Notes: generated by a model not told the origin, from the sequence alone. 32,429 bases of DNA from a virus (IMGVR_UViG_3300033148_005858:1-32429), one strand, 5' to 3'; shown: positions 1-32,429, numbered from the stretch's first letter. Numbers and translations: made by a program.

Positions 1-7
1 GGTCGAT

Positions 8-565
8 GTGGCGCTGCTGAGCCGCCGCGAGTTCGCCGCCCGGGCCGGCGTCTCTCATCAATCAATCAGTAAGGCAATCAAAACCGGCAAGCTCACTCTC
101 GGGGCCGATGGTCTGCTCGATACAAACGATTCCGCAAACCGTCGCTATCTCCGCTCGGAGCGCGTATACTCACGGGCTGCAAAAACGGGGGCGGCTGCAA
201 GGAAAAAAGCGGATGGGGCAGGGCATGGGGATAAGAAAAGCAAGAAGAAGACCGATCAAAGCAAGTACGAGCGCAAACTCGATGCAGAGATCCGTCTCAA
301 GCATGAGCAGGCCGATTATCACGCTATTCGGAAAGCCGAGCGTCTTGGCCTCCTTGTCGAGACCTCGATCGTCGAGCAAAAACTCTCGGTACTCGGTGCA
401 GAGTTGCGGATCCGGCTGCTGGAGCTACCGGCGCGAATCGGTCCCCGCCTGTGGGCGATAGCGAAACAAAGTGATTCTCCCCACGCCCTTATCCAAGCCC
501 TCGAGGATGAGATCTCCGATGCCGTTAAGAAGGTGAAGGATGCCACTGTCAGAACTGCGCGTTAA
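8..565 (+). CDS. Terminase small subunit (5' end probably outside window)
   Basis: Probable small terminase subunit, which recognises phage DNA and hands it to the large subunit for packaging. Residues 5-35 look like a helix-turn-helix DNA-binding region (REFAARAGVSHQSISKAIKTG). A lysine-rich linker follows at about 60-90, then a mostly helical C-terminal half. The GTG at base 8 is only the first possible start in view. The frame stays open to the window edge, so the true start may lie upstream. The gene overlaps the large terminase gene by 26 bases, the usual terS-terL arrangement. The assignment rests on position, size and the N-terminal HTH, not on a family-defining motif. Confidence 0.75.
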   Translation: MALLSRREFAARAGVSHQSISKAIKTGKLTLGADGLLDTNDSANRRYLRSERVYSRAAKTGAAARKKADGAGHGDKKSKKKTDQSKYERKLDAEIRLKHEQADYHAIRKAERLGLLVETSIVEQKLSVLGAELRIRLLELPARIGPRLWAIAKQSDSPHALIQALEDEISDAVKKVKDATVRTAR

Positions 566-2459
566 GACCGTCGCCGAGGAGATCGAGCACATCATCCGCC
601 GCGAGCGCCGGCGAATGAAGAAGCAGATCAACGACAGCATCCGGACCATGATCCCTCACCAGGTCAATCGGCTGAGCGTTTCCGAATGGTCTGAAAAAAA
701 ACGGATACTGCCGCCGGGCCTGTCACCTATGCCAGGTCCCTTTACCTGGAAGGTGACACCCTATCTCCGGGAGATCGCAGACTGTTTTTCCGAGCGCTCG
801 CCGGTTCAGAAGGTCGCGATTATGAAGGGCACGCAGCTCGGATTTACTGTGGGGATCGGTGAGAACTGGATGGGGTACGTTATCGACGTTGCGCCCGGGC
901 CCATGATGTTTGTCTCCGGTGACAAGGAGATGGCGCAGGATGCCGTGGAGGTCCGGGTTGACCGAATGATCGAGAGCGCAGGGCTCGCAGACAGGATTTT
1001 CGCGCAGACAGATAAGCCGCACTCGAAAAAGACAGGGGACACGAAACGCAAGAAAGAATTCCCAGGGGGCTTTCTCCTCGCCCTGGGGCCGAATGTCGGC
1101 GCCAAGCTTCGTCAGTTTTCCGTGCGCTATCTGTTCTACGACGAGGTGGACGCTTATCCGCAGGAGGTCCGGGCCGAGGGGGATCCCCTGAAACTCGGCG
1201 AGCGCAGGACCGATGCCTTCGAGCGCATCCGGAAAATCCTCTACATCAGCACACCTCTTGTCGAGCAGACGAGCCGGATCAAGCCGCTGTTCGAGGCCGG
1301 GGATCAGAGGTATTTCTATGTTCCCTGCCGGCACTGTCATCATAAGCAGGTCCTGCAGTGGGACCATCTGAAATATGAGAAAGACGAACTCGGGCGCCTG
1401 ATCTGGGATTCGGTGCATTATGAGTGCGAGCGTTGTAAAGGCCATTGGAAAAATGAGGATAAAGCCTATTTTCTATCCCGCGGTGAGTGGAGGCCAACCG
1501 CCGAGCCCCTGGAGCCAGGTTTCCGCAGCTACCACCTGTCGTCGCTATATTCTCCCGTGGGTATGCGTAGCTGGGAGTCAATCTGCCAGGAATGGATTCA
1601 GGCCAAGGAGGATCCGGTCATGTTAAGAGTTTTTGTCAACACGGTTTTGGGTGAGACCTGGGTTGAACGCGGAGAGGCACCTCGGTATGAGCGGGTGATG
1701 CTGCGCCGCGAACAGTACGAGCTCGGCAACCTCCCGGAGACGGCAAAGCCCCTGTTGTTGACGATCGGGGCCGATGTGCAAAAAGACCGTATAGAGGCCG
1801 AGGTCGTGGCATGGGGGCGGGATAAGGAGAGCTGGAGCGTCGATTACCGGGTGCTGGAAGGTGAGACCTCGCACGTTGATGATCAGTGCTGGAAGGATCT
1901 CGGCGAGTTGATCGCCTCAGTACACGCGGGCCTGCGTGCTTCGATGATCCTCATTGATGCCGGCTACAATACACCTACCGTCTATCAGTTCTGCGAGCAA
2001 TATCTCCAGGGCGTGCTCCCAGTGATGGGTGATTCGAGCATCGGCAAACACCGGCGGGCGTTCCTCCTCCGGGATGTCACCGGCTACCAGATCAAGCGCG
2101 TGGATCTCAATACCGATTTTCTCAAGCTGGAGATCTACGGGTATCTTGCCAAGGGTGTACCAGAAGAAAGCATGGCGTACCCCGGAGGATACTGCCATTT
2201 TCCCCTGGATTACGGCGAGAAATATTTCCGGCAGCTCACCGCCGAGGAGCGAATGAAAGAGACAACCCGCACCGGCGCTATCAAATACGTGTGGCATCTT
2301 GCAAGCGGGCGGCGTAATGAGGCGCTCGATGCCAGGACCTATGCCCTGGGCGCTGTGTATGTGCTGAGGCAGAAGATATCAGAGGAGATGGAGCTTGAGG
2401 AGGAGATGGCCTGGACTGAGTTCTGGGATTTTTGCGAACAAAAAAAGCTCTTGACATGA
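540..2459 (+). CDS. Terminase large subunit, GpA family
   Basis: Packaging ATPase and nuclease of the lambda gpA family, 639 aa, a normal length. The ATPase motif KGTQLGFT is at residues 96-103 and the Walker B-type FYDEVDAYP at 199-207. Two CxxC pairs (about 263-266 and 303-307) suggest a small zinc-binding insert, as is common in this family. The C-terminal half has the acidic residues expected of the nuclease (IGADVQKDR, ILIDAGYNT). The ATG at 540 lies within the end of the small-subunit gene and follows a GAAGG sequence. It acts at the portal vertex during head filling and cuts concatemeric DNA. Confidence 0.95.
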   Translation: MPLSELRVKTVAEEIEHIIRRERRRMKKQINDSIRTMIPHQVNRLSVSEWSEKKRILPPGLSPMPGPFTWKVTPYLREIADCFSERSPVQKVAIMKGTQLGFTVGIGENWMGYVIDVAPGPMMFVSGDKEMAQDAVEVRVDRMIESAGLADRIFAQTDKPHSKKTGDTKRKKEFPGGFLLALGPNVGAKLRQFSVRYLFYDEVDAYPQEVRAEGDPLKLGERRTDAFERIRKILYISTPLVEQTSRIKPLFEAGDQRYFYVPCRHCHHKQVLQWDHLKYEKDELGRLIWDSVHYECERCKGHWKNEDKAYFLSRGEWRPTAEPLEPGFRSYHLSSLYSPVGMRSWESICQEWIQAKEDPVMLRVFVNTVLGETWVERGEAPRYERVMLRREQYELGNLPETAKPLLLTIGADVQKDRIEAEVVAWGRDKESWSVDYRVLEGETSHVDDQCWKDLGELIASVHAGLRASMILIDAGYNTPTVYQFCEQYLQGVLPVMGDSSIGKHRRAFLLRDVTGYQIKRVDLNTDFLKLEIYGYLAKGVPEESMAYPGGYCHFPLDYGEKYFRQLTAEERMKETTRTGAIKYVWHLASGRRNEALDARTYALGAVYVLRQKISEEMELEEEMAWTEFWDFCEQKKLLT

Positions 2460-2607
2460 ATGTGAATCGCTAATAGATTCGAGATAACGAAATGCGCTAC
2501 GCCGGAACCCTACAGTTCCGACGTCTCCCGCCGGGGAGTGGCGTCCCCGATAGAGCTAGCCCCAATTATGCGGTAAACGGCACAGTTAATTATTGCGGAG
2601 GCCCGAA
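2460..2607 (+). other. Intergenic stretch with two predicted hairpins
   Basis: This 148-base gap is unusual among genes that otherwise overlap. It contains CGGAAC/GTTCCG (2503-2508 with 2515-2520, 6-base loop). Directly after it comes a second foldable segment: CTCCC/GGGAG at 2525-2529 with 2534-2538, extended by GACG/CGTC at 2520-2523 with 2542-2545 across a bulge. No T-run follows, so it does not look like an intrinsic terminator. A ribosome site GGAGG at 2597-2601 serves the next gene. It could be a processing or translation-control structure; the function is unknown. Confidence 0.35.
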
Positions 2608-2859
2608 GTGAGCCTTCGCACCTCCACCGAAATCAAAGCCAAGATCACGGCGCTCGAGGCCAAGATCGAGAAGGCCGAAGACGCCCTCCAATATAGTCTA
2701 GACACCGGCCAGGGGCGTCAGTCCGTACAGCGGGCCAACCTGGACTCGCTTTACCGTGCCCTCGACTACTGGGAACAGAAATATGAGACCGCGCTCGCCG
2801 ATGAGGCCTGCGGTGGGGATTCAGGCATCGTAGCCCCCAGGTTCGGGAGGTACGGATAA
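2608..2859 (+). CDS. gpW-like head completion protein
   Basis: Small 83-aa, helix-rich protein between the large terminase and the portal, the place of lambda gpW. The start chosen is GTG at 2608, seven bases after a strong GGAGG; an upstream TTG in frame lacks a ribosome site. The N-terminal half is charged and helical (EIKAKITALEAKIEKAEDAL). It is followed by GRQSVQRANLDSLYRALDYWEQ, which fits the general gpW pattern of a short turn and a second helix. gpW-type proteins sit below the portal and close the filled head. The call relies on size and synteny more than on clear sequence similarity. Its stop overlaps the portal start by one base (TAATG). Confidence 0.6.
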   Translation: MSLRTSTEIKAKITALEAKIEKAEDALQYSLDTGQGRQSVQRANLDSLYRALDYWEQKYETALADEACGGDSGIVAPRFGRYG

Positions 2860-4502
2860 TGGGCCTTCTGGATCTGTTCCGCCGTAAACGGCAGCCGCCT
2901 GTGGATAGCCGCATGGAGCTGCGGAAACGGTTCTATGACTCGGCGATGGCCGTGCTCTGGAACTGGCGCGGCGGCTTCGCCTCATGGGGTGGACAGAAGT
3001 ATCCAGGTGCACTCGGCTATCCCTCGGGCTGGAATCTCAATCACTGGCAGTTGCGAAAGCGCAGCCGCATCGCCTACTGGGACTCGGCGGAGGCCCGCGC
3101 ACTGATCGGTCGGCTCTGCCAGAACACAGTCAACATCGGCCTGTCCATGGAGGCGACTCCGATCTGGGAGCTCGTCGCCCCGAAAATGACCGAGGAGAAG
3201 CGGCGCGAGTGGGTGCAGAACGTCGAGGCTCGATGGCGGCTGTGGGCCAACTCCACCGAGGCCGACGCTACCGGGCGCATGACATTCCAACAGCTACAAG
3301 GATTCGCATTTTTCAACACGCTCGGAGAGGGCGAGGTTTTCTCCGTCCTGCGCTACTCATCGGATCGCCGACGCATGAACCCCTTGAGCATACAGTTCGT
3401 CGATGTTGACCAGATCACCGGCTCGGCAAAGCAGGAGGACTACGAGGCGGCGAAGGAAAGAGGCAACCGTATCGTCGACGGCATCGAGGTTGATTCAGCG
3501 GGTGCGGAAATCGCCTACTACGTCACCGACCCGGAAACCGGCAAGACAACGCGCATCCCTCGATACGGAGGAAAATCCAAGCGGCTGTTTGTAGCGCACC
3601 CAGCAATCATCGAGCGCATCGGCCAGGTACGGGGGATCCCCGTACTCGCCAACATGGTGCACGAGCTGCAGAAGATCACCGACTACACCGTGGCCGAGTT
3701 GGAGGCCGCGGTGATCAACGCCGTTTTCGCGGTGTGGATCAAGCCGAGCGATAGCAAGTCTTCCTCCCGTGCTCTGGCCGGCGCGCTCAAGCGCGAGCAG
3801 GTGCCGGCAGTCGAAGATCCTTATGACCGTGTAGTTCCTCCGGCCCCCGCACACATCGACAAGCCCGGCCTGCTGATCCAAAACCTGAAAGCCGGTGAGG
3901 AAATCGAGAGCTTCGACACCAAACGACCCAACGTCAACTTCGAGAACTTCAGTAAGGCCGTCCTCACCAAGCTATCCGCGTCCCTCGGTATTCCCATCGA
4001 AGTGCTATTTATGTCGTTCAATCAGAATTACTCCGCCTCCCGCGCCTGCTTGATACTCGCCTGGAATGTATTCGCGCAGTGGCGCTATTTCCTCGCCTCC
4101 TCATTCCTCAATCCCATCAAGGCCGAGTGGATGGCCGCGGAGATCGCCGCCGAGAACATCAGCGCTCCCGGCTTCAACGACTCTCCGGTACTGCGCGCGG
4201 CCTGGCTCAATTGTGACTGGATCGGCATCAACAAGCCGTCGATCGATCCCTCCAAGGAGGCGGATGCCGCAGACAAGAGAATCGCCGCAGGGCTGTTGAC
4301 GCGCGAGCGCGCGGCCCAGGACTACAACGGCAGCGAGTACACACAGAACGTGGAACGGCTCAAGATCGAGAACAAAGAACTTGCCGAGGCCAACAAGCCG
4401 CTTGGGAAAAAGGAATCCAAACCCGCGTTCGGGAACAACGGCAGTTCTGAGAGCGAGGAGGAGGCCCTGGTCGGCGGTAATGGGAAGGAGCGGGAGGAAT
4501 GA
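2859..4502 (+). CDS. Portal protein, lambda gpB type
   Basis: 547-aa portal protein, forming the ring through which DNA enters and leaves the head. Its length and sequence features fit the lambda-type portal family: an N-terminal RMELRKRFYDSA region, IQFVDVDQITG in the middle, and the conserved late segment SFNQNYSASRACLILAWNVF at about residues 386-405. The C-terminal 45 residues are charged and of low complexity, as is common in this family. It is placed correctly between the gpW-like gene and the head-maturation genes. Its stop overlaps the next start (ATGA at 4499). Confidence 0.93.
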   Translation: MGLLDLFRRKRQPPVDSRMELRKRFYDSAMAVLWNWRGGFASWGGQKYPGALGYPSGWNLNHWQLRKRSRIAYWDSAEARALIGRLCQNTVNIGLSMEATPIWELVAPKMTEEKRREWVQNVEARWRLWANSTEADATGRMTFQQLQGFAFFNTLGEGEVFSVLRYSSDRRRMNPLSIQFVDVDQITGSAKQEDYEAAKERGNRIVDGIEVDSAGAEIAYYVTDPETGKTTRIPRYGGKSKRLFVAHPAIIERIGQVRGIPVLANMVHELQKITDYTVAELEAAVINAVFAVWIKPSDSKSSSRALAGALKREQVPAVEDPYDRVVPPAPAHIDKPGLLIQNLKAGEEIESFDTKRPNVNFENFSKAVLTKLSASLGIPIEVLFMSFNQNYSASRACLILAWNVFAQWRYFLASSFLNPIKAEWMAAEIAAENISAPGFNDSPVLRAAWLNCDWIGINKPSIDPSKEADAADKRIAAGLLTRERAAQDYNGSEYTQNVERLKIENKELAEANKPLGKKESKPAFGNNGSSESEEEALVGGNGKEREE

Positions 4503-4738
4503 ATCTAAACGGTATGAGCGCTACAGCAAAATGGATCAGCGCGATCATAGCCATTTGCATCTTTTTCGGTGGCATCATCATTAGCATGGCTACGATTCCG
4601 ACACGCGATTTGCGGGAGGATGTCAAAATACATACAGAGCAGATCAATAATCTCTCCCTCCAGCAGGCGGTAATCGAAACGAAGCTGGACAACATCCAGG
4701 AGGATGTCAAGGAAATCAAGGAGGCGGTGGCGAAATGA
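4499..4738 (+). CDS. Small membrane-anchored coiled-coil protein
   Basis: 79 aa. Residues 10-33 form one hydrophobic segment (AKWISAIIAICIFFGGIIIS). The rest is a heptad-rich helix (DLREDVKIHTEQINNLSLQQ and beyond), so it is probably a single-pass membrane protein with a soluble coiled coil. It is coupled to the portal stop by ATGA and overlaps the next start by four bases. In the same operon as a cysteine peptidase and a holin-like protein, it may be a lysis accessory protein (XhlA-like or spanin-like in design). I do not recognise a specific family. Confidence 0.6.
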   Translation: MNLNGMSATAKWISAIIAICIFFGGIIISMATIPTRDLREDVKIHTEQINNLSLQQAVIETKLDNIQEDVKEIKEAVAK

Positions 4739-5340
4739 TCAAGGGCGCGCGGCTCTGGGCCGACAGGGATACATACTACTCGCAGCAGAACAACCCCACC
4801 GAGGAGCTCCTGCGCAAGCGCGTGGAGCAATCACGCCTTGAATCCTGCGGGCCTACTGCATCCGTCAACTGCCTGGCCGTGCTCGGCTATGATCTCAGGG
4901 TATTGTGTCCCGGTCCCTACAGGCCACAGCCCGAGGAGATCCTGATGGATTGGTTCCAGGATCCCCGCAATTACGAACGCCTCGCGGCAACCCGTCAGGA
5001 CATCAACCCGCTGCAAACACCCGGAAATCGCGTTGCGCAGTACTATCCGCCTGCTGTAGCCGATGTATTCAGCGCCCACGCTGATTTCGCCTGGATCAAT
5101 CGCTTCGCGCTTCTCGCCGAGTACCTGTGCAAGGGCTATGCGCTTCAAATCTGTCTTAGGAATCCGGGGCATTATATCGCGGCCGTGGCCTATGACGAGG
5201 AGACTGAGGAGGTTATTTACCGCGATCCCTGGCCGGACCGGTTGCCCGATCACAACGGATTCAACCGGCGGCTTGGCGTGGATGAGTACATCCGCAACGT
5301 TAAGGGGTACGCCATTATATATACCGGAGGCAATCAATGA
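4735..5340 (+). CDS. C39-like cysteine peptidase, candidate endolysin
   Basis: 201-aa protein with the layout of a papain-like C39 peptidase. The putative nucleophile is Cys38 in ESCGPTASVNCLAVLGYD. His146 is in NPGHYIAAVAYDEET, and an acidic third residue, Asp164, is in YRDPWPD. No signal peptide is visible. It sits between a membrane coiled-coil gene and a three-helix holin-like gene, with four-base overlaps on both sides. This suggests a peptidase that cleaves cell-wall peptide bonds after holin triggering. That role is inferred: C39-like domains also process leader peptides or other proteins, and a head-related role cannot be excluded given the gene's position inside the head module. Confidence 0.65.
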   Translation: MIKGARLWADRDTYYSQQNNPTEELLRKRVEQSRLESCGPTASVNCLAVLGYDLRVLCPGPYRPQPEEILMDWFQDPRNYERLAATRQDINPLQTPGNRVAQYYPPAVADVFSAHADFAWINRFALLAEYLCKGYALQICLRNPGHYIAAVAYDEETEEVIYRDPWPDRLPDHNGFNRRLGVDEYIRNVKGYAIIYTGGNQ

Positions 5341-5624
5341 ACCTAGATATCGACTGGATGTTTCTAGCGGCAGCCGCTTTCGGCGTTGCCGGAGTCATAG
5401 AGTATGTCAAGGGCTTCGCCCGAAAAGCCCCGAAATGGCTGTGGCGCCTGGCCCTGCCCTTTGTCTGCGCGGGTATCGCCGTCACAGGTGGAGGCGGGAT
5501 CACGCAGATCGCTGTCAACGCCGTGCTGATCCTCGCGATGTCGCAGCTCTGTTATGAGGCGATTATCGGCGCGGTGAAAAAGCTCGTCACGGGCTTTATC
5601 GGTCGCTCCGGAGGTGGCAAATGA
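5337..5624 (+). CDS. Holin-like three-helix membrane protein
   Basis: 95 aa with three hydrophobic segments, at about residues 8-26 (MFLAAAAFGVAGVIEYV), 35-53 (WLWRLALPFVCAGIAVTGG) and 55-77 (ITQIAVNAVLILAMSQLCYE). It ends in a short basic tail. Size and topology fit a class I-type holin, which would open the inner membrane at lysis. It follows the putative endolysin with ATGA coupling and overlaps the protease start by four bases. No family-specific motif was recognised, so the function is inferred from topology and neighbours. Confidence 0.6.
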   Translation: MNLDIDWMFLAAAAFGVAGVIEYVKGFARKAPKWLWRLALPFVCAGIAVTGGGGITQIAVNAVLILAMSQLCYEAIIGAVKKLVTGFIGRSGGGK

Positions 5625-6877
5625 TCTATGCGATGGAACGCGGCTTCCTGGCCGAATACCTGGCACGTCGGGGCCGAGTTGAGAAAGCGCCGGATATCAA
5701 CGTGCTCTTTGATCTGTTCGAGGGTCAGCAGGTCGAAGAAGAGCAGGAGCCGCCCAAGTACAAGCTCATTGAATCCGAGGCGCATCTACAGATCTCCGGT
5801 GTCCTGAGCCGGCAACGGAGCTGGATTGACTGGCTATTCGGCATGGCCGCGTCTCTTACCTATGACGAGATCGCGGAGGCCATGATCCAGGCCGATGAGG
5901 ACCCGGCTGTTGAGACAATCGTACTCGACATCGACTCTCCCGGCGGCTACGTCGATGGGGTTGATGTTGCCAGTCAGGCGATAGCCGATGCGGAGAAACC
6001 GGTCGAGGCCCGCGTTGACAATATGGCGACCTCGGCCGCCTACTGGCTCGCGAGTCAGGCGGATGAGATCTTTGCCCTGTCACCGGCTGCCCGTATTGGG
6101 AGTATCGGGGTTGTGGCTACGGTCCCCCGAGGCGATTCCGACGAGTTCGAGATCATTGGCTCGGCGGATGCACCCGTAAAAGAGGACCTATACCACCCGG
6201 AGACAAAGGCCGGTCGCGCCGCGTGGAAAAAGCAGCTTGCGGATCTGCACCAGGCTTTCGCCTCCCGCGTGGCCGAGGGGCGGGGCGTTCCCATTGACAC
6301 GGTCAACTCCGATTTCGGGCGCGGTGCGGTTGTCATGGCCGCCGCCGCGATTGAAGCGGATATGATCGACGGCATGGCCCATATCGAGCTATGGGGTCCG
6401 AACTGTAAACGCAAAAAGAAAAAGAAAAAATCCTCGGCCGTGGCCGAGGTTCCCGGCGTTGCCGGTGAACATACCGCCGCGAAAGCGGACGGAACCAAAA
6501 CGGGGAGGGGGACTATTATGACCCTCGAAGAGTTGAAACGGGGCCATCCCGATGTCTATGCGGCGGTGCTCGCTGCCGGCCGCGAGGTCGGGGTGGTCGA
6601 GGAGAGAAAGCGGGTCGAAAAGCTCATGGCCTGGGCGGATGCAGATCCCGCTTGCGAAACGGTCGTGGCCGAGGCCATTGCCAAGGGCCAGGATGTGGAT
6701 GACGCGATGCCGCAGATTCACGCGGCCATCCGCAAAGCCCGTGAGAGCGGGCAGGCTTCCAGGGTTGAAAACCCGCCGGAGGTGGCAACGGCAGTAACCG
6801 CCACCGGCAGCGGAGAGAGCGCCGAGGCCGACGAAAAACAGGTCGAGGCGATTCTCGCCAAGATCCCGAAAGTCTAA
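5621..6877 (+). CDS. S49-family head maturation protease fused to scaffold domain
   Basis: 418-aa protein of the lambda gpC type: an SppA/ClpP-fold protease (about 1-262) followed by a scaffold-like region. The protease part shows VLDIDSPGGYVDG at 101-113, the probable nucleophile Ser138 in NMATSAAYWLAS, RIGSIGVV at 158-165, and lysines at about 187-196 that could serve as general base. The two parts are joined by a run of basic residues (263-270), then an Ala/Gly/Thr linker. The C-terminal 119 residues are helical and charged and can also be made from an internal start at 6518. It trims the scaffold and portal-associated proteins during head maturation. Confidence 0.9.
   Translation: MIYAMERGFLAEYLARRGRVEKAPDINVLFDLFEGQQVEEEQEPPKYKLIESEAHLQISGVLSRQRSWIDWLFGMAASLTYDEIAEAMIQADEDPAVETIVLDIDSPGGYVDGVDVASQAIADAEKPVEARVDNMATSAAYWLASQADEIFALSPAARIGSIGVVATVPRGDSDEFEIIGSADAPVKEDLYHPETKAGRAAWKKQLADLHQAFASRVAEGRGVPIDTVNSDFGRGAVVMAAAAIEADMIDGMAHIELWGPNCKRKKKKKKSSAVAEVPGVAGEHTAAKADGTKTGRGTIMTLEELKRGHPDVYAAVLAAGREVGVVEERKRVEKLMAWADADPACETVVAEAIAKGQDVDDAMPQIHAAIRKARESGQASRVENPPEVATAVTATGSGESAEADEKQVEAILAKIPKV
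6413..6449 (+). promoter_or_regulatory. Candidate -1 frameshift signal: A-rich run plus hairpin
   Basis: In the protease/scaffold gene, in-frame codons AAA-AAG-AAA-AAG-AAA-AAA cover 6413-6430. CCTCGGCC (6432-6439) is followed by its exact complement GGCCGAGG (6442-6449). The hairpin begins seven bases after the second AAA-AAG. This resembles the layout of known AAAAAAG-plus-stem-loop recoding sites such as E. coli dnaX. A -1 shift would stop at 6466-6468, giving a protease without the scaffold tail. The base before AAA-AAG is C or G rather than A, which weakens the case. Confidence 0.4.
6518..6877 (+). CDS. Internal in-frame start: separate scaffold protein (Nu3-like)
   Basis: The ATG at 6518 is in frame within the protease/scaffold gene and is preceded by a purine-rich GGGGAGGGGG (6502-6511) about seven bases upstream. 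That is as strong as the ribosome sites of the stand-alone genes here. Translation from it gives 119 aa, beginning MTLEELKRGHPDVYAAV and rich in Ala, Glu and Lys, typical of a helical scaffold. Lambda makes its Nu3 scaffold from an in-frame internal start in gene C, so the same strategy is likely here. The scaffold would fill the procapsid and then be degraded. Confidence 0.7.
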   Translation: MTLEELKRGHPDVYAAVLAAGREVGVVEERKRVEKLMAWADADPACETVVAEAIAKGQDVDDAMPQIHAAIRKARESGQASRVENPPEVATAVTATGSGESAEADEKQVEAILAKIPKV

Positions 6878-6891
6878 CGAGGAGGTAGATC

Positions 6892-7254
6892 ATGGCTAAT
6901 CTTGATAACAGACCTCTGGTCATCGGGCAGGCATATAACGCCAAGGACAAGACGATTCTCACCGGGCAGACGCTCGTTGCGGGCTCGGTCATGGGAGTCG
7001 TCACAGCGAGCGGCAAATTGCTGCTATGCGATAAAGGCGCAGTCGACGGCTCGGAGGTCGCCAAGTTCGTGCTCACCAAGGCCGTTGACTCCAGCGGCGG
7101 AGACGTAGTAGCCGACGTGCTGAAAGCGGGTGTGGTCAACGGCGAATTGCTCGTGTTCGGCGGCGCCTCGGTGCTCGCCGATCACGACGAGGAGCTCCGG
7201 GACGTGGGGATCATCACCGTCACCGGTGAGAACCTCGAGAACTACGATAACTAA
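6892..7254 (+). CDS. Head decoration protein, lambda gpD type
   Basis: 120-aa protein in the position of lambda gpD, between the protease/scaffold gene and the major capsid gene. The sequence has the all-beta pattern and order typical of the family: an N-terminal KTILTGQTLVAGSVMG, then GKLLLCDKGAVDGSE, and a final ADHDEELRDVGIITV. gpD-like trimers cap the local threefold sites of the expanded head and stabilise it. A strong AGGAGG lies six bases before the ATG. Confidence 0.9.
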   Translation: MANLDNRPLVIGQAYNAKDKTILTGQTLVAGSVMGVVTASGKLLLCDKGAVDGSEVAKFVLTKAVDSSGGDVVADVLKAGVVNGELLVFGGASVLADHDEELRDVGIITVTGENLENYDN

Positions 7255-7265
7255 GGAGGCCCTCT

Positions 7266-8333
7266 ATGGCTGATTTGTTCAAACACGTAATGGCCCGGGC
7301 CTACGACGAGCGGATGCTCGCCGTTCAGCCCATGTTCCTGCAGTCGCTGTTCGGCAAGAGCGACAGCGAACTGATCTTGTCCCAGACCGAGAAAGTCGAT
7401 ATCGACATCATACGGGACAATCGCAAGGTCGCCGTGGACGTGATCCGGGGCGGGGGTGTGGGAAACACCAATTTCAGCAACCGCTTTTCGGCGAAAGAAT
7501 ACACGCTGCCGCTGTACTGGGAGGAGGCACCGATCACCGCGTCGATGCTGAATAAGCGGCTGCCCGGACTCGACCCCTACCAGCCGGCCGACCGCATGGC
7601 AGCACTCGCCTATCATGCCTCGAAGATACAAGCCGAGCAGGCGATGAAAATCCGGCGCGCGATCGAGGCGATGGCCGCCGAGGCCCTGTTGAGCGGGACG
7701 GTGACGCTAAAAAACACCGACTCCCTGGATTTCTCCCGCAAGGTCGCGCATACGGTTGTACCGGGCACTAAATGGGATTCAACCGGCAACCCGATTACCG
7801 ATATCCGCGCGCTCTGCGATGTGATTTTCCAGAACGGCAAGATGAAACCGGATACCCTGATCTTCGGTGGCGCCGCCTGGGATTCTTTCATCGGCAACAG
7901 CAACGTCACGAGCTATCTGGACAAGCGCCGCATCGAACCCGGTCGGGTAAGCCCCACCGAGGTATTGAGCGGGGCCACGTTCCAGGGCCGGGTGTGGATC
8001 GGCGACTATCAGTTGGACTTGTATACCTACAACGAGTTTTACCTGGATGCCTCCGATACCGCGACCCCCTACGTGACCACCGACAGCGTGATCGTGATGA
8101 ACCGCAGCGCCTACTTGGTGAAGGCCTTCGGGGCGGTCGAGGTTCTGCCTGTTTTCCAGGACGAATACCGCCGCCTGGGAATGCCTGGGGTGCCGCAGTT
8201 CCAGCAGGGGCAGATCGTGCCCTTCGCCTACGAGAAACCGCCTGCCGCGCTGTATGCAGGGGTGCAGTCGGCTCCGGTGGTGATCCCGACAGCAATCGAC
8301 ACCGTTGGAGTATTCAACAACGTGGACACCTAA
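7266..8333 (+). CDS. Major capsid protein, gpE family
   Basis: 355 aa, close to lambda gpE in length and order of features. It opens with DLFKHVMARAYDERMLAVQP. Family-typical segments include NRFSAKEYTLPLYWEEAPIT, LIFGGAAWDSFIGN (about 199-212), GRVWIGDYQLDLYTYNEFY and VIVMNRSAYLVKAFGAVE. It builds the icosahedral shell. It follows the decoration gene by 11 bases, with GGAGG before its ATG. Confidence 0.95.
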   Translation: MADLFKHVMARAYDERMLAVQPMFLQSLFGKSDSELILSQTEKVDIDIIRDNRKVAVDVIRGGGVGNTNFSNRFSAKEYTLPLYWEEAPITASMLNKRLPGLDPYQPADRMAALAYHASKIQAEQAMKIRRAIEAMAAEALLSGTVTLKNTDSLDFSRKVAHTVVPGTKWDSTGNPITDIRALCDVIFQNGKMKPDTLIFGGAAWDSFIGNSNVTSYLDKRRIEPGRVSPTEVLSGATFQGRVWIGDYQLDLYTYNEFYLDASDTATPYVTTDSVIVMNRSAYLVKAFGAVEVLPVFQDEYRRLGMPGVPQFQQGQIVPFAYEKPPAALYAGVQSAPVVIPTAIDTVGVFNNVDT

Positions 8334-8348
8334 GATTGGAGGTAGATC

Positions 8349-8645
8349 ATGGGCTATATCGTAGCAGAGGGTAGAGCCGTCACCCAAAACGGCAAGATGT
8401 TCGTGGCCGGGACCGAGTTCCCGGCCGAGGAGTTCGGTCTGTCCAGAAAACAGATCAATCAGCTCGTGGATGAAGGCGCGCTTGTGCCTGGAGGGAAGAA
8501 GGCCAAGGCCGAGGCCGGCGGCGGCCTGGAGGATCTGAGCAAGGCCGAGTTATTGGAGCAGGCCGAGGCCCTTGGCATCGAGGTGGCCGATCGCGCGACA
8601 AAGGCCGAGATCATCGCCTTGATCGAAGAGGCCAAGGCTGAGTGA
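8349..8645 (+). CDS. Head-associated protein with C-terminal HeH/SAP-like helix pair
   Basis: 98 aa, directly after the capsid gene, where lambda has gpFI. The N-terminal half (GYIVAEGRAVTQNGKMFVAGT) may form a small beta unit and contains a GLSRKQINQLVDEGAL helical stretch. The C-terminal part (about 60-95: LSKAELLEQAEALGIEVADR, then TKAEIIALIEEA) has the helix-extended loop-helix pattern of HeH/LEM or SAP domains, which often bind nucleic acid. It may act at head-tail joining or packaging. The strong GGAGG and the ATG at 8349 are clear. Confidence 0.7.
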   Translation: MGYIVAEGRAVTQNGKMFVAGTEFPAEEFGLSRKQINQLVDEGALVPGGKKAKAEAGGGLEDLSKAELLEQAEALGIEVADRATKAEIIALIEEAKAE

Positions 8646-8989
8646 ATCTCCGCCAACGGGCCGAGGCCGACAACGCCATAATCCTCGAGGATGATGAGCA
8701 CGGGTTCGGTGTAGCGATCACCTTCACCAGCCCGGATGCGTCGCAAACCGTGACGGTCAAGGGGCAATTCACCCGGATCTCCGTGGAGATTGACCCCGAG
8801 ACCGGCGCGATCGTCCGAGGAAGCAAGGCAGCGTTCACGGTCCGACTGAGCTCACTCGGTGGGGTGATCCCGGAGGACGGGTGGAAAGTGGAGTCAACCG
8901 ATATCACCGGCGCAGCATTCACCGGCTACTGCAACGACGTGCTCCCGGACCTGACATCCGGACGGCTAACGGTGCTGGCAAGGACTTGA
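8642..8989 (+). CDS. Head-tail joining protein, gpFII-like position
   Basis: 115 aa starting with GTG at 8642, which overlaps the preceding stop by four bases. It is predicted mostly beta (FGVAITFTSPDASQTVTVKG, FTRISVEIDPETGAI, AAFTVRLSSLGGV), and the C-terminus carries TSGRLTVLART. Size and place between the gpFI-like gene and the tail terminator-like gene fit a gpFII-type connector that closes the head and docks the tail. The relation to lambda FII is inferred from order and fold pattern. Confidence 0.6.
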   Translation: MNLRQRAEADNAIILEDDEHGFGVAITFTSPDASQTVTVKGQFTRISVEIDPETGAIVRGSKAAFTVRLSSLGGVIPEDGWKVESTDITGAAFTGYCNDVLPDLTSGRLTVLART

Positions 8990-8990
8990 G

Positions 8991-9578
8991 ATGCCTATTA
9001 TCGAAAAGGGTTTGTTCGACCTGATCGAGGACAGGATTGTCTCCGCTCTTGAGACGTTCCGCGATGAGCAGATTGCGATTGACCCAGCGGTTACATTCAG
9101 CATAGTCCAGCGGCAGCTCCGACCGTTCCAGGGCAAGAAAATGCCTGTGGTGAACGTATGGCTCGACGGGTTGAACCCGGAGGATGGGAGTAGGACCTAT
9201 CAGCAGGAGACGGTCACCTACCAGGTCGATTGCTATGCTAAAGGCATCGAGCAGACAGGGGCAACGCCCGTGTCCTCCGACAAAGACGCGATGGACCGGC
9301 TCTACTATCTGGCGATCCAGGTCAAGCACGGGCTATACCGGCTGATCAATGCTGATTACGGATTTCAGCCGGGGACCATCGCCCGCAAGCGCTGGCCTCG
9401 GTTCAGCCTGTTTCAAACCGACACCAAGATGCCGGAGGGGCAGATCGTGGGTGGGCGCTGGACGGTCGAGGTCGAGTATTCTTGGCAGCCGGAGGACATC
9501 GCTACTGTGGCCCTTGCCGAGCTCGCGGTCGAGGATTCACTCAAGGAGCGCTGGAAAACGCTCTACACATATCCATAG
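8991..9578 (+). CDS. Tail completion/terminator-like protein
   Basis: 195 aa immediately before the tail sheath, the position of tail terminator or completion proteins in Mu-like and P2-like phages. It has an N-terminal helix (LFDLIEDRIVSALETFRDEQ), a central strand VVNVWLDGLNPEDGS, and YQQETVTYQVDCYAKG, a typical segment of terminator folds. Late on comes GGRWTVEVEYSWQPED. It probably caps the tail tube or sheath and joins it to the head. No catalytic motif is seen. Confidence 0.6.
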   Translation: MPIIEKGLFDLIEDRIVSALETFRDEQIAIDPAVTFSIVQRQLRPFQGKKMPVVNVWLDGLNPEDGSRTYQQETVTYQVDCYAKGIEQTGATPVSSDKDAMDRLYYLAIQVKHGLYRLINADYGFQPGTIARKRWPRFSLFQTDTKMPEGQIVGGRWTVEVEYSWQPEDIATVALAELAVEDSLKERWKTLYTYP

Positions 9579-9591
9579 GAGGTAATACGCT

Positions 9592-11082
9592 ATGGGAGTT
9601 AATTTTGATTTCGTGCCTGCCGGTGCCGCGGCATCGGCGGTATTCATAGAGCAGGAGGCGATACGCGGCTCGTTGGGCTCGCTTCTGATCCCACAGCGGA
9701 TTGCTCTCCTGGGGCAGTACAACACGGGGAAAACGCCGAACGACAACGAGGCCGTCAATATCCTCTCGCCTGATCACGCGGCTGATTTGTTCGGCCAGGG
9801 CTCGATGTTGCACATGATGGCGGTTGCCGCGTTCAAGGGCAACGGCACCGTGCCGATCGATGCCTTCCCGGTTCCGGATGAGGGCGGAGCGGTGGCCGCA
9901 AGCGGAACGCTGACAGTCAGCGGGACCGCGACCAGCTCCGGGACGCTCGCCATCTACATCGCAGGCAAGCGGGTGGCTGTGGCCGTCGCCAAGGATGACG
10001 ATGCGAACACAATCGCAGCCGCGATCGACGCCGCGATCAACGCCAAGGCCGATCTGCCCGTGACGAGCGGTGTGGCGGCCGCAGTCGTGACGGTGACTTG
10101 CCGATGGAAAGGTCTATCGGGAAACGACATCACCATCAAAACCAACCTGGAGACATCCGATGCCGAGAACTCGCCCACAGGCGTAACGATAGAAATCGCG
10201 GACATGGCCTCCGGTGCCACCGACCCGAGCCTGGCAACAGCGCTTTCCAATTTCAACGACACCTGGTACACCTGGGTCGTCTGCCCGCTGAGTACGGATA
10301 CCGCACTCGACGAGCTGGAGGCGGCCGGGAATGCGCGGATCGCTCCGGGAGTCAAGCGGCCGTTTGCGGGGTTAGCCGGATACGTCGATACCCTGGCGAA
10401 CCTGCTCACGTTCCTGGATGCCCGCAATTCCGCCTGGACAACGCTCGTGCCGGTACATGGAAGCCCGAACCTGCCGCTTGAGATCGCGGCCTCCGCCGCA
10501 GGAGTATGCGCGGCAACCGCCCAGGCGACACCGGGCAGGCCCTATCGGACCTGCAAGCTCACCGATATCCGAGGCGGCTCCGGAGCCAATCTAACCTACG
10601 CACAACGGGATCAAGCGGTCAAAGCCGGCGGCAGCACCACCATGAAAGGCGCGGACGGGATTATCAGGATTGAGGACCTGGTAACGACCCGGACCAAGAA
10701 CGACCTGCAGGCCGATGACGACTCCTGGAGGTGGACGGAGACCATCGCGAATATCCAGGCGAAAATCTACTCAATCGACCAAATTTTCAGCGGCGACCCC
10801 TTCGCACAGGCAGTTGTCGTTGACGATGCCTCGGTAACCGGCGTTTCGTATGCAATCCGGCCCAAGACCTGCAAGGCGTTCGCAATCAGGTTGATAGACG
10901 AGCTCTGGGTGCCGAGGGCGCTGACCAAGGAACGGGATAGCGTGGTCAAGGGTATCGTGGCCGAGATCGACGGCGGCAACCCCGGAAGGATCAACGTATT
11001 GATCCCGGACGTGCTGGCGGCGGGCTTGAAGATCATCGCCGGTAAAATTGAGTGGAGCTTCACGGCTCCGGTAGGAGCATAG
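9592..11082 (+). CDS. Contractile tail sheath protein, Mu gpL-like
   Basis: 496 aa, the length of Mu-type sheath proteins. The N-terminus (VNFDFVPAGAAASAVFIEQE) is followed by QRIALLGQYNTGK. An Ala/Thr/Gly-rich insert at about 100-200 carries a VSGTATSSGTLAIYIAGKRV-like domain found in many sheaths. The conserved C-terminal half includes RGGSGANLTYAQRDQAVKAG, IIRIEDLVTTRTKND and SVVKGIVAEIDGG. Its presence makes the tail contractile. A strong GGAGG precedes the ATG by several bases. Confidence 0.93.
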   Translation: MGVNFDFVPAGAAASAVFIEQEAIRGSLGSLLIPQRIALLGQYNTGKTPNDNEAVNILSPDHAADLFGQGSMLHMMAVAAFKGNGTVPIDAFPVPDEGGAVAASGTLTVSGTATSSGTLAIYIAGKRVAVAVAKDDDANTIAAAIDAAINAKADLPVTSGVAAAVVTVTCRWKGLSGNDITIKTNLETSDAENSPTGVTIEIADMASGATDPSLATALSNFNDTWYTWVVCPLSTDTALDELEAAGNARIAPGVKRPFAGLAGYVDTLANLLTFLDARNSAWTTLVPVHGSPNLPLEIAASAAGVCAATAQATPGRPYRTCKLTDIRGGSGANLTYAQRDQAVKAGGSTTMKGADGIIRIEDLVTTRTKNDLQADDDSWRWTETIANIQAKIYSIDQIFSGDPFAQAVVVDDASVTGVSYAIRPKTCKAFAIRLIDELWVPRALTKERDSVVKGIVAEIDGGNPGRINVLIPDVLAAGLKIIAGKIEWSFTAPVGA

Positions 11083-11092
11083 GAGGTAGAGC

Positions 11093-11476
11093 ATGGGCGT
11101 GAGAGCGGGCGATATACGGCAGCTCACCATCAACGGACGTGAGTTCGACGTGAAGGGCGAGGATGCCAACGTCAATATCGACCTCGGAGGGTATGCCAAC
11201 GAGGTGGGCTTAAACGGCAACGGCACCGCGCACGTGGTACAGCGCCGGAAAGCAGCCGGATTCTCCGACTGCCCGGTATCGATTGACGACAGCCGGGAGG
11301 ATCTGGAGTTCCTTCAGGAAGTGGCCGATGGCGGCGAAGCCGTGCCGGTGACGATCACGCTGGCAAGCGGAGTGACTTACTCCGGATCACTTCTGCCCGT
11401 CGGGGATCTAGCCAAGGCGACCGGCGACGGCACGCTGTCCCTTGAGATGCGCGGCTCGAAGTTCGAGCAGATATAG
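11093..11476 (+). CDS. Tail tube protein, Mu gpM-like
   Basis: 127 aa directly after the sheath gene, as in Mu. It opens with AGDIRQLTINGREFDVKGED and has a central RKAAGFSDCPVSIDDSREDL. It closes with VTITLASGVTYSGSLLPVGD and GTLSLEMRGSKFEQI, the beta-rich pattern of tube proteins. It polymerises into the inner tube driven through the cell envelope when the sheath contracts. The GGAGG and ATG at 11093 fit the neighbours' pattern. Confidence 0.85.
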   Translation: MGVRAGDIRQLTINGREFDVKGEDANVNIDLGGYANEVGLNGNGTAHVVQRRKAAGFSDCPVSIDDSREDLEFLQEVADGGEAVPVTITLASGVTYSGSLLPVGDLAKATGDGTLSLEMRGSKFEQI

Positions 11477-11486
11477 AGGGGGTTGT

Positions 11487-11891
11487 ATGACTGAGGATGT
11501 AATCGCCGCTGAGGCGGCGGAGGAGGAACTGCGCAGGATCATCGACTTCTGGGAGGTTGACCCGGAGGGCGAGGCCTGGGAGGACGCGAAACCCCGTCTT
11601 CTTTTCGCCATGAGAAAAGGGCGGATCACGCTGGATGAGGAGGCGGAAGTCGTCAAGCTCGGGCTAGTGAAACCCATCGAAAAAGAAAACGGGGAGACGA
11701 TTTGCGAGCTGAATCTGCGAGAGCCGAGCGGCGGCGACCTTGAGGTCCTGGACAAGCATAAGGAAACCGAGACGATGGGAAAAATGCTGCATCTGGTATC
11801 GCGTATGTCCGGGCAACCTCTCGGCGTCATCAAGCGCATGGCTTCGCGGGACATCTCAACTCTGGCAAGCCTGGCCTCCCTTTTTTTCTAG
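11487..11891 (+). CDS. Tail assembly chaperone, short form (gp41/gpE-like)
   Basis: 134 aa from the ATG at 11487 (GAGGGGG just upstream); the earlier in-frame ATG at 11442 lies inside the tube gene and is unlikely. It has an acidic N-terminus, ICELNLREPSGGDLEVLD, and a helical end LVSRMSGQPLGVIKRMASRD, the pattern of the Mu gp41/P2 gpE tail chaperones. It probably coats the tape measure protein during tail assembly. The frame closes at TAG right after a seven-T run, which allows the longer product described next. Confidence 0.82.
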   Translation: MTEDVIAAEAAEEELRRIIDFWEVDPEGEAWEDAKPRLLFAMRKGRITLDEEAEVVKLGLVKPIEKENGETICELNLREPSGGDLEVLDKHKETETMGKMLHLVSRMSGQPLGVIKRMASRDISTLASLASLFF

Positions 11892-12052
11892 CAGGTGCGT
11901 CGCCCTCTGAGATGCTGTATAGCGTGGCGGCGCGGTTTCATTTCGGTGAGCACGAGCTGTGGAGTATGCCGGTATCGCGGCTGCGTTTCTGGTATGAAGG
12001 GCATAAGCAGATTGCAGAGGAAGAGCGAAAGGCGCTAACCCGTGGCAAATAA
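11487..12052 (+). CDS. Tail assembly chaperone, -1 frameshift product (E+E'-like)
   Basis: A -1 shift at T-TTT-TTC (11882-11888), just before the TAG at 11889-11891, would continue LAGASPSEMLYSVAARFHFG and end at TAA 12050-12052. This adds 54 residues, for a 188-aa fusion. The extension has no good start of its own and fills the only gap before the tape measure gene. P2 and many phages make such a chaperone pair by frameshifting, with a very similar TTTTTTG heptamer in P2. I see no strong hairpin downstream. The extension would bind the tape measure and recruit tube subunits. Confidence 0.8.
11882..11888 (+). promoter_or_regulatory. Slippery heptamer for -1 frameshift in tail chaperone
   Basis: In the zero frame the codons are CTT-TTT-TTC-TAG. 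Both tRNAs can re-pair after a one-base backward slip (TTT-TTT). The -1 frame is open for 55 codons, including its stop. The stop codon right after the slip site would favour pausing and shifting. Confidence 0.75.
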
Positions 12053-13505
12053 GTTTACGATTTTTACGCAGTTCAAGGCCCAGGACCAGATGACGCGGAC
12101 CGTCAAGCGCATGGACAAGGCAATGGGTAGCTTCAACCGCACCCTCGGCGTGATTAAGACCGCTCTCGTGGGTGGTATCGTCTATCGGGTCGGTAAGGGC
12201 TTTGTCGATGCTGCTGCGGATGTCGAGAAATACAAGACGACGCTCACCACCATGCTCGGATCGGTGGAAGCCGCCAACAAGCGCTTCGATGAGATGAGCC
12301 GCTTTGCCGCAAAAACACCCTTCGAGCTGGGAGAGGTCGTCGAGCTTGGCAATCAGCTGCAGGCGCTCGGGCGCTACAGTGTCGAGAACATGACGCTGCT
12401 CGGGGATATGGCCGCAGCTGCCGGCAAACCGGTCGACCAGGCAACGCGCGCCTTCGCCAAGCTCGCAAGCGGGCAGAAGGGCATCGCCGTCGATATGTTC
12501 CGGGATCTGCTGATCAGTACCGACGACTGGATCAAAGCCACGGGCAAGGGCATTACGAAATCCGGCTCGCTCATGGCGACGACCGAGGAGATGATCGCGG
12601 CGCTGCCGAAAATCCTGTCGGCGAAGGGCTTCTCGGGGATGATGGCGCAGCAGAGCAAGACGTGGAACGGATTCGTCAGCAACATGCAGGATAGTTTTAC
12701 CCGGATCAAGGCCGGTCTCGGCGAGGCGTTACTCGATCCGCTCAAGGATGTAGGGGCGATGATCTTGCAGGTCTCGGACCGGGTGCTTGCCTGGGTTAAC
12801 GCCAACAAGGAACTCATAGCCACCCGTTTTCGGCAATTCCTTGATGGCGTGAAAAAAACGCTTAAAGTCATCGGAGTACTCTGGAAGTCGGGAGTTATTC
12901 CCGCGATTCTGGCTGGTGTCGCTGCATTCAAAATTGCGACTTTTGCCGTCCAACTCTGGACGACAGCGCAGGCAATGCTCAACGCTGTCATGGCTGCCAA
13001 TCCTATCACTCTGATTATTATTGGAATCGCCGCTCTCGTCGCTGTCATTGTCCTACTCATCAAGAACTGGGATAAGGTAAAGGCGGCCGCCGTCAACGCC
13101 TTCCGCAAGATCAAGGACGCTATTTTCTCCGCACTGGACAACCCCATTGTACGGGCTATAGCAACGATTTTAGCCCCGTTCATCACGATCCCGCTCCTCA
13201 TCATAAAGAACTGGGACAAGGTGCGGGAGACGATTTTGAACGTCTGGGCGCGGATCAAAGAGCCCTTCCAGAAGATAGGGGATTTTTTCAGTAACGTTTT
13301 CGGTCGGGATAAGACCGCTGCAGCTGCAGGCGGTACTCCGATGTCTCCCAATTCCGGGCTGATCGAATCCCGGCGCATCGAGGAGCAGCGCAGCACTGTT
13401 GATATGTACTTTCACAATCCACCGGCGGGGACACGGATCCGGCAGCGGGGAACCGCTCCCGGCGTCAATCTCCGGCTTGGCACCGCAGGGAATCACCCGG
13501 GATGA
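12042..13505 (+). CDS. Tail tape measure protein
   Basis: 487 aa, starting at GTG 12042 inside the end of the chaperone extension. The N-terminal half shows MANKFTIFTQFKAQDQMTRT and KTALVGGIVYRVGKGFVDAA, then the conserved GSVEAANKRFDEMSRFAAKT and FELGEVVELGNQLQALGR segments of phage tape measures. Hydrophobic stretches lie at about 285-305 (IPAILAGVAAFKIATFAVQL), 318-342 (PITLIIIGIAALVAVIVLLI) and 370-390. These are typical of the part that enters the host membrane. It sets tail length; at roughly 1.5 angstrom per residue a tail near 70 nm would be expected (inference). Confidence 0.9.
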   Translation: MANKFTIFTQFKAQDQMTRTVKRMDKAMGSFNRTLGVIKTALVGGIVYRVGKGFVDAAADVEKYKTTLTTMLGSVEAANKRFDEMSRFAAKTPFELGEVVELGNQLQALGRYSVENMTLLGDMAAAAGKPVDQATRAFAKLASGQKGIAVDMFRDLLISTDDWIKATGKGITKSGSLMATTEEMIAALPKILSAKGFSGMMAQQSKTWNGFVSNMQDSFTRIKAGLGEALLDPLKDVGAMILQVSDRVLAWVNANKELIATRFRQFLDGVKKTLKVIGVLWKSGVIPAILAGVAAFKIATFAVQLWTTAQAMLNAVMAANPITLIIIGIAALVAVIVLLIKNWDKVKAAAVNAFRKIKDAIFSALDNPIVRAIATILAPFITIPLLIIKNWDKVRETILNVWARIKEPFQKIGDFFSNVFGRDKTAAAAGGTPMSPNSGLIESRRIEEQRSTVDMYFHNPPAGTRIRQRGTAPGVNLRLGTAGNHPG

Positions 13506-14713
13506 GTTACTTGGACCGCCTTCGCACGGGACGCTACACCTCGCCATCCGGCATCGAGTTTACGTTTCAATTCAACGAACTCAACCGCGCGGGTGCAAAA
13601 AAGGCGGCTGTCCACGAGTTCCCGCAGCAGGATGAGGCAGAGGTCCAGGATCTCGGCAACGCGGCCGTGCGCTTCGCTATGGAGCTGTTTTTTACTGGCG
13701 CCGATTATGACCAGGTAGCCGACTCCTTTTGGGAGGCCCTCGCCGAGAAAGGCCCGGCGAAGCTCCTGCATCCGCGGTGGGGCGATGTGCAGGTGCTCCC
13801 GCTGACCTACACCCAGGGCGAGGCGTTCGTAGACGGGATGCGGCGGGCCCGGTTTCAAATCGAGTTCGTCACAGCAGGTGCGGTCCACTACCCGATTACG
13901 ACCGAGAATGTCGAGGCTACCCTTTCAGAGCAGTTTGATGAGGCTCAGGACTCTGCGGCAGCCGCCCTCGGCGAGCAGCTCGACCCGCAGACTGCGGCGC
14001 AAGAGGCTGGGGCGAAATCGTCGATCACGGACGCGATCGACGATTTCGCCAAAGCCCTGCGCGGGGTGATCGCCAAGAACAAAGAGCTTGAGACCAAGTT
14101 CAACCGGCAGATAAAGGAGATCACCGACAACATCGACACCCTTATCCTCGACCCCGTGAGCCTGGGGCAATCGTATATCTCCTTGCTCCGGTTGCCCGCA
14201 CAGACTACGGGCAATATCAAGGGCAAGGTCCACGGCTACGGCCTCGCTCTAGGGGGTTTAGCTTCCAATGCGGCTGATGTAGTCCAGGGCGCGATGCAAT
14301 TCTTCCAGCGCCTTGCTCTTCTCCTCGGCATCTCCGAGGCCGTGCTCACCGGCGATCTTACTACCAGGGAGGAGGCTATTGACGTATCCGAGGCCCTGCG
14401 GGATGCCCTGGATACCGCGGTCTCCGGTGTGGAGACCATCGAGGGCAATGTAAGCGGGTATTCTGCGCCGCAGGATGCGCTCGCGCAGGCCAGGCAGATT
14501 GTATCGGCTGCCTCGGCGTTGATGCTCGAAATATCGTTCGGTCTAAAGACGGTGCGCTATCTCACCCTCGAAGGCGACCGCACGCCGCTTGACTTGGTGT
14601 ACGAGCTGTACGGCGATCTCAATCACCTGGAGGAGTTCGAGAGCCAAAACCGCCTCCAGGGTGATGATATCCTGCTGCTCCCCAGGGGCCGGGAGGTGGC
14701 CTACTATGCCTGA
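13502..14713 (+). CDS. DNA circularisation/baseplate protein, Mu gpN-like
   Basis: 403 aa. Residues 1-120 match the DNA_circ_N pattern of Mu gpN: MSYLDRLRTGRYTSPSGIEF, HEFPQQDEAEVQDLG and GDVQVLPLTYTQGEAFVDGM. The rest is a long helical region. The C-terminus ends in QGDDILLLPRGREVAYYA, resembling the short LysM-like end found in many family members. Members sit at the hub end of the tail; the name came from an early DNA-circularisation idea. It overlaps the tape measure stop by four bases. Confidence 0.88.
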   Translation: MSYLDRLRTGRYTSPSGIEFTFQFNELNRAGAKKAAVHEFPQQDEAEVQDLGNAAVRFAMELFFTGADYDQVADSFWEALAEKGPAKLLHPRWGDVQVLPLTYTQGEAFVDGMRRARFQIEFVTAGAVHYPITTENVEATLSEQFDEAQDSAAAALGEQLDPQTAAQEAGAKSSITDAIDDFAKALRGVIAKNKELETKFNRQIKEITDNIDTLILDPVSLGQSYISLLRLPAQTTGNIKGKVHGYGLALGGLASNAADVVQGAMQFFQRLALLLGISEAVLTGDLTTREEAIDVSEALRDALDTAVSGVETIEGNVSGYSAPQDALAQARQIVSAASALMLEISFGLKTVRYLTLEGDRTPLDLVYELYGDLNHLEEFESQNRLQGDDILLLPRGREVAYYA

Positions 14714-15734
14714 TGTTGTTGCCATCGACATAGCGGGGAAGCGCATCACCGGCTGGACCGGGGTAACGATTGAGCAGGCCATCGACAACTGCGCCGATGC
14801 CTTCTCCATCTCCGCACCCTTCGACCCGGAGCGTCAGGACCTGAGGGAGCGGTTCAAGCCCTTCGCCTATCGGCCCTGCAAGGTGTATATCGACGACGAG
14901 CTGATCATAACCGGGAACATTGAGAAAATCGAAGTCACTCAATCCGAATCCGGGCGAGTGCTCACGGTCCAAGGGCGGAACAAAACCGGTGTGCTCGTGG
15001 ACTGCTACATCGACGAGGTGGGCTATCAGTATGACGGCCTACGGCTTGCCGATGTGCTGATTAAACTCGTGCAGAAATATGGGATCGAGGTACACTATAA
15101 GAACAATACCAACCCGATCCCGGAATGCGCGGCCAGGCCCGGAGAGAAGATATTTGACTTCGCCGCGAAACTGGCCGAGAGCTTCGGATTATTTTTTTCC
15201 TCCGATGAGCAAGGGCGCCTTGTCCTGAGCTATCCGCCGAAAGCGTCCGAAATCCCTGTCGCTTCTATCGTGGCCGGAAAGAGCCCGTATCTCGGGGGCT
15301 CCGCCTCCTACGATGGGTCGATCCGGTTCTCCCGGTACAAGATAATCGCCTCCGATTATGGTGCGAAGCCCGAGGCTGACTGGGCCGACGATTCTGGCGT
15401 GCCGGTCTATCGCCACAGTGTCGAAACCATCGAGGGGGCGATTCCCGAAGAACGGCGACGCGCGGCCAGGCACAAGCGCGCTCTGGCCCTGGCCCGCTCT
15501 GCGAGCATCACCGTCTCCGTATCGGGGTGGCGGGATGCCAAGGGCGCGCTCTGGCAGAAGGGCTCGACGATAACCCTCCTTGCGCCTGCGCTCATGGTCT
15601 ACACCGAGACCCCGTTTGTCGTAGCCGGCGCGACGCTGCGACTTGATGAGGCAACCGGCCAGACAACAGAGCTGCGCCTGGTGTTGCCGCAGACTTTCCA
15701 AGATAAGATGCCGGAGGAGTACCCGTGGGATTGA
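14706..15734 (+). CDS. Baseplate hub protein, Mu gpP (gp44)-like
   Basis: 342 aa, starting at the ATG at 14706 within the end of the preceding gene; the earlier in-frame ATG at 14589 is a shadow of that gene. The N-terminus VVAIDIAGKRITGWTGVTIE, FSISAPFDPERQDL and VYIDDELIITGNIEKIE are the hallmarks of the gpP hub fold. It continues with CAARPGEKIFDFAAKLAESF and the C-terminal TPFVVAGATLRLDEATGQTT. The hub connects tube, spike and wedge proteins. Confidence 0.88.
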   Translation: MPDVVAIDIAGKRITGWTGVTIEQAIDNCADAFSISAPFDPERQDLRERFKPFAYRPCKVYIDDELIITGNIEKIEVTQSESGRVLTVQGRNKTGVLVDCYIDEVGYQYDGLRLADVLIKLVQKYGIEVHYKNNTNPIPECAARPGEKIFDFAAKLAESFGLFFSSDEQGRLVLSYPPKASEIPVASIVAGKSPYLGGSASYDGSIRFSRYKIIASDYGAKPEADWADDSGVPVYRHSVETIEGAIPEERRRAARHKRALALARSASITVSVSGWRDAKGALWQKGSTITLLAPALMVYTETPFVVAGATLRLDEATGQTTELRLVLPQTFQDKMPEEYPWD

Positions 15735-16225
15735 TGCGGCTTGCGAAAACGGCTCTCGCCCGCAAGGTCAATGCTCCCGGCGACTCCTACATCGCTCAGG
15801 CCGAGGGGATTGACGGCGATGTGCTGACCCCGGAGGTCTACGGCCTGCCCGGGGTCGTCTCCTGCGCACCGGACGGAACTATCGGCTTGTTCATCCCATT
15901 CTCTGGCCGGCGGGGCGTGGTGGTGGCAACGCACAACTACCAGGTCAAGATCGACGTGGCGCGGGGTGAGACAACGATCTATAGCACGACGGCAGACGGC
16001 AAAACCGTTAAGGCGCGCATCGACCTGGATGCATCGGGCAATATCAAGCTCAACGGTGACACAAAGCGCCTCGTTACCTACGCCGAGCTCAACACGGCGC
16101 TGCAGGCGCTGGTGACGGCGATCAACACGGCGTTTGCCTCCAAACTTGACGGCGGGGGCACGCCGGGCACGCTGAGCCTGGATATCTCGGCGGCTGAGAC
16201 GCAGACGATCAGGACGGGGGGATGA
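15725..16225 (+). CDS. Baseplate spike protein, Mu gp45-like
   Basis: 166 aa. GTG at 15725 is chosen because GGAGGAG lies six bases upstream; an ATG at 15734 is the alternative. It has an OB-fold-like middle (YGLPGVVSCAPDGTIGLFIP, GRRGVVVATHNYQVKIDV) and a C-terminal run (TADGKTVKARIDLDASGNIK) resembling the beta-helix of gp45 spikes. It would form the trimeric membrane-piercing tip. The last 30 residues are low-complexity and Gly/Thr-rich. The HxH metal-binding tip seen in some spikes is not evident. Confidence 0.8.
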   Translation: MGLMRLAKTALARKVNAPGDSYIAQAEGIDGDVLTPEVYGLPGVVSCAPDGTIGLFIPFSGRRGVVVATHNYQVKIDVARGETTIYSTTADGKTVKARIDLDASGNIKLNGDTKRLVTYAELNTALQALVTAINTAFASKLDGGGTPGTLSLDISAAETQTIRTGG

Positions 16226-16449
16226 GCACACGCAAGATTGATATAGCACAGCTCGATAAATGGTTTCCGCCTGCTGGACCCTGTGCCTTCTGTGGACACC
16301 GCGACAGACGGCATCGGTTGTGGGATACATTCATGAGCTATCAAGCCGCAGGAGAACCCATCGAGGTAATCGGCGAGGATTTTCCGAGTGACCGGCGTGA
16401 GGCGATTGAAGCTGTACTCCGGATCCGCCCTTATCGGAGAACAAAATGA
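16222..16449 (+). CDS. Small CxxC protein of unknown function in the baseplate operon
   Basis: 75 aa between the spike and gp46-like genes, overlapping both by four bases. It contains CAFCGHRDRRH at about residues 21-31, a possible half zinc-binding site, followed by a charged C-terminus (DFPSDRREAIEAVLRIRPYR). There is no transmembrane segment or signal. The tight coupling suggests it is translated with the baseplate genes. I do not recognise the family; an assembly helper or a small regulator is possible. Confidence 0.65.
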   Translation: MSTRKIDIAQLDKWFPPAGPCAFCGHRDRRHRLWDTFMSYQAAGEPIEVIGEDFPSDRREAIEAVLRIRPYRRTK

Positions 16450-16868
16450 ACTACGACGGCGACCTAAAACTGATACCCACCGACGACGGCGGAGATATCC
16501 TGCTGCAGAACGGACAACCGGTCATGGAGCAGGGTCTGTCAACGGCCGTTTATATCACCCTGTTCTCGGGCGATTGGTGGGCTAACGCCGTCTCAGAGGA
16601 GGCGGAGAAGCTCGGCTCCGAGCTGGAAACAGTTTTCTCCCGCACGCTCTCGAATCAGACCCGCCTCGATGCCGAGGAGTACGCGCGGCAGGCGCTCAAG
16701 TGGATGCTTGATAGCGGGATAGCTGTCAGCATTGAGGTCGAGGCCACGATACTTGCAGGCGGGACCCTCGGCCTTTCCGTCAGAATAACTCAGCCTGACG
16801 AAACCGTGGAGGAGCTGCGGTATCAGGTGAATTGGGCGAATCAGCAGATCAATATGGGGGCTGCGTAG
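16446..16868 (+). CDS. Baseplate wedge protein, Mu gp46-like
   Basis: 140 aa opening with NYDGDLKLIPTDDGGDILLQ and NGQPVMEQGLSTAVYITLFS, then WWANAVSEEAEKLGSELE, a characteristic Mu gp46/gp25-like wedge pattern. It ends in RYQVNWANQQINMG. It would attach to the J-like protein to build the baseplate periphery. Its ATG overlaps the previous stop (ATGA). Confidence 0.88.
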   Translation: MNYDGDLKLIPTDDGGDILLQNGQPVMEQGLSTAVYITLFSGDWWANAVSEEAEKLGSELETVFSRTLSNQTRLDAEEYARQALKWMLDSGIAVSIEVEATILAGGTLGLSVRITQPDETVEELRYQVNWANQQINMGAA

Positions 16869-17968
16869 TGGCTATCACGATACCCACGACAAACGAACTC
16901 CGAGATCAGATCATCTCCGACATCGAGGGCAAGCTCGGCGTCACAACTCCCTGGCTGCCGAAAGCCTTTATCCGGGTGCTCGCAACCGCCCTATCCGGTG
17001 TACTCACGCTTGTCTATCGCTTCGGCCTCTGGTGTTACCGGCAGATATTCCCGCAGACCGCAGACGACGAGGGCCTGCTGAATATCGGCGGCCAGTATGG
17101 GCTCACGCGCACGGCTGCGGTAGCCGCCATCCTTACGGCCACGGCCACCGGCACCGATGACACAACGATACCCGCGGGTACGCTATGGACAGGCGATGAC
17201 AACGGCCTCGTCTACCAGCAGGCGGAGGCCGTGGTTATCGCCGCCGGATCCGCTGTCATAACCGTTGAATGTCTTGACGCAGGCGATGCCGGGAACATGG
17301 CAAACGGCGAGTCCTTGAGTATCGGCTCGCCGATTGCGGGTGTAGATGGCACGGCAACGGTAGCGAGTACCACGACCACGGGCGAGGATGAGGAGGATAT
17401 TGAGGACTACCGCACGCGCGTGCTCAACCGCACCCAAAACCAACCCCAGGGCGGTGCGGCTCCCGATTACGTGGCCTGGGCGCTTGAGGTCGCTGGTATC
17501 GCCGAGGCCTATGCTTTCCGCCCAACACCGGGCTTTGTCAACGTCTATCCGCTGACTGATGACGCGGACCCGGCGAACCGGATACCTAATGCCGGAAAGC
17601 TCACGGAGGTGGAGAATTATCTCAGCGACACAAAGCGCAGGCCGCTGAATGCCATAGTCTCCGCTTTGGCCTTCACGGAGCTTGATTTCGACGTGGATAT
17701 AGCCGACCTCTCACCGAATGATGCAACGACCAAGGCCAACATCGAGGCCGCGATAACCGCCTATCTGTACGCCCGTAGACCCAACCAATATGCCGACGAG
17801 GTGAATCCCAAGAACATTATCTCGGCCGGTGAGATCACCTCTATTACGATCGGCGCCGGAGCGCAGATAGCGACGGTGACCCTGAAAAACGCAGGCGGTA
17901 CGCCGATCACCTCCTACACTCTGCAGGACAGCGAGCTTGCGAAGCTGAGGACGTTGACATGGATCTGA
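16868..17968 (+). CDS. Baseplate J-like protein, Mu gp47-like
   Basis: 366 aa from GTG at 16868, chosen over an ATG 36 bases upstream that would overlap the gp46-like gene. Baseplate J features: ITIPTTNELRDQIISDIEGK at the N-terminus, FPQTADDEGLLNIGGQYGL at about 58-76, and EDEEDIEDYRTRVLNRTQNQ followed by GGAAPDYVAWALEVAGIAEA at about 174-218. The C-terminus ends LRTLTWI. It is the main wedge protein that changes shape to trigger sheath contraction. Confidence 0.92.
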   Translation: MAITIPTTNELRDQIISDIEGKLGVTTPWLPKAFIRVLATALSGVLTLVYRFGLWCYRQIFPQTADDEGLLNIGGQYGLTRTAAVAAILTATATGTDDTTIPAGTLWTGDDNGLVYQQAEAVVIAAGSAVITVECLDAGDAGNMANGESLSIGSPIAGVDGTATVASTTTTGEDEEDIEDYRTRVLNRTQNQPQGGAAPDYVAWALEVAGIAEAYAFRPTPGFVNVYPLTDDADPANRIPNAGKLTEVENYLSDTKRRPLNAIVSALAFTELDFDVDIADLSPNDATTKANIEAAITAYLYARRPNQYADEVNPKNIISAGEITSITIGAGAQIATVTLKNAGGTPITSYTLQDSELAKLRTLTWI

Positions 17969-18594
17969 TGAAACGGGTTCTGCGCCTGCTATTCCCACCG
18001 GGCTCGGCGTGGCGACTGCCCGGCAATCTGGGCAACCTGGTGGATGCTCTGGCCGAATCATTTACCCGGCTGCGGACCTTCTTCCGGGGCATACTCTCCG
18101 AGGCCCTACCCGGAACCGCTGAAGATACGCTTGCCGAGTGGTATGAGACACTGGGTCTGAAATACAACCCCACTCAAGAGCTTGCGGCGCGGCAACAGCG
18201 GGCCGAGCAGGCGCATACGGCCACAGGAGGCCAGAGCAAGGACTACCTGGAGGAGCAGATACAGAAAGCGTACCCGGATGTCGTGCTCGATGAGTATGAG
18301 ACCAACCCAGAGAATATGGTCGGCCTGGGTATGGTCGGCGACATGCAGGTGCAAGGGTTTCCAAGCTGGCTGCCAAGCCCACCGACGGACGGGAGCTTCC
18401 CCGTGCACTATTACCGGGTGATCGGAGAGGTGGACGACGCGATAGATCTACAGGGATTACAGAATCTGTTGACCAGGATTGCGCCGCTGACGCATGAACC
18501 GGTGTATGAGATCACGATCAGAAATCAAACAGCTACCAGTGAGGGCGGCCTGGCTATGGTCGGTCTCGCAGAAGTAGGGAGGGGGAGAGAATGA
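17959..18594 (+). CDS. Baseplate/tail protein, Mu gp48-like (YmfQ, DUF2313)
   Basis: 211 aa. The start MDLMKRVLRLLFPPGSAWRL, LADWYETLGL-like segment (LAEWYETLGLKYNPTQELAA) and GGQSKDYLEEQIQKAYPDV fit the DUF2313/gp48 family that lies between the J protein and the fibres. It probably links the wedge to the tail fibre. It overlaps the upstream stop by ten bases and the fibre start by four. Confidence 0.85.
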   Translation: MDLMKRVLRLLFPPGSAWRLPGNLGNLVDALAESFTRLRTFFRGILSEALPGTAEDTLAEWYETLGLKYNPTQELAARQQRAEQAHTATGGQSKDYLEEQIQKAYPDVVLDEYETNPENMVGLGMVGDMQVQGFPSWLPSPPTDGSFPVHYYRVIGEVDDAIDLQGLQNLLTRIAPLTHEPVYEITIRNQTATSEGGLAMVGLAEVGRGRE

Positions 18595-19670
18595 GAAAAA
18601 TAGCGGGTCCCGGACACGTTAACAACGAGTTCAAGGACTATGATCCGATCAACAATCCCACCGGTACGTATATCATGGCCGACTGGGCGAACGACGTGCA
18701 GCGGGAGTTGATCGGGATACAGGATGAGCTTTCGATCCCGGAGGCCGACGGGAGCAATAAGTATATCCTCGCCGCCATCAAGGGGTTGGTGATCAGGCAC
18801 AGCAAACAGCTCGGAGAGTTGTTCTACCTCAACAAGTACCGTGCACCGGCGGCCTTCGACAAGGACAATCCAGAGGCGTTTTTCCCGGGCCTCTGCCTCG
18901 ACAAGGGTGATCAGGTCATCTCCTCAGCCAACTGGCCGGACCTGGTGCCGGAGCTGCGCACCATCCGCCTAACCTACAGGGAGGGCACCGGCAGCGCCGA
19001 CTACCAGTTCGACGTCACCAACTGGGCGATTGTCTCGAACGTGGCGACGCTCACCTTCGCCAACAACGACGCGGAAAACAAAATCCTTGCCGCACTCGCC
19101 GAGGACAACCTGGTACATGGCGGCTATAACTCCTGGCGCTCGATCACACTGCCCTCAGCCATCGGCGACATCACGGCGGGTGAGTATGCAATTACCAACC
19201 TCGATCCGGCAGCCCGAACGGTGTCATTTGCTTTCACGGCAGGCGATAACTCCGGCTCAGGCTCTTGGACCGCCGAGTTCTACGCTCACCGCATCCCCGG
19301 CAGCAGCACAACGGCGCGGGTGTACGAACGACCTGCGGGTGTGCTTGTGGCGGCCAACGACGCAGACGGTGAGTGTATTGCGGGACTGAGGCGACGAGAC
19401 CGGGGGCAGGGGCATGGACATATCTTTGATGGATCAAATACCACCGTTGATGAAACCATTACCGGTGGTGACATAAAAGTTTCTACTGGTGGTGGTGGAA
19501 CAAATCGTGTTGTTAATATATCTGATGGGAATACGTCACTTACAGGTACCATGTCAATCGATGAGCCCGATACCGACGGCACCAACGGCGAGCCCCGCAC
19601 CGGCAAGACCACCGACCCCCGGGCGCAGGTAGGGCACTTGTATATGTGGGGAAAAACATATCTGAGCTAA
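18591..19670 (+). CDS. Tail fibre, probable receptor-binding protein
   Basis: 359 aa, last of the baseplate series, where Mu-like phages have fibres. The N-terminal ~100 residues include a baseplate-attachment-like part (DYDPINNPTGTYIMADWAND). The end has GQGHGHIFDG, a Gly/Thr-rich repeat-like stretch and a final RTGKTTDPRAQVGHLYMWGK, similar in design to many collar/fibre C-termini. Bases 19430-19555 are clearly more AT-rich than the flanks and encode the Gly/Ser/Thr-rich part, a sign of mosaic exchange. No fibre chaperone was recognised downstream. Confidence 0.75.
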   Translation: MRKIAGPGHVNNEFKDYDPINNPTGTYIMADWANDVQRELIGIQDELSIPEADGSNKYILAAIKGLVIRHSKQLGELFYLNKYRAPAAFDKDNPEAFFPGLCLDKGDQVISSANWPDLVPELRTIRLTYREGTGSADYQFDVTNWAIVSNVATLTFANNDAENKILAALAEDNLVHGGYNSWRSITLPSAIGDITAGEYAITNLDPAARTVSFAFTAGDNSGSGSWTAEFYAHRIPGSSTTARVYERPAGVLVAANDADGECIAGLRRRDRGQGHGHIFDGSNTTVDETITGGDIKVSTGGGGTNRVVNISDGNTSLTGTMSIDEPDTDGTNGEPRTGKTTDPRAQVGHLYMWGKTYLS

Positions 19671-19680
19671 GGAGGAGATC

Positions 19681-19926
19681 ACGGCAAAGCAATATATACC
19701 GGTATACAAACCCGATGATACTCCGTCTGAGGCACGCCCGCTGCCCTCACGCATCCGCATCAAGGGTGCAGCTCACAGTCACACTGAGACCATCAAGGAT
19801 GCTGCGGGGTACGCGGATCTGCTCTACCGGATGCGGCTGACCTGCGAGCTCCATAACCGCGACAACCCTGATGACCTATGGGAGATCCAGGAAGAGCGGG
19901 AGCTCCCAGCAGAGGCCCCGGTATGA
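19681..19926 (+). CDS. Hidden 81-aa gene with apparent ACG start
   Basis: A continuous reading frame of 81 codons plus TGA begins at ACG 19681, five bases after AGGAGG. The context GGAGGAGATCACGGC is nearly the same as GGAGGTAGATCATGGC at the decoration gene, so the start looks like ATG changed to ACG. Translation: TAKQYIPVYKPDDTPSEARP, then a late YADLLYRMRLTCELHNRDNP-DDLWEIQEE. Its ELHNRD-x-P-x-DLW segment recurs in the next gene. ACG starts are rare but known; sequencing error or loss of function are alternatives. Its stop overlaps the next ATG (ATGA), which supports translation. Confidence 0.55.
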   Translation, partial: TAKQYIPVYKPDDTPSEARPLPSRIRIKGAAHSHTETIKDAAGYADLLYRMRLTCELHNRDNPDDLWEIQEERELPAEAPV

Positions 19927-20222
19927 GACCGCTTGTCCTGCTGCTGATAATAGCCCTCGCGCTCTCGGCCTGTGCTCAGGTGACGGCTCCGGAGCCGGAG
20001 AAAATCGCGGAGGAGACCGCCGTTGTCGAGGAACCCGCTTGGCAGCCCGAGCCCTGGCACATCTATATCCTTGATGCCGCCGATGCGATCCAGTTCGACT
20101 ACGAGGCCGCGACCCTGGACGATTACCGCTATATGCTCCAGGCCGTCAAGCTCAAGGTCGAGCTGCACAATAGGGACTATCCGCTGGACCTCTGGCACTG
20201 GGTCGAGGGAGGCGTGCAATGA
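19923..20222 (+). CDS. Phage lipoprotein
   Basis: 99 aa from the ATG at 19923. The N-terminus (RPLVLLLIIALALSAC) is a lipoprotein signal with lipobox LSAC, so Cys17 should be lipidated. A Pro/Glu-rich stretch follows (about 20-45). The C-terminal helix carries KVELHNRDYPLDLWHWVEGG, sharing the ELHNRD-x-P-x-DLW motif with the preceding gene. It sits just before spanin-like genes, so an envelope role in lysis or superinfection exclusion is plausible, but I do not recognise a family. Confidence 0.7.
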   Translation: MRPLVLLLIIALALSACAQVTAPEPEKIAEETAVVEEPAWQPEPWHIYILDAADAIQFDYEAATLDDYRYMLQAVKLKVELHNRDYPLDLWHWVEGGVQ

Positions 20223-20530
20223 TCTGGGCGTTTTTCACCGCGCTTGGTATCGCAGTCGGCGCGATCTGGATCTGTACGCGCCTCGCCCGCAATCTGCGGC
20301 TTGAGCGAAAGCGAGTGCGCGATTACCAGTCACACGTCGAGGCTCTGCGCAAAGAGCTGCGCGAGCGCGAGGCATTTATCCAGCAGATGGAGGAGGTGAA
20401 CCGTGAGACCGCGAAGAAAAAAGATAGGCTGCATCGTGGCTCTGATACTGAGCGCTTTGATGCTTCTCTTGATATCCTGCACGAGCTCTCCGGAGATCCC
20501 GGAGATCGAACCTCTGAGGATACCGATTGA
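20219..20530 (+). CDS. Rz-like inner-membrane spanin (candidate)
   Basis: 103 aa: an N-terminal membrane segment (IWAFFTALGIAVGAIWICTR) and a long charged helix (LERKRVRDYQSHVEALRKEL followed by REREAFIQQMEEVNRETAKK), the design of i-spanins. A second gene, with a lipobox and a Pro-rich body, starts inside it in the +1 frame, exactly as Rz1 does in Rz. It would fuse inner and outer membranes at the last step of lysis. The call comes from topology and overlap rather than sequence similarity. Confidence 0.65.
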   Translation: MIWAFFTALGIAVGAIWICTRLARNLRLERKRVRDYQSHVEALRKELREREAFIQQMEEVNRETAKKKDRLHRGSDTERFDASLDILHELSGDPGDRTSEDTD

Positions 20531-20678
20531 CTGGCCGGAATTCCCCCCACCCTCTAATGATGTGGTGCTCCGCGACGGCGTAGTCTATATGCCGCTGGAG
20601 TATTGGCTGCTCATCGTCGAGTATGTTGTTGATGTGGAGCGAGTACGCGCGATCGTGGGAGATGAGATACTGAGATAA
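20403..20678 (+). CDS. Rz1-like outer-membrane lipoprotein spanin (candidate)
   Basis: 91 aa from GTG at 20403, with GGAGG eight bases upstream. The N-terminus is basic (RPRRKK), then hydrophobic (IGCIVALILSALMLLLISC) with lipobox LISC, so Cys26 is the likely lipid site. A Pro-rich segment follows (PEIPEIEPLRIPIDWPEFPPP at about 30-50). Its first part overlaps the Rz-like gene in another frame. It is longer than classic Rz1, and the last 30 residues form a helix. Most likely the o-spanin partner. Confidence 0.65.
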   Translation: MRPRRKKIGCIVALILSALMLLLISCTSSPEIPEIEPLRIPIDWPEFPPPSNDVVLRDGVVYMPLEYWLLIVEYVVDVERVRAIVGDEILR

Positions 20679-20690
20679 CCCTCACATCAT

Positions 20691-21482
20691 ATGAAAACAC
20701 CTCTGACTTACTACGGCGGCAAGCAGCGCCTGGCAGATAAGATCATCAAGCTGATTCCGAAGCACAATCTTTATTGCGAGCCTTTTGTTGGCGGCGGTGC
20801 CGTGTTTTTCCGCAAAGAACCGTCGCCTGTGGAAGTGATCAACGACATCAACTCCGAGCTGATCAATTTCTATGAAGTGGTGCAGCGGGATTTTGTGTCT
20901 CTGGAGAAAGAAGTGACGATCAGTCTACACAGCCGAGATCTGCACCGGCGAGCACAGGTGATCTACCAGAATCCGGATATGTTCGACAAAATCAAGCGCG
21001 CTTGGGCGGTATGGGTGCTGGCGAACCTCTCGTTTGCATCTAACTTGAACAATGTCTACGCATATAGCAAAACAGTCACGCGGACAAGGGCCTTTCGCAA
21101 TAAACGAGACTCCTTCACCTATGAGATGGCGATCCGCCTGCAGGATGTGCAAATCGAATGCGCCGATGCGCTGCGAATAATTCGCAGCCGTGATGGTAGG
21201 GAAAGTTTCTTCTATTGCGATCCTCCCTACTACAACGCAGACATGGGCCATTATGATGGCTACACTAAAGAGGATTTCAAGATGCTCTTGGATGCTCTAT
21301 CCGGAATCAAGGGAAAGTTTCTTCTGAGTTCATATCCTGGCGATCTGATTGGTGAATATGTTAAACAAAACGGATGGCATCGGATCTCACTGAATATGTC
21401 ATTGTCTGCACCGTTGAAGCCGAAGCGAAAAATCGAAGTACTTACAGCGAATTACGAGCTTCTCCGGATAGACGAATCCTAA
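20691..21482 (+). CDS. DNA adenine methylase, Dam/D12 class
   Basis: 263 aa with the D12-class N6-adenine methyltransferase motifs: KTPLTYYGGKQRLADKIIKL at the N-terminus, SAM-binding CEPFVGGGAVFF at about 29-40, and catalytic DPPYYNADMGHYDG near 178. The likely target is GATC or a related site, but specificity cannot be read from sequence alone. No good ribosome site precedes the ATG, and base composition is a bit lower in GC than the tail genes. It may protect phage DNA from host restriction or act in packaging control. Confidence 0.9.
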   Translation: MKTPLTYYGGKQRLADKIIKLIPKHNLYCEPFVGGGAVFFRKEPSPVEVINDINSELINFYEVVQRDFVSLEKEVTISLHSRDLHRRAQVIYQNPDMFDKIKRAWAVWVLANLSFASNLNNVYAYSKTVTRTRAFRNKRDSFTYEMAIRLQDVQIECADALRIIRSRDGRESFFYCDPPYYNADMGHYDGYTKEDFKMLLDALSGIKGKFLLSSYPGDLIGEYVKQNGWHRISLNMSLSAPLKPKRKIEVLTANYELLRIDES

Positions 21483-21489
21483 GATTTCA

Positions 21490-22101
21490 CTACCGGATCT
21501 GTCCCAGCTGCTTTTTCGCCTCGCGCATGAAGATAGCGTTCATCACGCTACGCTTGGAAAACTTGCTCACCGCCTCGCTGTGCCAGCGGGTGGGCCTGAG
21601 CCGGTAGCTGCGGATGCTGATATCCCGGATCATAATCAAGCGCTTCCCTTTGCGGGTATACAATCCAGGCTTGCGGGTGGGGAGAAAGAAGAATTTGCTA
21701 CCCCGTCCGATCGGTCCGATTTGATTCATCCGATAGCGTCGGGCTACGGGCTTGGTTTTCAGCCCGCTTGTGCGCGCCGCCTTCGTGGGTATGGCAATCC
21801 GCCGCCTCCTGGCCCGCACCGTCCCGCCTTTCTCCTGCAGGGGCAGGTATGGGCTCTTCGAGCCAGTGACGGCGTAGCCGACTCTGCCGCTGCTTCGCAC
21901 CCTGGCCTCAGAGAAGCGGATCGAGCGCTCGGTGTAGCGGTTGCGGAGGGTGAAGCGCTCGCGGACGTTTCGCAGACTGCGGTTATGAGCGGCTTTCGCA
22001 ACCGCGTTGATGGTTGCGGCTTGCGCCTTCGGCAGGCCGTCTTTCGTGTATTTCTGCAGTGCCCGCTGGTAGGCTCGGACACTGGTAAACGTTCGGTTCA
22101 T
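21490..22101 (-). CDS. Tail protein Z-like (lambda gpZ type), opposite strand
   Basis: 203 aa, basic, with RAYQRALQKYTKDGLPKAQA and INAVAKAAHNRSLRNVRERF at the N-terminus. An Arg-rich centre (RARRRRIAIPTKAA) and a C-terminal RDISIRSYRLRPTRWH follow. The pattern recalls lambda gpZ/minor tail proteins, which also begin with a helix carrying an A-x-x-x-IN-x-VA motif. It runs against all late genes, ends eight bases from the Dam stop, and starts beside the attachment region. If functional it would be transcribed in lysogeny or from its own promoter, which is odd for a tail protein. Confidence 0.6.
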   Translation of the reverse strand: MNRTFTSVRAYQRALQKYTKDGLPKAQAATINAVAKAAHNRSLRNVRERFTLRNRYTERSIRFSEARVRSSGRVGYAVTGSKSPYLPLQEKGGTVRARRRRIAIPTKAARTSGLKTKPVARRYRMNQIGPIGRGSKFFFLPTRKPGLYTRKGKRLIMIRDISIRSYRLRPTRWHSEAVSKFSKRSVMNAIFMREAKKQLGQIR

Positions 22102-22136
22102 GGTGGGAGTATACCATAGGCCATCCCCGACTGTTA

Positions 22137-22237
22137 CACAAATTGTGCAACTTTTTTCTCAAAACATGCAGGTATGTATAGGATATATACCCAATATATT
22201 GTGTTTAGATCGGTATTCAGCACAATATATTGTGTTT
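22137..22237. repeat. CACAA-TTGTG palindromes and 15-bp direct repeat in the attP arm
   Basis: Three similar sites: CACAAATTGTG at 22137-22147, a near-palindrome at 22191-22204, and a perfect 14-bp palindrome CACAATATATTGTG at 22221-22234. The last two share the 15-bp direct repeat CAATATATTGTGTTT (22192-22206 and 22223-22237), set 31 bp apart, close to three helical turns. They lie just left of the tRNA fragment and are likely arm-type integrase, excisionase or regulator sites. Confidence 0.6.
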
Positions 22238-22260
22238 GATAAAAATCAAAAACGATCTGC

Positions 22261-22306
22261 CGAGCTTCCCAAGCTCGTGACACGGGTTCGATTCCCGTCG
22301 CTCGCT
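22261..22306 (+). other. 3' part of tRNA-Gly(CCC): attachment-site core
   Basis: Bases 22261-22277 form an anticodon arm (CGAGC, loop TTCCCAA, GCTCG) with anticodon CCC. A T-arm follows (ACGGG TTCGATT CCCGT, 22282-22298), then an acceptor strand CGCTCGC with discriminator T at 22306, fitting bacterial tRNA-Gly. No D-arm or 5' acceptor strand lies upstream, so this is only a fragment. Next to an integrase, such a copy is the usual att core that restores the host tRNA on insertion. Confidence 0.85.
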
Positions 22307-22349
22307 TCTTTTAATTGTTTTTAATATAATAATTTATATTATAAGCCCC

Positions 22350-22371
22350 CCCCTGCGGAGGGTCTTTTTTT
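22350..22371 (+). terminator. Short intrinsic terminator beyond the tRNA fragment
   Basis: A short stem of CCCT (22351-22354) and AGGG (22359-22362) with loop GCGG, followed by seven T (22365-22371). The stem is weak, though an eight-C run (22346-22353) precedes it. A terminator here would normally follow the host tRNA gene and may be part of the captured segment. Confidence 0.5.
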
Positions 22372-22433
22372 GCCCTGTGTTACGCGGATTATTACGCTTG
22401 ATTTTGGGCTTTTAGCATGATATTGTGTGGCTT

Positions 22434-23675
22434 ATGAGACAACCCTATATAATCTATAGACGCAAGCAAAGCGGCCGAATCTACCAGGTCGCGTTCTGGG
22501 ATGAAAACCGCCAGCGCTACGCACTGCGCCGCTCAGCCGATACCCTGATCCGAGAGCTCGGTGAGCGCGCCCGCCATCTCTCGCCCACGACACGAGCGGG
22601 GGCTGATGCGGCAGCGCGCATATTCCTTGATCTCGGCCTCCCCGCTTCCAGGGGCGAGGACCTTTACTCGTACCTTGAGCACTTCTGGCAGCCCGATGGT
22701 GAGCACGCGCGGATCTGCGCTGGAGCTGGAAATCCTCTGTCTACAGCCTATCTCACGGCGAACAACCAAGCGATCGACAAATACATACTGCCGTGGTTGC
22801 GCGATACACAGCGCAGGCGCCTGCGGATCTCCCAGTTCACCACGGGAATGCTCGAAGAGCTGAAACTCCACCTGCAGGGCCAGGAGAGCCGCGGGCGCCC
22901 GCTTTCCGCACGCCGCGTCAACGGCATCATGCAGGCCGTGACCGTGGCCCTGGGGGAGGCGAAGCGGCTTGGCAAGATCCAGGTTAACCCGGCGGCGAGC
23001 ATCCGTAGGCTCAAGGAGAGTAAGCCCACACGCCATATCCTCACCCTGCAGGAGGCGGCAAAATTATTTACGCGAGATTGGCCCGAGCCCCGGCAAAAGG
23101 CGATCAACCTGCTGGCCGCGTTCACGGGTATGCGCCTGGGCGAGTGCTTGGGATTGCAGGCCGAGGACATCCAGCAGCGGCAGATCAAGGTCGGGGAGAA
23201 AGAGATCGAGTATTGGGTGGTAGACCTCCGGCACAACTGGCAGGCTGGAGAAGGGCTCAAGGCACCGAAGGGCGGCTCTTATGGAGAGCTGCCGATCCCC
23301 GACTCCTGCGCGAAAGTCCTCCTACGGCTGGCCGGAGAAAACCCGTGGGAAAACGGGTTCGTGTTCTACGGCTCGCTGCGGGACAAACCCATGCACGGGC
23401 GCGGGGTCAGTGAGGCTTTCCGGGGGGCCATCAACGCGATCGGCATATCCGAGGAGGAGCGGAAGCGACGACGGCTCACCTTCCACGCCTGGCGGCACTG
23501 GTACAACAGCATGATCCGGGCTCAAGGTAACCTGCCCGACTACGCGCTCCGGCAGCTCACCCGGCATAAGGCCGAGCAGATGACGGAGCGGTATACCGAC
23601 ATCCTGCCGGAGCAGCGGGAGCAGCAGCGGCAGGCGGTGGCTAAGATCGCGGAAGGCGTTCTATCTAATAGGTGA
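22434..23675 (+). CDS. int: Tyrosine integrase
   Basis: 413 aa from the ATG at 22434 (a GTG at 22425 is in frame; neither has a clear ribosome site). N-terminal Arm/SAM-like part: RQPYIIYRRKQSGRIYQVAF, and a core-binding helix region at about 75-190. Catalytic domain: FTGMRLGECLG (Arg I), HAWRHWYNS (HxxR) and the nucleophile Tyr in TERYTDIL. It inserts the phage at the tRNA-Gly site and, with an excisionase not seen here, removes it. The gene reads away from the att core, 128 bases to its left. Confidence 0.95.
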   Translation: MRQPYIIYRRKQSGRIYQVAFWDENRQRYALRRSADTLIRELGERARHLSPTTRAGADAAARIFLDLGLPASRGEDLYSYLEHFWQPDGEHARICAGAGNPLSTAYLTANNQAIDKYILPWLRDTQRRRLRISQFTTGMLEELKLHLQGQESRGRPLSARRVNGIMQAVTVALGEAKRLGKIQVNPAASIRRLKESKPTRHILTLQEAAKLFTRDWPEPRQKAINLLAAFTGMRLGECLGLQAEDIQQRQIKVGEKEIEYWVVDLRHNWQAGEGLKAPKGGSYGELPIPDSCAKVLLRLAGENPWENGFVFYGSLRDKPMHGRGVSEAFRGAINAIGISEEERKRRRLTFHAWRHWYNSMIRAQGNLPDYALRQLTRHKAEQMTERYTDILPEQREQQRQAVAKIAEGVLSNR

Positions 23676-23889
23676 TTGACTGCACGTCGACCAGCTTCAC
23701 CTGTTGGAGCGAGCGAAGCAGTTGCAGCCAATAGGGAAGGAGCTGAAGGCGATAAAATCTCTCTGATTAACTGCCACTAGAAGTACAATGTTTTCGATCT
23801 GAAGGAGCGGAATTCGCCGATGTTAAAACGTAGTCTTGTTCCCCACCCGTCAAAAGGATAGAGTGAAACTAAAGAGAAAAGGATGCGTT
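23676..23889 (+). other. Junction between integrase and defence island
   Basis: GC falls sharply across this 214-base gap. A short open frame ending at the TGA at about 23767 reads VDQLHLLERAKQLQPIGKEL and a few more residues with no start codon, perhaps the tail of a gene lost when the island arrived. No terminator was found after the integrase. The ribosome site for the next gene is AAAAGGA at about 23877-23883. Confidence 0.35.
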
Positions 23890-25941
23890 ATGTCTCGCTA
23901 CAAGATGACCATATCCAGATTAACCGTAGACAAGCTTGGTGTCAAGCTTTATGACCGAGTCTCGGCTGCAATTTCGGAGATTATCGCAAACAGCTATGAT
24001 GCTGACGCAAAAACCGTAACGATACGGGCTCCTATGGGCGAACTCTTGGCATCGAAGTCGAAGAATCAATTACTCGATAAGGGCTTTACAATTGAAATCG
24101 AGGATGATGGTGTAGGAATGACTCCGGATGAGATCAATGATTTTTATCTCGTGGTGGGTGCGGAGCGACGGAAAGATCCTCGAAGAGGCGATCTGTCTCC
24201 GAGTAGCAAACGAAAGGTAATGGGGCGAAAGGGCGTAGGCAAGTTGGCACCTTTCGGTATTTGTCAGAAAATCGAAATAATATCTGCCGGCGGAGAATAT
24301 GGAAAACAAGGACATCCGGTAGCGCATTTGACATTGGACAGGGCGGAGATCTTGGAAGACACTGATTCGAACTACTATCCAGATGTCGGAGAAAAGGATG
24401 GAACTTTTGCAGCGAAAACAGGGACCACGATCATTCTCAGGCAGTTTGAACATAGACACGTACCGGATATTGCTAATCTTGAACGACAACTATCGCAACG
24501 GTTCGGAATCGAGTCGCCCGACTGGTCAATCCAGTTGGTAAACACCATCGATGCCGGGTCAAATAGCCGAAAGGTTGGATTATTCGAGATCTCGTTAATG
24601 CAACACACGAAGATCGAATTCAAAGAAAACAAAGTTCTACTTCCCGATGGCAAGGGCGGATCCAAACCTGCTAATGATTTGGAAGCAGGCTTCAATCATG
24701 ATGGGGTGTTCTATCCTATTACTGGTTGGGTTGCATATGCCGAAAAACCCTATAGAGATGAATTGATGGCCGGTATTCGGATCTACTGTCGCGGCAAAAT
24801 CGCAGCAAAAACTTCAGTGTTCAATCTCCGCGCCGGATTCACTGGGGAGCATGACGTCAGATCTTACCTCGTGGGTAGGTTGGATGCCGATTGGCTTGAC
24901 GAGAATGAAGATCTTCTCAGAACTGACCGCCAAGATATTCTGTGGTCAGACGAGCTTGGCCAAGAGTTTGAACAATGGGGTCAGAAAATCGTAAAAAAAA
25001 TGGGGCGCATTACTAGATTGCCAATGCGAGTACAAATCTGGGATCTCTTTTTAGAAGAAACCGAATTCATCCGTAGGATTGAAGAACGCTTCCCAGGACC
25101 GGAAAAGTCTAGTATTCGCAGCAATACCGAGCGAATTATGAAGGTTATTGCTCAGAAGCTCAGAAAAGAGGAATTCGACGATAAATCACATCTAGAATCC
25201 CTTGTCCAAATTGGTTTGCTACTGGGACCTCACATCACGGTCGATGAAGAACTTAGCAAAGTAGCGGACGATCAGGATAGCCCTCTTGGCGTAATTGCGA
25301 ATCTTATGCGCACGGCAAGGATTGCTGAGCTGGCATCATTTGGTCGTACTGCCGATACTCGTGTTCGCGTGATTCGGAAGTTTGAATCGTTGATTAGTAG
25401 TCCTGGTGCCGATGAAGCGGAACTGCAGGCTCTTGTATCAGAATCTCCGTGGCTGATAAATCCGGAATGGCATCCAGTCACGTCAAACCAGGCATTCCGT
25501 ACACTTCGCTCGGAGCTCCAAAAATATTTTAAAAAGGTAACGGGAGAAGACATCACGTTTGACGGTCTCGGAGGCTTGAAAAGACCGGATTTCGTATTAC
25601 TTGCACATGAAGGGATAATCCAAGTTGTCGAAATTAAAGCACCGGGACACACGCTGCAAAACGAAGAGATGAATCGAATCAATACGTACCACGACGTGAT
25701 TAAGAGTTTCCTGGAAGATCCCGGTAATAGCGCATTCAAACAAATTTATCCGGACTTTCAAATTACTGTTGTTTGCGATCACGTTGGCATAGATGGTGTG
25801 CATAGAACTGCTTTCGATGGACTCAAGGGACAGGGACGGCTCCTGCAACACACTTGGAGTGCTTTTCTGTTGAAGACGAGGCAGACGCACGAGGACTTCC
25901 TAAAGACCGCAGAACAAGAGCTTAGTAATGAAACAGATTGA
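23890..25941 (+). CDS. GHKL ATPase (MORC/MutL-like) fused to PD-(D/E)XK nuclease domain
   Basis: 683 aa from the ATG at 23890, seven bases after AAGGA; an in-frame start 54 bases upstream lacks a ribosome site. GHKL ATPase motifs: SEIIANSYDADA (Glu30, Asn34, Asp37), EDDGVGM (71-77), GRKGVGKLAPFGI (112-124) and a TTIIL segment. The C-terminal 130 residues look like a PD-(D/E)XK nuclease of the DUF4263/Shedu type: RPDFVLL (Asp567) and VVEIKAP (Glu581, Lys583), with a preceding SESPWLINPEW. Related ATPases are known beside C5-methylases and Vsr-like nucleases in predicted restriction systems. It is probably an ATP-driven restriction nuclease. It overlaps the methylase gene by 14 bases. Confidence 0.85.
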   Translation: MSRYKMTISRLTVDKLGVKLYDRVSAAISEIIANSYDADAKTVTIRAPMGELLASKSKNQLLDKGFTIEIEDDGVGMTPDEINDFYLVVGAERRKDPRRGDLSPSSKRKVMGRKGVGKLAPFGICQKIEIISAGGEYGKQGHPVAHLTLDRAEILEDTDSNYYPDVGEKDGTFAAKTGTTIILRQFEHRHVPDIANLERQLSQRFGIESPDWSIQLVNTIDAGSNSRKVGLFEISLMQHTKIEFKENKVLLPDGKGGSKPANDLEAGFNHDGVFYPITGWVAYAEKPYRDELMAGIRIYCRGKIAAKTSVFNLRAGFTGEHDVRSYLVGRLDADWLDENEDLLRTDRQDILWSDELGQEFEQWGQKIVKKMGRITRLPMRVQIWDLFLEETEFIRRIEERFPGPEKSSIRSNTERIMKVIAQKLRKEEFDDKSHLESLVQIGLLLGPHITVDEELSKVADDQDSPLGVIANLMRTARIAELASFGRTADTRVRVIRKFESLISSPGADEAELQALVSESPWLINPEWHPVTSNQAFRTLRSELQKYFKKVTGEDITFDGLGGLKRPDFVLLAHEGIIQVVEIKAPGHTLQNEEMNRINTYHDVIKSFLEDPGNSAFKQIYPDFQITVVCDHVGIDGVHRTAFDGLKGQGRLLQHTWSAFLLKTRQTHEDFLKTAEQELSNETD

Positions 25942-27013
25942 TATCTATGCCATCGACTTGTTCGCCGGGGGAGGCGGCCTTACTGTCGGACTTAAAAGAG
26001 CCGGGTTTAAAGTGATTGGCGCTATAGAAATTGAAAAGCACGCATATTCAACTTACAAGGTGAATCATCCGGAAGTAACCGCATATAGACAAGACATCAG
26101 AAAAATAAAAGGCACGGATTTTCTCGCCTTATCACCTACGAACGAAATCCACCTTGTTGCAGGCTGTCCTCCGTGTCAGGGTTTTACTAGTCTGACTGCA
26201 AAATACACAAATGAAGATCCAAGAAACGAACTCATTCGCGAAATGACCCGACTTGTGAATGAAATACGTCCGACTGCCGTGATGATGGAGAATGTGCCAG
26301 GCTTAGCCCACCGTGGACGATATTTGTTGGATGAGTTTGTGGCGGAAATAGAAAGCATGGGCTACATAGTGCGATCTCAGATATTGAATTTACTCAACTA
26401 TGGAGTACCCCAATATCGAAAGAGACTGGTTTTACTGGCTGGTAAAGGCTTCGAAATCACACATCCGCCTCCAAGTCACTCGAAGAAAGGTGAAGAGGGA
26501 TTAACACGCTGGCGTACAGTCCGCGATACGATTTTCGGTCTTCCCAATCCAGTCGTGCTAAAAGATACGCTGAAATCGGGTGGGCCACAGAACTTCGATT
26601 GGCACGTAATCCGAGCGATTTCTGAGACGAATAAAAATCGACTTCAAGCGCTCTTACCAGGAGAGACAAGAGCGGCGCTCCCTCGATGGCTTCGTCCCAA
26701 GTGTCATAAAGGTATCGATACAGGATTTAGCAATGTCTACAGCCGAATGCGATGGGACGAACCTGCACCTACGATAACTGCTGGATGCACTACTCCAAGC
26801 AAAGGTCGTTTTGGTCATCCTTTTCGAGACGGAACGATATCCGTACGTGAAGCAGCCTTGTTGCAGACATTTCCTGCGGACTATGTGATTGACACACCGT
26901 ATATGACGTATGCGTGCGACATTGTTGGAAATGCGCTGCCTTGTGATTTCGCGGCCGCGATCTCTAGCCGGTGTTATGAGGCAATAATCGAGCACTTGAG
27001 AAATGTCGAATAA
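25928..27013 (+). CDS. DNA C5-cytosine methyltransferase
   Basis: 361 aa with the ordered motifs of the family: DLFAGGGGLTVGLKRAG (motif I, 10-26), GCPPCQGF with catalytic Cys83 (motif IV), MMENVPGLAH (motif VI, 119-128), NYGVPQYRKRLVLLAG (motif VIII), and the C-terminal PAPTITAGCTTPSKGRF, AALLQTFPADY and GNALPCDFAAAI (motifs IX-X). It marks self DNA so that the neighbouring nucleases spare it. Target specificity is unknown. It is coupled to the ATPase gene by overlap and overlaps vsr by 11 bases. GC is lower than in the tail genes. Confidence 0.95.
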   Translation: MKQIDIYAIDLFAGGGGLTVGLKRAGFKVIGAIEIEKHAYSTYKVNHPEVTAYRQDIRKIKGTDFLALSPTNEIHLVAGCPPCQGFTSLTAKYTNEDPRNELIREMTRLVNEIRPTAVMMENVPGLAHRGRYLLDEFVAEIESMGYIVRSQILNLLNYGVPQYRKRLVLLAGKGFEITHPPPSHSKKGEEGLTRWRTVRDTIFGLPNPVVLKDTLKSGGPQNFDWHVIRAISETNKNRLQALLPGETRAALPRWLRPKCHKGIDTGFSNVYSRMRWDEPAPTITAGCTTPSKGRFGHPFRDGTISVREAALLQTFPADYVIDTPYMTYACDIVGNALPCDFAAAISSRCYEAIIEHLRNVE

Positions 27014-27437
27014 ATTCCCGAACCTCGATCCAGCTACCAGCGAGCGAATGAAGAAAGTACGACGACGCGAGACTCCAATTGAAAACGTGGTATTCAGACA
27101 TCTTCAAAGCGAAGGGTATGTTCTCGTGAGGAACGACGAGACTCTTCCAGGAAGCCCTGACATCGTATTGCCGAATAAAAAATTGGTGGTATTCGTCCAC
27201 GGATGTTTCTGGCATGGTCATACCAATTGTGAAAAAGCCACTCTCCCTCGGACCAGAACATCATGGTGGGCTAATAAAATCCAAGCAAATAAAAAGCGTG
27301 ACCAACGATCGAAGAGCGCACTCAGAGAAATGGGTTGGAACGTAATTGTCGTCTGGGAGTGTGAGTTAAGAAACCGCGAAACGCGTCAGCGGCGACTAGA
27401 AAAGCTCGTGACTCAGATCCAGCGATCTCAGTCCTGA
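27003..27437 (+). CDS. vsr: Very-short-patch repair (Vsr-type) endonuclease
   Basis: 144 aa with Vsr hallmarks: DLVRND-like LVRNDETLPGSPDIVLP with Asp53, and VVFVHGCFWHGHTNC (63-77) with His66, His71 and likely zinc ligands Cys68, His73 and Cys77, plus VVWECEL late on. Vsr nicks T:G mismatches that arise when 5-methylcytosine deaminates, which suits the neighbouring C5-methylase. In some predicted restriction operons the Vsr-like protein is instead taken as a restriction nuclease. It ends the operon; its 3' end overlaps a small leftward frame by ten bases. Confidence 0.92.
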   Translation: MSNKFPNLDPATSERMKKVRRRETPIENVVFRHLQSEGYVLVRNDETLPGSPDIVLPNKKLVVFVHGCFWHGHTNCEKATLPRTRTSWWANKIQANKKRDQRSKSALREMGWNVIVVWECELRNRETRQRRLEKLVTQIQRSQS

Positions 27438-27541
27438 GTTGTCGTGAAGCTCGTTCCCTCCCCACCCGCCTGTTCCTGCTCCATCTTCTCCAGGACCTGG
27501 TCGTCTATGTAGAGACAGTCGTTGAGTTCTGAATCTATCAT
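27428..27541 (-). CDS. Short acidic protein coupled to MshEN-like gene
   Basis: 37 aa, starting at ATG 27541 in an ATGA overlap with the stop of the MshEN-like gene. It begins MIDSELNDCLYIDDQVLEKM and resembles two other decayed copies in this region (LYVDDQVPEKMEEE, ICVNDRVLEKMEEE). The last ~13 residues (AGGEGTSFTTTQD) differ from the other copies, so the defence-island junction has probably replaced the original end. The function is unknown. Confidence 0.45.
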   Translation of the reverse strand: MIDSELNDCLYIDDQVLEKMEQEQAGGEGTSFTTTQD

Positions 27542-27891
27542 ACCTGCAGCTTCCCCGTCGGCCATAGGGTGATGGAGACCGGTTTTCCGGTAGCCTTGGC
27601 TTGGTAGATCGCACACTTCTGCGGCCATTCGATACAGTAGAGCTCTTTCAATCTTAAATTAGATGCGACCATTTCTTTTATGTTATAGAAGTTACAGCTT
27701 GTTCGATACCGACAGCCGGTTTTTATATTGAGGTAGGATTGCAGAGCCTCGTCGTTGATATACCCAAGTTCGATTGCGATCTCTCCGAACAACCGGTTGT
27801 CTCCAGCCTTTTGCGCGCGGAGTACATCCTCCACCTGGGAGGGCTTCATGGCGCCGATCCGAACCAATGTTTCACCTATCTTCTCGCTCAT
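27538..27891 (-). CDS. MshEN-like domain plus four-cysteine domain protein
   Basis: 117 aa. Residues 1-55 have the helical MshEN/type II secretion ATPase N-domain pattern: MSEKIGETLVRIGAMKPSQV and LFGEIAIELGYINDEALQSY. Such domains in secretion ATPases bind cyclic-di-GMP; that is not shown for this branch. The second half has Cys pairs CRYRTSC-NFYN and YCIEWPQKC-AIYQ and ends GKPVSITLWPTGKL, perhaps metal-binding. I recall similar small proteins in spirochaetes. It is the complete member of a repeated cassette (a damaged copy lies at 28.7-29.1 kb). Confidence 0.65.
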   Translation of the reverse strand: MSEKIGETLVRIGAMKPSQVEDVLRAQKAGDNRLFGEIAIELGYINDEALQSYLNIKTGCRYRTSCNFYNIKEMVASNLRLKELYCIEWPQKCAIYQAKATGKPVSITLWPTGKLQV

Positions 27892-27892
27892 C

Positions 27893-28156
27893 TCAAAACC
27901 CCATCATTACATCGCTGATATACCCTCGCAGCTGCTTTTCCCATTGTTTGGAGCCGTAGTGTTCGAGCAACTCGTATTCCGTGAATGTGAAAATCGATTT
28001 CTCGCCGCCTCGGAAAACGAATAACCGATGGATCCCGGCGACCGAATTGTGTGAATCCTGGTCCCAGGATAGTGCGTCTACCCGATCAGCGCCTTTTTTC
28101 TGCAGTTCTCGAGTGATGAAATTCTGGGCTTCGCGGAGTTTCTCTGCTTCTGTCAT
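27893..28156 (-). CDS. Unknown 87-aa protein
   Basis: Starts at ATG 28156, overlapping the stop of a broken upstream copy, and ends one base before the MshEN-like gene start region. Sequence MTEAEKLREAQNFITRELQK, then ADRVDALSWDQDSHNSVAGI and HRLFVFRGGEKSIFTFTEYE, suggests a small alpha/beta protein. No cysteine pair, membrane segment or signal. It is probably co-transcribed with the MshEN-like gene. No family recognised. Confidence 0.55.
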   Translation of the reverse strand: MTEAEKLREAQNFITRELQKKGADRVDALSWDQDSHNSVAGIHRLFVFRGGEKSIFTFTEYELLEHYGSKQWEKQLRGYISDVMMGF

Positions 28157-28251
28157 CAGCGTTTCACTTTCCCGAACTGCCGTTCCCAGAACTCCTACTC
28201 CTCCTCCATCTTCTCCAGGACCCGGTCGTTTACGCAGATCCGGCCGAACAG
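28156..28251 (-). pseudogene. Broken copy of the short acidic gene
   Basis: Reading leftwards from 28251, after an in-frame TAG, comes LFGRICVNDRVLEKMEEE, a stop, then in the same frame EFWERQFGKVKR and a stop at 28156-28158. It matches the DDQV-LEKMEEE type of the other two copies, and LFG-x-I also resembles the MshEN-like motif, so it may be a fusion remnant. No start codon or ribosome site is present. Confidence 0.45.
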
Positions 28252-28330
28252 CTATTGATGGGGGAGGCTATTAATCAGGCAATTTATTCCAATATTGAAA
28301 AGAGACATGATACTGACAATCTTTTTCATT

Positions 28331-28720
28331 CTATGCTATCGACCTTTTGCTTGCTGCATTGGCTATAAGTGCTAGAATCCCACATAATACGTATATAGGG
28401 CCGGTTACATAGGATGCTAATGATGTTGTTATAATTCCGCAGAGGATCAAAAGAACGCTCAGCACAATCCCTGTGACTTTTTTCGATTCTTTGCCTGATG
28501 CCATGGTTCCAAAGATCAGTCCCGCAACAACGAATATGAGTGATCCAATCAATTTTGTCATTGTTGTCGTTGATTGTTCTATCGTCTGTTTAGCCTCATC
28601 GGCTGTCTGAAAAACAGTGGAAATACTGCCTCCAGCGGCTACACCAAAAAAGCCAATAATCGCCCAGACAATCCCTACAACACCTGCAATGATGACGAGG
28701 ATCCTCACAGCAGTTTTCAT
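28331..28720 (-). CDS. Four-helix membrane protein
   Basis: 129 aa from ATG 28720 (GGAAGAAAT just upstream; coupled by ATGA to the short gene before it). Hydrophobic segments lie at about 5-27 (VRILVIIAGVVGIVWAIIGF), 56-73 (LIGSLIFVVAGLIFGTMA), 80-100 (VTGIVLSVLLILCGIITTSL) and 104-123. A soluble TADEAKQTIEQS region lies between the first two. This topology resembles DUF4064-type small membrane proteins. Possible lysogenic-conversion role; unknown. Confidence 0.6.
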   Translation of the reverse strand: MKTAVRILVIIAGVVGIVWAIIGFFGVAAGGSISTVFQTADEAKQTIEQSTTTMTKLIGSLIFVVAGLIFGTMASGKESKKVTGIVLSVLLILCGIITTSLASYVTGPIYVLCGILALIANAASKRSIA

Positions 28721-28866
28721 ATTTCTTCCTCCATTTTCTCCGGGACTTGATCGTCCACATAAAGATAATCGCTGAGTTTTACATCTATCACGCCTGCAGC
28801 TTTCCCGTAGGCCATGTAGAAATGGCAGGTATCGCGATATTCGCAATCGCTTTCGTATTCTGGCAT
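28717..28866 (-). CDS. Chimaeric short gene from damaged cassette copy
   Basis: 49 aa from ATG 28866. The start MPEYESDCEYRDTCHFY matches the first cysteine pair of the complete gene (CRYRTSCNFY). It then runs into MAYGKAAGVIDVKL-SDYLYVDDQVPEKMEEE. In another frame the same DNA ends WPTGKLQ then an aliphatic residue and stop, as the complete copy does. So an internal deletion removed the second cysteine pair and joined two frames. ATGA coupling to the membrane protein gene suggests it may still be translated. Confidence 0.5.
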   Translation of the reverse strand: MPEYESDCEYRDTCHFYMAYGKAAGVIDVKLSDYLYVDDQVPEKMEEEI

Positions 28867-28867
28867 A

Positions 28868-29056
28868 TTATACTTCCCAGGCTGTCTTAGCCTCCACGTA
28901 CTTCCTGAGGATCGCGTCGTTGATATATCCGAAATCTATGGCGATCTCACCGAAGAGGCGTTTATCTCCGGCCTGCTGGATATTCAGCACTTCGTCCACC
29001 TGGTCTGATCGCATCACCCCGATCCGGACCAGAAACTCACCGATTTTTTCGCTCAT
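28868..29056 (-). CDS. MshEN-like domain protein, second copy (cysteine domain lost)
   Basis: 62 aa beginning MSEKIGEFLVRIGVMRSDQV and containing LFGEIAIDFGYINDAILRKY, clearly like residues 1-58 of the gene at 27538-27891. It stops (WEV) where the other copy enters its cysteine domain; that domain survives only in part in the next small frame. A G-run of 12 bases (on the coding strand) lies five bases before the ATG, so translation could change with run length. Confidence 0.6.
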   Translation of the reverse strand: MSEKIGEFLVRIGVMRSDQVDEVLNIQQAGDKRLFGEIAIDFGYINDAILRKYVEAKTAWEV

Positions 29057-29061
29057 CTTAT

Positions 29062-29073
29062 CCCCCCCCCCCC
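29062..29073. repeat. 12-base C/G homopolymer before the MshEN-like start
   Basis: Twelve C on the + strand, i.e. twelve G on the coding strand, end five bases before the ATG at 29056 and occupy the ribosome-site position. Such runs can gain or lose bases by slippage and so alter translation (phase variation). They are also frequent sites of sequencing error. Confidence 0.7.
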
Positions 29074-29143
29074 TTCATGGCTGTATGTACTGCCGGATCT
29101 TGTCTCGGTTGAAATTTGAACTCTTCAATGCGGCTGAGGGGTA

Positions 29144-29329
29144 TTATTCTTCGAATTTTTTTAAGGTTCGCAGATCAAATGCTCTGCTTTTTTTCTCCTT
29201 GCCGTCAAACCAATCACAGCTTGCTCCAGGGCCTGAAAGACCGGCGTACTCGCCTATGTTCGAAATGGTCATTACAGGTCCGCCGCTTTTCAACTGAACG
29301 GTGTCGCCAATTTCAAATTCTTCTGGCAT
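29144..29329 (-). CDS. YodC-like (DUF2158) small protein
   Basis: 61 aa. MPEEFEIGDTVQLKSGGPVM and TISNIGEYAGLSGPGASCDW, then FDGKEKKSRAFDLRTLKKFE, fit the DUF2158/YodC family: V-x-LKSGGP-x-M near the start and a W-(F/Y)-x-G segment before F-x-x-x-x-L. A good AAGGAGA precedes the ATG. The family has no well-defined function. The gene is in the leftward set downstream of the repressor. Confidence 0.75.
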   Translation of the reverse strand: MPEEFEIGDTVQLKSGGPVMTISNIGEYAGLSGPGASCDWFDGKEKKSRAFDLRTLKKFEE

Positions 29330-29373
29330 GATCTTCTCCTTGAATTTTTTATGACAAGATCGCGCTTATTTCC

Positions 29374-29643
29374 TCAACATCCTGCTATTTTATTCAACCG
29401 AATAATTATGCTTACTATTTGCCTCTCCAAATTTAATTGATGCTTACCAAGCAGATTTCTTGTAGAGAATTTTTTATCAACAATATTATTATTGGCAAAA
29501 AAAGTAAGTTCATGCTTTTCATCCGGTAATTCTTCCCATTTAATTTTCTCAATGGTTATGTTTTTACGCTTTGCTTCTTCCCGGATTTTAGCTTCAACAT
29601 ATTTTTTCCCTTTCTCTATATCGCCGACTTTTAGTTCTTCCAT
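29374..29643 (-). CDS. Unknown 89-aa protein
   Basis: Start ATG 29643, eleven bases after the stop of the preceding gene; a longer frame from 29703 would overlap that gene. Sequence MEELKVGDIEKGKKYVEAKI, then KRKNITIEKIKWEELPDEKH and ELTFFANNNIVDKKFS, suggests a small alpha/beta protein, and the end LERQIVSIIIRLNKIAGC is helical. Low GC (about 35%). Family not recognised. Confidence 0.5.
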   Translation of the reverse strand: MEELKVGDIEKGKKYVEAKIREEAKRKNITIEKIKWEELPDEKHELTFFANNNIVDKKFSTRNLLGKHQLNLERQIVSIIIRLNKIAGC

Positions 29644-29653
29644 GTTCGTCTTT

Positions 29654-29938
29654 TTAATCCTGCAGCTGTATCGCAATACCCCGCCCATACCATCTGGTAT
29701 CATCCCATAAAGATATTAAATCGCGTTTTTGGCCATACTCAAATTTCATAATGGCATCTGCACCAATTTGTTTAGCTTTTGCCGCTAGCTTTTCCTTGAT
29801 AATCCGTAAATTTGCATTCATGCGCAGACTTTTTGAATCAAGTTTACCTAGGATCGTATGAGGTTCTTTGATGAGGCTTTCAGTAAAAAAAATACCATCA
29901 ACAGTAGTTCCGCGATATTTTTCCGCCAGATTCATCAT
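29654..29938 (-). CDS. YbjQ-like small protein (tentative)
   Basis: 94 aa. The middle (LRIIKEKLAAKAKQIGADAI) followed by MKFEYGQKRDL and RGIAIQL recalls the YbjQ/heavy-metal-binding-like fold, in which a helix KAKELGADAV is followed by a strand and a final G-x-A-V strand. The N-terminal part has TTVDGIFFTESLIKEPHTIL. Start ATG 29938 overlaps the previous stop. The assignment is weak; the function of YbjQ proteins is poorly defined. Confidence 0.5.
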   Translation of the reverse strand: MMNLAEKYRGTTVDGIFFTESLIKEPHTILGKLDSKSLRMNANLRIIKEKLAAKAKQIGADAIMKFEYGQKRDLISLWDDTRWYGRGIAIQLQD

Positions 29939-30129
29939 GGTTGATCGCGCTCCATGATAAGTATTAGCTCTTCACGTTTTGAGCCGAATCCCGGGAATTC
30001 TGCTGTTGCTCCGACCTTTAATACCCATCCTTCCTCGGCGTAAGAATTCAAAGCAGCCTCGATTTTTACAGGATTAAACTTATTTCCGAAAAAACGATCC
30101 TTTTGGGTTAATACCTTGTACTCTTTCAT
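29935..30129 (-). CDS. DUF4177 family protein
   Basis: 64 aa: MKEYKVLTQKDRFFGNKFNP, then KIEAALNSYAEEGWVLKVGA and REELILIMERD, the complete DUF4177 pattern (YKVL near the start, LN-x-x-x-x-GW in the centre, E(E/I)L-x-x-I-x-E at the end). Preceded by GGAGG. Function unknown; common in phages and mobile elements. It is the first clear gene after the repressor-adjacent stretch. Confidence 0.8.
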   Translation of the reverse strand: MKEYKVLTQKDRFFGNKFNPVKIEAALNSYAEEGWVLKVGATAEFPGFGSKREELILIMERDQP

Positions 30130-30147
30130 CCTCCCTACCTCCTGCCT

Positions 30148-30580
30148 CTAAAAATCTCCCCTCCTAAACTCAAGTATAGACCTCTCGGCCCGTCTTTCAA
30201 GCAAATAGATCTCACATAACACGGCCAGCACCCGCCCCTCCTCCACGTGCAGGGGCTTGGTGATCTCCTCCACCCGGATAAGCTCACCGTCTATCTCAAG
30301 CCCCCTTCGCTCTCGTCTTTCGCTCCCGGTAGAGAACTACGGTTTCGGCCAATCTCGGCAGTTCCCAGCCTTTCTCTGTGGTAAAAAGGCATTGCTTCTG
30401 TCTGCCCAAGGTGTAGGAAACAAGGCTCAACAGTTCAACTTTGCGCTCCGATGCACCGACATAGGGGATTTTATAGATGTGGTTGATTGGGATTCTCTTC
30501 TTTTGTTTTAAACTGATCTTCCATAGCTTTTCGAGAAGCGCATTCCGCTGCCAATCCCTGAATAACCATACGAGCCGCAT
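30148..30580 (-). pseudogene. Frameshifted gene between repressor and DUF4177 gene
   Basis: One frame (30296-30580) overlaps the end of the repressor gene and reads IPYVGASERKVELLSLVSYT, then QCLFTTEKGWELPRLAETVV and LYRERKTRAKGA. A second frame, open from 30336 to 30148, reads LEIDGELIRVEEITKPLHVE and EGRVLAVLCEIYLLERRAER. Deleting one base in the G5 run at 30301-30305 would join them without a stop. No good start codon follows the repressor stop. Either a decayed gene or a sequencing indel. Confidence 0.4.
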
Positions 30581-30857
30581 TCAAACCTTTTTCATCAAGA
30601 TTTTCTAAATAATCAAAAATATCCTCGTATTTGATAAAACGTGGATCAAGTAAGGTCGCAGTATCTCCGGCTACAAGCCATTCTACTGTTGTTCCAAGAT
30701 TCTTAGCGATGATATAGGCGGTACCCGCTCTTGGTAGCATACGACGTTTTTTAAGAGTGTTATATGTAGCTAATTTCAATCCCGCCAATCCGCAAATATA
30801 ACCAATAGTCGTATCACACTCTTTTACTCTTTTCTTAATTCTACTGTAAAAGTCCAT
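30471..30857 (-). CDS. Phage repressor, XRE-type HTH
   Basis: 128 aa. An HTH of the XRE/Cro-CI family is at about 5-60: RIKKRVKECDTTIGYICGLA, ATYNTLKKRRMLPRAGTAYI and AKNLGTTVEWLVAGD. The rest is helical with no S24 peptidase motif, so RecA-stimulated self-cleavage is not expected. It sits opposite the early genes, with an AT-rich intergenic region containing both promoters. It should hold the early promoter off in lysogeny. The ATG at 30857 has no ribosome site and lies six bases from a TATAAT. Confidence 0.88.
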   Translation of the reverse strand: MDFYSRIKKRVKECDTTIGYICGLAGLKLATYNTLKKRRMLPRAGTAYIIAKNLGTTVEWLVAGDTATLLDPRFIKYEDIFDYLENLDEKGLNAARMVIQGLAAECASRKAMEDQFKTKEENPNQPHL

Positions 30858-30863
30858 ATTAAT

Positions 30864-30869
30864 ATTATA
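30864..30869 (-). promoter_or_regulatory. Repressor promoter -10 (leaderless mRNA likely)
   Basis: On the minus strand TATAAT lies at 30869-30864 and the repressor ATG at 30857, leaving six bases between. Transcription would start at or next to the A of ATG, giving a leaderless mRNA, as for lambda cI from PRM. The -35 is poor, fitting a promoter that may need activation. Confidence 0.6.
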
Positions 30870-30896
30870 GTGCTTTTTTTAATTCATTTGAGCACT
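30869..30896. promoter_or_regulatory. Candidate operator half-sites AGTGCT/AGCACT
   Basis: AGTGCT (30869-30874) and AGCACT (30891-30896) are inverted, 22 bases apart from start to start (two helical turns), in the gap between the two divergent promoters. This fits binding of a repressor dimer, but with only one pair it is tentative. Confidence 0.4.
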
Positions 30897-30902
30897 TTTT
30901 TC

Positions 30903-30931
30903 TTGACAAAATATTCATATGGCCCTATACT
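30903..30931 (+). promoter_or_regulatory. Strong sigma70-type early promoter
   Basis: TTGACA at 30903-30908 and TATACT at 30926-30931, separated by 17 bases: near consensus. It drives the rightward early genes (ribbon-helix-helix protein, antirepressor and onward). Confidence 0.85.
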
Positions 30932-30956
30932 AATTTTTGGGAGGGTCATATGAATA
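30912..30956. repeat. Perfect 10-bp inverted repeat over promoter and start codon
   Basis: TATTCATATG (30912-30921) lies in the promoter spacer; its exact complement CATATGAATA (30947-30956) covers the start codon of the next gene. As DNA it could bind a dimeric regulator (both arms contain CATATG). As RNA only the right arm would be transcribed, so an mRNA hairpin is unlikely. Confidence 0.6.
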
Positions 30957-31132
30957 CTTTAACCACTGAAACAATTCCAGAAAAAAAGATTACTCTCCGT
31001 CTCCCATTCACGGCAGAACAGGAGAGGCGCTTCAACGACTACTGCCGTAGGCATCAGAAGATCAAAAGCCGTTTTGTTGTGAGCCTGATCCTGCGGGAGA
31101 TCGAGCAGGAAGAAGCCACCCAGGTCAGCTAA
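30950..31132 (+). CDS. Small ribbon-helix-helix-like early regulator
   Basis: 60 aa. EKKITLRLPFTAEQERRFND has the basic strand (KITLRLP) then helix pattern of Arc/ribbon-helix-helix proteins, followed by SRFVVSLILREIEQEE as a second helix. It is the first gene from the strong early promoter, the place of Cro. GGGAGGG precedes the ATG. It would bind DNA as a dimer, perhaps at the CATATG repeats; this is inferred. Confidence 0.65.
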   Translation: MNTLTTETIPEKKITLRLPFTAEQERRFNDYCRRHQKIKSRFVVSLILREIEQEEATQVS

Positions 31133-31146
31133 CCGGGAGGGGGACT

Positions 31147-31815
31147 ATGAACGATCTAATCCGTTTTGAATACCAGGGTCAGCCAGTTCGTACCGTTGTC
31201 CGCGAGGGTGAACCGTGGTGGGTGGCTAAGGATGTTTGCGATGTTCTGGGGATACAGAATGCAAGAGATACGATTGCAAAGGTATTAGAGGACGATGAAA
31301 AGGGAGTAGATAATATCTACACCCCTGGAGGAGTCCAGGAAGTAACTATCATCTCCGAACCCGGCCTCTACTCCCTGATCCTCCGCAGCCGCAAACCCGA
31401 AGCCAAAGTCTTCAAGCGGTGGATCACCCACGAAGTCATCCCTTCCATCCGCAAGACCGGCGGATACGGAAAGCCCGCCATCAACTACACCGAACTTGCA
31501 ACCGCTGTAGCGGCAGCCGTCACCACCGCCATCAAGCCCCTTGTCCTGGAGCTGCGCCGACCCCTTCCCGCAGGCTACCGGCAAGCCACGCTCAGCCTGC
31601 CCGCAGCCTCACCAAACGGCGAGTACTACACGATCAAGGGCTACGGGTCCCTGCGGGGAATGGCAATCAACAATACCAATGCCGTGATGCTCGGGCGCGA
31701 GGCGTCCAGGATATCGCGGCAGCGGAATATCAATATCCACAAAGCCCCTGACGAGAAATGGGGCGAAGTCAACAGCTACCATATTTCAGTGCTCAAAGAG
31801 GTATTCACGGTATGA
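31147..31815 (+). CDS. Bro-N domain antirepressor
   Basis: 222 aa. Residues 1-110 are a Bro-N domain: IRFEYQGQPVRTVVREGEPW, WWVAKDVCDVLGIQNARDTI and EPGLYSLILRSRKPEAKVFK, then RWITHEVIPSIRKTGGYG. The C-terminal domain (YYTIKGYGSLRGMAINNTNA, LGREASRISRQRNINIHKAP, GEVNSYHISVLKEVF) is like those of phage antirepressors. It would bind the repressor and promote lytic growth. GGAGGGGG lies before the ATG, and the next gene overlaps its stop (ATGA). Confidence 0.9.
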   Translation: MNDLIRFEYQGQPVRTVVREGEPWWVAKDVCDVLGIQNARDTIAKVLEDDEKGVDNIYTPGGVQEVTIISEPGLYSLILRSRKPEAKVFKRWITHEVIPSIRKTGGYGKPAINYTELATAVAAAVTTAIKPLVLELRRPLPAGYRQATLSLPAASPNGEYYTIKGYGSLRGMAINNTNAVMLGREASRISRQRNINIHKAPDEKWGEVNSYHISVLKEVFTV

Positions 31816-31964
31816 CTGACCGCAAGCAGTACGGAGAGATCCAGCCCTGCGCGAAGTGCGGCAGCTTGGAGCAGTGCTTCACCGAGGAGGAGGGGCGAGT
31901 TTACTTTTGGTTTAATGTCGAGGGCGGAACAACCAGGGTCCTGGTCGAGGGAAGGGTTTTATGA
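31812..31964 (+). CDS. Small CxxC zinc-ribbon-like protein
   Basis: 50 aa from ATG 31812 (ATGA overlap with the antirepressor stop). QPCAKCGSLEQCFTEEEGRV carries CxxC followed by another Cys, then YFWFNVEGGTTRVLVEGRVL as two strands. Looks like half of a zinc ribbon. Function unknown; tightly coupled to both neighbours. Confidence 0.6.
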   Translation: MTDRKQYGEIQPCAKCGSLEQCFTEEEGRVYFWFNVEGGTTRVLVEGRVL

Positions 31965-32092
31965 GCGCCCTGCAAGCCTTTGTCTGCGCCCTCTACATGC
32001 TCCTGTATCTGCTCGTCTTTGTCGCGCTTACCGGCGCGATTGTCTTTGGTATTAGCAAGCGGAAACATGAAAATCCTGGAAATCAAAGTTGA
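31961..32092 (+). CDS. 43-aa single-span membrane protein
   Basis: Starts at ATG 31961, overlapping the previous stop (ATGA). SALQAFVCALYMLLYLLVFV and ALTGAIVFGI form one long hydrophobic segment, followed by a short basic end (SKRKHENPGNQS). Overlaps the next gene by 26 bases. Unknown; small membrane proteins in early operons sometimes act in exclusion or host takeover. Confidence 0.55.
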   Translation: MSALQAFVCALYMLLYLLVFVALTGAIVFGISKRKHENPGNQS

Positions 32093-32273
32093 CAAGAACG
32101 TCAACAATACAAAGGACAACTACGGGCGCATGGCCGTACCCGTATTGCATACATGGCGGTGGCGGCAGGTCGCGCTTTCGGAGAGCCGGAAGATGCTCGA
32201 AAAGTACGTGGCTGCGCTGCCGGATGAATGCTTTTATCGCGGAAAACACGAATACAGGATAACTGAGGCTTGA
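32067..32273 (+). CDS. Unknown 68-aa early protein
   Basis: ATG 32067 gives MKILEIKVDKNVNNTKDNYG, then RMAVPVLHTWRWRQVALSES, RKMLEKYVAALPDECFYRGK and HEYRITEA. Mixed alpha/beta, no membrane segment. The GCGGAAAC before the ATG is only a weak ribosome site. It overlaps the preceding frame by 26 bases. Family not recognised. Confidence 0.5.
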   Translation: MKILEIKVDKNVNNTKDNYGRMAVPVLHTWRWRQVALSESRKMLEKYVAALPDECFYRGKHEYRITEA

Positions 32274-32429
32274 CCCACGATGAATGGTTGCATGATGCGG
32301 CTGCGTACGAGCGTTTTTCTAGCCTGGACGGCCCGAGTGAGGAGGAGATTGATGCGATTGAAAGTGAGATTGAAAGGCAGATCGATGAGGCGCTTGAGCA
32401 AGATCGATCGACAGCAACTGCTTACCCTG
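32270..32429 (+). CDS. Acidic early protein, cut by window end
   Basis: TTG at 32270, overlapping the previous stop, opens a frame that reaches the window edge: THDEWLHDAAAYERFSSLDG, then PSEEEIDAIESEIERQIDEA. Very acidic and helical. GAGG lies a few bases before the TTG. The start is uncertain; the ATG at 32280 is in another frame. Partial, function unknown. Confidence 0.45.
   Translation, partial: MTHDEWLHDAAAYERFSSLDGPSEEEIDAIESEIERQIDEALEQDRSTATAYP

What the first reader, a model, noticed from the sequence alone, without database searches (positions are those of the whole stretch)
23890..27437. Phage-borne three-gene island: GHKL ATPase-nuclease fusion, C5-methylase and Vsr
Three overlapping genes encode an ATPase with GHKL motifs and a C-terminal PD-(D/E)XK domain (Asp567, Glu581, Lys583), a C5-cytosine methyltransferase and a Vsr endonuclease. 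Their GC is clearly lower than that of the tail genes, and the flanks look like insertion scars. MORC/MutL-like ATPases next to methylases and Vsr-type nucleases are known as predicted restriction systems. The fusion with a DUF4263/Shedu-like nuclease inside a temperate phage makes this a good candidate for a poorly studied inter-phage defence system.
Basis: partly seen in the sequence, partly recalled or inferred. Interest (0 to 1): 0.75.

Follow-up and report, generated by a model that had tools for sequence, protein, structure and literature searches.

The report
Phage-carried ATPase-nuclease restriction-modification cassette
A temperate phage carries a compact three-gene restriction-modification cassette (an ATP-driven DNA-cutting enzyme, the DNA-marking enzyme that protects against it, and a repair nuclease) of a kind predicted in 2008 and found here in many bacteria, plasmids and phages, so it is a well-formed new member of a known kind and not a new defence principle.

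Summary
Window 23890-27437 encodes three overlapping genes: a 683-aa GHKL ATPase with a C-terminal nuclease (E509-D567-E581xK583), a C5-cytosine methyltransferase (Cys83) and a complete Vsr endonuclease. They lie inside a temperate phage, between the integrase and the lysogeny genes, and their GC is clearly lower than that of the structural genes. A sister phage lacks the cassette between the corresponding genes.

The ATPase-nuclease belongs to the paraMORC3 architecture (Iyer et al. 2008). Over its full length it matches NCBI's BbrUII/HgiDII restriction-enzyme family, but below the curated cut-off. A C5 methylase lies within 1 kb in 140 of 167 family loci, and Vsr within 2.5 kb in 35. The best reading is therefore a Type II-like restriction-modification-repair cassette carried as phage cargo. 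GHKL-plus-nuclease proteins already have experimental support in phage defence (VcSduA).

The Shedu/DUF4263 link is weak: about half of the family members match SduA_C, and the window protein does not. Novelty is limited to a diverged subfamily with its own target-recognition domain and unknown recognition site.

The most interesting side finding is that the same cassette sits between hsdS and hsdR of Type I systems in two genomes.

The parts
23890..25941 (+). R: 683-aa paraMORC3-type restriction enzyme: GHKL ATPase (about 1-200), S5/transducer-like middle part (about 200-340), long helical linker (about 355-500), C-terminal nuclease (about 505-683; E509, D567, E581, K583)
   Evidence: HATPase_c_3 E=6e-19; NF050001 BbrUII/HgiDII full length E=8.7e-71, 239 bits, cut-off 550; AF2 model pLDDT 87.4; MORC2/Hsp90 fold matches; conserved motifs
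25928..27013 (+). M: 361-aa C5-cytosine DNA methyltransferase (FAGGG at 12, PPC Cys83, ENV Glu121, QYRKR at 162, GNALP at 334; target-recognition domain about 195-272)
   Evidence: DNA_methylase E=1.5e-52; dcm TIGR00675 146 bits, cut-off 100.65; motifs; overlaps R by 14 bp
27003..27437 (+). V: 144-aa Vsr mismatch endonuclease; catalytic set E27, D53, H66, H71 and zinc ligands C68, H73, C76, C120
   Evidence: TIGR00632 119.7 bits, cut-off 97.85; alignment to E. coli Vsr 1cw0, E=8.5e-30; positions; overlaps M by 11 bp
23840..23849 (+). left copy of the 10-bp direct repeat TCCCCACCCG that brackets the cassette (possible insertion scar, weak)
27459..27468 (+). right copy of the 10-bp direct repeat TCCCCACCCG
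22425..23675 (+). phage tyrosine integrase directly upstream; left boundary of the cassette's site
   Evidence: Phage_integrase E=9.9e-13; 45% identical integrase in sister phage L169, followed there by the marker gene with no R-M genes between
27538..27891 (-). small phage gene directly downstream; right boundary marker, homologous to L169:8281-8439(-)
   Evidence: 55% identity over 53 aa, E=6e-16

Best explanation
It is a Type II-like restriction-modification cassette with its own repair gene, carried as optional cargo by a temperate phage. The methylase marks one cytosine of a short, so far unknown, target in the lysogen's and the prophage's DNA. The R protein works as a dimer: ATP binding closes its two GHKL heads, the middle part clamps DNA, and the two C-terminal PD-(D/E)XK domains are brought together to cut DNA whose target sites are unmethylated, such as that of an incoming competing phage or plasmid. 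Vsr nicks the T:G mismatches left when the methylated cytosine deaminates, so the host genome does not lose its sites by mutation. Translational overlap keeps R, M and V expressed together during lysogeny. Shown here: the genes, their motifs, the fold of the ATPase part, the conserved neighbourhood, phage location and a cassette-less sister phage. Inferred: dimerisation, ATP-gated cutting, co-expression, recognition site, restriction of phages.
For: R matches the BbrUII/HgiDII restriction-enzyme family over its full length, E=8.7e-71, and PADLOC Type II REase, E=3.4e-31. ATPase and nuclease residues are invariant or at least 90% conserved in 63 homologues. The AF2 model places a GHKL plus transducer unit like MORC2-DNA and Hsp90 (Foldseek E about 2e-11) before an alpha/beta nuclease domain. 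A C5 methylase lies within 1 kb in 140 of 167 loci, 30 of 33 in the close clade, nearly always in the order R then M. Methylase hits per 1.5-kb bin fall from 133/309 next to R to 6/286, 5/266, 1/235 and 4/214 further out, and Vsr hits fall from 24/309 and 9/286 to 1/266, 1/235 and 0/214. Phage genes lie on both sides, and the corresponding place in L169 is empty of R-M genes. Literature: paraMORC3 next to DCM and Vsr (PMC2292703); the relatives M.HgiDII and M.BbrUII are 5mC methylases, GTCGAC (PMC5867850, PMC5005818); GHKL (E27A) and nuclease (K557A) mutants of VcSduA lose phage defence (PMC12137116).
Against: The window R protein scores 239 bits, below the curated 550-bit cut-off of the BbrUII family. 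The nuclease fold is supported only by conserved residues, topology and weak fold matches (best E 0.012). Twenty of 54 loci in the second clade have no C5 methylase within 1 kb, and stand-alone paraMORC3 proteins such as VcSduA defend without one. No recognition site could be inferred: site counts in the phage are uninformative and the TRD differs from those of BbrUII-type partners. No promoter was found.
Confidence: 0.82

Rival explanations
1. A stand-alone Shedu-like (VcSduA-like) defence effector that senses phage DNA ends, structures or proteins, with a methylase and Vsr that happen to ride along for other reasons, such as protecting phage DNA from host restriction.
For: VcSduA has the same GHKL plus nuclease order and defends without a methylase (PMC12137116). 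SduA_C matches 36 of 63 family members and PADLOC SduA models match some. Some family members lack a nearby C5 methylase.
Against: The methylase is adjacent and co-oriented in 29 of 33 close-clade loci and overlaps R here. The window protein itself has no SduA_C match at E<0.1. Full-length similarity is to a restriction-enzyme family.
Confidence: 0.1
2. A phage self-protection and repair unit: M shields the phage genome from host restriction, Vsr repairs deaminated sites, and R is a MutL-like mismatch-repair ATPase-endonuclease and not a restriction enzyme.
For: MutL NCBIfam models match 58 of 63 members weakly. Vsr works with MutL in E. coli (named in PMC2292703). Phages often carry lone methylases.
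Against: The nuclease is a separate PD-(D/E)XK-type domain unlike MutL's. No MutS-like partner is in the cassette. Family members are restriction enzymes by NCBI and PADLOC curation.
Confidence: 0.05
3. A decayed or silent cassette: genes intact in frame but not expressed or not active in this phage.
For: No sigma-70-like promoter was found just upstream. Only sequence is available.
Against: All catalytic residues in all three genes are intact and reading frames overlap without frameshifts. No stops inside R.
Confidence: 0.03

Closest known systems
paraMORC3 family of restriction-modification GHKL ATPases (Iyer, Abhiman and Aravind 2008, PMC2292703)
   Same: GHKL plus S5-type module plus C-terminal RE-fold domain with E-D-ExK; neighbours are DNA cytosine methylases and Vsr; patchy, laterally mobile distribution
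   Different: Nothing architectural. The window protein adds one more phage-borne member with a complete R-M-V order.
BbrUII/HgiDII family Type II restriction enzymes (NCBIfam NF050001) and their GTCGAC methylases
   Same: Full-length match of R (E=8.7e-71) and an adjacent C5 methylase
   Different: Score 239, below the 550 cut-off. Order is R then M, while the distant members tallied (which include the plasmid-borne ones above the cut-off, L006 and L007) mostly have M before R or convergent. TRD identity is 25-39% to the more distant methylases, partners of NF050001 members included, against 42-50% in its own clade, so GTCGAC cannot be assumed.
VcSduA, Shedu type I-D (GHKL plus DUF4263) defence protein of Vibrio cholerae VSP-II (PMC12137116)
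   Same: Same domain order; the paper itself notes such proteins were annotated as paraMORC3
   Different: VcSduA is described without a partner methylase or Vsr; the window protein has no detectable SduA_C match
ParaMORC3 plus Dcm pair of Escherichia phage PhiR44_1 (PV340563.1)
   Same: Phage-borne paraMORC3 next to a C5 methylase
   Different: About 21% identical; R and M convergent; no Vsr; a P2-like phage
R+M pair in E. coli lambdoid prophages (for example NZ_CP083512.1, WP_021548141.1 and WP_024190764.1)
   Same: Close relatives (R 49%, M 55% identical), R then M, inside a prophage
   Different: No Vsr; inserted among replication and late-regulation genes, not next to the integrase

Membership tests
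paraMORC3 (Iyer et al. 2008) | N-terminal GHKL domain with intact ATP-binding motifs | tested here: met
   HATPase_c_3 E=6e-19; E30, N34, D72, G74, G76, G112-K118 invariant in 63 homologues
paraMORC3 (Iyer et al. 2008) | S5-type domain C-terminal to GHKL | tested here: met
   AF2 model aligns with the MORC2 ATPase module over about 465 columns, E=2e-11
paraMORC3 (Iyer et al. 2008) | additional C-terminal globular domain with E-D-ExK of the RE fold | tested here: met
   E509, D567, E581xK583 conserved; helix, then strands 568-572 and 576-582, then helix in the model
paraMORC3 (Iyer et al. 2008) | RE (PD-(D/E)XK) fold by structure comparison | tested here: inconclusive
   Foldseek of the C-terminal model: MspJI E=0.012, Hef 0.022, FokI 0.034, Shedu 0.17; right kind of enzyme, none significant
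BbrUII/HgiDII restriction enzyme (NCBIfam NF050001 equivalog) | score above the curated cut-off of 550 bits | tested here: not met
   239 bits, E=8.7e-71, full length; true members such as L007 score 829
BbrUII/HgiDII restriction enzyme | recognition and cleavage of GTCGAC | not testable with these tools
   TRD diverged from that of NF050001 partners; phage site counts uninformative
Shedu (SduA) | SduA_C / DUF4263 nuclease domain (PF14082) | tested here: inconclusive
   no match for the window protein at E<0.1; 36 of 63 relatives match weakly, best 2.6e-5
Type II restriction-modification system | restriction enzyme and cognate methylase genes adjacent | tested here: met
   R and M overlap by 14 bp; adjacency conserved in 140 of 167 loci
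Type II restriction-modification system | site-specific cleavage blocked by the methylase | not testable with these tools
   needs biochemistry or plating assays
C5-cytosine methyltransferase (dcm, TIGR00675) | score above cut-off and motifs I, IV, VI, VIII, X | tested here: met
   146 bits, cut-off 100.65; motifs located
Vsr endonuclease (TIGR00632) | score above cut-off; catalytic and zinc residues | tested here: met
   119.7 bits, cut-off 97.85; all eight residues align with E. coli Vsr 1cw0

The most novel reading that the evidence does not exclude
The close clade (window, 45-54% identical homologues in many phyla, several phage types) is a separate subfamily of ATP-gated Type II restriction enzymes with its own target sequence. 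Its R-M(-V) cassette moves as a unit into temperate phages and even into the middle of Type I restriction operons, where it adds a second restriction activity to the same transcript.
Probability: 0.3. Interest if true: 0.45.

Novelty: new member of a known kind. Interest (0 to 1): 0.27.

Why it matters
Restriction enzymes driven by a GHKL (MutL/Hsp90/MORC-type) ATPase are biochemically little known, and they are the proposed ancestors of eukaryotic MORC proteins. A compact phage cassette with the full set R, M and V, together with close relatives in E. coli prophages, gives a tractable system in which to test whether ATP closes the enzyme on DNA and gates cutting. As a defence island in a phage it is ordinary: prophages often carry restriction systems.

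Tried and rejected
(1) Close relatives by single-protein search in viral contigs: none; a family alignment was needed. (2) Host genome: none is held, the window is a lone virus record. (3) Recognition site from palindrome avoidance in the phage: GTCGAC is 4 against 11 expected, but several unrelated hexamers deviate as much, so no inference was made. (4) Direct nuclease match in the PDB by sequence profile: none significant; Shedu 8ps4 appears at E=0.76. (5) Nuclease fold by Foldseek: weak. (6) Viral structure library: the significant matches are other GHKL-type proteins (Hsp90-like, RIIA, topoisomerases) or unnamed ones. (7) Integrase found next to R by iterating the window integrase: no second case, although L089 has an unrelated integrase there. 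(8) Promoters: none above chance. (10) MutL-like mismatch-repair reading: rejected because nuclease and neighbours differ. (11) Low GC as proof of insertion: rejected because the right flank is equally low.

Full report
What is there. Three + strand genes overlap at 23890-25941, 25928-27013 and 27003-27437. Gene 1 starts at the ATG at 23890; an upstream TTG would add 18 residues. Gene 1 has an N-terminal HATPase_c_3 domain, gene 2 is a C5-cytosine methylase (above the dcm cut-off) and gene 3 is a Vsr endonuclease (above the vsr cut-off). Vsr keeps the full catalytic and zinc set when aligned with E. coli Vsr (the roles of those residues are from my knowledge of the E. coli enzyme).

Where it is. 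The window is a 32,429-base virus record with no host genome held. Terminase, portal, capsid, baseplate and tail genes lie to the left, then a Dam-like methylase and an integrase; an antirepressor and other phage-like genes lie to the right. So the cassette is inside the phage, in the region where temperate phages keep lysogeny and cargo genes. A sister phage, L169, has a 45% identical integrase. After it, with no R-M genes between, comes a homologue of the small gene that follows Vsr here (55% over 53 aa). L169 has a different 160-aa reading frame in between, so this is an empty site at the level of gene order, not a base-exact one. A 10-bp direct repeat brackets the cassette, suggestive only.

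What family. R matches NCBI's BbrUII/HgiDII restriction-enzyme model from end to end (E=8.7e-71) but at 239 bits against a cut-off of 550; plasmid-borne members such as L007 score 829. It therefore belongs to the same superfamily but is not an equivalog. PADLOC calls it a Type II restriction enzyme. Domain content equals paraMORC3 of Iyer et al. (PMC2292703): GHKL, S5, and a C-terminal RE domain with E-D-ExK, found next to cytosine methylases and Vsr. A phage record is already annotated that way (PhiR44_1, ParaMORC3 next to Dcm).

The nuclease. The AF2 model is confident overall (pLDDT 87.4). Foldseek aligns the first two thirds with MORC2-DNA and Hsp90. The C-terminal model (pLDDT 84) has the order expected of a PD-(D/E)XK core, with D567, E581 and K583 at two adjacent strands and E509 on the preceding helix. 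The best PDB matches include nucleases of this superfamily (MspJI, Hef, FokI, Shedu) but none is significant. The Shedu domain SduA_C matches 36 of 63 relatives weakly and not the window protein. The statement 'Shedu-like' is thus fair for the family and unproven for this member.

Neighbourhood survey. The scans returned 80 loci from genomes and 80 from viral contigs, plus 7 plasmid or phage records. With a methylase profile, 140 of 167 loci have a C5 methylase within 1 kb, and 35 have Vsr within 2.5 kb. Further away the hits drop to a few percent or less. Some loci are near copies, so the counts are not independent events. In the close clade (45-54% identity) 29 of 33 have R then M on one strand, and five have R-M-V exactly as here. 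In the second clade 20 of 54 lack a C5 methylase within 1 kb, many of them Nocardia; Iyer et al. also note stand-alone paraMORC3 genes. The tree of 43 rows mixes phyla and puts phage-borne members in several places (four label changes, not significantly clustered), as expected of mobile cargo.

Specificity. M.HgiDII and M.BbrUII methylate GTCGAC (PMC5867850; PMC5005818). The window's methylase shares 42-50% of its target-recognition region with its own clade but 25-39% with more distant methylases, including those beside NF050001-type enzymes. The target should be treated as unknown. Site counts in the phage do not help.

How it probably works. Methylase protects lysogen and prophage; ATP-bound R dimerises, clamps DNA and cuts unmethylated targets; Vsr counters loss of sites by deamination. 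Genes, motifs, fold of the ATPase part, neighbourhood and location are shown; dimerisation, ATP gating, site and antiphage effect are inferred. Support by analogy: in VcSduA, a GHKL+DUF4263 protein, mutation of the ATPase glutamate or of the nuclease lysine abolishes defence (PMC12137116).

Verdict. The interpretation as a restriction-type cassette is right, and the Shedu link is weak. The claim of a poorly studied new system is not borne out: it is a new member of a known kind, of modest interest. The lead most worth following is the insertion of the same R-M-V cassette between hsdS and hsdR of Type I systems (L014, L016).

Noticed in passing
L014:288-11669 and L016:6754-15105: The close-clade R-M-V cassette lies between hsdS and hsdR of a Type I restriction operon (Methylase_S before, HsdR domains after; hsdM checked in L014 only): a Type II-like cassette nested in a Type I operon, in Nitrospirales and Candidatus Binatia MAGs.
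   Followed up: partly
L172 (NZ_CP083512.1 112187-139388): Closely related R+M pair (annotated only as ATP-binding protein and DNA cytosine methyltransferase) in a lambdoid prophage of E. coli; at >=99% DNA identity in 21 of 5426 complete E. coli genomes. A ready laboratory model.
   Followed up: partly
L103, L109, L116, L152: Methylases 48-54% identical to the window's sit next to R proteins that are only about 25% identical, which suggests re-pairing of methylases with different paraMORC3 enzymes.
   Followed up: no
L034, L035, L041-L043, L045, L047-L049 and other Nocardia loci: About 40% identical R homologues with no C5 methylase within 1 kb: stand-alone members, or members paired with another methylase type not looked for.
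   Followed up: no
window 27538-27891(-) and 28868-29056(-); L169:8254-8628(-): Small repeated phage proteins sharing EKIGE-L-RIG...QV--VL--Q--GD-R-FGEIA---GYI, also joined to another N-terminal stretch in L169. By eye they resemble MshEN-type domains, but Pfam (E<0.01) and PHROGs give no match.
   Followed up: partly
window 27469-28815: DNA repeats of 45-93 bp at 69-84% identity at 27469, 28194 and 28719 (27473 and 28723 for the 93-bp pair), encoding similar C-terminal ends of neighbouring minus-strand genes: local gene duplication.
   Followed up: no
window 20691-21482(+): A second, D12-class adenine methylase (Dam-like, 96.6 bits, below the 114.85 cut-off) upstream of the integrase, also of low GC (48%): the phage carries two DNA methylases.
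   Followed up: no
window 21674-21683(-), 23840-23849(+), 27459-27468(+): TCCCCACCCG occurs three times exactly against 0.09 expected; two direct copies bracket the cassette.
   Followed up: partly
L089:6412-11676: Another viral contig with the order integrase, R, M, Vsr as in the window, but with an integrase not detected by the window integrase profile.
   Followed up: partly
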